Assembly: GCA_022797115.1 (NCBI GenBank)
Contig: JAAWKB010000010.1
Location: 1-41,959 of the forward strand
Reading direction: 5' to 3'
DNA from: Oscillospiraceae bacterium
GTDB lineage: Bacteria; Bacillota; Clostridia; Oscillospirales; Oscillospiraceae
DNA length: 41,959 bases
Part shown: positions 1 through 41,959 of the stretch, in pieces
How positions within the stretch are numbered: the first letter of the stretch is position 1
Layout: the number at the start of each line of letters is the position of its first letter
Program-made: the position numbers and the translations under genes
The notes under the pieces: generated by a model
Database searches by the model: none
What the model was told of the DNA's origin: nothing
What the model saw: only the letters and a program-made list of their open reading frames with translations

Positions 1-773
1 TACGCCTCGCTCTGGGCGATCTCGTTGGTGTGGTGGGGGAAGGCGTTGTCGATGCCGCCGCAGTGGATGTCCAGATCCTCCCCCAAATGCTTCATGGAGA
101 TGCCGGAGCACTCAATGTGCCAGCCGGGGTAGCCCACCCCCCAGGGGGAATCCCATTTAAGGGCCTGGTCTTCAAATTTGGACTGGGTGAACCAGAGGAC
201 AAAGTCATTTTTGTTGCGCTTGTTGACATCCTCCTCCACGCCCTCCCGGACGCCCACCGCCAGATCCTCCGCGTCGTGGTCGTTGAAGATATAGTATCGC
301 TCCAGCTTGCTGGTGTCAAAGTACACGTTGCCGCCGGCTACATAGCCGTACCCCTTCTCGATCAGGGTGGAGATGATGCGGATATACTCGCCAATACAGG
401 CCGTGGCGGGCTCCACCACGTCGGGACGCTTGATGTTCAGCTTGTCGCAGTCGTCAAAAAAGGCGTCCGTATAGAACTTGGCGATATCCATGACGGACTT
501 GTTCTCCCGCTTGGCCCCCTTGAGCATCTTGTCCTCCCCGGTGTCCCCATCGGAAGCGAGGTGGCCTACGTCGGTGATGTTCATGACGCGCTTGACGTGG
601 TAGCCCTCATAGCGCAGAAACTTCTCCAGCACGTCCTCCATGATATAGCTGCGCAGATTGCCGATGTGGGCAAAGTGGTACACCGTAGGGCCGCAGGTGT
701 ACATTTTTACAATGTCCGGATGGTTGGGGACGAACTCGTCTTTGCGGTGGGTGGCGGAATTGTACAGATACAT
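1..773 (-). CDS. cysS: Cysteinyl-tRNA synthetase (partial, cut by window edge)
   Basis: Charges tRNA-Cys with cysteine in the cytoplasm. The reverse-strand reading begins MYLYNSATHRKDEF and continues with KMYTCGPTVY and FAHIGNLRS, the CysRS version of the class I HIGH motif with its zinc-binding Cys beside it, then GYPGWHIECS, which carries further zinc ligands. About 257 residues are present; the C-terminal part with the KMSKS loop lies beyond base 1. It follows cysE by 25 bases on the same strand, so the two probably share the T-box controlled transcript. Pairing cysE with cysS is common in Firmicutes and couples cysteine synthesis to its use. Assignment is firm; only the missing C-terminus is unseen. 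Confidence 0.96.
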   Translation of the reverse strand, partial: MYLYNSATHRKDEFVPNHPDIVKMYTCGPTVYHFAHIGNLRSYIMEDVLEKFLRYEGYHVKRVMNITDVGHLASDGDTGEDKMLKGAKRENKSVMDIAKFYTDAFFDDCDKLNIKRPDVVEPATACIGEYIRIISTLIEKGYGYVAGGNVYFDTSKLERYYIFNDHDAEDLAVGVREGVEEDVNKRNKNDFVLWFTQSKFEDQALKWDSPWGVGYPGWHIECSGISMKHLGEDLDIHCGGIDNAFPHHTNEIAQSEA

Positions 774-798
774 TGCTGCATTCTCCTTTGATGGGATG

Positions 799-1428
799 TT
801 ATTTTTCAGCCAGCTTCTTTTCCAGCTCCTCAATGCGCAGGGACAGGGCCTCGATCTTTTGCAGGGTGGGGTTGACGACGCTGGTCTGGTCCACCTCGTC
901 GGCGTAGCGGCGCACCTTCTCGCCGTTGACGCGGACGATCTGGGCGGGCACGCCAACGGCGGTGGCGTTGGCAGGCACGTCCTGGAGCACCACTGCTCCG
1001 GCGGCGATGCGGGCATTGTCGTGGATAGTGATGGGGCCCAGCACCTTGGCCCCCGCGCCAACCATGACGTTGTCCCCCAGGGTGGGGTGGCGCTTGCCGA
1101 TGTCCTTGCCCGTCCCCCCCAGGGTGACGCCCTGGTAGATGAGCACGTCGTCACCGATCTCCGTGGTCTCACCGATGACGATGCCCGTGCCGTGGTCGAT
1201 GACCAGGCGCCGGCCAATGGCCGCGCCGGGGTGGATCTCGATGCCGGTCCAGAGCCGGCCCCACTGGGAGACACACCGGGCCAGGAAACATAGCTGATGG
1301 CGGTGGAGCCAGTGGGCGATGCGGTAGTAAATGATGGCGTGTACGCCGGCGTACAGCAGGAAGATTTCCAGCTTTCCGCGTGCGGCAGGGTCGCGCCGCT
1401 GGTATGCGCTTAGGGTTTCCAGTAACAT
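799..1428 (-). CDS. cysE: Serine O-acetyltransferase
   Basis: Transfers acetyl from acetyl-CoA to L-serine, giving O-acetylserine, the precursor for cysteine synthase. The protein has the SAT helical start followed by a left-handed beta-helix: WTGIEIHPGAAIGRR, VIDHGTGIVIGET, LIYQGVTLGGTG and the tail VPANATAVGVPAQIV are hallmark segments, with the catalytic His in the IDHGTG region. The start is placed at ATG 1428 because AGAGG (1438-1442) lies 9 bases upstream; an in-frame ATG at 1437 directly abuts that site and would have no spacing. The last 20 residues form a short charged helix. Co-transcribed with cysS downstream and preceded by a T-box leader. Confidence 0.95.
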   Translation of the reverse strand: MLLETLSAYQRRDPAARGKLEIFLLYAGVHAIIYYRIAHWLHRHQLCFLARCVSQWGRLWTGIEIHPGAAIGRRLVIDHGTGIVIGETTEIGDDVLIYQGVTLGGTGKDIGKRHPTLGDNVMVGAGAKVLGPITIHDNARIAAGAVVLQDVPANATAVGVPAQIVRVNGEKVRRYADEVDQTSVVNPTLQKIEALSLRIEELEKKLAEK

Positions 1429-1469
1429 AGGTATCATCCTCTACAGTGCGGACAGGGCCCCGCGGCAGC

Positions 1470-1692
1470 AAAAACGCCCCTCCCGTCCTTGGTGGACGGA
1501 GAGGCGCGGTGCGCGGTTCCACTCTCCTGCTTTGCTCACATAGGCCAGTATCGCGGCCCAAACGGAGGGCGTTGCCCCTCCCGCTCCCGGACGCACGTTC
1601 CCCACGCCGCCCAGAGGGCCGCTTACAGCCGGCGGCGGCCCCTCTCTGCCTGTTTGACGCGGGTACTCTTTCCGTTCATTGCGGATTCTATC
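1470..1692 (-). ncRNA. T-box riboswitch leader (Cys type) with terminator
   Basis: On the minus strand the leader of cysE-cysS shows the conserved T-box segment AGTGGAACCGCGC (1511-1525), which pairs with the tRNA acceptor end, directly followed by a GC-rich hairpin and TTTTT (1470-1505), the intrinsic terminator. Upstream are the stem I landmarks GAGTA and AGAGAG and a GGCTG apical segment. A TGC triplet (1593-1595) sits where the specifier codon is expected, in AACGTGCGTCC, which fits cysteine. Uncharged tRNA-Cys would therefore favour antitermination. The T-box sequence and terminator are clear; the exact specifier loop was placed by eye. Confidence 0.9.
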
Positions 1693-1698
1693 CCTATT

Positions 1699-1727
1699 AT
1701 ATTACCAGCGGAGGGCCGGTGTGTCAA
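1699..1727 (-). promoter_or_regulatory. Promoter of the cysE-cysS T-box transcript
   Basis: Minus strand: perfect -35 TTGACA (1722-1727), 17-bp spacer, -10 TAATAT (1699-1704). Transcription would start near 1692, just ahead of stem I of the T-box. Confidence 0.75.
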
Positions 1728-1734
1728 GAAGTGA

Positions 1735-1749
1735 AAAATCAGACCCCTT
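1735..1749 (+). repeat. 15-bp direct repeat, left copy
   Basis: AAAATCAGACCCCTT occurs here and again, perfectly and in the same orientation, at 2623-2637. The pair brackets the AT-richer gene at 1870-2508. This could be a footprint of an insertion; no transposase or terminal inverted repeats were seen. Confidence 0.6.
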
Positions 1750-1869
1750 TTCAAGATTGGGGTTGCTGAGAAAAAAATTGGCAATTTCACCAGACCATAT
1801 GGAATCTGTCAAATACTTATGATAATATTTTGAGGGGTGTATCGAAACTTATTGTGGAGCTGATTCATA

Positions 1870-2508
1870 ATGAAGATCATTGACACGCATGGTATTTTAT
1901 CTATTGAACCGCTAAAGGGGAGTTGTGAGTGGTATTGGGGGAGTGATTACACGCATGGAGATCTGTATGAGGCACAAGAGCTGTATCGGGACAATCATCC
2001 TGTAAACTGTAACCGCCTGGTGCTTGTCCATTATCCTGATGGCCGTGTCGTTGAACCTGTCAAGAGAAAGGCCGGGCAATACTTCGGTCGGCCAATTTCA
2101 TACAACGGGAAAATGCAATTATTGTTGGCCGACTTTCCAAAGTCTCTTCTCTGTATTTTGCAGTATGACGATGCGAAAGATCAGATCACTACGGTTGCTT
2201 CATTGCCTCTAACAGAGGTAGAAGATTGCTATAATCTGCTGCTTTATCAATCGCCTTTAATGCTTGCCCGACAGGCACATGACGGCAGGTTTCAAATCAT
2301 CTGGCCTGAAAAGGCAGAATTCGCCATAGAAGAAGCGGAGGGGTTCTCTGACAGGAAGGGCAACAGACTATATTTTTGCCGGTGGTATGACGAGCCAGAC
2401 TACCGAGAGGAAATTGTCGTCCGAAAATACCCTACCGGAGAAATTTTAGAAATTATTCCAGGGTCCTGGCAGAATATGCCGGATGGACAGATATGGGTTT
2501 TGCGGTAG
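1870..2508 (+). CDS. Hypothetical protein, no family recognised
   Basis: A 212-residue soluble protein with no signal peptide or membrane segment. It starts MKIIDTHGILSIEPL and is rich in Trp, Tyr and acidic residues. The C-terminal half has beta-hairpin-like stretches such as NRLYFCRWYDEPDYREEIVVRKY and ends in DGQIWVLR. The text pattern resembles cytosolic beta-rich proteins of unknown function often found as orphans in clostridia. ATG 1870 is preceded by GTGGAG at a long but acceptable distance. The gene and its flanks are clearly richer in A and T than everything around them, and 15-bp direct repeats lie on both sides, suggesting acquisition as a small islet. Coding is likely from its length and amino-acid composition; function is unknown. 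Confidence 0.75.
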   Translation: MKIIDTHGILSIEPLKGSCEWYWGSDYTHGDLYEAQELYRDNHPVNCNRLVLVHYPDGRVVEPVKRKAGQYFGRPISYNGKMQLLLADFPKSLLCILQYDDAKDQITTVASLPLTEVEDCYNLLLYQSPLMLARQAHDGRFQIIWPEKAEFAIEEAEGFSDRKGNRLYFCRWYDEPDYREEIVVRKYPTGEILEIIPGSWQNMPDGQIWVLR

Positions 2509-2622
2509 TCTGTTCGTTTTGGTTTACTGGGCAGTGATCCGTTGTGGACAACCGCCTGTCTCAGCACTTCGACGAAAAACTGTAAAAGCAGGCATATAGC
2601 AACACTTATCCTGAAAAGGGAC

Positions 2623-2637
2623 AAAATCAGACCCCTT
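2623..2637 (+). repeat. 15-bp direct repeat, right copy
   Basis: Second perfect copy of AAAATCAGACCCCTT, 888 bases downstream of the copy at 1735-1749; GC content rises again just after it. Confidence 0.6.
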
Positions 2638-2670
2638 GCTTCGCTGCCAGTTTGTCTGTCAATGTTAGCG

Positions 2671-2699
2671 TTGAAGCAGCCCGCTGTTTATGATAAAGT
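2671..2699 (+). promoter_or_regulatory. Probable promoter of the radical SAM gene
   Basis: -35 TTGAAG (2671-2676), 17-bp spacer, -10 TAAAGT (2694-2699). It lies 76 bases ahead of the GTG start. The boxes are only moderate matches to consensus. The rest of the 2509-2775 gap shows no gene. Confidence 0.45.
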
Positions 2700-2775
2700 G
2701 GGAACAGCTCAACCAGGGGGTGAGGGCATGGAGCGGCCGCATGGATAGAGCAGGTATCAGAAAAGGAGGGGTATC

Positions 2776-3534
2776 GTGAACCAATATGTCAAACACCTGA
2801 ACCGCATCGAATTTGTTGTCACCTACGCCTGCACAGGCAGCTGTAAACACTGCTCGGAAGGGGAGCACAGCAGATCCGGCGTGCATATTGACGCGGAGGC
2901 TGCCGCCGGGGTTGTGCGTGATCTCGCGGGCCAATATGGCATTACGTCTGTTATGACCTTCGGCGGCGAACCCCTGCTCTGCCCGGAGACGGTATATGCG
3001 ATACATGCGGCAGCGGCAGAGCGGGGGGTCCCCAAGCGGCAGCTGATTACGAACGGTTTTTTCAGCAGGGACGGCGCCAAAATCAAGCAGACGGCCGGGC
3101 AGCTGGCACACTGCGGGGTGAATGATATCCTGCTTTCTGTCGACGCATTTCATCAGGAGACCATCCCCCTTGCGCCGGTCAAGGAATTTGCGGCGGAGCT
3201 GGGCAAGCTTGGCGTGGGCCTGCGCACCCATCCTGCGTGGGTGGTGGGAAAGGGGCACCAGAACCCATACAACAGCCGAACCGCCGAAATACTCGCAGAA
3301 TTTGAGTCAATGGGGATTGCCCAATCCGACGGGAATCACATTCTCCCCATTGGGAATGCACGCAACTATCTGAGCGGCTATTATGATATGGACAGGGAGT
3401 ATGCCGATCCCTATGCGGAAGATCCCACAGATCTCCAGGCGATCAGCATCAATCCAGATGGCAGTGTGCTGGACGGGAATATTTACAGGGAGCCGGTCCT
3501 GGAAATCCTGGAGCGGTATGCGCCGCAAATTTGA
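2776..3534 (+). CDS. Small radical SAM protein, substrate unknown
   Basis: A 252-residue radical SAM enzyme. CTGSCKHC at residues 19-26 gives the CxxxCxxC that binds the 4Fe-4S cluster and S-adenosylmethionine; FGGEPLL near residue 75 is the GGE motif contacting SAM, and LSVDAFHQE continues the partial TIM barrel. There is no Cys-rich SPASM or other auxiliary-cluster domain at the C-terminus, so this is a minimal form. The start is GTG 2776 because a strong AAAGGAGGGG (2762-2771) precedes it at good spacing. It stands alone between a terminator and the 1.9-kb islet, and no peptide precursor or partner is visible next to it. Related stand-alone proteins exist in clostridia, but the reaction cannot be inferred here. 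Confidence 0.9.
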   Translation: MNQYVKHLNRIEFVVTYACTGSCKHCSEGEHSRSGVHIDAEAAAGVVRDLAGQYGITSVMTFGGEPLLCPETVYAIHAAAAERGVPKRQLITNGFFSRDGAKIKQTAGQLAHCGVNDILLSVDAFHQETIPLAPVKEFAAELGKLGVGLRTHPAWVVGKGHQNPYNSRTAEILAEFESMGIAQSDGNHILPIGNARNYLSGYYDMDREYADPYAEDPTDLQAISINPDGSVLDGNIYREPVLEILERYAPQI

Positions 3535-3548
3535 CAGCGGCAGGGTAA

Positions 3549-3580
3549 GCACCGGGGCGGCCCTTGGGCCGCCCCGGTGC
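3549..3580. terminator. GC-rich hairpin between convergent genes
   Basis: Perfect 15-bp arms GCACCGGGGCGGCCC and its complement, separated by only TT, lie between the radical SAM gene (rightward) and the Sel1-repeat gene (leftward). There is no clear U-run, so termination would rely on the very stable stem; it may serve both strands. Confidence 0.6.
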
Positions 3581-3611
3581 CTGTATGGTCCGGTGGGATG
3601 CATGCCTCCCC

Positions 3612-4847
3612 TTACCGGCGGACCCACTTGCCGAAGAGGGTCTTCTTGTAATGCAGCAGTTCCTCCTTGGCCTTTGCGTGATTCCCCGCCTTCTGAAGGT
3701 AGGCCACGCCCTTGGGGATGTCCGCCGCAACCCCCAGGCCGCGCCCATAGAGAAAGCCCAGCATATAGTAAACGTCGCTGTTGTCCCAGTCCACTTGCTC
3801 CAGGTACATCCTTGCCGCCGCGTAGTCCTGGGGGGTGCCCCAGCCGTTGAAGCAGCATTCGCCCAGGTAGTAGATGCCCCAGGCGTTCCCCTGGTTGTAG
3901 GCGTTGGAGAGCAGCTGGAACGCCTTTGCATAGTCCTGCTGGACGCCCCGGCCATAGTAGTAAGCCTTGCCCAGCAGGCAGCTGGAGCCGGTTTCGCCCT
4001 TGGCGATCCCCTTCTCGAAGCACCGGACGGCGTAAGCCTCGTCCTGCTGCGTACCGATCCCGTTGAAGTAGCAGCGGCCCACATCGCACCAGCCGCCCGG
4101 CTCGCCGCCCTCGGCGGCCTCCAGGTACCAGTGGAACGCCTCATCCTTCCGCCCGGCCTTCTCCAGGTTCTTGGCGTAGATGGACTGGTGGACAGGATAA
4201 CCCAGCTCTGCGCCGGTCTTCCACAGGTCCTTCGCCTTCTCCGGCTGGGGGGCAATGATGTCCTCGTCACCCTGGGTGTAGTAGCGGTTGAGGTTGTTGG
4301 CAGCAAAGTAGATGCCGCCCTGGAGGGCCTTCTGGAACCAGCCCTCGCACTGGGAGATGTTCTCCTTCAGGTACGCCTTGAAGGCTGCATGGTTGGGGAA
4401 GGAGTCCTTACCCTTGTTCTGGATGCGGAGGAAATCCCACCAAAAATAGCAGTTGCCTATGATGTACTGGCAGAAGGCGTCCCCCGCCTCCGCCATGGCC
4501 TCCACCTGCCCGAACGCCTCCTGGAGGCTGGCAAAGGGCATCTTCTTCTGCACGGAGGGCGTCAGCTCCCCGCTGCGCAGGGCCACCAGCACGCCCAGGG
4601 CGCTGCCCTGCTCCACAGATTTATGCAGGAGCTTCACCGCCCGCTGGTCGTCCTCCGGGAAGCCGTGGCCGCTCCAGACGTACTGATAGCCGCACAGGCA
4701 CCGGGCCAGCACACAGCTGGCGTCCCCGTCGCCGGCCTCAGACGCCCGCTCCAGCAGGGCGAAGGCCTCCTTGCCCCGGCCTGTGCGCACATTGTAATAG
4801 ATATCCTCCAGCGCCTGCTTGACCTCTTTGCTCAAAACTGCTGCCAT
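3612..4847 (-). CDS. Sel1-repeat (TPR-like) protein
   Basis: A 411-residue soluble protein built mainly of Sel1-like helix-turn-helix repeats, a scaffold for protein contacts. Good repeat units are GGWCDVGRCYFNGIGTQQD, SSCLLGKAYYYGRGVQQD, GIYYLGECCFNGWGTPQD and VYYMLGFLYGRGLGV; weaker ones fill the N-terminal half. There is no signal peptide, so a cytoplasmic role is likely. The start ATG 4847 follows AAAAGGAG. It lies 2 bases downstream of the stop of the 532-residue membrane protein, whose end overlaps its ribosome site, so the two form an operon and may act together. Sel1 proteins are often adaptors of signalling or envelope complexes; a specific partner other than the neighbour cannot be named. 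Confidence 0.88.
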   Translation of the reverse strand: MAAVLSKEVKQALEDIYYNVRTGRGKEAFALLERASEAGDGDASCVLARCLCGYQYVWSGHGFPEDDQRAVKLLHKSVEQGSALGVLVALRSGELTPSVQKKMPFASLQEAFGQVEAMAEAGDAFCQYIIGNCYFWWDFLRIQNKGKDSFPNHAAFKAYLKENISQCEGWFQKALQGGIYFAANNLNRYYTQGDEDIIAPQPEKAKDLWKTGAELGYPVHQSIYAKNLEKAGRKDEAFHWYLEAAEGGEPGGWCDVGRCYFNGIGTQQDEAYAVRCFEKGIAKGETGSSCLLGKAYYYGRGVQQDYAKAFQLLSNAYNQGNAWGIYYLGECCFNGWGTPQDYAAARMYLEQVDWDNSDVYYMLGFLYGRGLGVAADIPKGVAYLQKAGNHAKAKEELLHYKKTLFGKWVRR

Positions 4848-4849
4848 GA

Positions 4850-6448
4850 CTAGTTGCTCTCCTTTTTATTCTTTTTTATCCGCTTCCAGTCCCTGCCGCC
4901 CGGCAGGAACTGTCCGTGGGGATAGCCTGTCAGCCATGCCGCCGCCTCCCGCGGCGGCATTTTTGCTGTGTAAAATTGCAGTTGTTCTTTTTCGGGCCGG
5001 GTAGCCTCCACAGTGCAGCGCCCATCCAGCTGGTCGCCCGCCGTGACCCTGATCCACAGGTATCCCACCGGGTGGGTCAGGTCTACCAGCTGGTATTCCC
5101 CGCTGACGATCCCATCCGCCGCCGCTTGGACGTCCTCTGTGGTGAAGGTGGTATGGTTCTCGGCCGCGCCGCTTGCGTAGACCAGGGACAGCCGGGCCTG
5201 GGAGGGCTGGCTGTTGGGGGCCGCCTGCCGGGGGCTGTGGCTGCGGAGCCGTAAGGGCGCCCAGCCTGCGAGCTCCGGCGCCGTGTGCCGGAGCCAGCCT
5301 GCCAGGATACCCTGGGCCGCCGGCGGGCTTACGGTCTGCATCAGCCCCTCCTGCCCGCCGGCCAGCTCCAGTACCAGCTGTGCCCGGCCCTCCGACGCCT
5401 CCACCCGCAAAGCGCGGAAGGATCTGCCACCGCCCTCAATGGGGCGGGTAGGCGTCAGGGTGAAGCCCTCTGTCTCCCCGGCGAGGCAGCGGCGCAGATG
5501 TGTTTCTGCCAGAGGCAGCGTCACCCGGCTTGTCACGTCGCCGCCGGAGGCAAGGATCATATCCTGGGTCCCGCCGGCCTCCTGCTGGAGCTGGGAGGAG
5601 GCGCGGCGGCTCTGCTTCTGGCGGAAGTCCCGCTCGAATTCCTCCTGTGCGCTCTCGTCCATGGTCCAGAAGCTGGTACATTGGCTGCTGCCGCCCCGGG
5701 CGGCGTCCGGCACCCGGAGGGCCAGGCAGTCCACTGCCGCCTGGAGGTCGCTCAGGCTGTTGAAGCTGGTGCCGGTCCGCTGCCAGCGGTCGTCGATCAG
5801 GACAAGCGCCATCTCCCGGCTGGTGCGCACGCCGGTCTGGGTTTGGTGCTGGTGGAGCTCGTTAATGAGGAAGATGCCCCGGATGCGGTCAATCCGGTTT
5901 GCCCCATCCCCCAAAACCCACTCCCGGCCAATGCCCACAGGGCCGAACCAATGGGCGTCCTCTTTCAAATCGTTGTCCACCATGGCGAAGAGCTCATCCA
6001 CAGGCGGGGCCTCGTCCGGGTAGGGCAGCTGGCTGCGGATAGACTGGGCCAGGGCGCTTTTGGCGGGGAAAAAGGTATCCCGCAGGGCGGCATAGCCCAG
6101 CCAGAGTCCCAGAAGGAGGAACAGCGCCGCCCCGCCGCCGGACACCGCCAGCGTCACATAGTCCGCAGTTTCCCAGTAGGCCCGGTCCTGCTCCAGCCCC
6201 ATGAAAAAGACTGCCCCCAGGGAGACGGCCAATCCCCATGCCAGCAGCGCCCAAAGCAGCCAGGTGAGGCGTTTCCTGGTGCGGCTGAGGCAGTAGCCCT
6301 CCGCCGCGCCGTTGGGGTTGTTCCGGCGCTGGGCTGACATCAAAAGCAGCACAACCGGTATGGCAAAAATGCGCAAGACCACAAAAAGCAGCACATAGAC
6401 CACGACATTCCATGGCCAGCGCAAATAGAAGCCTTTTTTCTCGTTCAC
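4850..6448 (-). CDS. Membrane protein of unknown function, paired with Sel1 protein
   Basis: 532 residues, not recognised. The N-terminal part has three hydrophobic segments (about residues 13-37 VVVYVLLFVVLRIFAIPVV, 62-82 LTWLLWALLAWGLAVSLGA and 97-120 VTLAVSGGGAALFLLLGLW), with a basic loop between the first two. The remaining roughly 400 residues are soluble, alternating beta-rich and acidic stretches, and end in a Lys-rich tail GRDWKRIKKNKKESN. The segment REWVLGDGANRIDRIRGIFL followed by LVLIDDRWQRTGTSF resembles a small ligand-binding or regulatory domain, but no family is claimed. Start is GTG 6448, with AAGGAGG 8 bases upstream. A promoter is visible at 6503-6531. It is the first gene of a two-gene operon with the Sel1-repeat protein. 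Confidence 0.8.
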   Translation of the reverse strand: MNEKKGFYLRWPWNVVVYVLLFVVLRIFAIPVVLLLMSAQRRNNPNGAAEGYCLSRTRKRLTWLLWALLAWGLAVSLGAVFFMGLEQDRAYWETADYVTLAVSGGGAALFLLLGLWLGYAALRDTFFPAKSALAQSIRSQLPYPDEAPPVDELFAMVDNDLKEDAHWFGPVGIGREWVLGDGANRIDRIRGIFLINELHQHQTQTGVRTSREMALVLIDDRWQRTGTSFNSLSDLQAAVDCLALRVPDAARGGSSQCTSFWTMDESAQEEFERDFRQKQSRRASSQLQQEAGGTQDMILASGGDVTSRVTLPLAETHLRRCLAGETEGFTLTPTRPIEGGGRSFRALRVEASEGRAQLVLELAGGQEGLMQTVSPPAAQGILAGWLRHTAPELAGWAPLRLRSHSPRQAAPNSQPSQARLSLVYASGAAENHTTFTTEDVQAAADGIVSGEYQLVDLTHPVGYLWIRVTAGDQLDGRCTVEATRPEKEQLQFYTAKMPPREAAAWLTGYPHGQFLPGGRDWKRIKKNKKESN

Positions 6449-6502
6449 AGCCCGGTCCTCCTTGCGCTCCCACCGGAAAAGGGGGGAGGGATTCTATGGC
6501 TG

Positions 6503-6531
6503 ATTCTACCACCGAATGGCAGTTTTGTCCA
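6503..6531 (-). promoter_or_regulatory. Promoter of the membrane protein / Sel1 operon
   Basis: Minus strand: -35 TGGACA (6526-6531), 17-bp spacer, -10 TAGAAT (6503-6508), about 55 bases ahead of GTG 6448. Confidence 0.6.
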
Positions 6532-6565
6532 TCCCCAGGCGACCGCTGCGCGCCTTTTTCGACAG

Positions 6566-6600
6566 CAGGGCGGCGCGGCAATCCCAGCCGCGCCGCCCTG
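6566..6600 (-). terminator. Terminator after the ABC-PHP operon
   Basis: Perfect 14-bp arms CAGGGCGGCGCGGC and complement with a 7-base loop, 17 bases beyond the stop of the PHP gene. There is no U-run immediately after the stem, so efficiency is uncertain. Confidence 0.55.
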
Positions 6601-6617
6601 TCAAAATCGCCGGGCAT

Positions 6618-7274
6618 TTATGGACAGGCCGCCAGGGACCCGACTGGGCCGCAGGAACCTGCTAATTCGTAGCCGCTGCCGGTCCAGACGGCGGGCCGGA
6701 CCGGGCGCGTGCGCAGCAGGGAGACGAAGTCCTCCGTAGTCTCCACCCGCTCGGGCAGCCAGGTGGCGTATTTCCCCACCTGCCCTGTGACATGGGCATC
6801 GCTGGCCCCGATGGGCTGTAATCCCAGCTCCCGGCACCAGTCCAGGGCGGCCTGGTTGGCCTCTGGGCTGGTACTGCCGTTGAAGACCTCTACACCGTGG
6901 AGCCCTGTTACCTGGCCCAGGTGCGCCGCCAGCCCCCGGTTGTTGTTCCGGAACGGGTGGCAGGCGCAGCAGAAGCCCCCCGCGGCGTTGACCTGGTCGA
7001 TGAAGGCTTGGGCCTCCACCCGGCCCTCCGGGATGGAATCGATCCCCCAGGCGGTGATATCCCCCTGGAGGGAGAAGTACTCCACGCCCAGAAAAATGGG
7101 GAACCCCACCTCCCGGCTGTAGGCCGCTGCGGCCTCCCAGCCGCCAATGCTGTCGTGATCCGTCAGGCACACGGCGTCCAGCCCGCGGGATCTGGCCTGG
7201 GTTACGATCTGCGCCAGGGTGATAAAGCTGTCTGTCGAGTGGGGCAGGGCGTGCAGGTGCATATCTACCAGCAT
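6618..7274 (-). CDS. PHP-domain metal-dependent phosphoesterase
   Basis: 218 residues with the metal-site motifs of the PHP superfamily: MHLHALPHS at the N-terminus (HxH), LTDHDSIGG near residue 38, a Glu in GVEYFS, CHPFRNNN near residue 110, and SDAHVTG near residue 160. Such proteins are tri-metal phosphatases or phosphodiesterases acting on nucleotides, histidinol phosphate or other small phosphate esters. The ORF is close to the usual size of stand-alone PHP proteins. It starts at ATG 7274, which overlaps the stop of the ABC ATPase gene (TGATG), so it is translationally coupled to the importer. The context suggests it dephosphorylates or cleaves what the importer brings in; this is inference. 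The C-terminal 20 residues are Gly/Pro-rich. Confidence 0.88.
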   Translation of the reverse strand: MLVDMHLHALPHSTDSFITLAQIVTQARSRGLDAVCLTDHDSIGGWEAAAAYSREVGFPIFLGVEYFSLQGDITAWGIDSIPEGRVEAQAFIDQVNAAGGFCCACHPFRNNNRGLAAHLGQVTGLHGVEVFNGSTSPEANQAALDWCRELGLQPIGASDAHVTGQVGKYATWLPERVETTEDFVSLLRTRPVRPAVWTGSGYELAGSCGPVGSLAACP

Positions 7275-8044
7275 CAGAAATCCTCTCCTTTTTTGATAAT
7301 TTTCATCAGCGTGCCATCCTCCCCCCAGGCCAGCTGGTCCAGGTTCAGGAAGTCTGATACGAAGCTGCTTGCGGGATGGCGGTACAGCTCCAAGGGGCTG
7401 CCCTCCTGGACCAGACAGCCCTGGTCCATAATGGCGACCCGGTCGGCTAAATGGAGGGCTTCCTCCTGGTCGTGGGTGACGAACACCATGGTCATGCCCA
7501 GCTCCTGCTGGAGGCCCTTCAGCTCATCCCGCATCCGGAAACGCAGCGCGGCGTCCAGGTTGGAGAAGGGCTCGTCCAGCAGGCACAGCTTGGGCTCCAC
7601 AATCAGCGCCCTGGCCAGGGCCACCCGCTGCTGCTGGCCGCCGCTGATCTCGTAGACCCGGGCATTGGCATACTCCGCCAGGCCCACCATCTCCAGATAC
7701 CGCCGCCCCTTCTCCCGGGCCGGCCCCCGCTTTACGCCCCGGAATTTCAGCCCATAGATCACATTCTCCAGCACGGTCATGTGGGGGAAGAGGCTGTAGG
7801 ACTGGAACACCGTGGACACCGGGCGCCGCTCGGGGGGCGAGGCGGTGATGTCCTCCCCGTCCAGGAGGATCTGGCCAGCGTCGGGGGATAAAAAGCCCCC
7901 GATCATATGCAGGGTGGTGGTCTTGCCGCAGCCGGAGGAGCCCAAGATGCACAGCAGGCCGCCCCGGTCCAGGCCCAGGCATAGGTCCTGGACCACCGGC
8001 TTATCGCGGAAGGACTTGCGGATGTGGTTCAGTTCAAGATACAT
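7274..8044 (-). CDS. ABC importer ATPase (FbpC/PotA/AEP type)
   Basis: 256-residue nucleotide-binding subunit. Walker A GSSGCGKTT (residues 35-43), Q-loop in TVFQSYSLFPHMTV, signature ISGGQQQRV, Walker B LCLLDEPFSNLD and switch His in FVTHDQEEAL are all present, so it should be active. It belongs to the iron(III)/spermidine/2-aminoethylphosphonate branch. Unlike full-length PotA or FbpC (about 350 residues), it lacks the C-terminal TOBE regulatory domain and ends soon after the H-loop region. It overlaps the permease gene by 11 bases and the PHP gene by one, all in one leftward operon. Substrate cannot be read from this subunit. Confidence 0.95.
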   Translation of the reverse strand: MYLELNHIRKSFRDKPVVQDLCLGLDRGGLLCILGSSGCGKTTTLHMIGGFLSPDAGQILLDGEDITASPPERRPVSTVFQSYSLFPHMTVLENVIYGLKFRGVKRGPAREKGRRYLEMVGLAEYANARVYEISGGQQQRVALARALIVEPKLCLLDEPFSNLDAALRFRMRDELKGLQQELGMTMVFVTHDQEEALHLADRVAIMDQGCLVQEGSPLELYRHPASSFVSDFLNLDQLAWGEDGTLMKIIKKGEDF

Positions 8045-9722
8045 GGCGGGACCCTGCTTTCATGGTGATCAGATAGGCCAGCGCCTCCACTGCCAGGACG
8101 ATGGCGATGATGCAGGTGGCGATGAGGGAGGCGATGGCGTATTCGCCCTGGTATACCGCGTCGAACAGGCGGAACACCGCCAGCTGCCGGCCCGGGTCGA
8201 TGAGGAAAATGACGGCTCCCGCCGTGGTCATGCTGCTGGAGAAGTTGTAGACAAAGCAGCTGAGGAAGGCGGGCCGCAGGCCCGGCAGGATCACGTCCCG
8301 CAGGCCGGACCAGTGCCCGCCCCCCAGGTCCCGGACGGCCCGCTCCTGGGAGACGGGGATCTGGGTCAGGGCGGCGGAGCAGAGCTTGGTGGCGGTGGGC
8401 AGCTGCTTGAAGAGCATGTTTGCCATGACGATGACGGCGGTGCCCGTCAGACGCAGGGGCGGGGCGTTGAAGGCCAGGATATAGCCGATGCCGAAGCAGG
8501 TGCCCGGCAGCATATAGGGCAGAGTCACCAGGCAGTCGAAGAAGCTGCGGCCCGCCACCTGCCGCCGCTCCATGTAGTAGGCGAACAGCATGGCGAAGAG
8601 GGTGCCCGCCAGGGAGACGGTCAGGGCATAGCCCACGCTGCGCCACAGGCTGGTGAGGTTGTACTTCATCAGCTGCTCCCAGTACTGGAGGGTAAAGGCG
8701 TAGGCGCCCTTGGACACCTTTAGGAACCCGGTGAGGAAGATGCAGGCATATTGCAGCGCCATCATCAGGAAGAACAGGCCGCTGACCAGGATGGCCAGGA
8801 GGCCCATGCCGCCGCAGCGGCGCAGGGGCAGTTCCAGGGCCGTCTGCCGGTCCTGGCGGGCGGCGGTGATGGCGCTGCAATGGCGCATGAGGCGGCGGTA
8901 GAGGAAAAAGGCGGCAATGGAGGGGGCCATCAGGAACATGTTCATGGCCGCGCTCATCTCCAGGTCGGAGTAACCGATCAGCTTCAGGTAGATGTCGGAG
9001 GCAATGGTGTTGAACCGGCCGCCGATGATGGTGGGGGTGCCGAAGTCCGCCATGGAGCGGATGAAGGTCAGCAGCAGCGACACCAGGATGCCCGGCCGGA
9101 TGAGAGGCAGCACCACGTCCCGCAGGATGCAGGCGGGGGAGGCCCCTAGGTCCCGGGCGGCCTGGATGCTGCCCGCGTCCAGCTTAGAGAGGATGCCCTG
9201 TAAAAACATGGCGTTGAGGGGGACGAAGGAGATTGACTGCATCCAGATGACGCCCCACTGGTTGTAGGGGGACCAGCGCAGGCCCAGCAGCCGGTAGGTG
9301 ATCCAGCCCCGCCGGCCGTAGAGCTGGATATAGGCCAGGGAGGAGACGAAGGGCGGGGAGACCATGGTGATGAGCAGGACCCCCATGAGCAGCGCCCGGG
9401 CCCAGCCCCGGGAGGTGGCGAGGACCAGAGCCACAGCCACGGAGAGGACTGTGCAAAAAAAAGCCGTCAACGCGCCCACAAAGAGGCTGTTGCCCAGGCT
9501 CCTGCCATAGGAGCTCCAGACCGTGCGGTATTGGTCCAGGGTAAAGCCGCCGCCGCTGTCCTGGAAGCTGCGCAGGGCGATGCACACCATGGGCCACAGC
9601 ACGAATACGCAGATGCTGCCCAGCAGGACGGCGAGCAGCGCCCGGTCCGCAAGGAGGCTGGCAGCACGAAAAGGGGCATCAAAAGATGCCCCCTTCCGGT
9701 AGTTGTTGGAAAGCCTGTCCAT
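8034..9722 (-). CDS. ABC importer permease, two fused domains (FbpB-like)
   Basis: 562-residue inner-membrane permease with about twelve transmembrane segments in two homologous halves, as in FbpB and in 2-aminoethylphosphonate permeases. Each half carries an EAA-type loop that docks the ATPase: AARDLGASPACILRDVVLPLIRPG in the first and AVRDLGGGHWSGLRDVILPGLRPA in the second. The N-terminus is cytoplasmic (MDRLSNNYRKGASF). Start ATG 9722 overlaps the stop of the solute-binding protein as TAATG, giving coupling. The gene order binding protein, permease, ATPase is normal for type I importers. Confidence 0.95.
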   Translation of the reverse strand: MDRLSNNYRKGASFDAPFRAASLLADRALLAVLLGSICVFVLWPMVCIALRSFQDSGGGFTLDQYRTVWSSYGRSLGNSLFVGALTAFFCTVLSVAVALVLATSRGWARALLMGVLLITMVSPPFVSSLAYIQLYGRRGWITYRLLGLRWSPYNQWGVIWMQSISFVPLNAMFLQGILSKLDAGSIQAARDLGASPACILRDVVLPLIRPGILVSLLLTFIRSMADFGTPTIIGGRFNTIASDIYLKLIGYSDLEMSAAMNMFLMAPSIAAFFLYRRLMRHCSAITAARQDRQTALELPLRRCGGMGLLAILVSGLFFLMMALQYACIFLTGFLKVSKGAYAFTLQYWEQLMKYNLTSLWRSVGYALTVSLAGTLFAMLFAYYMERRQVAGRSFFDCLVTLPYMLPGTCFGIGYILAFNAPPLRLTGTAVIVMANMLFKQLPTATKLCSAALTQIPVSQERAVRDLGGGHWSGLRDVILPGLRPAFLSCFVYNFSSSMTTAGAVIFLIDPGRQLAVFRLFDAVYQGEYAIASLIATCIIAIVLAVEALAYLITMKAGSRHVS

Positions 9723-10840
9723 TACTCGGCAACGGCCTTGTCGCCCATGAGCTCCTCGAACCGGGACAGGATTGCCTCCCGCTCCGCGCCGAACCGGGAC
9801 AGATCCTCGTCCATGAGGATGCTGGTGTCATAGCCAAGCTCTACGCCCTCCAAGGAGGGCTTGATGATCTTGATGCCGTCCTTCTGGTCGATCTCAGCCA
9901 GCTGGCGCAGGTTGTCGTCGTCGCTGAACAGCCACTCTACGAAGTACTTGGCCGCGTCCACATTCTCAGCGTTCTTGAACACAGCCACACCCTCGGGAAC
10001 CCAGGGGATGCCGTCGGAGGGGTAGACGATGGTCACGTCATAGTCGGCCAGCAGGGCGTCGATGGTGCGGTCCAGATAGGTGATGCCCACGGCGAACTCG
10101 TCGGAAGTGACCTTGTTCTTCGGGTCGCTGCCCCGGCGGCTGTAGTAGGAGATGTTCTTGTCCAAGCCCTCGAAGAAGGCCCAGCCCTCATCCTCGCCCA
10201 GCTTCTGGAGCAGGGCGTTGACCACGGCGTAATTGGTGCCGGAGACGGCGGGGTTGGACATGATGATCTCGCCCTCATACTGCCCGTCCAGCAGGTCGGA
10301 CCAGCTCTGGGGTACCTCCAGGTTCAGCTCCCCGGCCAGGGAGTTGTTCACCAAAAAGCCGACAATGGTGATGCCCTTGGAGAACCAGTAGCCATCGGGA
10401 TCGATGAAGCCGGGGGTGAGCTGGCTCATGGCGTCAAACTGCACCTGCTCGAGCAGGCCGTCGTCCTTGGCGCTCATGAATGCATCGATGCCGCCGCCGA
10501 ACCAGAGGTCCGCAGAGGGGACGCCGCCCTCAGCCCGCAGCTTGCTGAGGACCTCGCCGGAGGACATGCTCAGAAGCTCCACCTCCACGCCGGTGGCCTC
10601 AGTGAACTTGTCGAACAGGTCGACATAGGACTCGCTGGTGGCGACGACCTTCATCTTGCCGCCCAGCTCGGGGGCGCTGGGGGCCGCAGGGGGCTCCGGG
10701 GCGACGTCCGGGCTGTTGGTTTCCGGCTCGGTAGCGGGGGGAGCGGGGGGCTCCGTGGGATTGTTGTTCCCGCCGGAACAGCCGGCGAGGGTGCTGAAAG
10801 CCATCATCAGGCACAGCAAAAGGGCAAAAATTCTTTTCAT
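9722..10840 (-). CDS. ABC importer solute-binding lipoprotein (FbpA-like)
   Basis: 372 residues. The signal peptide MKRIFALLLCLMMAFSTLAGC ends in a lipobox with Cys21, so the mature protein is tethered to the outer face of the membrane. A Thr/Pro-rich linker (residues 25-50) leads to a family 1-type binding fold: KMKVVATSESYVDLFDKFTEATG, PSADLWFGGGIDAF, and GITYLDRTIDALLADYDVTIVYPSDG. These resemble iron(III)- and aminoethylphosphonate-binding proteins, but the paired Tyr residues that hold iron in FbpA are not obvious to me. A promoter is at 10889-10917 and AGGAGG lies ahead of ATG 10840. With a PHP phosphoesterase at the operon's end, a phosphonate or organophosphate substrate is at least as likely as iron. 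Confidence 0.93.
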   Translation of the reverse strand: MKRIFALLLCLMMAFSTLAGCSGGNNNPTEPPAPPATEPETNSPDVAPEPPAAPSAPELGGKMKVVATSESYVDLFDKFTEATGVEVELLSMSSGEVLSKLRAEGGVPSADLWFGGGIDAFMSAKDDGLLEQVQFDAMSQLTPGFIDPDGYWFSKGITIVGFLVNNSLAGELNLEVPQSWSDLLDGQYEGEIIMSNPAVSGTNYAVVNALLQKLGEDEGWAFFEGLDKNISYYSRRGSDPKNKVTSDEFAVGITYLDRTIDALLADYDVTIVYPSDGIPWVPEGVAVFKNAENVDAAKYFVEWLFSDDDNLRQLAEIDQKDGIKIIKPSLEGVELGYDTSILMDEDLSRFGAEREAILSRFEELMGDKAVAE

Positions 10841-10888
10841 ACGTTCCTCCTATGATTTCCATTCCATGCGCTTGTAAACGCGCCCCAC

Positions 10889-10917
10889 ATATTATCATTC
10901 GCCGGAGGGTAAGTCAA
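10889..10917 (-). promoter_or_regulatory. Promoter of the ABC-PHP operon
   Basis: Minus strand: -35 TTGACT (10912-10917), 17-bp spacer, -10 TAATAT (10889-10894), about 45 bases upstream of the lipoprotein start. Confidence 0.7.
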
Positions 10918-11092
10918 CCGGCATTGAGAAAAACTTTGACAGAATATGGGATAATTGATTCTGTCTATCCAAAAAGAGGCGACGGCAAATTTGTCCGGCA
11001 GGGCGGGACATGCGGGACCCTTCCACAAATTACCGCATATTATGAACTACAGTTTCCCCAATTGGGAGGTTAGAAACTATGGAAAACTGCTA

Positions 11093-11122
11093 TTGAAAAA
11101 GGCAATGGAGATATGCTATACT
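11093..11122 (+). promoter_or_regulatory. Probable promoter of the chemoreceptor gene
   Basis: -35 TTGAAA (11093-11098), 18-bp spacer, extended -10 TGCTATACT (box 11117-11122). The remaining divergent region 10920-11090 has GC-rich hairpin potential but no recognised riboswitch or gene. Confidence 0.55.
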
Positions 11123-11178
11123 GAACAAGCTGTACTTTTTGCCTACAATTATAAAGGAAAAAGCGAGGGGTATGAACT

Positions 11179-12833
11179 ATGCGTAAGGGCATTAACAAGA
11201 TGGTTGGGATCCGCGTAGCGGCGGCCTTGGCTGCCGTGGTCCTGTTCAGCTTTGTGATGACAGGGAACATTATGCGCATTCAACGCAGTGAGGAAAACGC
11301 CGCCCAGGCGGACGTCCTGCTGGACCGGGCATTCAGTGCCGAGGTCGCTCATTATATAAGTGGGCGACCAACCTTAGCAACGCCCTTTATTCCGATATGG
11401 AGTTCACTGGGAGCATGGACCCCACGGCTTGCACGCTGGGCCAATGGCTCTACGGGGAGCCGGACACGGGGGATGAGGTGATCCAGTCCCTGCGCGATCA
11501 GCTGGAGCCGCTGCATCGGGAGCTCCATGAATCTGCGTCCCAGGCGCTGGATCTGATCACTACCAGCAGCCGTGCATCTGCCCAGCGGTTTTATCAGACC
11601 ACGATCTTCCCCAACGTGTCCACATTGGTGGAGATTCTGGACCAGGTGGTGGAGCGGGGCGAGGAGATCAGCGCGGCCAGCAGCAAGGAGATGGACCTGA
11701 CCATCAAGCTTATGCACATCACCTCCATTGTGGGCCTGAGCCTGTCCCTGATCAGCCTCATCAGCTTGGTACTGTATGTGCTGCGCCAGATCGTCCGGCC
11801 GATTTTGCTGATTACAGACAAGAGCAGGCCGATCCAGGAGGGACGCCTGGAGCTGGATCTCCACTACAAAGCCGACAATGAGCTGGGAGATCTGGCGGAG
11901 AACCTGGAGCGGTCCCTGCGGCTGATCCACAGCTATGTGGAGGATATCAACCGCATTATGGGCGAGTTCTCCGAGGGCAATTTTGATGTATCCACCTCCA
12001 GCGACTATATTGGTGATTTCCGCTCCATTGAGGAGTCCATTGAGAGCTTCACTGCCACCATCTCCACCGCCTTTTCCAAGATCAACCAGGCGGAGCACCG
12101 CGTCTCTCAGGATGCGGAGCAGCTCTCCAGCAGCTCCCAGGCGCTGGCCCAGGGGGCGACGGAGCAGGCCAGTGCGGTGGAGGAGCTGTACGCCACGCTG
12201 GACGACTTGAGCAAGACGTCCGAGCGGAATGTCCAAGCTGCCACCAGCGCCCAGGAGAACGCCCGCCTTACCGGGGAGCAGGTCAGCGTCAGCGAGGAAC
12301 AGATGGAGCAGATGGTCTCCGCTATGGAGGACATCACCCGTGCCTCCCAGGAGATCAGCAAGATCATCAAGACCATCGAGGATATTGCGTTCCAGACCAA
12401 TATTCTGGCGCTGAACGCCGCGGTAGAGGCGGCGCGGGCCGGCACGGCAGGCAAGGGCTTTGCCGTGGTCTCTAACGAGGTGCGCTCCCTGGCGGCCCAG
12501 TCCGACCAGGCTGCCAAGGCTACCAAGGAGCTGATTGACAACTCCGTCCAGGCCACGGAACGGGGCCGTCAGATTGTGGAGGAGGTCTCCCATACCCTGC
12601 GCAAGACGCTGGAGCTCGTCACCCAGTCCAACAGGGAGATTGGGGTCATCGCCCAGGCAATTCAAGGGGAGGCCATCGCCATCGGCCAGGTAACGGAGGG
12701 GATCGGCCAGATTTCCGCCGTCGTCCAGACGAACTCCGCCAGCAGTGAACAGGCCGCTGCCGTCAGCACCGAGCTCTTCGAGCAGGTGCGGCTGCTGGAA
12801 GACCAGACCAGCCAGTTCCATTTACAGAAGTAA
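11179..12833 (+). pseudogene. Methyl-accepting chemotaxis protein with CZB-like sensor, frameshifted
   Basis: The reading frame starting at ATG 11179 (GAGGGG 8 bases upstream) gives TM1 and the first part of the sensor, then breaks; the rest (to 12833) is in another frame. Removing one TA from TATATA at 11353-11358 restores one chain of about 550 residues reading [17 protein letters not shown]. The restored protein has TM1 (about residues 8-30), an extracellular CZB-like segment with Hxx[11 protein letters not shown] and LEPLHRELH (candidate zinc ligands His, Cys, His, His), TM2, a HAMP-like region, and an intact signalling hairpin with the tip [22 protein letters not shown]. The break falls directly after the first putative zinc His. 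The internal ATG 11397 has no ribosome site, so a truncated receptor is unlikely. Could be true decay, slipped-strand switching or a sequencing error. Confidence 0.85.
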
Positions 12834-12848
12834 ACATGATTACATGAA

Positions 12849-12880
12849 GCCGCCGCCTGGGGAACCGGGCGGCGGCCTTT
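12849..12880 (+). terminator. Terminator after the chemoreceptor
   Basis: GC-rich stem GCCGCCGCC...GGCGGCGGC followed by CTTTCTGCTTT, 15 bases after the stop codon. Confidence 0.7.
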
Positions 12881-12948
12881 CTGCTTTCCGGCGCAGGAAT
12901 ATTTTCCCGCCCGCCCCTTTTCGACAAGAATCCGCCGCCGGACCATCT

Positions 12949-12954
12949 TATAAT
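12949..12954 (+). promoter_or_regulatory. Candidate -10 box of the spoIIA operon
   Basis: TATAAT lies 52 bases ahead of spoIIAA. No well-spaced -35 is seen: TCGACA at 12921 is 22 bases away. An AGGAAT (12895) and a GAAT (12928) recall SigH, which drives spoIIA in Bacillus, but their spacing is too long. Confidence 0.35.
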
Positions 12955-13005
12955 GGCTGCAAGCAAAGAGCTTGCGGCCATTTTTTCGCACAAAGGAGAC
13001 AAGCT

Positions 13006-13311
13006 ATGGAGATGAAATACAAAACAGAAAACCGGCAGCTCACGATTTCCCTGGCCGGCGAGCTGGACCACCATGCCGCCAAGGACCTGATGGAATCCAT
13101 TGACCGCTGCATGGAGCAAAACCTTCCCGTCAAGACGCTGCTTGACCTGGGAGGGCTGTCGTTCATGGACAGCTCCGGGATTGCAGTGGTGCTGCGGGCG
13201 AAACGCAGGATGGAGGCGCTCTCCGGCACGCTGGTGGTGGTCAACATCCCCCACCAGGCGGCCCGGGTACTGGAAACAGCGGGCCTGAACCGCTATGTAG
13301 ATTTAATATGA
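13006..13311 (+). CDS. spoIIAA: Anti-sigma F factor antagonist SpoIIAA
   Basis: 101-residue STAS-domain protein that frees SigF in the forespore by binding SpoIIAB when unphosphorylated. The phosphorylation site is Ser56 in LSFMDSSGIAVVLRAK, the normal position for this family; TLVVVNIPHQAARVLETAGL is the STAS C-terminal helix region. Start ATG 13006 follows AAAGGAGAC. It is the first gene of spoIIAA-spoIIAB-sigF; its stop overlaps the ribosome-binding segment of spoIIAB, giving a tight operon. SpoIIE, which would dephosphorylate it, is not in the window. Confidence 0.97.
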   Translation: MEMKYKTENRQLTISLAGELDHHAAKDLMESIDRCMEQNLPVKTLLDLGGLSFMDSSGIAVVLRAKRRMEALSGTLVVVNIPHQAARVLETAGLNRYVDLI

Positions 13312-13322
13312 GGAGGTGCGGG

Positions 13323-13769
13323 ATGAAGACCAGGAGTACAAACTACATATCCCTAGAATTTCTCAGCCGCAGCGCCAATGAGGCGTTTGCCCGGGGGGCT
13401 GTGGCCTGCTTTGCCGCCCAGCTGGACCCGACGCTGGAGGAGCTGGGGGATATCAAGACCGCTGTCAGTGAAGCGGTGACAAACGCCATCGTCCACGCCT
13501 ACCCGGACGCCCTGGGCCGGATCGCGCTGCGGGCCCGGGTGCTGGAGGGGGACGTGCTGGAGATCACGGTGCGCGACTGGGGCAGGGGCATTGCGGATGT
13601 GGAGCAGGCCCGCCAGCCGCTGTACACCACCGGCGGGGAGGAGCGCAGCGGGATGGGATTTACCATTATGGAGAGCTTTATGGACAAGCTGTCTGTCCGC
13701 TCCGCCCAGGGGAAGGGGACCCGCGTTACCATGCGCCGGCGCATTCAGCCCCGCCGGCCCCTGAAGTGA
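13323..13769 (+). CDS. spoIIAB: Anti-sigma F factor SpoIIAB
   Basis: 148-residue GHKL kinase that holds SigF inactive and phosphorylates SpoIIAA. The ATP-binding N-box is KTAVSEAVTNAIVHAYP (about residues 45-61), the G1 box VRDWGRGI and the G2 region RSGMGFTIMESFMD. Start ATG 13323 is chosen over ATG 13308 because AGGAGG (13311-13316) lies between them and is well spaced only for 13323. The stop TGA overlaps the GTG start of sigF. Confidence 0.97.
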   Translation: MKTRSTNYISLEFLSRSANEAFARGAVACFAAQLDPTLEELGDIKTAVSEAVTNAIVHAYPDALGRIALRARVLEGDVLEITVRDWGRGIADVEQARQPLYTTGGEERSGMGFTIMESFMDKLSVRSAQGKGTRVTMRRRIQPRRPLK

Positions 13770-14470
13770 CCGCCAGCGCCCTGGACCTGCTGGAGCAGGC
13801 CAGGCGGGGGGACGAGGCGGCCACAGCCCAGGTGCTGGAGGAGAACAGCGGCCTGATCTGGGCAGTGGTGCGCCGCTACTACGGCAAGGGCGCGGAGCCG
13901 GACGACCTCTATCAGCTGGGCTGCCTGGGGTTCCTCAAGGCGGTGCGGGGGTTTGACGCAGGCTATGGCACCCAGTTTTCCACCTACGCAGTCCCCAAAA
14001 TCGCCGGGGAGATCCGGCGCTACCTGCGGGACAACAGCATCATCAAGGTAGGCCGCACCCTCAAGGAGCAGGGCGTGAGCATCTATGCCGCCCGGGAGAG
14101 GCTGCGCACCCAGCTGGGCCGGGAGCCGGTACTCTCGGAGCTCAGCGAGGTCACGGGCCTGACGGTGGAGGAAATTGCTGCTGCGGAGCTGGCAGCGGCG
14201 CCGCCAGACAGCTTGCAGCAGGAGAATGCCGACGGGCTGACCTTGGAGTCCACCCTGGCCAGCCCGGCCACCGAGGAGGGCATGGTAGAGCGCATTGCCC
14301 TGCGCGCCGCCATCGGCAAGCTGCCGGAACGGGAGCGGGAGACCATCCTCCTGCGCTTTTTCAAGGGCTTGACCCAGCAGCAGTGCGCCCGGGTTTTGGG
14401 CGTCAGCCAGGTACAGGTATCCCGCCTGGAGAAACGGGCGATTGAAAAGCTGCGCCAGGAGCTGGGGTAG
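13766..14470 (+). CDS. sigF: Forespore sigma factor SigF
   Basis: 234-residue sigma-70 family factor, the first forespore-specific factor of sporulation. Region 2 is DDLYQLGCLGFLKAVRGFDAG to YAVPKIAGEIRRYLRDN, region 3 includes VGRTLKEQGVSIYAARERL, and region 4 is LPERERETILLRFFKGLTQ followed by the helix-turn-helix QCARVLGVSQVQVSRLEKRA. It is called SigF, not SigG, because of its place behind spoIIAA-spoIIAB. The start is GTG 13766, overlapping the spoIIAB stop (GTGA) with no strong ribosome site of its own, so translation probably depends on coupling, a way to keep it equimolar with its inhibitor. Confidence 0.97.
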   Translation: MTASALDLLEQARRGDEAATAQVLEENSGLIWAVVRRYYGKGAEPDDLYQLGCLGFLKAVRGFDAGYGTQFSTYAVPKIAGEIRRYLRDNSIIKVGRTLKEQGVSIYAARERLRTQLGREPVLSELSEVTGLTVEEIAAAELAAAPPDSLQQENADGLTLESTLASPATEEGMVERIALRAAIGKLPERERETILLRFFKGLTQQQCARVLGVSQVQVSRLEKRAIEKLRQELG

Positions 14471-14497
14471 CGGGGAGGACCGCTCCCCGCTTTTTTT
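14470..14497 (+). terminator. Terminator after sigF
   Basis: Stem CGGGGAG/CTCCCCG with a short loop and seven T residues (14491-14497), beginning at the last base of the sigF stop codon. Confidence 0.9.
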
Positions 14498-14631
14498 GTG
14501 CGCACCGGTATCTCCGCCAATATTTGGAGGGATGATGGGAGGAATGGCCGCATATACTAGGCCGGAAGGCCCGCCGCAGCCGGACGCGGCGGGGAGTTGC
14601 TGAAAAAGGGCGGGAATTCTTTACAAAATAC

Positions 14632-14660
14632 TTGCAATTACGCCGGGAATACGGTAAAAT
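14632..14660 (+). promoter_or_regulatory. Promoter of efp
   Basis: -35 TTGCAA (14632-14637), 17-bp spacer, -10 TAAAAT (14655-14660), followed by TAGGAGG ahead of the ATG. Confidence 0.65.
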
Positions 14661-14702
14661 GGCCCAAGGACAATTTTATTCCATTCTAGGAGGATATACC
14701 AT

Positions 14703-15272
14703 ATGGCTACAATTACCGCCGGCGAGTTCCGCAACGGCAAGACTTTTGAGATGGACGGCAAGGTGATGCAGGTCATCGAGTTCCAGCACGTCAAGCCCGG
14801 CAAGGGCGCGGCCTTTGTGCGCACAAAGATGAAGAACGTAGTGACCGGCGCTGTGACCGAGACCAGCTTCAACCCTACCGCCAAGTTTGAGGAGGCCTTT
14901 GTAGAGCGCAAGGACATGGAGTACAGCTATAACGACGGCGACCTGTACTACTTCATGGACCAGGAGACCTTTGACATGGTGCCCCTGAATAAGGACCTGC
15001 TGGGCGATGCGTTCCGCTTTGTCAAGGAGAACACCGTCTGCAAGGTGCTCAGCTACAAGGGGAATTTCTTCGGCCTGGAGGCTCCCAACTTCATGGACCT
15101 GGAGGTGACGGACACCGAGCCCGGCTTTGCTGGCAACACCGCCACCAATGTGACCAAGCCCGCCATCCTGGAGACCGGCGCGGAGATCAAGGTGCCCCTC
15201 TTTATCGATGTGGGCGACAAGATCACTATTGATACCCGCACTGGGGAGTACCTGTCCCGCTGCAAGAACTGA
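14703..15272 (+). CDS. efp: Translation elongation factor EF-P
   Basis: 189-residue three-domain factor that relieves ribosome stalling at polyproline. Domain I has [35 protein letters not shown]; Lys34 in PGKGAAF is the residue usually modified at the tip. The C-terminal domain has the signature [16 protein letters not shown], and length is normal. AGGAGG lies 9 bases ahead of ATG 14703. It is followed on the same strand by the CD1247-type gene, 89 bases away. Confidence 0.98.
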
Positions 15273-15361
15273 CCCAGATTGACGATGTCCCCACCGGCCT
15301 GGGGCCGTGCGCTGTAGGAGGAGAGTACCAACCGGCATGACTTTTTGAAAGGAGAATGACG

Positions 15362-15814
15362 ATGGAAATTCTGGAAAAGGTCGCGTATATGAAGGGCTTG
15401 GCGGAGGGCCTTGGCCTGGACACCAAGTCCAAGGAGGGCAAACTCCTCAAGGTGATGATCGACATTTTGGACGATGTTGCCCTGGAGCTTCAGGACATCC
15501 GTGACGAGCAGGGCGAGCTGGAGGAGGGGTTGGACGCGGTCAGCGATGATCTGAGCGATGTGGAGACCTACCTCTATGAGCAGGATGACGAGGAGGATGG
15601 GGACGATGAGGTCTACCAGACGACCTGTCCCAACTGCGAGGAGGATATCTTCTTTGACGAGACGATCCTGGCTGACGGCTCCATCCTGTGCCCCAACTGC
15701 GGGGAGAAGCTGGAGTTCGATCTGGAGGACGTGAGCGGCTGCTCCAACTGCTGCGGTGCCTGCGAAAGCGGGGAGGCAGTCGGAGAGGACGATGAGGACG
15801 ACGAAGAAGATTGA
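15362..15814 (+). CDS. CD1247-type protein with C-terminal zinc-ribbon
   Basis: 150-residue acidic soluble protein. The N-terminal half (MEILEKVAYMKGLAEGLGLD to DLSDVETYLYEQ) is a helical, coiled-coil-like domain known in clostridia as the CD1247 N-terminal domain; I recognise it by pattern. A linker of Asp/Glu leads to CPNCEEDIFFDE and CPNCGEKLEFD, two CxxC knuckles forming a zinc ribbon, then CSNCCGACES and a poly-acidic tail. Start ATG 15362 is preferred over ATG 15356 because AAAGGAG leaves 7 bases to the former and only 1 to the latter. Function is not known; position after efp is conserved in related clostridia as far as I recall. Confidence 0.85.
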   Translation: MEILEKVAYMKGLAEGLGLDTKSKEGKLLKVMIDILDDVALELQDIRDEQGELEEGLDAVSDDLSDVETYLYEQDDEEDGDDEVYQTTCPNCEEDIFFDETILADGSILCPNCGEKLEFDLEDVSGCSNCCGACESGEAVGEDDEDDEED

Positions 15815-15838
15815 CCAGTCCTGCGGCTGATGGAAATG

Positions 15839-15873
15839 GCGGGCGGGCCCCTGTGGGGCTCGCCCGCTTCTCT
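15839..15873 (+). terminator. Terminator after the CD1247-type gene
   Basis: Stem GCGGGCGGGCCCC / GGGGCTCGCCCGC (one G-T pair) with loop TGT, then TTCTCTT. Confidence 0.75.
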
Positions 15874-16066
15874 TGAATCCGCAGCATATTCCTGCCATTT
15901 CCGCTTGGGCAAGCCCGAGAGAAGCATCTTATAGAACGCGGTATCTTCCGATAAGGATTGTATCGAAGATCTCCGGTTTTACCCCACCACCGCCGGTCAG
16001 GATATCCTTAACCGGGCCCAAACGGTCAAGGGCGGCAAGGCGGAGCTGCTCTACACGTACATCAAC

Positions 16067-16702
16067 GTGGAGCCTGTGGTGTTCAACCGCGGATTCTACA
16101 CGGTGGATATGCGGTTTTTCTACCGCGTCACCCTGAACGCCTACTGCTCCTGCCCCCGTCCGGTGGAGGTAGAGGGGCTGTGCGTCTTTGACAAGCGGGT
16201 GATCCTCTTCGGCAGCGAGGGCAATGCGAAGATCTTCTCTTCCAAGCTCCGCATTGATGCCATGGACCGCCAGATGCTGGAGCAGAGCAATATGCCTGTG
16301 GCAGTCGTAGAGGCTGTCGACCCCATCGTCCTGGACGCGAAGCTGGTGGAGTGCTGCGAGAACCGCTGCTGTGACTGCGACATCTGCGAGATCCCCGCCT
16401 GCGTGTGCCAGTGCTTCGGCTGCGAGCTGACCATGGGCGACGATTACCGCCGCGCCTTTGTCACCCTGGGCCAGTTCTCCATCATCCGGCTGGAGCGTGA
16501 CAGCCAGCTGCTGATGCCGGTGTTTGACTACTGCCTGCCTGATAAGGACTGCTCCTGCGCCGGCTGCGGCTGCACCAACGAGGACCCCTGCGACCTCTTC
16601 CAGAACATCTGCTTCCCCGTGGAGGAGTTCTTCCCCCCCAACAGCCTCAGCGGCCCCTGCGATTACGAGTGTACCAAGCAGCACTGCAACTGCTGCCACT
16701 AA
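16067..16702 (+). CDS. Cys-rich protein, N-terminus out of frame or missing
   Basis: The 211 residues from GTG 16067 (the first canonical start codon in frame) contain about 28 Cys, clustered in ECCENRCCDCDICEI, CVCQCFGCE, CSCAGCGC and the end CTKQHCNCCH. Between clusters are regular beta-type stretches (DMRFFYRVTLNAYC, RAFVTLGQFSIIRL). No ribosome site precedes 16067, and the frame reads as convincing protein further upstream, back to 15935 (IEDLRFYPTTAGQDILNRA, KGGKAELLYTYINVEP), just after a TAG at 15932. One frame over, bases 15910-15951 read REKHLIERGIFR. Deleting one base near 15950 would join these, suggesting a frameshift near the N-terminus. High Cys content recalls spore-coat or metal-binding proteins; that is only an impression. 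Function unknown. Confidence 0.75.
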   Translation: MEPVVFNRGFYTVDMRFFYRVTLNAYCSCPRPVEVEGLCVFDKRVILFGSEGNAKIFSSKLRIDAMDRQMLEQSNMPVAVVEAVDPIVLDAKLVECCENRCCDCDICEIPACVCQCFGCELTMGDDYRRAFVTLGQFSIIRLERDSQLLMPVFDYCLPDKDCSCAGCGCTNEDPCDLFQNICFPVEEFFPPNSLSGPCDYECTKQHCNCCH

Positions 16703-16709
16703 GCAAAAC

Positions 16710-16738
16710 GGACGGCACAGCCTATGGCTGTGCCGTCC
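16710..16738 (-). terminator. Terminator of rplU-prp-rpmA (may act on both strands)
   Basis: Perfect 13-bp arms GGACGGCACAGCC and complement with loop TAT; on the minus strand it is followed by GTTTTGCT. It lies between convergent genes. Confidence 0.85.
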
Positions 16739-16759
16739 GCCCTATTTCCTGTTCTGCAA

Positions 16760-17038
16760 TCAAGCCTCGTATACGGAAACCTGTTTCCGGTCCTTGCCCA
16801 GACGCTCAAAGCGGACAACGCCGCTGGTCTTGGCAAACAGAGTATCGTCGCTGCCGCGGCCGACGTTGACGCCGGGATGGATGTGGGTCCCGCGCTGACG
16901 GACGAGGATATTGCCAGCCAGAACATGCTGGCCGTCGGCACGCTTGGGCCCGAGGCGCTTGCTCTCGGAATCACGGCCGTTCTTGGTAGAACCGACGCCC
17001 TTCTTATGGGCGAAGAACTGCAAACCAATGTTCATCAT
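16760..17038 (-). CDS. rpmA: Ribosomal protein bL27, with N-terminal processing site
   Basis: 92-residue large-subunit protein near the peptidyl transferase centre. It begins [30 protein letters not shown]; the short LQFF extension before AHKKG is the Firmicute-type leader that the Prp protease removes. [24 protein letters not shown] and [16 protein letters not shown] complete the family pattern. It is the last gene of rplU-prp-rpmA, with its own protease encoded just upstream. Confidence 0.98.
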
Positions 17039-17077
17039 GATCGTATGCCATCCTTTCTGTAAGATGCGGTAGGGGAG

Positions 17078-17416
17078 TCAGGGGGCCTCGGCCTCCATCA
17101 CCTCAATAAAACCGGGGTACTCGCCGTGCAGCCCGGTGAGATAGACCATCATCCCTGCCAGCAGGTTCTGGCAGGTGTCTTCTGCGGCCTGTCCCAGGGA
17201 GCCGGGGAGCCGGAGGGTGATCCGTGCGGACTCTTCGCGCACCTTTACCGGCGCACACAGGCCCATCACATCATTCAACACGCATTCCACGAGCCGGACC
17301 GTGCTGGTAACGGCAGCGCAGACGATATCCTCGCCTGCATCCGCGTAGCCGCTGTGCCCGGAGGCTTCAAAGCCCGTGATACGGCTGCCCTCCATAAAAA
17401 ACGTGACCGTCGTCAT
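17078..17416 (-). CDS. prp: Ribosomal-processing cysteine protease Prp
   Basis: 112-residue protease that trims the N-terminal extension of L27. The catalytic pair is visible: His in ASGHSGYADAGEDI and Cys in DIVCAAVTSTV, at the normal distance; the tail GMMVYLTGLHGEYPGFIEV is typical. It sits between rplU and rpmA, 3 bases after the rplU stop, the standard Firmicute order, and the L27 in this operon carries the matching LQFF site. Confidence 0.96.
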   Translation of the reverse strand: MTTVTFFMEGSRITGFEASGHSGYADAGEDIVCAAVTSTVRLVECVLNDVMGLCAPVKVREESARITLRLPGSLGQAAEDTCQNLLAGMMVYLTGLHGEYPGFIEVMEAEAP

Positions 17417-17419
17417 GCC

Positions 17420-17731
17420 TTAGGCGCTGATCTTCTTGATCTCAACCTTGGTATAGGGCTGACGGTGGCCCTGACGCTTACGGTAGCCCTTCTTGGGGTT
17501 GTACTTGAAGATACGGATCTTCTTGCCCTTGCCGTTCTTCACGACAGAGGCCTCCACAGTGGCGCCGGCCACGGTGGGGGTGCCGATGGTGGCGCTGCCC
17601 TCGCCCAGAACCGCCAGAACCTGGTCAAAAACGACCTGGTCGCCAGCCTCTGCGGGCAGCTTCTCGATGAACAGGGTGTCCCCCTCGCTCACCTTGTACT
17701 GCTTGCCGCCGGTAACAATGATTGCGTGCAT
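17420..17731 (-). CDS. rplU: Ribosomal protein bL21
   Basis: 103-residue large-subunit protein with the family start [20 protein letters not shown], the internal [20 protein letters not shown], and the C-terminal signature [29 protein letters not shown]. Head of the rplU-prp-rpmA operon, with a leader of about 110 bases. Confidence 0.98.
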
Positions 17732-17734
17732 TCC

Positions 17735-17841
17735 TTTTGCACCTCGCTTTCCTTTATTATGAAGCGCGACGCCGCGCTCCTTTACGGGCCCGCTGTCGTA
17801 GGTGGCGCAAAAACGCGCTTATAAACCCATTCAAAGCGGCT
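17735..17841 (-). ncRNA. Probable L21 leader (autoregulatory 5' UTR)
   Basis: The transcript ahead of rplU is about 105 bases long, contains GC-rich complementary stretches (AAGCGCG ... CGCGCTT-like segments), and lies where Firmicutes carry the L21 leader motif, to which ribosomal protein is thought to bind. I infer it from position and pairing, not from a covariance match. Confidence 0.5.
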
Positions 17842-17846
17842 TATCC

Positions 17847-17875
17847 AGTATATCAGCGGTGTTTCGCTTTGTCAA
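17847..17875 (-). promoter_or_regulatory. Promoter of rplU-prp-rpmA
   Basis: Minus strand: perfect -35 TTGACA (17870-17875), 17-bp spacer, -10 TATACT (17847-17852). Confidence 0.85.
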
Positions 17876-18263
17876 CAGGGTTTTCCGGAAAATGGTGAAA
17901 AAATGGCGGGGAACCAGGCGTCAGGCCAGTTCCGGCAGGGGGGATGCGCCCTGTCCGGCGTTTTCCTGTCTGGAGTTTTTCAAAAAAAGTTGGCGAAGCC
18001 CCTTATTTTTCCATAGGCCAGACCGATAAAGAGAATGTAAGCCGTGTGATGCCGTGTCAGGCAGGCGCGGAGGGATGCCGCAGTACAGGAGGTACGCGGC
18101 GGCGGGGGATTCCCCGGTAGATGATTCCGGCGGCGGAGGGGCCGGGTTTTTTAGGTTTCAAACGGTTAGCGCAAACCGTCTGAAATAGATTGCGTGCGAA
18201 GCGGCTTTCCGCCAGCTCCGGCCGGGTACGGGTGTGGAGGCGGCAGCGCACAAGGTATAATGG
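17876..18263 (+). promoter_or_regulatory. Flagellin upstream region, about 390 bp without a gene
   Basis: Contains GACCGATAA at 18020-18029, close to the flagellar sigma (SigD/sigma-28) -10 GCCGATAA, but with a poor -35 (TTAT at the expected place). After it come GC-rich complementary segments ending in a T6 run (18147-18152), then a symmetrical hairpin 18156-18185 (TTTCA-ACGGTT arms). A sigma-A-like TATAAT is at 18256-18261 with no good -35. No coding sequence is seen. Which promoter drives flagellin is undecided. Confidence 0.4.
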
Positions 18264-18300
18264 CCAGACGAATGGATTTGTCTGGAATGTAGAAAAGGAG
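18264..18300 (+). promoter_or_regulatory. Possible CsrA target in the flagellin leader
   Basis: CCAGAC (18264-18269) and GTCTGG (18280-18285) form a 6-bp stem that displays ATGGAT in its 10-base loop; a second GGA lies in the Shine-Dalgarno AAAAGGAG (18293-18300). A hairpin-borne GGA plus a GGA over the ribosome site is the arrangement by which CsrA represses hag in Bacillus. csrA and fliW are not in the window. Confidence 0.45.
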
Positions 18301-18307
18301 ATTCACA

Positions 18308-19942
18308 ATGCGTATTCAGCATAATATTATGGCAATGAATGCCTACCGCAACTACAACAATAACTCCAAGTCCCTGAGCAGCAACCTGGAAAAGCTGTCT
18401 TCCGGCTACAAGATCAACCGCGCTGGCGATGATGCTGCCGGTCTGGCAATTTCCGAGAAGATGCGCGCCCAGATCACCGGCCTGGATGCTGCCCAGAAGA
18501 ACGTCAAGGACGGCATCTCCCTGGTGAAGACCGGCGAAGGCGCCATGCAGGAGATCCAGGACATGCTCAACCGCATGGACTACCTGGCTACCCAGTCCGC
18601 CAACGGCACCTATCAGAATGAGGTTGACCGCGAGAACCTGAACAAGGAAGTCACTGCCCTGAAGACTGAAATCAACCGTATCGCTGATTCCGCCAACTTC
18701 AACGGCATCAAGCTTCTGGACGGCTCCCTGTCTGCCAAGGGCGGCAGCGTCGCAGTCAGCAACATCAACCTGGACGGCAACCTGACAGGGATCACCACCG
18801 TGGATGCCACCAAGTGGAAGATGACCTCCCAGGCCACCTCTGTTATCAACCAGACTAACCTCCAGGCAATGAGTGTTGGCGACCGGATGGAGATGAACTT
18901 CACCTATGTGGAGAACGGCCAGGAGAAGACCGTCACCCTGGGCCTCACTGCCGCGCAGAACAGCGACGGCACCCAGTATCTGGTGAGCGATTCCGGACAG
19001 GAGTACAGCCTGACCAGCGATGCGATTGCCAGCGGTACTGCCGCAGATCTGAATAAGGCCCTGAGCAACGAGATCCGCAAGAGCGGCCTGGAGGATAAGT
19101 TCACCTTCACCGCGAACTGGGGTACTGACGGTGCCATCGTTGCGGAGGCAAAGGAAGCCGGCGCAAACGGCGCAAAGCTGATTGGTGTCAGTGAAGCGAT
19201 CTATGATAAGACTGGCAACGCAACCACTGCACCTACCTCCGGAACCATGACCCAGACCACGCAGGGCGAGGATGCCTACTACACTGCCACACCTCCTGCG
19301 CTCTACGACGGAACCAATCAGAACGATGCTGTCTTCACGGTCAACGGCAAGAAGTATATGCTGGCAACAGACGGCCAGGATGTTACTGGCGTTGATAAGG
19401 ACATCACCATCGTCTTCGGTCAGGACGCAGAAAATGCCGTCGCCAACGCGGCGTCCAAGATCTCCCAGGACACCGGCCTGAACGTCACCTCCACCGGCGC
19501 GACCAACCTGACCTTCAAGGCGGGCACCGGCACCACCGGCAAGGGCGGCCTGAAGCTCCAGATTGGCGATACCGCCGACAGCTTCAACCAGATGGTCGTT
19601 TCCATTGGCGATATGCACACCAAGGCCCTGGGCATTGACGGCGTGGATATCAGCAACCAGGACGGCGCTGCTTCTGCCACCCAGACCATTAAGGATGCGA
19701 TCAACATGGTGTCCTCTGTCCGTGGTGATCTGGGCGCCATCCAGAACCGTCTGGAGCACACCCAGAACAACCTGTCCGTGATGGCGGAGAACATTCAGGA
19801 TGCCGAGTCCACCATCCGCGACACCGACGTGGCCGAGGAAATGATGTCCTACACCAAGAACAACATCCTGGTGCAGTCCGCCCAGGCCATGCTGGCCCAG
19901 GCCAATCAGGTACCCCAGGGCGTCCTCCAGCTGCTGGGTTAA
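18308..19942 (+). CDS. hag: Flagellin
   Basis: 544-residue filament protein, exported by the flagellar type III apparatus. The N-terminal D0/D1 domain is standard: MRIQHNIMAMNAYRNYN, LSSGYKINRAGDDAAGLAISE, GEGAMQEIQDMLNRMDYLATQSANGTY, and FNGIKLLDG. The C-terminal D1/D0 is QNRLEHTQNNLSVMAENIQDAESTIRDTDVAEEMM to VPQGVLQLLG. The middle (about residues 150-420) is a variable, Thr/Ala/Asp-rich outer domain that makes it longer than a minimal flagellin. AAAAGGAG lies 7 bases before ATG 18308. No other flagellar gene is nearby; a terminator follows, so it is monocistronic. Confidence 0.97.
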   Translation: MRIQHNIMAMNAYRNYNNNSKSLSSNLEKLSSGYKINRAGDDAAGLAISEKMRAQITGLDAAQKNVKDGISLVKTGEGAMQEIQDMLNRMDYLATQSANGTYQNEVDRENLNKEVTALKTEINRIADSANFNGIKLLDGSLSAKGGSVAVSNINLDGNLTGITTVDATKWKMTSQATSVINQTNLQAMSVGDRMEMNFTYVENGQEKTVTLGLTAAQNSDGTQYLVSDSGQEYSLTSDAIASGTAADLNKALSNEIRKSGLEDKFTFTANWGTDGAIVAEAKEAGANGAKLIGVSEAIYDKTGNATTAPTSGTMTQTTQGEDAYYTATPPALYDGTNQNDAVFTVNGKKYMLATDGQDVTGVDKDITIVFGQDAENAVANAASKISQDTGLNVTSTGATNLTFKAGTGTTGKGGLKLQIGDTADSFNQMVVSIGDMHTKALGIDGVDISNQDGAASATQTIKDAINMVSSVRGDLGAIQNRLEHTQNNLSVMAENIQDAESTIRDTDVAEEMMSYTKNNILVQSAQAMLAQANQVPQGVLQLLG

Positions 19943-20001
19943 TCCGTAGGCTAAGGGCGGCGCATAGGCATAAATTGCTGAAATTATAGATACGCAACCC
20001 C

Positions 20002-20034
20002 AGGGGCAGGCCGTTCGGCCTGCCCCTATTTTTT
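20002..20034 (+). terminator. Flagellin terminator
   Basis: Stem AGGGGCAGGCC / GGCCTGCCCCT closed by GTTC-type loop, then ATTTTTT. Confidence 0.93.
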
Positions 20035-20087
20035 GCGCAGCCAGGCGGCTGCCGCGGGGGAGAGGGGGCTGCGGGAGAATGGTTTAA

Positions 20088-20117
20088 CATTCTTTTTTCT
20101 TTTAAGAAAAAAGAATG
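20088..20117. repeat. Perfect 14-bp A/T-rich inverted repeat
   Basis: CATTCTTTTTTCTT and its exact complement are separated by two bases. It lies 85 bases ahead of asnA. It may be a weak terminator or a protein site; no T-run follows outside the stem. Confidence 0.6.
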
Positions 20118-20153
20118 GATACCGTTACCAAATTTTTCGTGCAATTTTCTGGC

Positions 20154-20185
20154 AAATGGTGTATCATAGGCTTGGTACACCATTT
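20154..20185 (+). promoter_or_regulatory. Palindrome ahead of asnA, possible operator
   Basis: AAATGGTGTA (20154-20163) and TACACCATTT (20176-20185) are perfect arms 12 bases apart, ending 6 bases before the AGGAGG of asnA. A TATCAT that could be a -10 overlaps the left arm (20162-20167). It could be an operator or an RNA hairpin near the ribosome site. Confidence 0.5.
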
Positions 20186-20201
20186 TTACAGGAGGCCATC
20201 T

Positions 20202-21212
20202 ATGAATAACTGCTACATCCCCCAGGGCTACCGCACACCGCTGTACGGCTACGACATGCAGCGGGCGATTGAATTCGTGAAGAGCAGCTTCCAGGAAAAC
20301 CTGAAATTTGCGCTGAACCTGCGCCGGGTATCCGCACCGCTGTTTGTTGACCGGGACACTGGCCTCAATGACAACCTCAACGGCGTCGAGCGGCCTGTCG
20401 CCTTTGATATCCCCGCTGTGGAGGGGGCCACCGGTGAGGTCGTCCATTCCCTCGCCAAGTGGAAACGCCTGGCCCTCAAACGCTACGGCTTCTACCCGGG
20501 CAATGGCCTGTATACCGATATGAATGCCATCCGCCGGGACGAGAGCCTGGACAACATCCACTCCGTATACGTCGACCAGTGGGACTGGGAAAAGGTCATC
20601 AACCGGGATGAGCGGACAACGGACCACCTCAAATATACGGTCCGCTCCATTGTGGGCGCGGTGTGCGATACCTGCGACGCCCTGCGCCGGGCTTTCCCGC
20701 AGCTGAACGTCAAGCTGGAGCGGGACGTCACTTTCCTGACCACCCAGGAGCTGGAGGATCTCTACCCCGACCTGACGCCCTCCCAGCGTGAGACGGAGTT
20801 TTTGAAAACCCACAAGACGGTGTTCCTCATGCAGATCGGCAAAAAGCTGCGCAGCGGGACCCCCCACGACGGCCGTGCGCCGGACTACGACGACTGGGAG
20901 CTTAACGGCGATATCCTCATGTGGAACGACGTGCTGGGCCGGGCCTTTGAGATCTCATCTATGGGCATCCGGGTGGACGAGGAGAGCCTGGACCGCCAGC
21001 TGCGGCTGTCCGGCTGTGAGGACCGGCGGGCGCTGCCCTTCCACAAGCTGCTGCTGGAGGGCCAGCTGCCGCTGACGATGGGCGGTGGCATCGGCCAGAG
21101 CCGCCTGTGTATGCTGATGATCGGCTGCTGCCACATCGGGGAAGTGCAGGTAAGCCTCTGGGACAAGGAGACCATGGACGCCTGCGCTGCCGCAGGGGTG
21201 CATCTGCTGTAG
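20202..21212 (+). CDS. asnA: Aspartate-ammonia ligase (asparagine synthetase A)
   Basis: 336-residue ATP-dependent, ammonia-using asparagine synthetase, related to class II aminoacyl-tRNA synthetases. Family segments: FVKSSFQENLKFALNLRRVSAPLFV, GLNDNLNGVERPVAFDI, VVHSLAKWKRLAL, GLYTDMNAIRRDE, SVYVDQWDWEKVI and the C-terminal LPLTMGGGIGQSRLCMLMI. Start ATG 20202 follows AGGAGG; an earlier in-frame start at 20115 would read through the palindrome and has no ribosome site. Followed by pepD after 55 bases; these and the next oligopeptidase could form an amino-acid scavenging group. Confidence 0.97.
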   Translation: MNNCYIPQGYRTPLYGYDMQRAIEFVKSSFQENLKFALNLRRVSAPLFVDRDTGLNDNLNGVERPVAFDIPAVEGATGEVVHSLAKWKRLALKRYGFYPGNGLYTDMNAIRRDESLDNIHSVYVDQWDWEKVINRDERTTDHLKYTVRSIVGAVCDTCDALRRAFPQLNVKLERDVTFLTTQELEDLYPDLTPSQRETEFLKTHKTVFLMQIGKKLRSGTPHDGRAPDYDDWELNGDILMWNDVLGRAFEISSMGIRVDEESLDRQLRLSGCEDRRALPFHKLLLEGQLPLTMGGGIGQSRLCMLMIGCCHIGEVQVSLWDKETMDACAAAGVHLL

Positions 21213-21267
21213 GAACCATTCATAAAGCGCAATCAACAATTTATTGTACGAAAGTGAGGAAACAACG

Positions 21268-22716
21268 ATGGAGAAGCAGGTTTTAGCAAATTTGGAGCCG
21301 AAGAGCGTACTGCGTTTCTTTGAGGAGCTCACCCGCATCCCCCACGGGTCGGGGAACACCGCCGCTGCCAGTGATTGGGCGGAGGCGTTTGCCCGGGAGC
21401 GGGGGTTGAAGCACCGCCGGGACGAGCTGGGCAACGTGGTGATCTGGAAGGATGCGTCGCCGGGCTATGAGGGCCATCCTACGGTGATGCTCCAGGGGCA
21501 TCTGGACATGGTGTGTGTGAAGGACAGCGGTGTGGAGCACGATTTCACCAAGGACCCGCTGGATCTGTACGTGGATGGCGACTGGATCAAGGCCCGTGGG
21601 ACGACCCTGGGCGGGGACGACGGGATTGCTGTGGCGATGGCCATGGCGGTGCTGGACGACGATTCCATCCCTCATCCGCCTCTGGAGGCGGTGTTTACCG
21701 TGGACGAGGAGGTGGGGATGCCCGGGGCCGTGGCCCTGGACTGCTCGGATTTGAAGAGCCGTTACCTGCTGAATATCGACTCCGAGGCGGAGGGCGTATT
21801 GACCGCAGGCTGTGCCGGCGGGGCCCGGTGCGATATTGCGGTGGATGTATCTGCCAGCTGGAAACTCAAAAAGGGCGTGGCCTGTGAGATCCATTTGGAG
21901 GGCCTCTCCGGCGGCCACTCCGGTACGGAGATCCATAAGGGCCATGCCAACGCAAACAAGCTGCTGGCCGAATGCCTCCGGGAGCTGGGCTATCCCCGTC
22001 TGTGCGAGTATCGGGGCGGCGAGCAGGACAACGCCATCCCCAAGAGCGCGGCGGCGGTGGTGTTGGTTTCCCTCAAGGATGAGGAGGCCCTCCGGGCCCG
22101 GGCGGAATCCTGGGCGGAAAAGGCAAAGGCCGGTTATCCCTTGGACCCCGGGTTTACCCTGAGCTGGGTGCGGCGCGGCGAGGTGGAGAAGACCAGCGCC
22201 CTGTCCAAGGCGGCCAGCCGCAAGGTGGTCTGGATGCTGCTGGACGCGCCCAACGGGGTGCTGGCGATGAATCCCGACCTGCCCGGTCAGGTGCAGACAT
22301 CGTTGAACCTGGGGGTAGTACGGTGCGGGCCGGAGCCGCTGAAGATGACTTTCTGCATCCGCAGCAGCGTGGCTGCGGAGAAGGAGCAGATGTCAGCGAG
22401 CCTGAAGGCTCTGGCCTCCGCCAACGGCGGGGTATTTGACCAGCACGGGGATTATCCCCCCTGGGAGTACCGGAAGGATTCCGCCCTGCGGGAGACCATG
22501 GTGCGGGTCTTCCGGGAGCAGTACGGCAAGGACCCCGCTGTGGAGACGATCCATGCAGGTCTGGAGTGCGGCGTGCTGTCGGCGAAGCTGCCGGGGCTGG
22601 ATGCTGTGTCCCTGGGGCCCGACCTGGTAGAGATCCACACGGTCCGGGAGCGGATGTCGATTTCCTCCCTGCAGAGGACTTGGGCATATCTTGTTGCGGT
22701 GCTGCGGGAGCTGTAA
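21268..22716 (+). CDS. pepD: Aminoacyl-histidine dipeptidase (peptidase M20C)
   Basis: 482-residue cytosolic dipeptidase with broad specificity, including carnosine-type peptides. M20 metal-site motifs are present: LQGHLDMVCVKD (His, Asp), TTLGGDDGIAVAMAMAVLDD (bridging Asp), FTVDEEVGMPGA (catalytic and ligand Glu), LLNIDSEAEG, and the C-terminal SLGPDLVEIHTVRERMSI with the final His. Start ATG 21268 has GTGAGG upstream; the in-frame TTG 21244 is less likely. No signal peptide. An M3 oligopeptidase gene follows after 62 bases, consistent with sequential peptide breakdown. Confidence 0.95.
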   Translation: MEKQVLANLEPKSVLRFFEELTRIPHGSGNTAAASDWAEAFARERGLKHRRDELGNVVIWKDASPGYEGHPTVMLQGHLDMVCVKDSGVEHDFTKDPLDLYVDGDWIKARGTTLGGDDGIAVAMAMAVLDDDSIPHPPLEAVFTVDEEVGMPGAVALDCSDLKSRYLLNIDSEAEGVLTAGCAGGARCDIAVDVSASWKLKKGVACEIHLEGLSGGHSGTEIHKGHANANKLLAECLRELGYPRLCEYRGGEQDNAIPKSAAAVVLVSLKDEEALRARAESWAEKAKAGYPLDPGFTLSWVRRGEVEKTSALSKAASRKVVWMLLDAPNGVLAMNPDLPGQVQTSLNLGVVRCGPEPLKMTFCIRSSVAAEKEQMSASLKALASANGGVFDQHGDYPPWEYRKDSALRETMVRVFREQYGKDPAVETIHAGLECGVLSAKLPGLDAVSLGPDLVEIHTVRERMSISSLQRTWAYLVAVLREL

Positions 22717-22778
22717 TTCCTTCCGCGCAGGCCCGCCACGGCAGTGGCAAGGAAAAATGATCAACAAGGAGAAACTGC

Positions 22779-24467
22779 ATGAAGTTTACAGAAATGCCCT
22801 ATGAGAGGCCAGACCTGGAGGGATTCAAGGAAACCTCCAACAAATTGCTGGAGCGGATTACCTCCGCCGCCTCCGCCCAGGAGCAGATAGACGCCTATCT
22901 GGAGTTCGAGAAGCTGGAGAAAGCTGTCAATACCGCCTGCTCCCTGGCCTATGTCCGCCACACCATCAATACGAAGGATGCATTTTACGACGGGGAAAAC
23001 AGCTATGTGGACGAGATCAGCCCCGCCCTCCAGGAGATCAGCCAGAAAATCAATCTGGCCCTGCTGGCATCCCCCTTCCGGCCCGCCTTGGAGGAGCGGT
23101 TTGGGAAGCTGCTGTTTACCAACCTGGAGATCAGCGTGCGCGCCATGAAGCCGGAGATCATGGATCTGATGCAGGAGGAAAACCGGCTCCAGAGCGAGTA
23201 CCAGAAGCTCTATGCCTCTGCCATGGTGGAGTGGGAGGGGCAGTCCCTGCCCCTGCCCAAGCTGGGGCCCTTTAAGCAGAGCCCTGACCGCGCTGTCCGC
23301 AGGGCGGCCTTTGAGGCCGAGGGCCGCTGGTTTGACCGGCACCAGGATGAGCTGGACCGGCTCTACGGCCAGCTGATCCAGAACCGCACCGCCCAGGGCC
23401 GGGCCATGGGGTATGACAGCTATATCCCCCTGGGCTACGACCGGCTGGGCCGCAACTGCTACGGCCCCCAGGAGGTCGCCGCCTTCCGGGAGCAGATCGC
23501 AGGCGATATGGTTCCCATTGTCGCCCGGGTGAAGAAGGAGCAGGAGAAGCGGCTGGGCGTGGAGAAGCTGAAATTCTACGACGATCTGCTGGTCTTCCCC
23601 GACGGCAACGCCGCCCCCCAGGGGACAGCGGACGATATCCTGGCCGCGGGGCGGGAGATGTACCGCGCCCTCAGCCCGGAGACGGCGGAGTTTGTGGACT
23701 TCCTCTACGACGGTGATCTGCTGGACGTGCTCAGTAAGGAGGGCAAGGCCCCCGGCGGCTACTGTACGGAGTTTGCCGCCTACCAGGCGCCCTTCATCTT
23801 CTCCAACTTCAATGGCACCAGCGGGGACGTGGATGTGCTGACCCATGAGGCGGGACATGCCTTCGCCTTCTACCGGGCCGCCCGGCACGGGTACCTCTCC
23901 GCCCTGACCAGCCCCACGATGGAGTCCTGCGAGTGCCACTCCATGTCCATGGAGTTTTTGACCGCGCCCTGGCATGAGAAGTTCTTCGGCCCGCTGACCA
24001 GGAAATATGAGATTGGCCACTGCTCTGACGCGCTGATCTTCATCCCTTATGGGTGCATGGTGGACGAGTTCCAGCACAGGATGTACGAAAACCCGGAGCT
24101 GACGGCCGGGGAGCGCAACCAGGTGTGGCTGGAGCTGGAGAAAAAGTACCGCCCCTGGACGGACTTTGACGGCCTGCCCTTCTATAGCCGGGGAGCGGGC
24201 TGGCAGCGGCAGCTGCATATCTACCTCTATCCCTTCTACTATATTGATTATTGCATGGCCCAGACTGTGGCGTTCCAGTTCTGGCTGGCGTCCATGCAGG
24301 ACCGGCCGGACGCCTGGCAGCGGTACCTCCGCTTTGTGGATGCCGGCGGCACCAAAACCTTCCGGGAGCTGGTGGAGGCCGCTGGGCTGAAGCTCCCCTA
24401 TGCCCCCGGCTGCATCCGGGAAATCGGCCAGGCCATCTCCGGCTGGCTGGACCGCAACCCGCTCTAA
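22779..24467 (+). CDS. M3 family oligoendopeptidase (PepF-like)
   Basis: 562-residue zinc metallopeptidase that cuts short peptides in the cytoplasm. HEAGH at residues 356-360 is the zinc motif, and the third ligand Glu is in TMESCECHSMSMEFL. The helical N-terminal domain (MKFTEMPYERPDLEGFKETSNKL and VRHTINTKDAFYDGE) and the C-terminal VDAGGTKTFRELVEAAGL are typical of the clostridial branch of the family. AAGGAG precedes ATG 22779. It ends at a strong terminator. Confidence 0.95.
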   Translation: MKFTEMPYERPDLEGFKETSNKLLERITSAASAQEQIDAYLEFEKLEKAVNTACSLAYVRHTINTKDAFYDGENSYVDEISPALQEISQKINLALLASPFRPALEERFGKLLFTNLEISVRAMKPEIMDLMQEENRLQSEYQKLYASAMVEWEGQSLPLPKLGPFKQSPDRAVRRAAFEAEGRWFDRHQDELDRLYGQLIQNRTAQGRAMGYDSYIPLGYDRLGRNCYGPQEVAAFREQIAGDMVPIVARVKKEQEKRLGVEKLKFYDDLLVFPDGNAAPQGTADDILAAGREMYRALSPETAEFVDFLYDGDLLDVLSKEGKAPGGYCTEFAAYQAPFIFSNFNGTSGDVDVLTHEAGHAFAFYRAARHGYLSALTSPTMESCECHSMSMEFLTAPWHEKFFGPLTRKYEIGHCSDALIFIPYGCMVDEFQHRMYENPELTAGERNQVWLELEKKYRPWTDFDGLPFYSRGAGWQRQLHIYLYPFYYIDYCMAQTVAFQFWLASMQDRPDAWQRYLRFVDAGGTKTFRELVEAAGLKLPYAPGCIREIGQAISGWLDRNPL

Positions 24468-24473
24468 AGAAAC

Positions 24474-24506
24474 ACCGCCCTTCCTGGGAACGGGAAGGGC
24501 GGTTTC
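24474..24506 (+). terminator. Terminator after the M3 peptidase
   Basis: Perfect 11-bp arms ACCGCCCTTCC and complement with an 8-base loop, followed by TTTCCC. Confidence 0.75.
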
Positions 24507-24547
24507 CCTGTGTGGACAGGTTTTTGCGGGGAATTTGCGGAAAACAC

Positions 24548-24578
24548 TTGACTTTCCCCCTGGTGGAAGGGGTATGCT
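24548..24578 (+). promoter_or_regulatory. MerR-type promoter/operator ahead of yhfC
   Basis: -35 TTGACT (24548-24553) and -10 TATGCT (24573-24578) are 19 bp apart, the stretched spacing of MerR-activated promoters. The spacer begins TTTCCCCCTGGTGGA and forms an imperfect dyad centred on CCTGG. Twelve or more bases are identical to the operator at 25384-25414 ahead of the MerR gene, so the same regulator probably controls both. Confidence 0.75.
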
Positions 24579-24631
24579 AAGCGCAGAAAAGGGCCGCCGG
24601 GCAGTGTGGCGGCCGGAAAGAAGGGTTGATA

Positions 24632-25387
24632 TTGAGTGCTGCAATGATTGTGATGGTCTGCAACGCGGTCCTGACAGTAGTGGTCCCGGTGGGGATAATG
24701 CTGTTCCTTCACCGGCGGGGCGGGCGGTGGTCCAGCTTCGCCGTGGGTGCGGCGACGTTTGTCCTCTTTGCCATGGTGCTGGAGGCAATCTTCCACAACC
24801 TGGTGCTGGGGAGCGCCCTGGGGCCGGTCATCCAGGGCAACATCTGGCTCTATGGACTCTACGGCGGCCTGGCGGCTGGGATATTTGAGGAGGTGGGCCG
24901 TTTCCTCGCCTTCAAGCTGGTGCTGCGGAAACAGCGGGACCGGGTAACAGCCCTCAGCTACGGCATCGGCCACGGCGGGGTCGAGGCGTTCCTGCTGCTG
25001 GGGATGACGATGGTGAACAACCTGATCATCCTGTCCGCATGGACCGGCGGTGGGGAGCTGGCCCCGGAGTTGGAGAGCGCGGCGGCAACTCTGGCGTCTT
25101 ATCCGGCCTCTGCTTTCCTGTGGGGAGGGTTCGAGCGCATCCCCGCCATCGCGTTCCATATGGCAGCCTCCGTGCTGGTGTTCACCGCCGCCACTCGGCC
25201 CGGGAAGCTGTGGCTGTTCCCCGCGGCCATCGTGCTCCATTTCCTGCTGGACTTCCTTGCCGTCGTATGCAGTGCCTACCTGCCCATTGCGGTCCTGGAG
25301 CTGTTGGTAGCGGTGTTTGCCTTGGCGGTAGTTTGGCTGGCGGCGCGGAGCTATAAAAAATTGCCCGAAAAAGTGGAAATTTCTTGA
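24632..25387 (+). CDS. yhfC: YhfC-family intramembrane protease-like protein
   Basis: 251-residue membrane protein with about seven hydrophobic segments. Residues that mark the YhfC/CAAX-protease-like group are visible: EEVGRFLAFK (EExxR), YGIGHGGVEAFLL, ERIPAIAFHMAAS and LHFLLDFLA (HxxxD). These proteins are predicted glutamic-type intramembrane proteases; natural substrates are unknown. The start is uncertain: TTG 24632 sits 6 bases after GAAGGG and is preferred to TTG 24626, which abuts it; ATG 24644 is also possible. Its stop overlaps the -35 of the next MerR-type promoter. Sharing an operator with a membrane-tethered MerR suggests a role in the same envelope response. Confidence 0.88.
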   Translation: MSAAMIVMVCNAVLTVVVPVGIMLFLHRRGGRWSSFAVGAATFVLFAMVLEAIFHNLVLGSALGPVIQGNIWLYGLYGGLAAGIFEEVGRFLAFKLVLRKQRDRVTALSYGIGHGGVEAFLLLGMTMVNNLIILSAWTGGGELAPELESAAATLASYPASAFLWGGFERIPAIAFHMAASVLVFTAATRPGKLWLFPAAIVLHFLLDFLAVVCSAYLPIAVLELLVAVFALAVVWLAARSYKKLPEKVEIS

Positions 25388-25414
25388 CCTTCCCCCTGGT
25401 GGAGGGTGTACAAT
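25384..25414 (+). promoter_or_regulatory. MerR-type promoter/operator ahead of the merR operon
   Basis: -35 TTGACC (25384-25389), 19-bp spacer, -10 TACAAT (25409-25414). The dyad halves ACCTTCCCCC and GGTGGAGGGT match at 8 of 10 positions around a central T. Nearly identical to 24548-24578. Fits autoregulation by the MerR protein encoded just downstream. Confidence 0.85.
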
Positions 25415-25437
25415 TGGAGTGAAAAGGGAGGGGGACC

Positions 25438-26100
25438 ATGAAGATCAACGAGGTGGAGGCCCTGGTGGGCATCACAAAAAAGAATATCCGCTTCTATGAG
25501 GAGAAGGGCCTGCTCTCCCCCAGCCGCAACAGTGAGAACGGCTACCGGGACTACGGCCAGGAGGAGGTGGATGTGCTGCGGCGCATCAAGCTGCTGCGCA
25601 AGCTGGGCGTCCCCATCGAGGAAATCCGCCGGATGCAGGAGGGGACGCAGACGGTCGGCGACGGGATGCGCCGCCACCTGGTCACACTGGAGCGGGAGCG
25701 GCGGAACTTGGACGAAGCGGCGCGGCTGTGTACGCTGCTGAAGGAGCGGGAAATCCCGCTGCGGGAGCTGGACGCGGAGGGCGTGCTGGAGGAGATGGAG
25801 AAGCTGGAGCAGACCGGCACCACCTTCCAGAACAAGCAGCGGCAGGATGTGCGCATCCGGTATGTGGCGCCTGTGGTGATCTCAGCGGTGCTGGTGGCGC
25901 TGATGGCGGCCATAGCGGCCGTCATGTTCTGGGGGTACTCTGTTGGGTACGTTGTGGACCCGTCAGAGGTGCCGCCGCTGGCGGTGATTCTGGTGCTGGA
26001 GGCGCTGCCGCTGCTGGTGATTGTAGGGGTGCTGCTGGCCCTGTTCCAGCGGATCAAGGAAATCGGAAGAGGGGAGATTGACGATGCGAAACAATACTAA
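25438..26100 (+). CDS. MerR-family regulator with C-terminal membrane hairpin
   Basis: 220 residues. The N-terminal winged helix is MerR: MKINEVEALVGITKKNIRFYEEKGLLSP, NGYRDYGQEEVDVLRRIKLLRKLGVPIEEI, followed by the dimerisation helix. No metal-binding Cys pattern is seen. From about residue 140 there are two hydrophobic helices (VVISAVLVALMAAIAAVMF and LAVILVLEALPLLVIVGVLLAL), then the tail FQRIKEIGRGEIDDAKQY. It should therefore sit at the membrane while bound to DNA. The two following genes encode similar hairpins with the same tail. GGGAGGGGG precedes ATG 25438. It likely activates or represses both 19-bp-spaced promoters by twisting DNA, as MerR proteins do; the signal may be sensed in or at the membrane. 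Confidence 0.93.
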   Translation: MKINEVEALVGITKKNIRFYEEKGLLSPSRNSENGYRDYGQEEVDVLRRIKLLRKLGVPIEEIRRMQEGTQTVGDGMRRHLVTLERERRNLDEAARLCTLLKEREIPLRELDAEGVLEEMEKLEQTGTTFQNKQRQDVRIRYVAPVVISAVLVALMAAIAAVMFWGYSVGYVVDPSEVPPLAVILVLEALPLLVIVGVLLALFQRIKEIGRGEIDDAKQY

Positions 26101-26341
26101 AAAGAAGATTGCCCCCATTGTGGTGGCAGTACTGGTGGTAGCCTATGTAGGCCCGTTGGTTGCGCTGATGGCCTATGCCGCCGGTCTGCTGGGGGCCCAG
26201 CCGGAGGCCCGGGCGGCCCTGCCCTTCCTGCTGCTGTACTTGGTGGCAGGCGGCGCGGTGATTATTGGCGTAGTGGCCGCTATGCGGCAACGGCTCCGGG
26301 AAATTGACGGAGGGGAAGAGGATGAGGCCAGAAAATACTGA
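26084..26341 (+). CDS. Small two-helix membrane protein, paralogue of MerR tail
   Basis: 85 residues with a basic start (MRNNTKKK), two hydrophobic helices (APIVVAVLVVAYVGPLVALMAYAAGLL and ALPFLLLYLVAGGAVIIGVVAAM) and the tail RQRLREIDGGEEDEARKY. Layout and tail match the C-terminal part of the upstream MerR protein (RIKEIGRGEIDDAKQY) and the next gene's product. Start ATG 26084 is preferred over TTG 26078 because GGGGAG is 7 bases upstream. It overlaps the MerR gene by 17 bases, so translation is coupled. Function unknown; it could pair with the regulator's hairpin in the membrane. Confidence 0.82.
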   Translation: MRNNTKKKIAPIVVAVLVVAYVGPLVALMAYAAGLLGAQPEARAALPFLLLYLVAGGAVIIGVVAAMRQRLREIDGGEEDEARKY

Positions 26342-26585
26342 GGCGCAGGCGCTGCGGCGGAAAAACGCCCTGTGGGGCGCGGTATCCTCTACCGCAGTGC
26401 GGGTGGTGGCTGCGCTGGTCCTGTTGTGGCTGCGCGCCGGGCTGGACCCGGCGGGCCTGACAGCAAAGCTGCTGGCGCTGCTGATCGTGTTCGAAGTGGG
26501 GACAATCCTCCCCATTTGGATCAATTTAAAGACAAGACTGAAAGAAATTAAAGGAGGAGAAGAAGATGCTGCTGCTCAATATTGA
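26322..26585 (+). CDS. Second small two-helix membrane protein with the same tail
   Basis: 87 residues: MRPENTEAQALRRKNALWG, then two hydrophobic stretches (about AVRVVAALVLLWL and AKLLALLIVFEVGTILPIWI) and the tail KTRLKEIKGGEEDAAAQY. Start ATG 26322 lies behind GGAGGGGAAGAG inside the end of the previous gene (20-base overlap). The tail codons double as the ribosome-binding site of the next gene. Same unknown family as the preceding small protein and the C-terminus of the MerR regulator. Confidence 0.8.
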   Translation: MRPENTEAQALRRKNALWGAVSSTAVRVVAALVLLWLRAGLDPAGLTAKLLALLIVFEVGTILPIWINLKTRLKEIKGGEEDAAAQY

Positions 26586-26877
26586 CCATATCCCGGGGAA
26601 GGAGATCGAGGCCCTGGGGATCGTGAAGGGGACTATTGTACAGTCGAAGAACTTTGGAAAGGACTTTATGGCGGGGATGAAGACCCTGGTTGGCGGTGAA
26701 ATCACCGGTTACACAGAGATGATTACCGAGGCCCGCCAGATTGCCACCAAGCGGATGGTAGATGAGGCGGAGGCCCTGGGAGCGGACGCGGTTGTAAATG
26801 TCCGCTACGGCTCGTCCTCTGTGATGCAGGGGGCGGCGGAGGTGATTGCCTACGGCACGGCGGTCAAGATCCGCTGA
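26566..26877 (+). CDS. YbjQ/UPF0145 family protein
   Basis: 103-residue soluble protein of the YbjQ family, small beta/alpha proteins that assemble as pentamers and are sometimes labelled heavy-metal-binding. Typical text: EIEALGIVKGTIVQSKNFGKDFMAG, VGGEITGYTEMITEARQIATKRMVDEAEALGADAVVNVRYGSSSV and the end EVIAYGTAVKIR. Residue Cys is absent, so metal binding through thiols is ruled out for this member. Start ATG 26566 follows GGAGGAGAAGAAG, overlapping the previous gene by 20 bases. Last gene of the MerR operon; biochemical role unknown. Confidence 0.93.
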   Translation: MLLLNIDHIPGKEIEALGIVKGTIVQSKNFGKDFMAGMKTLVGGEITGYTEMITEARQIATKRMVDEAEALGADAVVNVRYGSSSVMQGAAEVIAYGTAVKIR

Positions 26878-26885
26878 TAGGTGGG

Positions 26886-26914
26886 GGCCGGCGCAGCGCA
26901 AGGCTGCGCCGGCC
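26886..26914 (+). terminator. Hairpin closing the merR operon
   Basis: Perfect 12-bp arms GGCCGGCGCAGC and complement with loop GCAAG, 8 bases after the stop. No U-run follows (ATTGCCG). Confidence 0.6.
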
Positions 26915-27085
26915 ATTGCCGTCCAGCTCCAGACGGTTAGCCCCAGTCCCCATCGGGCTCCATCCTATTCCCGGCTCCCGTTCCAGGCGCTCTCCCGCCC
27001 TGGTTTGGGAGCCTGTCTTTTTTTCACCTCCGCCATCGCGCTTGATGCAGTCCTCTGTTTCCTGCAAAAAAAATGCGTTACCCCC

Positions 27086-27114
27086 TTGCGTTTTCCGCTG
27101 TCGTTTTGTATAAT
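27086..27114 (+). promoter_or_regulatory. Promoter of glnS
   Basis: -35 TTGCGT (27086-27091), 17-bp spacer, perfect -10 TATAAT (27109-27114), 57 bases ahead of the start. The rest of 26915-27085 shows no gene. Confidence 0.75.
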
Positions 27115-27170
27115 TTATACCATCCATTTTTGGATAAGATATCAAATTTCTGAACAAGGAGCGTGACGGC

Positions 27171-28868
27171 ATGACCGCAGAGAGCAAGCCCCTCATTCCT
27201 GATGAGGCCGAGAGCAAAAATTTTATCCACCAATTTATTGACGAGGACATCGCGCAGGGGGGCCGGTTCCAGGGCATGGCCGTCCACACCCGTTTCCCGC
27301 CGGAGCCGAACGGGTACCTGCACATTGGTCACTGTAAGGCGCTGTGCATTGACTTTGGTACGGCTGAGAAATACGGCGGGCTGTGCAACCTGCGTATGGA
27401 CGACACCAACCCCTCCAAAGAGGATGTGGAGTATGTGGAGGCCATCCAAGAGGATATCCATTGGCTGGGCTTTGACTGGGGCGACCGCTTCTTCTATGCC
27501 TCCGACTATTTCGAGAAGATGTACGAGTGCGCCCAGGGCCTCATCCAAAAGGGGCTGGCCTATGTCTGCGAGCTCACGCCGGACCAATGCCGGGAGTACC
27601 GGGGTGATGTGAATACTCCCGCCCGCAGTCCCTACCGGGACCGCCCGGCGGCGGAGAGCCTGGAGCTCTTCAGCCGGATGCGCGCGGGGGAGTTCCCCAA
27701 CGGCGCCATGACCCTGCGGGCGAAAATTGACCTGGCCAGCGGCAATTTCAACATGCGCGATCCGGTCCTCTACCGCATCAACCATGCCCATCACCACCGC
27801 CAGGGGGATAAGTGGTGCATCTACCCGATGTATGACTTTGCTCACCCCATTGAAGACGCCCTGGAGGGCATCACCCACTCCCTGTGTTCCCTGGAGTTTG
27901 AGGATCACCGGCCCCTGTATGACTGGGTCATCGCCAACTGCGACCTGCCCGCGAAGCCCCGGCAGATCGAGTTTGCCCGCCTGGGGATTAACTATACTGT
28001 CATGAGCAAACGGAAGCTCCGGGCCCTGGTGGAGGACGGGAAGGTTTCCGGCTGGGACGACCCGCGGATGCCGACCCTGTCCGGCCTGCGCCGGCGGGGG
28101 TATACGCCCGCTGCCATCCGCAATTTCTGTGAGCGCATTGGCGTGGCCAAGGCGTCCAGTACGGTGGAGTTCAGTTTCCTGGAGCACTGCCTGCGGGAGG
28201 ATCTGAACGAGACCGCCCAGCGGGTGATGGCGGTGGTCCGCCCGGTGAAGCTGACCATCACCAACTATCCGGAGGGGCAGAGCGAGACCTTTGAGGTGGA
28301 GAACAACCCCAACCGTCCCGAGGACGGGACGCGGCAGATCACCTTCTCCCGAGAGTTGTATGTGGAGGCGGAGGACTTTTTAGAGGAGCCCGTACCCAAG
28401 TATAAGCGGCTGTACCCAGGCGGCCCGGAGTGCCGCTTGAAGGGGGCCTATCTGATCACCTGCACTGGCTGCCGGAAGGATGAGGCTGGGCATGTGGTGG
28501 AGATTCTGGCGACCTATGACCCGGACAGCCGTGGCGGCAACCCAGCTGATGGGCGGAAAGTCAAGGGTGCGACCATCCACTGGGTCGATGCGGCCACCGC
28601 TGTGAATGCGGAGTGCCGCCTGTACGACAACCTCTTCGACGACCCTGCGCCGGATGCTGCGGACAAGGATTTCCTGACGTGTATGGCGCCTGGTTCCCTG
28701 GAGACCGTTACCGGCTGCAAGGTGGAGGCGTGGCTCAGAGATGCTGCCGCCCCCGCCAGTTTCCAGTTCATGCGGGTAGGGTACTTCTGCCTGGACAGTA
28801 AGGACAGCCGCCCCGGCCACCTGATATTCAACCGCAGCGTGGGGCTGAAGGACAGCTTCAAACGGTGA
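27171..28868 (+). CDS. glnS: Glutaminyl-tRNA synthetase
   Basis: 565-residue class I synthetase. PPEPNGYLHIGHCKALCIDFG carries HIGH, and VMSKRKL is the KMSKS-loop equivalent; RMDDTNPSKEDVEYVEAIQEDIHWLGFDWG and YDFAHPIEDALEGITHSLCSLEFEDHRPLYDW separate GlnRS from GluRS, followed by the two C-terminal anticodon-binding beta-barrels. Direct Gln-tRNA charging is not universal in Firmicutes, many of which use GatCAB; some clostridia keep a GlnRS of proteobacterial or eukaryotic type. AAGGAG precedes ATG 27171. Followed by a strong terminator. Confidence 0.97.
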   Translation: MTAESKPLIPDEAESKNFIHQFIDEDIAQGGRFQGMAVHTRFPPEPNGYLHIGHCKALCIDFGTAEKYGGLCNLRMDDTNPSKEDVEYVEAIQEDIHWLGFDWGDRFFYASDYFEKMYECAQGLIQKGLAYVCELTPDQCREYRGDVNTPARSPYRDRPAAESLELFSRMRAGEFPNGAMTLRAKIDLASGNFNMRDPVLYRINHAHHHRQGDKWCIYPMYDFAHPIEDALEGITHSLCSLEFEDHRPLYDWVIANCDLPAKPRQIEFARLGINYTVMSKRKLRALVEDGKVSGWDDPRMPTLSGLRRRGYTPAAIRNFCERIGVAKASSTVEFSFLEHCLREDLNETAQRVMAVVRPVKLTITNYPEGQSETFEVENNPNRPEDGTRQITFSRELYVEAEDFLEEPVPKYKRLYPGGPECRLKGAYLITCTGCRKDEAGHVVEILATYDPDSRGGNPADGRKVKGATIHWVDAATAVNAECRLYDNLFDDPAPDAADKDFLTCMAPGSLETVTGCKVEAWLRDAAAPASFQFMRVGYFCLDSKDSRPGHLIFNRSVGLKDSFKR

Positions 28869-28920
28869 GCATCTCTATAGGTCAGGACGCGAATAGGCCG
28901 TGTTCTGGAATATCCCGTAA

Positions 28921-28963
28921 AGATGAGGCGGTGTGCTCGGAGAGCACACCGCCTCATCTTTTC
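28921..28963 (+). terminator. glnS terminator
   Basis: Long perfect stem AGATGAGGCGGTGTGCTC and complement with loop GGA, then TTTTC. The remaining 350 bases up to 29311 hold no recognised gene or site. Confidence 0.9.
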
Positions 28964-29311
28964 AAATTTTCAAAGGAACCCAGCAGATGTTTACCCAGTG
29001 CCGCAGCACCGCTGGCATTTTCAATTGATAGATGCGAGTATCTTTTTTCGGCTAAATAATATCACGTTTACCTTTCGTGTTGATGGAAATCCGGCATCTT
29101 AAGGGGAAGTACAAAAAGAAAATAAAAAGGACGCTGCCATCTTGATACGATGACACGTCCAAAGGTAGGGGCAGAGCTGGAGAGCTGCAATCGATACGCT
29201 GCGCGGTTGGCTGAAAGGGGCGGCATGGCAGGGCGGTTAGACAGTGTGGGAGAATGCGTGGTAGCTCCCTCGCATAAGCTTGCCAAAGATGACATGATAG
29301 GGGGATTGGAT

Positions 29312-30592
29312 ATGGAAATTCATATTGTACAGCCTGGGGAGACAGTTTATGGGATTGCGGGGCGTTATGGTGTGGACCCGGAGCTTCTGCGGCTGTCCAA
29401 TGGGGTCCCGGCGGACGGTACGCTGGCGGTTGGACAGACCTTGGTCGTACAGCAGGTGCAGACTTTCCATGTTGTGCAGCCTGGGGAGACACTCACCTCT
29501 GTGGCCCGGCGGTATGGCGTTACCTTACGTTCACTCTACCGCAACAATTTTTGGCTGGAGGGCAGCCCCGCCATCCTGGCAGGGGATGTCCTGGTGATTA
29601 CATATGCGGGGGAAAAGCTGGGAGGGACCTATACCAACGGCTACGCTTACCCATTCATCCGTCAGACACTGCTCAGCTCCACGCTGCCCTACATGAGCCA
29701 GCTCACACCCTTTACCTACGGCATCGACGCTGCCGGCGGGCTGCTGCCCCTGGATGATGGCGAGCTTCTCTCAGAAGCACGGCGGTTGGGGACGGCGCCG
29801 CTGATGCATCTGTCCACCCTGACGGAGGACGGCCATTTTTCCAGTGAGCGGGCGGTGATGATCCTCACTGACAGCGGCCTCCGCTACCAGCTCATCCGGC
29901 AGATTGTGGAGACCATCTCCCGCAAGGGCTATCAGGGCCTGGACGTGGATTTTGAGTATATCCCCCCTAGGCAGCGGGAGGATTACGCCCGGTTTATCCG
30001 TGAGCTGCGTGCGCAGCTCGCCCCTAGCGGGCTGCCGGTGGTGGTGGCGCTGGCCCCGAAGACAAACGCACAACAGCGGGGGCTGCTCTACGAGGCCCAT
30101 GACTATGCGCTCCTGGGTGCGGCGGCGGATTTTGTGCTGCTGATGACCTACGAGTGGGGTTACACCTATGGGCCGCCGATGGCGGTAGCCCCGCTGCCCA
30201 ATGTCCGCCAGGTACTGGACTATGCGGTCACGGAGATCCCCCGGGAGAAGATCTATTTGGGCGTTCCCTACTATGGCTACGACTGGCCGCTGCCCTTCCG
30301 GCAGGGGGAGACACGGGCCCGCTCACTCTCCAACCAGGCGGCGGTGGATCTGGCGGTTGCCCGGGGTGCGGATATCCAGTACGACGAGACATCCCAAGCC
30401 CCCTGGTTCCACTACACCGCAGAGGACGGGACCACCCATGAGGTCTGGTTTGAGGATGCCCGCAGCCTGTCCGCCAAGCTGCGCCTGATCCGGGAATATG
30501 GCCTGCACGGCGCGGGATATTGGAGCCTCATGCGCCCCTATCCCCAGGGGTGGACGCTTCTGAACGCCCTCTACGACGTGCTGGACGCATAG
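29312..30592 (+). CDS. LysM-GH18 spore cortex hydrolase (SleL/YaaH-like)
   Basis: 426-residue N-acetylglucosaminidase-type protein. Two LysM repeats bind peptidoglycan: HIVQPGETVYGIAGRYGV (residues 4-46) and FHVVQPGETLTSVARRYGV (52-97). A GH18 barrel follows, with GLDVDFEYIPP; Glu215 of DxDxE is the expected acid catalyst. The closing YGLHGAGYWSLMRPYPQGW is also typical of YaaH/SleL, which act on cortex during germination or sit in the spore coat. No signal peptide is seen, as in other SleL proteins. Start ATG 29312 follows GGGGGA; an upstream in-frame ATG (29150) would add 54 non-conserved residues and has no ribosome site. Only 5 bases separate its stop from the convergent regulator gene. 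Confidence 0.92.
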   Translation: MEIHIVQPGETVYGIAGRYGVDPELLRLSNGVPADGTLAVGQTLVVQQVQTFHVVQPGETLTSVARRYGVTLRSLYRNNFWLEGSPAILAGDVLVITYAGEKLGGTYTNGYAYPFIRQTLLSSTLPYMSQLTPFTYGIDAAGGLLPLDDGELLSEARRLGTAPLMHLSTLTEDGHFSSERAVMILTDSGLRYQLIRQIVETISRKGYQGLDVDFEYIPPRQREDYARFIRELRAQLAPSGLPVVVALAPKTNAQQRGLLYEAHDYALLGAAADFVLLMTYEWGYTYGPPMAVAPLPNVRQVLDYAVTEIPREKIYLGVPYYGYDWPLPFRQGETRARSLSNQAAVDLAVARGADIQYDETSQAPWFHYTAEDGTTHEVWFEDARSLSAKLRLIREYGLHGAGYWSLMRPYPQGWTLLNALYDVLDA

Positions 30593-30597
30593 CGCGG

Positions 30598-31305
30598 TCA
30601 GTCCGGATCGACCATCCGGTAGCCCACGCCGATTTCCGTAAAAATATACTTGGGCTGGGCGGGATTTTCCTCTATTTTCCGGCGGATATTGGCCATATTG
30701 ACCCGCAGGATCTGGTTATCCGTCTTGGCCTTGGGCCCCCAGAGCTGGCGGATAATGAAGTCATAGGTCAGCACTCTGCCCGCGTATTTGCCCAGCAGGG
30801 AGACCAGCTTGTATTCATTCTGCGTCAAATGGGTGTTCCTGCCGTCCACCAGCACCTGATGCTTGTCGTAATCGATGACCAGGCCCATGGCCTTGAACTG
30901 CCCGGACTGGGCGATATCGTCGTTGGGCAGGTGGGTGCGGGTGTGGCGGATCGCCGTGCGGATGCGGGCAAGCAGCTCTGAGGTGCCGAAGGGCTTGACA
31001 ATATAGTCATCCGCCCCGGCGTCCAGGGCGTCTACCTTGTCCCGCTCATGGTTCCGGGCGGAGACAACGATAATCGGGCAGGTGGACCATTCCCGGACAA
31101 ATTTCAGGATGTTGGCCCCATCCATATCCGGCAGGCCCAGATCCAGCAAAATCAGGTCCGGGCAGTGGGAGGTGATGGTGGTGATGGCCTCGCTGCCGGT
31201 GCGGGCCGTCATGGCGTCATAGTCGTTGGCGTTGAGGATAGTGGCAATAAAATTGCTGATATTGGCCTCATCTTCAATAATCAGAATCCTGTCTCGAATC
31301 TTCAT
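30598..31305 (-). CDS. KdpE-like response regulator
   Basis: 235-residue OmpR/KdpE-type regulator. The receiver has DE at residues 11-13, phospho-acceptor Asp55 in ILLDLGLPDMDG, and VKPFG; the winged helix ends in the typical NMANIRRKIEENPAQPKYIFTEIGVGYRMVDPD. Overall closest in pattern to KdpE. Start ATG 31305 overlaps the kinase stop (ATGA), so the pair is coupled. No kdpFABC or other potassium transporter is nearby, so the target is unknown. Confidence 0.92.
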   Translation of the reverse strand: MKIRDRILIIEDEANISNFIATILNANDYDAMTARTGSEAITTITSHCPDLILLDLGLPDMDGANILKFVREWSTCPIIVVSARNHERDKVDALDAGADDYIVKPFGTSELLARIRTAIRHTRTHLPNDDIAQSGQFKAMGLVIDYDKHQVLVDGRNTHLTQNEYKLVSLLGKYAGRVLTYDFIIRQLWGPKAKTDNQILRVNMANIRRKIEENPAQPKYIFTEIGVGYRMVDPD

Positions 31306-32381
31306 CGGTCGCCCTCCTTGTTTTCCTCCATGGGCAGTGTAAAGCAGAAAACCGCCCCGCCGGCCTCCGCGTTGGCGGCAGACATGGCCCCGCCGTGGGC
31401 CTTGACGATAGAGCTGCATACCGATAGGCCAATGCCCATATTCCTCCGGTTGTCTGAGGCGCAGGTCCGGCTGCGCAGGGCGGGGGAGAAAATGTCTGGC
31501 AGGACGTCCTCCGGAATCCCCGCGCCGTTGTCCTGGACAGTGAATGCCGCCACATCCTCCTGGCGGTTCACGGACAGCCGGATCAGGGTACAATGGCCGT
31601 GGTATGCGGCGTTTTCCAGCAGGTTCATCAGCACCTGCTCGATCAGGATGGCGTCCATGGGGATGAACAGGAGCTCCTGGGGGACGGCCAGCTCCAGCCG
31701 GACGCCGGGGAACCGCTGCTGGAACTTGCCGGATACGCTGGCGAGTACCTCCTCCGCCGCCTCCAGCTCCTTGTCAATGTGGGCGTCATCATCCCCCATG
31801 CGGGTAATGGACAGCAGGTTTTCCACCATACGGATCAGCCACTGGGCCTCGTCGCGGACATTGCGCAGCAGGGCCGTCTTCTGGTCGGGCTCCAGCCGCG
31901 CCTCATTTTCCAGGATGGCGGATGTGGAGCCGACAATGGAGGTGAGCGGCGTGCGCAGGTCATGGGACACAGCCCGCAGCAGATTGGCCCGCATGGCCTC
32001 CCGGTCCGTCTCCACCCGCAGCTGCTCCTGCCGCTTGATCTGGCTGGTCAGGGCGCTGACGATGAGGGAGACCGTAAACATGGTGAGGAAGGTCAGCGGG
32101 TATCCGGAGATGGTGAAGTTAAATTCCCAGTAGGGATAGGTAAAAACATAATTGACGCAGATGACCCCCACAAAGGAGGCGGCTACACCGAAAATATATC
32201 CCTCAGTCAGCCGCGCCGTCAGCACCACTGCCAGCACAAAGAGCATGGAGATAAACCCGCCGCTGCTGTCCACCATAAGCAGCAGGCTGCTCAAACCGCA
32301 GCAGAGGAGCAGCAAGCCCAGGGTAATCAGCCAGTCGCGCAGGACTGCCTGCCGGGGACGCTTGGGAAAATGGTGGAGCAT
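31302..32381 (-). CDS. KdpD-like sensor kinase lacking the N-terminal sensor domains
   Basis: 359-residue histidine kinase. Four transmembrane segments in residues 15-115 (WLITLGLLLLCCGLSSLLLMV, FISMLFVLAVVLTARL, IFGVAASFVGVICVNYVF, FLTMFTVSLIVSAL) form a DUF4118-type block as in KdpD. They are followed by HisKA (RAVSHDLRTPLTSIVG), N-box (LMNLLENAAYHG), DNGAGIPEDV and MGIGLSVCSSIVKAHGG. The long N-terminal KdpD and USP domains and the GAF domain of full KdpD (near 900 residues) are absent. Start ATG 32381 follows AAGGAGG. The upstream region has an extended -10 and a perfect palindrome. Confidence 0.92.
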   Translation of the reverse strand: MLHHFPKRPRQAVLRDWLITLGLLLLCCGLSSLLLMVDSSGGFISMLFVLAVVLTARLTEGYIFGVAASFVGVICVNYVFTYPYWEFNFTISGYPLTFLTMFTVSLIVSALTSQIKRQEQLRVETDREAMRANLLRAVSHDLRTPLTSIVGSTSAILENEARLEPDQKTALLRNVRDEAQWLIRMVENLLSITRMGDDDAHIDKELEAAEEVLASVSGKFQQRFPGVRLELAVPQELLFIPMDAILIEQVLMNLLENAAYHGHCTLIRLSVNRQEDVAAFTVQDNGAGIPEDVLPDIFSPALRSRTCASDNRRNMGIGLSVCSSIVKAHGGAMSAANAEAGGAVFCFTLPMEENKEGDR

Positions 32382-32430
32382 ACGCCTGCCTCCTTGCCAG
32401 CGGTGGGCCGCCGGTGCTTCAATCAAAAGA

Positions 32431-32467
32431 TAGCCGGTACATCTGAGAGTGTACCGGCTATAGTATA
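32431..32467 (-). promoter_or_regulatory. Extended -10 and palindrome at the kdpD-like transcription start
   Basis: Minus strand TGCTATACT (box 32462-32467) is an extended -10 without a clear -35. Directly downstream is a perfect 11-bp inverted repeat, TAGCCGGTACA (32431-32441) and TGTACCGGCTA (32450-32460), followed by TCTTTT. It would cover the start site as an operator, or form a terminator-like hairpin at the 5' end of the message. Confidence 0.6.
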
Positions 32468-32564
32468 GCACAGATATTTGTTAAAAACCCGTTAAGATTT
32501 GTATCCCGGAACCTATCCCATGCGCAGCAGATACAGAGATCCGGCGGGCCCGCCGCAGAGTACC

Positions 32565-33938
32565 TTAGCGCAGGAAGAAGTGCAGCAGCTTTTCGTACAG
32601 GGCCCTCTGGTAGGGCTGGTAGCGCATAGGCAAGTCCATCCAGGTCTTCTTGTCCACAATGCTTTTCCGGTGGGAAAATGCTTCAAACCCCTCCTTGCCG
32701 TGGTAGGCCCCCATGCCGCTCTCCCCAACGCCGCCGAAACCCATGGCGCTGGTGGCCAGATGGATGACTACGTCATTGACACAGCCGCCGCCGAAGCGGA
32801 GGCGGCTCATGGCCTCCCGGACCCGGGGGCGGTTCTCGGAGAAGAGATAGAGGGCCAGCGGCTTGGGCCGGCCATCCAGGTCTTCGTAGATCTCCTCAAA
32901 GCGGTCGAAGGTGAGGACGGGCAGGATCGGGCCGAAGATCTCCTCCTGCATCACGGGGTCGCTGTCGGTGATGCGGTCTAGGACGGTAGGGGCGATTTGC
33001 AGTGTACCTGGGGAGCTCTGGCCTCCAATAGCCGTCTTGGCGGGGTCCAGCAGTCCCAGCAGGCGCTGGAAGTGCTTTTCGTTGACAATCCTGCCGTAGT
33101 CCGGGTTTTGCAGCGGGTTCTCCCCGTACTGCCGCCGGATCTCCGCACGCAGCGCCTCAACCAGCCGGTCTTTGACACTGCTGTGGCAGAGGACGTAGTC
33201 CGGAGCTACACAGGTCTGGCCGCAGTTGAGGTACTTGCCAAACACGATCCGCCGGGCCGCCAGGGGCAGCTTGGCGGTCTCGTCAACGATACAAGGGCTC
33301 TTCCCGCCCAGCTCCAGCACAGCCGGGGTGAGGTGCTCCGCCGTATGACGCAGAACCTCCCGGCCGACGGCCTGGCTGCCGGTGAAGAAGACGAGATCGA
33401 ATTTCTCCTCCAGCAGGGCGGCGTTTTCCTGCCTGCCGCCGGTGACAACGGCCACATATTCCTGGGGAAAACATTCCCCCAGGAGCTTGGCAATCACCGC
33501 GCTGGTAGCGGGGGCGTAGGCGCTGGGCTTCACTACAGCGGTATTTCCTGCGGCAATCGCGTCGGCCAGCGGGTCCAGGGTCAGCAGCAGCGGGTAGTTC
33601 CAGGGGCTCATAATCAGGGTGGTGCCGTAGGGGGAGGGCTGCTGGAAGCTTCTGGCGGCGAACTGGGCCAGGGGGGTGTGGACAGTGCGTTCCCGGGCCA
33701 GGCGGCCTGTGTGCCGGAGCATGTAGCTGATCTCCCCGCGCACCAGCCCTGTTTCGCACATGAAGCTCTCATAGCTGCTCTTTCCCAGGTCGGCGGCCAG
33801 GGCCTCGCTGATCTGGGCCTCATACCGGTCCACCGCGTCCCGCAGCTTGCGGAGCATCTGCAAACGGAAGGGGACTGGCAGCGTTGCGCCGGTATGGAAA
33901 AACCGGCGTTGGTTTTCTACAATTTCATGGATGTTCAA
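32565..33938 (-). CDS. Aldehyde dehydrogenase (class 3-like, NAD(P)-dependent)
   Basis: 457-residue enzyme oxidising aldehydes to acids. MSPWNYPLLLTLDPLADAIAAGNTAVVKPS is the cofactor-binding region, VFFTGSQAVGREVL the Rossmann turn, LELGGKSPCIVDETA holds the general-base Glu, and NCGQTCVAPDYVLCH the nucleophilic Cys. The short length and C-terminal RYQPYQRALYEKLLHFFLR match the class 3 / fatty-aldehyde branch. Start is TTG 33938, with TGGAGG 9 bases upstream. It follows an iron alcohol dehydrogenase remnant and a MarR gene in one leftward operon; the original unit probably converted an alcohol to an acid by way of the aldehyde, or the reverse. Confidence 0.95.
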   Translation of the reverse strand: MNIHEIVENQRRFFHTGATLPVPFRLQMLRKLRDAVDRYEAQISEALAADLGKSSYESFMCETGLVRGEISYMLRHTGRLARERTVHTPLAQFAARSFQQPSPYGTTLIMSPWNYPLLLTLDPLADAIAAGNTAVVKPSAYAPATSAVIAKLLGECFPQEYVAVVTGGRQENAALLEEKFDLVFFTGSQAVGREVLRHTAEHLTPAVLELGGKSPCIVDETAKLPLAARRIVFGKYLNCGQTCVAPDYVLCHSSVKDRLVEALRAEIRRQYGENPLQNPDYGRIVNEKHFQRLLGLLDPAKTAIGGQSSPGTLQIAPTVLDRITDSDPVMQEEIFGPILPVLTFDRFEEIYEDLDGRPKPLALYLFSENRPRVREAMSRLRFGGGCVNDVVIHLATSAMGFGGVGESGMGAYHGKEGFEAFSHRKSIVDKKTWMDLPMRYQPYQRALYEKLLHFFLR

Positions 33939-33965
33939 TGGGCTCTGCCTCCAATCAAAACGAGT

Positions 33966-34407
33966 TTACTGGGAAACCGCGTCATAAAACTGCTCCAGCG
34001 CCGATTTGTCCATCAGCCGGGGCACAGGGTAGAGAGGGTTGACCTCCCGGGCAGCGTGGGCGGCCATGACGGGGATATCCTCCCGCCGGATCTCGGGCAG
34101 CTTGTTCGGGATGCCCAGCCGCTGGTTGAGGCTGCGGATGGCGGCAATAAACGCCGCTGCCCCCTCCGCCGCCAAAGGCGATGAGCCCTTGGCAGCCCCC
34201 TGCCAGGTACTGCTCCCTGGCTTCCTCCACATTTTGGACAGTGGGGTTGGCGCGGGTCCCGTCGTAGGCCGTACAGCGGATGCCGGACTGCGCCAGCAGC
34301 ACTTGGATGCCTTCAAGCCGCTCGGGCTCCCGATAGGGCATCAGGGGCATTGCCAAGCGGAAAACCAGCTGGAATGCCCTGCAATAGCATGTCATGATCG
34401 GATTCAT
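33966..34407 (-). pseudogene. Iron-containing alcohol dehydrogenase remnant
   Basis: The reading begins MNPIMTCYCRAFQLVFRLAMPLMPYREPERLEG, the normal start of clostridial Fe-ADH, but skips the next 35-40 expected residues to QSGIRCTAYDGTRANPTVQNVEEAREQYLAGG and GLIAFGGG. There the frame breaks at about 34160-34175, and the other frame resumes at the far C-terminus: EGAAAFIAAIRSLNQRLGIP, KLPEIRREDIPVMAAHAAREVNPLYPVPRLMDKSALEQFY. Roughly 250 central residues, including all iron-binding His and Asp, are gone. About 145 codons remain of an expected 380-400. Its ATG (34407) overlaps the MarR stop as ATGA, so it was translated by coupling. It cannot be active. Confidence 0.88.
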
Positions 34408-34859
34408 TGCCGTGGAAGACCCTCCTTGCTGATTTCCCGCAGATGTCCGGTAATGGAATCCAGCGCCTCGTAGAAGCATGAGCGCGCCTCATCGCTGAGG
34501 TCGGCCCCGGCTAGCTCCACCGCCAGGCTGGCCCGCCTGCTGATCTGCTCTGCCGCAGCCCGGCCCTGGTCGGTGAGCTTGAAGAGGCCCCGGTAAAGGC
34601 TCCGGTTGACTTCCTCCTTGGTGACAAAGCCCTTCTCCTGCAAAACGGCGACTGTGCGGGATACGTCGGACTTGTCCCGGCCGCAAAGCTCGCACAGCTG
34701 AGGGGCAGTGACGCCCTCATCACAGCGGTACATGGCGGTCAGATAGATCGCATGGGAGCCCTTCAGCGCGTAAGCGGCCATCTCCTCGGCGGCCAGCTTG
34801 TGCCAGTACCGGGAGATTTCAAAAATTGCCAGGGAAAACCGCTCAAATCGTTCTATCAT
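34404..34859 (-). CDS. MarR-family transcriptional regulator
   Basis: 151-residue winged-helix regulator. TAPQLCELCGRDKSDVSRTVAVLQEKGFVTKE is the recognition helix-turn-helix, with the wing in EVNRSLYRGLFKLTDQGRAAA. Start ATG 34859 is preferred over 34883, because AAAGGAGG lies between them at proper distance for 34859. It heads the operon with the ADH remnant and the aldehyde dehydrogenase. A 7-bp palindrome overlaps the -35 of its own promoter, so autorepression is likely, perhaps lifted by an aromatic or aldehyde ligand. It contains several Cys residues, two in CELCG, which could be redox-sensitive (inference). Confidence 0.92.
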   Translation of the reverse strand: MIERFERFSLAIFEISRYWHKLAAEEMAAYALKGSHAIYLTAMYRCDEGVTAPQLCELCGRDKSDVSRTVAVLQEKGFVTKEEVNRSLYRGLFKLTDQGRAAAEQISRRASLAVELAGADLSDEARSCFYEALDSITGHLREISKEGLPRQ

Positions 34860-34909
34860 CCTGGCGCCTCCTTTGCCAATCAAGATGGATGCAGATCCTT
34901 AGCGTTTGC

Positions 34910-34941
34910 ATCATATACCCATAAAGTTGAGTTGTCAACTT
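34910..34941 (-). promoter_or_regulatory. MarR promoter with overlapping operator
   Basis: Minus strand: perfect -35 TTGACA (34933-34938), 17-bp spacer, -10 TATGAT (34910-34915). The inverted repeat AAGTTGA (34924-34930) and TCAACTT (34935-34941), 4 bases apart, covers the -35, a typical MarR autorepression layout. Confidence 0.75.
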
Positions 34942-34963
34942 CTTTGCGCAAGGCCCATCGTAT

Positions 34964-35003
34964 GCACTGCGGCGCGGCAAATACATTTGCCGCGCCGCAG
35001 TGC
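34964..35003 (-). terminator. Long hairpin downstream of the GT2 operon
   Basis: Perfect 18-bp arms GCACTGCGGCGCGGCAAA and complement, four bases apart. It lies 75 bases past the stop of the glycosyltransferase gene and upstream of the MarR promoter, so it probably ends the envelope operon. There is no U-run. Confidence 0.6.
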
Positions 35004-35078
35004 GTGTCGAAACACTCTGAGCGATACGTGAAAAGCTGCGCTGGATAGCAGGGGAGGCAAAGGGCGCAGCCTGCCCTC

Positions 35079-36467
35079 TTAGGGGGCCTGATAGCGTTTG
35101 ATTTCCCCCCATTTGTTTTTCCGTTTCCGGTAGCCGATAAAGGCCGTGATCCGGACAAAATCCAGCAGGAAACGGAAAAATACGCTTTCAAATACGCACA
35201 TCAGGCAGGCGCGGGCCGCATCTCCCCGGCTGATGCGGAGGTTTTGCGTATAGATGCGCTGGAAAAAGGCAGTGATGGTCAAAATCGCGCCGTACAGGAC
35301 AAACAGCAGATAAAATTTTATCATGAACGGGTAGTTGAGCCGCTCCACTGCGGCGGCGAGGACCGTCACGCCCACCCCGAGCACGGTGATAAAGGGGGAT
35401 AGGAGCTCGTAGAGCAGGTAGTAGAGATAGGACACGGTGCCCACGAAGCCGTAACGGAGGGAGCCGAACATGAAGCGGTAGCGGACCAGGCACTGGAAAA
35501 GGCCCAGGTGCCAACGGCGGCGCTGCTTCATCAGATCCCCCGCCGAGGCGGGGGCCTGGCTCCAACAGACGGCGTTGGGCTCATAGCGGATGGCGTAGGG
35601 CCGCTGGTTGTTCCGGCAGTACACATGGAGCTTGACCACCAGCTCCATATCCTCTCCCAGTGTGTCCGTGGCATAGCCGCCTGCGGCTACTACCACATCC
35701 TTTTTGAACAGGCCGAAGGCCCCGGAGATAATGAGGTTTCCGTTAAAGCCGTCCAGCAGGATGCGGGAGGCCAAAAACGAGCGTTCATACTCCAGGATCT
35801 GCATAGCAGCCAGAGGGTTCAGCGGCAGACGCTCCCGTCTGCCTTCCGTGCGGATGCCCTGGGCGGCGCGGACCAGCCCCCCGACCGCCACCACATTGCT
35901 GTCCTCCATCACCGGCTGGATGATCCGCTCCAGCGCGTCCGGCTGGAGCGATGAGTCCGCGTCCATACAGATAAAATAGGGGTATTGGGCGGCGTTGATA
36001 CCGCAGTTGAGCGCGTCCCCCTTTCCGCCGTTCCCCTTGCGGATCAAGGTCAGGCTCACTCGGGAGCCCGGGGCCTCATAGACCGCTTCAATGGGCTTGC
36101 AGGGCAGCGTCAAGCGGATGGGGCGGTCCACCCGGCGCATGTGGAAGTGCTGGATAAGCGCCTGGCTGGTGCCGTCCTTGGACCCGTCGTCTACCACGAT
36201 AATCTCATAAAGGCGGTAGTCCAGCTTCAGCAGGGAATCCACACTGTCCAGGATTGTGACCTCCTCGTTGTAGGCGGGGACCAGCAGGGAGATCGGGAAG
36301 TAGAACTGATGCTTCAGCTCGTTTTTGATTTCCCTCCGCTGCTCCTGCCGGTAGAGGCTCCAAGCGCCCATTACGACCGACAGCAGGAGATAGGACGCGT
36401 AAAAGAGCAGATAGAAGAGGAAAAACCACTGGGCGCTATCCAAAATCAAGGTGACAGCACGGCTCAT
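35079..36467 (-). CDS. Membrane GT2 glycosyltransferase (PgaC/hyaluronan synthase-like)
   Basis: 462-residue processive-type synthase. One N-terminal membrane helix (AQWFFLFYLLFYASYLLLSVV) precedes a GT-A domain with IVVDDGSKDGTSQ, MDADSSLQPDAL (DxD), GEDMELVVKLH and QRRRWHLGLF (QxxRW), all features of polymerising GT2 enzymes that thread a polysaccharide through the membrane. Four or so C-terminal hydrophobic segments follow. It likely makes a beta-linked surface glycan from a UDP-sugar; which sugar cannot be read. Its start overlaps the HEAT protein stop (ATGA). Last gene of the five-gene operon. Confidence 0.92.
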   Translation of the reverse strand: MSRAVTLILDSAQWFFLFYLLFYASYLLLSVVMGAWSLYRQEQRREIKNELKHQFYFPISLLVPAYNEEVTILDSVDSLLKLDYRLYEIIVVDDGSKDGTSQALIQHFHMRRVDRPIRLTLPCKPIEAVYEAPGSRVSLTLIRKGNGGKGDALNCGINAAQYPYFICMDADSSLQPDALERIIQPVMEDSNVVAVGGLVRAAQGIRTEGRRERLPLNPLAAMQILEYERSFLASRILLDGFNGNLIISGAFGLFKKDVVVAAGGYATDTLGEDMELVVKLHVYCRNNQRPYAIRYEPNAVCWSQAPASAGDLMKQRRRWHLGLFQCLVRYRFMFGSLRYGFVGTVSYLYYLLYELLSPFITVLGVGVTVLAAAVERLNYPFMIKFYLLFVLYGAILTITAFFQRIYTQNLRISRGDAARACLMCVFESVFFRFLLDFVRITAFIGYRKRKNKWGEIKRYQAP

Positions 36468-37558
36468 ACGCAGGCCCCCTCTCCGGCGTGTACAGGCTGG
36501 GTGGGGAGCGCGTAGTCCAGCATCTCCATGGCATAGCGGTCGCCGCTGGCGCGGATTTCCTCCACCTCGTCCCCGTCCAACCCCAGCCGGCCCAGGGAGG
36601 CGGCCGCGTTATAGCGGATGTGCCAGTTCCGGCTGTGGAGGGCGTCCTTCAGCGCCTGCCGGGCCGCCGGGCTGCGGTAGGCGGACAGGGAGGCTGCCGC
36701 CGCAATTGCCAGCTGGCCCTGCTCCCCGGTATGTACCTCCATCAAACGCAGCAACATGGGCTCCGCCTGGGGACAGGCGTGGCGCTGGAAGTAGCGGACA
36801 AGGGAAAAGCGCAGCTCCAATGGCAGCTTCTCCCGCTCCAGCGCATTCAGGAAGGGCGGGGCGAAGTCATCCCCCGGCAGCATCGCGGCAAACTGCACCA
36901 CAGCAGTGACCAACGCCTCGTCCCACTCCCGGCGGTGCTGCCACAGCCGCCGCACCAGCGTCTCCTTGTCCCCGGCAAAGCGCATCATGCCGTCGGAGAG
37001 CAGCTTTGGGCTGTGGAACCAGCCCCACTCGTTGAGGATGGAATAGACGTGCTCCACGCCCTGGCAGCTGCCTAGGGCATACAGCGCGCTGAGGACATTT
37101 TCCCGGCAGTAGACGGTAGAGCTGTCCAGATAGCCCAGCAGGGTTTCCACCAGCGGGTCGTACTCGTCCGCCAGCGGGGGATGGTAGGAGGCCACAACAT
37201 AGGCGAAAAACGCCCGCTCCATAGCGGGTTTCCGCCCGTACTCCCGGGCCAGGGCCCGGAACTCCGCCGGGTGTTCCAGGAAAAAGGTGTGGACCTCCTG
37301 GGGCCTGGTCAGGATTTTGACGGACATCACCTCGTTGAACACCAGCAGGTTTTCTGTGCGCCGCATGTACCAGAACAGCTTTTGGGGCGCAACGATACCT
37401 GTGTCAACAGCCCACACATCCAGCTCCCACCGCCGTTTCCGGCGTGCGTGCCCGCGTGCCCTGCGGCGGATGCGGTTGAGGTAGTGAACGTTGTACAACA
37501 GCAGGACAATGCAGATAAACAGATAGAAATATAGCACGTATTGTGTAAATAGGTTCAA
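36464..37558 (-). CDS. Membrane-anchored HEAT-repeat protein
   Basis: 364 residues. One N-terminal membrane helix (LNLFTQYVLYFYLFICIVLLLYNVHYL) is followed by a strongly basic stretch RIRRRARGHARRKRR, so the body should be cytoplasmic. The rest is helical, with clear HEAT units near the C-terminus: LAIAAAASLSAYRSPAARQALKDAL and WHIRYNAAASLGRLGLDGDEV. The start is taken as TTG 37558, which overlaps the previous stop (TTGA) and has GAGGAGGT 6 bases upstream; a longer start at 37579 would include the ribosome site. It probably acts as a scaffold or regulator for the adjacent synthase. Confidence 0.85.
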   Translation of the reverse strand: MNLFTQYVLYFYLFICIVLLLYNVHYLNRIRRRARGHARRKRRWELDVWAVDTGIVAPQKLFWYMRRTENLLVFNEVMSVKILTRPQEVHTFFLEHPAEFRALAREYGRKPAMERAFFAYVVASYHPPLADEYDPLVETLLGYLDSSTVYCRENVLSALYALGSCQGVEHVYSILNEWGWFHSPKLLSDGMMRFAGDKETLVRRLWQHRREWDEALVTAVVQFAAMLPGDDFAPPFLNALEREKLPLELRFSLVRYFQRHACPQAEPMLLRLMEVHTGEQGQLAIAAAASLSAYRSPAARQALKDALHSRNWHIRYNAAASLGRLGLDGDEVEEIRASGDRYAMEMLDYALPTQPVHAGEGACV

Positions 37559-39672
37559 GGCCGCACCTCCTCTGTCCACAATGCCTGAAGCACACGATAG
37601 CTCTCCTTCAGCCGCTCCCGGTACTGGACGCTCCGCCAGCCCTTGAGCGGGAAATGGGCCATGGGGATCTCCGCCGCACTGGTTCCCACGCCCAGCCAGA
37701 GGCCCCGGACCGTTTGCAGCTCCACGCCGTAGAGCGGGTAGTAGTCCCGGTGGATCTGCCTGGCGGAGGGGTCCGCCACATTCAGCAGCAGCCAGGGCAG
37801 TCGGACCTCCACACAGCCCTCCCCATAGCAGAAATCCGCCAGGGAGTTGTAATCCGCCGCCGTGCTGTCGCCATTGCCGTGGACCAGCCGCCCGGTCTCC
37901 CAGGTCTTCAGGCGGCGCAGCGCCATGCTCTCAGCAGTCAGATGCTCTACCAGCTGGTTGTTGCTCAGCGCCATGCGGATGGGGACGAACCGGCTGCTGT
38001 CCTTGTCCGGGACACTGGCGAAGGGGTCGCTGCCCTCCGTCTCGAAGAGGAACCGCTCCCGCATGGCGTCATAACGCTCCTGCACCAGCAGGCTGCTGCC
38101 ATTGGGCCCGTCCAGACGCAGGACGAAATCCGCATCCCGCTGGAAGGACAGATCTCCGCTTGCCCGGGTGCGGGTCCGGCTGCCCAGCTCCGGTGAGACG
38201 TCGATGGGCAGATACACCGTATCCTCCGCCCCGACCCCCTCGATGAGCAGGTAGAGCCCCTCCGCGTCCTGGCGGGCGGAGAGACGGAACCCGCCGCTCT
38301 CCAGGAGAAGGTCGTCCTCCGTCCACTCGCTGCGCCTGCCATCCAGCACGCACACGGGTTCCGCGCCTGGCTCGAAGGCCATCAGGCCGCCATTCTGGGC
38401 AGCGGTTTGCAGATCGTGCCAGCGTCCGCTGCGGGCGGGGGCGAGAGCAAAGGCGGTATTCCAGCTGCGCCGCTCCCACTCGTCCTGCCAGGAGGTGACA
38501 AAATCGCCGGCCCAGCCGCTCTCGGTGAGCGCAAGGCTCACCTCTGCCAAATGTTCCCCCTGTTCCCGCTCCGTCAAGGGCTGGAGGCCCCCAATCATAG
38601 CGCCCCGGGCGGAGGAGAAGCCGTAGACCGCCATCACCGGCATGGTGTGCCGGCGGGCGATGAGGTAGGGATAGCCGCCATAGGCCAGCTCGGGGCCCAG
38701 CCCGGCGAGATGGGGCGCAAGCTCCGCCGCCTGGCCGGCATCCAGGTATTCGGAAAACTGGTCGCAGAACGCATCCAGCCAGTATACGGAGAACCGCCCC
38801 GCCGCCATCGCCTGGGTGGGCAGGATGCGCTCCAGGTCCACCGCGGCATATTTATGCAGCTGGCGGGCGTAGGACTCCTCGTAGGTCAAAAAATCGCAGG
38901 CTGGCGTGCAGAGGGCCCCGACAGGCCGCTGTACGCTGTATTTTTTCCCCTCATAGGCGGTGATTTCCTCCATAACCCTGGCCAGCATGGCCTCAAAGGG
39001 GGAGGCGTCCGCCGCGGTCTGGAAGAAGCTGCCGGAAAACTCCCCGGAGCGGAGGGGGCTGTGGTCTGTATAGGCGATGAGGTCTGCATCCCACTCCATG
39101 CCGACCGCCAGACCCACTGTCCAGGGCGATATGTCCCGCCGGTAGCTGCCGCCGCCCCGGCCCAGGGAGGCGTTCTGGTTCTTGCGGCCGTGGATGATAT
39201 CCACCAGTGACCGCCCATCCTCCAGCAGGCGGCCCAGGCAGCTGCCATCATAGGCGTCTGTCCAACCGCTGCCGGATATGCCGAAGCCCTGGACCAGATA
39301 GAGGGGGGCGTCATGGGTGGTGTTGTAGTGGTACAGGGCGTTATAGAAGCTGTCGTCCATGATCCGGGAGACATAGATGGCGTTTGCCCCCAGCGCCTGG
39401 ATGGAATCAAACCAGCGCAGATAGTCCGCCTCGTCTGCCGCAAAGTCCGTGGCCGGGTGGCCGGGCAGGCTGGGGGAGACCTCTACGCCCCGCAGGGACA
39501 GGGGTGCATAGGCCGCCCCGTCCCACACCTGGAGCTCCTTTCCAACCGTCCGGAAGGGGACCGACAGATCCCTGTTCGGGATTTTCAGGTACATACCGCC
39601 ATAGAACACCGCGCAGTACACGCCGACTACCAGAAACAGCAGCGCCAGGGCTGTGGCCAGGAAACGTCTCAT
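37555..39672 (-). CDS. Large membrane-anchored extracellular protein, TIM-barrel-like
   Basis: 705 residues, not firmly assigned. One N-terminal helix (RRFLATALALLFLVVGVYCAVFYGGMY) without a cleavage site anchors it; the rest is extracytoplasmic. Early text (PLSLRGVEVSPSLPGH, EADYLRWFDSIQALGANAIYVSRI, SFYNALYHYN, APLYLVQGF) resembles the first strands of a glycoside-hydrolase TIM barrel. TSWQDEWERRSWNT around residue 400 could carry an acidic catalytic residue. A beta-rich C-terminal half (GLYLLIEGVGAEDTVYLPIDV, RDADFVLRLDG) looks like a carbohydrate-binding or accessory module. Start ATG 39672 follows AGGTGG. Its place between CotH and HEAT/GT2 genes suggests it processes or binds the glycan; that is inference. 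Confidence 0.8.
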   Translation of the reverse strand: MRRFLATALALLFLVVGVYCAVFYGGMYLKIPNRDLSVPFRTVGKELQVWDGAAYAPLSLRGVEVSPSLPGHPATDFAADEADYLRWFDSIQALGANAIYVSRIMDDSFYNALYHYNTTHDAPLYLVQGFGISGSGWTDAYDGSCLGRLLEDGRSLVDIIHGRKNQNASLGRGGGSYRRDISPWTVGLAVGMEWDADLIAYTDHSPLRSGEFSGSFFQTAADASPFEAMLARVMEEITAYEGKKYSVQRPVGALCTPACDFLTYEESYARQLHKYAAVDLERILPTQAMAAGRFSVYWLDAFCDQFSEYLDAGQAAELAPHLAGLGPELAYGGYPYLIARRHTMPVMAVYGFSSARGAMIGGLQPLTEREQGEHLAEVSLALTESGWAGDFVTSWQDEWERRSWNTAFALAPARSGRWHDLQTAAQNGGLMAFEPGAEPVCVLDGRRSEWTEDDLLLESGGFRLSARQDAEGLYLLIEGVGAEDTVYLPIDVSPELGSRTRTRASGDLSFQRDADFVLRLDGPNGSSLLVQERYDAMRERFLFETEGSDPFASVPDKDSSRFVPIRMALSNNQLVEHLTAESMALRRLKTWETGRLVHGNGDSTAADYNSLADFCYGEGCVEVRLPWLLLNVADPSARQIHRDYYPLYGVELQTVRGLWLGVGTSAAEIPMAHFPLKGWRSVQYRERLKESYRVLQALWTEEVRP

Positions 39673-39681
39673 ACCCACCAC

Positions 39682-41226
39682 CTATTCCAATGCCTGGGTG
39701 GCGAACCGGGAGGGATGGCTGTATTGCCGCAGGGTTTCGATATGTTCGTCCATCCATCTGCCTCGGTTCACCATATAATCCAGCATCCATTCTACGGCCT
39801 GCCTGTAGCTGTCTGGGTTCACATCCTGGAGCGTATCGCCGCTGCCCGCCGCAGGGAACCGGCGCTCATAGGCAGAGACCTGCTCTGGGTCGAAGGTGTA
39901 GCCCCAAACGGTGTAATTGCGCGCAATGGCGCTGCCCAGCCAGGTTTCCACCGCCTTCTCATAGGCCAGCAAATGCTCCTCAGACAGCACCCCCCGGCGC
40001 AGCTCCCGGTACCGGCGGATCACCCGCTCCACAAACTCCCGGTCCATCATAAGCCGGGAGTACCAGCCCCGCTGGGAGAGGAGGAAAGAGCGCGCCGGCA
40101 TGGGGTGGAAAAAGTTGTCGAGCACATTGTTGTAGTCCCAGACCGGGCCGATACTCAGCTTGCCCCGCACATCCCGGTAGAGGTAGGTCGAGTTGCCGAA
40201 CATATCATTGACAGCCAAAAACTCCATCAGGATATAGTAGTTGACAAAGGAGTCCATATTGATCTCGCTTTTCCATGCGCTTGTGCCGTCCACCAGATCG
40301 GAGGAAAACAGCATCCGCTCAACCTCGCTGAAATCGGCCTGGATATACTCCAGCACCTGCTGGCTGAGGGACGACGTGCGGGGGTAGAGCACCTCGGCCC
40401 GCAGATCCCTTCCGATCTCCATCTGGTAGGTGTAATAGCAGAAATTGTCCAAAGAGCGTTCCAGCTTGCTCCGGGAACCGATCAGCACCAGATAGCTGCA
40501 CACCGGGTCGCCGGACCTGTACTCCGTCAGGCTCAGGCGGTTGGCGTCCACGTCGATCATCTCCATGAGCACATAGACGCCCTGGTATTCCCCATCCAGC
40601 ATCAGCTCACAGAAGCGGACCTCCGGGGTCCAGGTTCCCATCACCTCTGCCGAAAGGTTCATGCACATGTAGTTGCGCAGCAGCGTTTTGTCCAAAAAGG
40701 GGCCGTAGAGCGCCCAGTCCGTCCCGGCAGGCATCCCCAGCAGGCCCTGTTTCCGCTTTTGCTCCCCGTCGTCCTTCACCAGCCGCATCCGGTAGCTGCC
40801 CTTGGTGAAATAGCGGGAGCTGTTGCCGCGGAAACGGAAGAGCGCCGTGCCCGTGAGGGTGGGTTCATCGTCCGGGTGATGCCAGACGCCAGCCTCCGAC
40901 ACGGTGGAGTAGGAGACGACGATCTCCGCCTCCCCATGATCTCCGGTCTGGTAGCTGGTGATGCTGTCCGCCGCATCCCGGATGGGCCGGCCGGGGATGG
41001 TCTGGCCGCCGGTCTCCACATTGATCACCGGCAGATGGGTACACAGCGTTTCCTCCCCGCCGCAGCGGGGGCAGGGGCCCAGCTCTTCCTCGGAGGGCTG
41101 CGTCAGATGCTGGTGGTAGCGGGGCGCCGCCGTCTCCCTGCCGGCCTGCTGGAGCAGCAGGGACAGGGGCACGACGGCGGCGGCCAGTAGAATCATGATG
41201 AGTAAACCGCGCCGCATTGGCGTCAC
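39682..41226 (-). CDS. CotH-type protein kinase, secreted or membrane-anchored
   Basis: 514 residues. An N-terminal helix (RGLLIMILLAAAVVPLSLLLQQ) is followed by a short Cys motif CPRCGGEETLC and the CotH kinase domain: FRFRGNSSRYFTKGSYRMRLVK (Lys for ATP), GEYQGVYVLMEMIDVDANRL, and GPVWDYNNVLDNF, whose Asp matches the metal-binding site. CotH proteins phosphorylate other surface proteins, first known from the Bacillus spore coat. The start is either GTG 41226, overlapping the DUF4956 stop (GTGA), or ATG 41217. Partnership with DUF4956 genes is a recurrent pattern in Firmicutes and actinobacteria. Confidence 0.9.
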   Translation of the reverse strand: MTPMRRGLLIMILLAAAVVPLSLLLQQAGRETAAPRYHQHLTQPSEEELGPCPRCGGEETLCTHLPVINVETGGQTIPGRPIRDAADSITSYQTGDHGEAEIVVSYSTVSEAGVWHHPDDEPTLTGTALFRFRGNSSRYFTKGSYRMRLVKDDGEQKRKQGLLGMPAGTDWALYGPFLDKTLLRNYMCMNLSAEVMGTWTPEVRFCELMLDGEYQGVYVLMEMIDVDANRLSLTEYRSGDPVCSYLVLIGSRSKLERSLDNFCYYTYQMEIGRDLRAEVLYPRTSSLSQQVLEYIQADFSEVERMLFSSDLVDGTSAWKSEINMDSFVNYYILMEFLAVNDMFGNSTYLYRDVRGKLSIGPVWDYNNVLDNFFHPMPARSFLLSQRGWYSRLMMDREFVERVIRRYRELRRGVLSEEHLLAYEKAVETWLGSAIARNYTVWGYTFDPEQVSAYERRFPAAGSGDTLQDVNPDSYRQAVEWMLDYMVNRGRWMDEHIETLRQYSHPSRFATQALE

Positions 41227-41900
41227 CCGCTGATTTCGTCGCTCTGGGCCACTGTGTTGACGTATTCCACGTCCCCCAGCGCATAGAGCGCGTCGGCAAT
41301 ATCGACGGATTTCTTATAGTTGAGCTGCCAGACCTTCCTGGGCATCTCATAGATCAGCTCCACGCGGTCCACCGTGGTATTGCGGACCCGCAGCAGCGCC
41401 TTTTTATTAAAATAGGAGAACACCAGCCGCTCCATTTCGAGGCCCAGCCCCTTGCCGCCCCGGATAATCAGCAGGATGCGGTTTTCGTTGCGCACCCGGC
41501 CGAACAGCAGCAGGATCAAAAAGACCACCGCGCTGCCGACCCCCGCCACCAGATAGTCGCCTACGCCGCAGCAGATGCCGACAATGATGGCCCAAAAGAT
41601 GTAGGTCGTGTCCCGGGAGTCCTTGATGGCCGTGCGGAAACGGACGATGGACAGTGCGCCCACCATACCGAGGGAGAGGGCGATGTTGTTGCCGATGACG
41701 GTCATGACGGTACCGGTGAGGATGGTCAGGGTGGCAAGAGAGACGTTGAATTTTTTGCTGTAGGCGGTGCCGGTGTGGGTATACCAGTAGGAGAGATAGA
41801 TGGCGAAGCTCAAGAGGGCGGCAGCGAGGATGTGCAGGATAATGTCCTGCACAGAGAGCGTCCCGCTTTCCGCGAGGATCTTTGCGAGGTACTGTCTCAT
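41223..41900 (-). CDS. DUF4956 membrane protein
   Basis: 225 residues with four transmembrane helices in the first 135 (ILHILAAALLSFAIYLSYWY, LATLTILTGTVMTVIG, TTYIFWAIIVGICCGVG, VAGVGSAVVFLILLLF) and the conserved loop LSLGMVGALSIVRFRTAIKDSRDTTYIFWAI that marks DUF4956. A cytoplasmic C-terminal alpha/beta domain (RILLIIRGGKGLGLEMERL to NYKKSVDIADALYAL) follows. In other genomes it sits with CotH kinases and VTC-type polyphosphate polymerases; no VTC gene is in this window. GGAAAGGA precedes ATG 41900. First gene of the five-gene operon, with its promoter at 41922-41949. Confidence 0.93.
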   Translation of the reverse strand: MRQYLAKILAESGTLSVQDIILHILAAALLSFAIYLSYWYTHTGTAYSKKFNVSLATLTILTGTVMTVIGNNIALSLGMVGALSIVRFRTAIKDSRDTTYIFWAIIVGICCGVGDYLVAGVGSAVVFLILLLFGRVRNENRILLIIRGGKGLGLEMERLVFSYFNKKALLRVRNTTVDRVELIYEMPRKVWQLNYKKSVDIADALYALGDVEYVNTVAQSDEISG

Positions 41901-41921
41901 AGGGGCGTCCTTTCCTGGAGC

Positions 41922-41959
41922 GTTATACTGTACGCAGTGCCCAGGACAATATTGTCCTG
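41922..41959 (-). promoter_or_regulatory. Promoter of the envelope operon with 18-bp palindrome
   Basis: Minus strand: -35 TTGTCC (41944-41949), 16-bp spacer, -10 TATAAC (41922-41927). The -35 lies inside the perfect palindrome CAGGACAATATTGTCCTG (41942-41959), which runs to the window edge and may extend further. A repressor or activator site is likely. Confidence 0.6.

Follow-up and report, generated by a model that had tools for sequence, protein, structure and literature searches.

MerR regulators are textbook cytosolic sensors, and they correct a 19-bp promoter spacer by DNA distortion. Sensing through two membrane helices with a tiny loop between them is the arrangement of BceS. Bce modules combine such an intramembrane-sensing kinase with the exporter BceAB, as outlined in the abstract of PMC10314905, and in PSP/Lia systems small membrane proteins feed a transcription factor, according to parts of PMC11237479. 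Regulators of the CadC, ToxR and TcpP type unite a DNA-binding domain and membrane segments in a single protein, as set out in sections of a survey of transmembrane regulators (PMC10269533). Titles cited in that survey report intramembrane proteolysis of TcpP, and in the sections of its main text drawn on here MerR is not named. In the open-licence PMC literature, we found no description of a membrane MerR or of a link between YbjQ and MerR.

The window analyzed here, a stretch of 41,959 nucleotides from an Oscillospiraceae bacterium (a bacterium of gut type), encodes a MerR protein with a predicted membrane hairpin (MerR-TM) among the following features:

24474..24503, strand not assigned: hairpin with a symmetrical stem, in the interval between an M3 peptidase gene and the yhfC promoter
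24548..24578, plus strand: promoter/operator of yhfC; TTGACT (24548-24553), 19 bp with a TTCC..GGAA dyad, TATGCT (24573-24578)
24626..25387, plus strand: yhfC, predicted intramembrane protease, 253 aa; start unsure (TTG at 24626 or a neighbouring codon)
25384..25414, plus strand: promoter/operator of merR; TTGACC (25384-25389), 19 bp, TACAAT (25409-25414)
25438..26100, plus strand: merR-TM; MerR DNA-binding domain, dimer-type helix, two-helix membrane hairpin and C-terminal tail
25873..25929, plus strand: MerR membrane segment 1 by hydropathy, residues 146-164
25978..26034, plus strand: MerR membrane segment 2 by hydropathy, residues 181-199
26050..26097, plus strand: MerR C-terminal tail, RIKEIGRGEIDDAKQY
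26084..26341, plus strand: small protein 1, 85 aa, membrane hairpin and tail RLREIDGGEEDEARKY
26322..26585, plus strand: small protein 2, 87 aa, membrane hairpin and tail RLKEIKGGEEDAAAQY
26566..26877, plus strand: ybjQ (UPF0145, PF01906), 103 aa, without a hydrophobic segment
26880..26920, plus strand: strong hairpin 3' of ybjQ (-35.4 kcal/mol, z -5.3)

The last hairpin is likely the end of the operon; it has no T-run and does not appear in the output of the terminator scan, which called the hairpin at 24474..24503 terminator-like on the minus strand.

Operator and candidate regulon

The original prediction placed yhfC and merR under two promoters with 19-bp spacers and a shared core, as parts of one MerR-type regulon, and the computed operators agree with this. 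Both sites have a 19-bp spacer, within the 19-20 bp and dyad layout of the MerR family, and the -35 box of merR contains the yhfC stop codon. The window contains the 21-base operator core at these two sites alone, and 100 dinucleotide shuffles of it contain none, with 3 mismatches allowed. A 31-bp matrix was trained solely on merR sites of relatives; its 74 training sites fall into a single gapless frame in which the TA and the T of the -10 box carry full information. This matrix scores the yhfC site at 45.5 and the merR site at 49.5, the rest of the window never exceeds 10, and the top score among 1.5 million positions of base-shuffled loci is 10.5.

With its fixed 19-bp spacing, the operator stands at merR in 74 of the 80 related loci; the merR-trained matrix also detects it in front of yhfC in 15 of the 17 loci where this gene is linked, and at none of 17 unlinked yhfC loci. 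Conservation of the operators in relatives, which had been set beforehand as a test of the idea, is thus observed. Operators paired within one genome resemble each other only slightly more than shuffled pairs do (16 distinct pairs; p 0.012 at the centre, 0.18 over the whole operator). Both operators of one relative share an unusual AACC centre.

Other MerR genes carry a similar operator in two relatives, and in this genome the promoter of another MerR gene resembles it remotely (score 16.8), so that cross-control is possible. Ownership of the operator by other MerR proteins of this genome is unlikely: six were found, and their loci score at most 16.8.

Two further operators lie elsewhere in this genome, each ahead of an exporter. 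One belongs to a MacAB-type operon (HlyD, ABC_tran and MacB_PCD/FtsX), the other to an ABC ATPase with a 529-aa permease. The regulon as first drawn is supported for the yhfC and merR sites but left these out, and a compact circuit of the locus genes alone is not supported because the same operator precedes both exporters. Across 25 genomes of the genus, this one included, there are 55 operator sites at no more than 2 mismatches, against 0 for the reversed pattern. An ABC exporter lies downstream of 17 of the 23 off-locus sites in the genus, and nothing recognizable follows 5 of them, 2 of which score below 10. Minimal loci of other genera have ABC genes of the same type 3' of ybjQ in 5/8 cases. 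Exporter sites are also present in two genomes in which MerR-TM was not found, both drafts (67% and 76% complete), and a third genome in which it was not found has the operator with a membrane small protein and ybjQ. Judged by sequence, the operator sites are candidate members of a MerR regulon that is wider than the yhfC-merR locus.

MerR-TM, the small hairpin proteins and YbjQ

The DNA-binding domain of MerR-TM matches PF13411 (E 2e-21, 76.2 bits vs a cut-off of 21.6). In the monomer model (pLDDT 84.7), a helix at residues 73-104 follows the HTH in the position of the dimer-type helix. The two membrane helices that had been proposed for this protein correspond to the predicted segments 146-164 and 181-199, and two hydrophobic segments are present in 18/18 aligned MerR-TM members, all of which combine the DNA-binding domain with at least one predicted membrane segment. 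Only about 16 residues separate the helices and an external loop is nearly absent. Full-length relatives of MerR-TM exist.

The membrane part and tail of MerR recur in the small proteins. Small protein 1 matches the MerR C-terminus (hhalign 98.7%, E 4e-16) and is also recovered in a search of the genome's own proteins (E 1.6e-6); small protein 2 reaches 95.8% to MerR and 98.0% to small protein 1. All share the C-terminal tail RxxEIxxGExDxAxxY. Therefore, the hairpin proteins look like duplicates of the sensor half of MerR that lack the DNA-binding part, as far as homology can tell. The original prediction of three small partners holds for these two membrane-hairpin proteins with the MerR tail, but the third is the soluble YbjQ. 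At one related locus, an insert of ~1.2 kb between the small genes carries an antisense ORF of 245 aa that appears PilZ-like by eye.

YbjQ is a clear member of its family (PF01906, E 1e-37, 128.8 bits vs a gathering cut-off of 23), of which the relatives 1vr4, 1y2i and 2gtc have been solved. Its gene follows merR in 80/80 loci, and the combination of MerR-TM, YbjQ and operator is found in a second family too. A membrane hairpin is in frame with YbjQ in 11 of the 80 loci; these fusions may go back to one event, and they retain an internal start, from which YbjQ may be produced alone as well. The core of the system is MerR plus YbjQ, and YhfC is accessory.

Proposed mechanism and alternatives

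A membrane-embedded one-component MerR regulon is the best explanation of the locus, and we consider it probable. The operator at a predicted membrane protease and two export pumps, together with a membrane-anchored MerR, suggests a simple sensing of membrane trouble by one protein. We infer that a MerR dimer would bind the operators in the merR, yhfC and exporter promoters, all with 19-bp spacers, and that the usual effector domain has been swapped for the two-helix hairpin. Since only ~16 residues lie between the helices, the membrane itself is the most likely source of the signal; damage to it would be one candidate, and a membrane-active peptide or a partner in the membrane, for instance an exporter, would be others. 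The small proteins most likely join MerR in the membrane and tune its sensitivity, with YbjQ as a likely cytosolic partner of the common tail. The output would be export by the MacAB-type and the ABC exporter, and YhfC might trim or modulate membrane components as an accessory. This MerR branch would accordingly be a new variation on the MerR theme, possibly sensing envelope or antimicrobial stress and controlling exporters. A more elaborate version is a MerR membrane signalosome, in which the hairpin is copied into usually 1-3 subunits per operon, the tail is read by YbjQ, and YhfC or an Rce1-like protease clears the subunits and resets the switch for the two exporters; we regard it as rather improbable.

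For YhfC, the reading that fares best next to the membrane-embedded regulon is that it modulates the regulon without proteolysis or serves it as a separate effector in the envelope, which is possible although the odds are against it. The Abi protein Abx1 provides a precedent, as it controls the kinase CovS through contact and can do without its protease residues, according to passages of PMC3578759. The patchy distribution of yhfC would also suit an accessory output gene. YhfC is a member of PF10086 (E 4e-42, 144.6 bits vs a gathering cut-off of 24.2; AlphaFold model pLDDT 93.1) with the EExxR motif and core histidines of YhfC/PrsW/Rce1-type proteins, where H116, H178 and H205 as the core are our reading. 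However, residues E88, E89, R92, H116, E120, E170, R171, H178 and H205 are all invariant in 12 sequences, 11 of which are 46-66% identical in a comparison with YhfC here, and this invariance of catalytic-type residues suggests an active enzyme.

The same residues favour regulated intramembrane proteolysis, in which YhfC would cleave either the small proteins or the hairpin of MerR and thereby release or end the signal. The operator is common to YhfC and MerR, and yhfC is the gene directly before merR on the same strand in 17/80 loci (gap -4 to 267 bases). Moreover, locus L122 holds a gene for an Rce1-like protease within the operon (PF02517, E 4e-15), in a genome that also has yhfC; no sequence link between the two proteins was found, and YhfC matched no PDB chain by sequence either. 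Against proteolysis, 58 of the 75 loci that extend far enough upstream have no yhfC, and the gene is missing from 9/20 same-genus relatives carrying MerR. Linked YhfC forms one clade, in these loci always just 5' of merR, and on the MerR tree there are at least 11 changes between presence and absence of yhfC, which argues that the core functions without YhfC. The co-occurrence of yhfC and MerR that had been anticipated is seen within the genus, where MerR adjoins yhfC in 11/11 relatives with yhfC, but not among 174 relatives outside it, where YhfC is found in 35, MerR-TM in 15 and both in 2 (~3 expected), no better than chance. This patchiness rules out YhfC as a universal partner of MerR-TM. 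Furthermore, a MerR released from the membrane would no longer receive a membrane signal. Cleavage of MerR or its small partners by YhfC is possible, YhfC as a needed cutter of MerR is doubtful, and regulated proteolysis as a whole appears unlikely.

That MerR-TM is a thiol or metal sensor is more improbable still. CueR is its best NCBIfam neighbour, Pfam labels the YbjQ family 'putative heavy-metal-binding', and Cys98 is conserved without exception among 18 MerR-TM proteins. However, the CueR match scores 60 bits where 147.4 would be required, and MerR-TM likewise lies far below the equivalog cut-off of every listed metal-responsive model (CueR, ZntR, CadR, MerR). This MerR has no cysteine beyond residue 98, and the exporters are of MacAB and ABC types, with no recognized metal pumps.

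Finally, the tail could reflect solely the translation start of the following gene, whose ribosome-binding site and start codon would lie within it, and have no role as protein (the small protein 1 start falls within the merR tail codons, and 195 of 235 tails contain the next ORF start, often with a GGAGGA-like run), which is very improbable because the motif persists in non-overlapping tails of genes found by homology without use of the tail, namely 18/18 of small protein 1 (R, E, G, E, A and the final Y 100%, I 94%) and 5/5 of MerR, and these use other codons, e.g., GGC and GAC.

Comparison with known systems

MerR-TM shares the winged-helix domain, a putative dimer-type helix and the 19-bp spacer with dyad with CueR, BmrR and TipA, and its predicted regulon contains efflux genes as do those of MerR multidrug and metal regulators. 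It differs in that a membrane hairpin stands in place of the effector domain and that the operon encodes paralogous hairpins without a DNA-binding part. Like the CadC, ToxR and TcpP type, it is a single protein with DNA-binding domain and membrane segments, but the domain is of the MerR type and the hairpin has nearly no external domain. YbjQ shares its PF01906 match with the known UPF0145 family, whereas here it is linked to a membrane hairpin, with which it is in frame at some loci. YhfC resembles YhfC/PrsW-like and Rce1/CPBP proteins in its PF10086 score and motifs and differs in being tied to a MerR operator.

The six proteins scanned gave no Pfam match to PspA, PspC, LiaF or Toastrack; the proposed resemblance to PSP/Lia systems concerns small membrane proteins that feed a transcription factor. 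The Bce modules resemble the MerR-TM regulon in their MacB/FtsX-type exporter output and in the two-helix, tiny-loop sensor. In contrast to them, the MerR-TM operon is one-component, with no histidine kinase or response regulator among its proteins. The comparison yields concrete function hypotheses for YbjQ and YhfC, both of poorly known families, and the common tail motif makes them testable. If the proposal is true, a MerR branch with a sensor moved to the membrane and copied would be the one-component counterpart of the Bce/Lia stress systems.

Operators and exporter genes

The two promoters of the original prediction, one ahead of yhfC and one ahead of merR, were recovered at the positions proposed, each with a 19-bp spacer. 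Furthermore, each contains a TTCC..GGA(A) dyad. The locus reads:

24548-24578, +, operator ahead of yhfC
24626-25387, +, yhfC
25384-25414, +, operator ahead of merR
25438-26100, +, merR, encoding a MerR protein with two predicted membrane helices (MerR-TM)
26566-26877, +, ybjQ, preceded by the genes of small proteins 1 and 2

Two copies of the 21-base core are present in the window, against none in 100 shuffles. Scored with a matrix built on the relatives' merR sites, the operators reach 45.5 (yhfC) and 49.5 (merR) and no third position in the whole window exceeds 10, the background maximum in base-shuffled loci being 10.5 over 1.5 million positions. The yhfC stop codon shares bases with the merR -35 box, and a strong hairpin without a T-run lies 3' of ybjQ.

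A degenerate operator (at most two mismatches) gave 55 sites in 25 genus genomes, our own included, and its reversed pattern none in the same genomes. We examined 25 off-locus sites, namely all 23 of the genus and one each from the relatives G062 and G154. Seven of the 23 precede an operon of adaptor, ATPase and MacB-type permease, nine an ABC ATPase (with a permease of ~530 aa recognised in eight), one another ABC pair, one a membrane small protein with ybjQ (genome G009) and five nothing clear (L235, L248, L250, L256, L257). The G062 site precedes a MacAB-type operon and the G154 site a different MerR gene; lower-scoring ABC sites include L245 (18.6) and L258 (22.6). In our own genome, off-locus operators lie at C4:13097 (score 36.2), ahead of HlyD, ABC_tran and MacB_PCD/FtsX genes, and at C6:4049 on the minus strand (37.5), ahead of ABC_tran and permease genes. 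Genes of the same ABC type occur 3' of ybjQ, both in L100, L104 and L105, the ATPase in L103 and the permease in L102. Since the ABC genes are linked in some genera and unlinked but operator-bearing in others, there is good sequence evidence that exporters and merR-ybjQ loci form one regulon. However, a similar operator accompanies different MerR genes in G154 and G089, and L008 of our own genome pairs a MerR with a distant look-alike, which counts against an operator private to MerR-TM.

The MerR genes that follow such similar operators at L113 and L238 have different C-termini. In genome G006, the likeness among three operator copies (L235, L248, L249) extends into the adjoining downstream bases, as though a repeat carrying the promoter had spread through the genome.

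Predicted membrane hairpins with a shared tail

Pfam assigns MerR to MerR_1 and YbjQ to PF01906; small proteins 1 and 2 match no Pfam family over cut-off. Two hydrophobic segments, at residues 146-164 and 181-199, are present in MerR (220 aa), and 18 of 18 aligned relatives likewise have two. The AlphaFold model of MerR (pLDDT 84.7) places one helix at 73-104, followed by two long ones at 133-173 and 181-219, with residues 213-220, the tail end, below pLDDT 50. A single cysteine, Cys98, lies towards the end of the predicted dimer helix and is invariant in 18 MerR-TM proteins. With hhalign, small proteins 1 and 2 match the MerR C-terminus at 98.7% and 95.8% and each other at 98.0%, and a plain search of our own genome with MerR found small protein 1 (E 1.6e-6). 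By these comparisons, both small proteins are homologues of the C-terminal part of MerR.

All three proteins end in RxxEIxxGExDxAxxY, a tail whose codons usually contain the ribosome site and start of the next gene. Among the best 80 of 502 loci, 195 of 235 tails overlap the next ORF and 40 do not, a count that relied on a pattern fixing several residues; we therefore recounted without using the tail. A search using just its hairpin located small protein 1 in 54 of these 80 loci. It is non-overlapping in 18, where R, E, G, E, A and the final Y are 100% conserved and I 94%, with no departures, and overlapping in 36, where two depart (L129, L192). Among merR genes found by homology in the best 80 of 502 loci, 75 overlap the next ORF and five do not, and all five non-overlapping tails are intact. 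Because non-overlapping tails keep the motif, with codons (GGC, GAC) unlike a ribosome site, the tail is, judging from sequence, selected as protein.

In 11 of the best 80 of 502 loci, a hairpin resembling that of small protein 2 continues in frame into ybjQ. Pfam confirmed the fusion in two; the nine placed on the MerR tree group together in a single clade, and the internal ybjQ start is retained.

The MerR-TM/YbjQ core and its YhfC

Among same-genus relatives, 20 of 24 carry a full-length MerR-TM, as do 15 of 174 others, all of the same family, for which 96 genomes of other genera were covered; one of the 15 matched only from model position 34 onward, at a contig end. A class-wide draw of 391 genomes (own included) added two, both in one other family. 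ybjQ is present in our locus, in all 35 loci around these MerR-TM, and in 80/80 of the best 80 of 502 confirmed relatives from a named-genome scan. The titles of these 80 are mostly Oscillospiraceae or unassigned Clostridia/Bacillota with a few Lachnospiraceae, and they include some genomes of the relatives' set under public names. A clear merR operator was found in 74 of these best 80 of 502 loci; of the other six, L193 has it at -175, L162 imperfectly, and L128, L135, L149 and L159 ahead of the gene preceding merR. Minimal merR-ybjQ loci without small genes occur in other genera (L099-L106); elsewhere loci usually have one to three further tail genes, some of them 54 aa long with, by eye, a single membrane segment.

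Single loci vary further. A DUF3784 protein gene (PF12650) replaces yhfC at L128:2489-2860; the operator precedes this gene, and merR has none immediately before it. In L151 a further operator, scoring 51.9, lies between tail genes and ybjQ, 1498 bases downstream of the merR start. An antisense 245-aa ORF, PilZ-like by eye, lies amid the small genes at L145:5939-6676 (minus strand), and a comparable gap is present in L154 and L172. L251 (G009:C9) comprises operator, membrane small protein and ybjQ with no MerR between; a full-length MerR-TM search of G009 (83% complete) found none.

yhfC occurs in 11 of 24 same-genus relatives, always adjacent to MerR-TM. Of the best 80 of 502 loci, 17 contain it, always as a same-strand gene ahead of merR (separation -4 to 267 bases), and it is absent from 58 of the 75 with enough upstream sequence; at 260-267 bases, the spacing in L135 and L159 leaves room for a small gene or signal. 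Fifteen of these 17 linked genes have an operator ahead (scores 34-48); L197 is cut by a contig end and L121 carries a shortened form of the operator that keeps the 19-bp spacer. No operator was found at 17 unlinked YhfC loci, from 34 relatives with unlinked YhfC (best score -6.2). Of 174 relatives from outside the genus, YhfC is present in 35, MerR-TM in 15 and both in two (about three expected). Linked (20) and unlinked (17) YhfCs separate across one branch (support 96/96), yet presence on the MerR tree changes at least 11 times, six of them forced. Hence the trees fit a YhfC that is accessory, not core, and was probably recruited once, retained with its operator and often lost or moved.

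YhfC belongs to PF10086, which we take to be the former DUF2324. Its AlphaFold model is confident (pLDDT 93.1), and E88, E89, R92, H116, E120, E170, R171, H178 and H205 are invariant in 12 sequences. Inside the operon, G018 has an Rce1-like gene (PF02517, E 4e-15) and G008 one of decayed look by eye (L126). A passage in PMC3482391 describes DUF2324 as a PrsW-like peptidase, and a study of Abx1 indicates that proteins of such type can work without proteolysis (PMC3578759).

Proposed mechanism and analogues

With operators, gene content and homology established by computation, the system is best read as a one-component MerR sensing inside the membrane. We infer its signal, binding and complexes, and what YbjQ and YhfC do, as follows. 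MerR would sense within the membrane and activate exporters, its own operon and, where retained, yhfC; the small hairpin proteins might tune MerR, YbjQ might read the tails, and YhfC might trim or modulate. A survey of membrane transcription regulators does not name MerR in the sections of main text consulted (PMC10269533). The closest working analogue is BceS-BceAB (PMC10314905).
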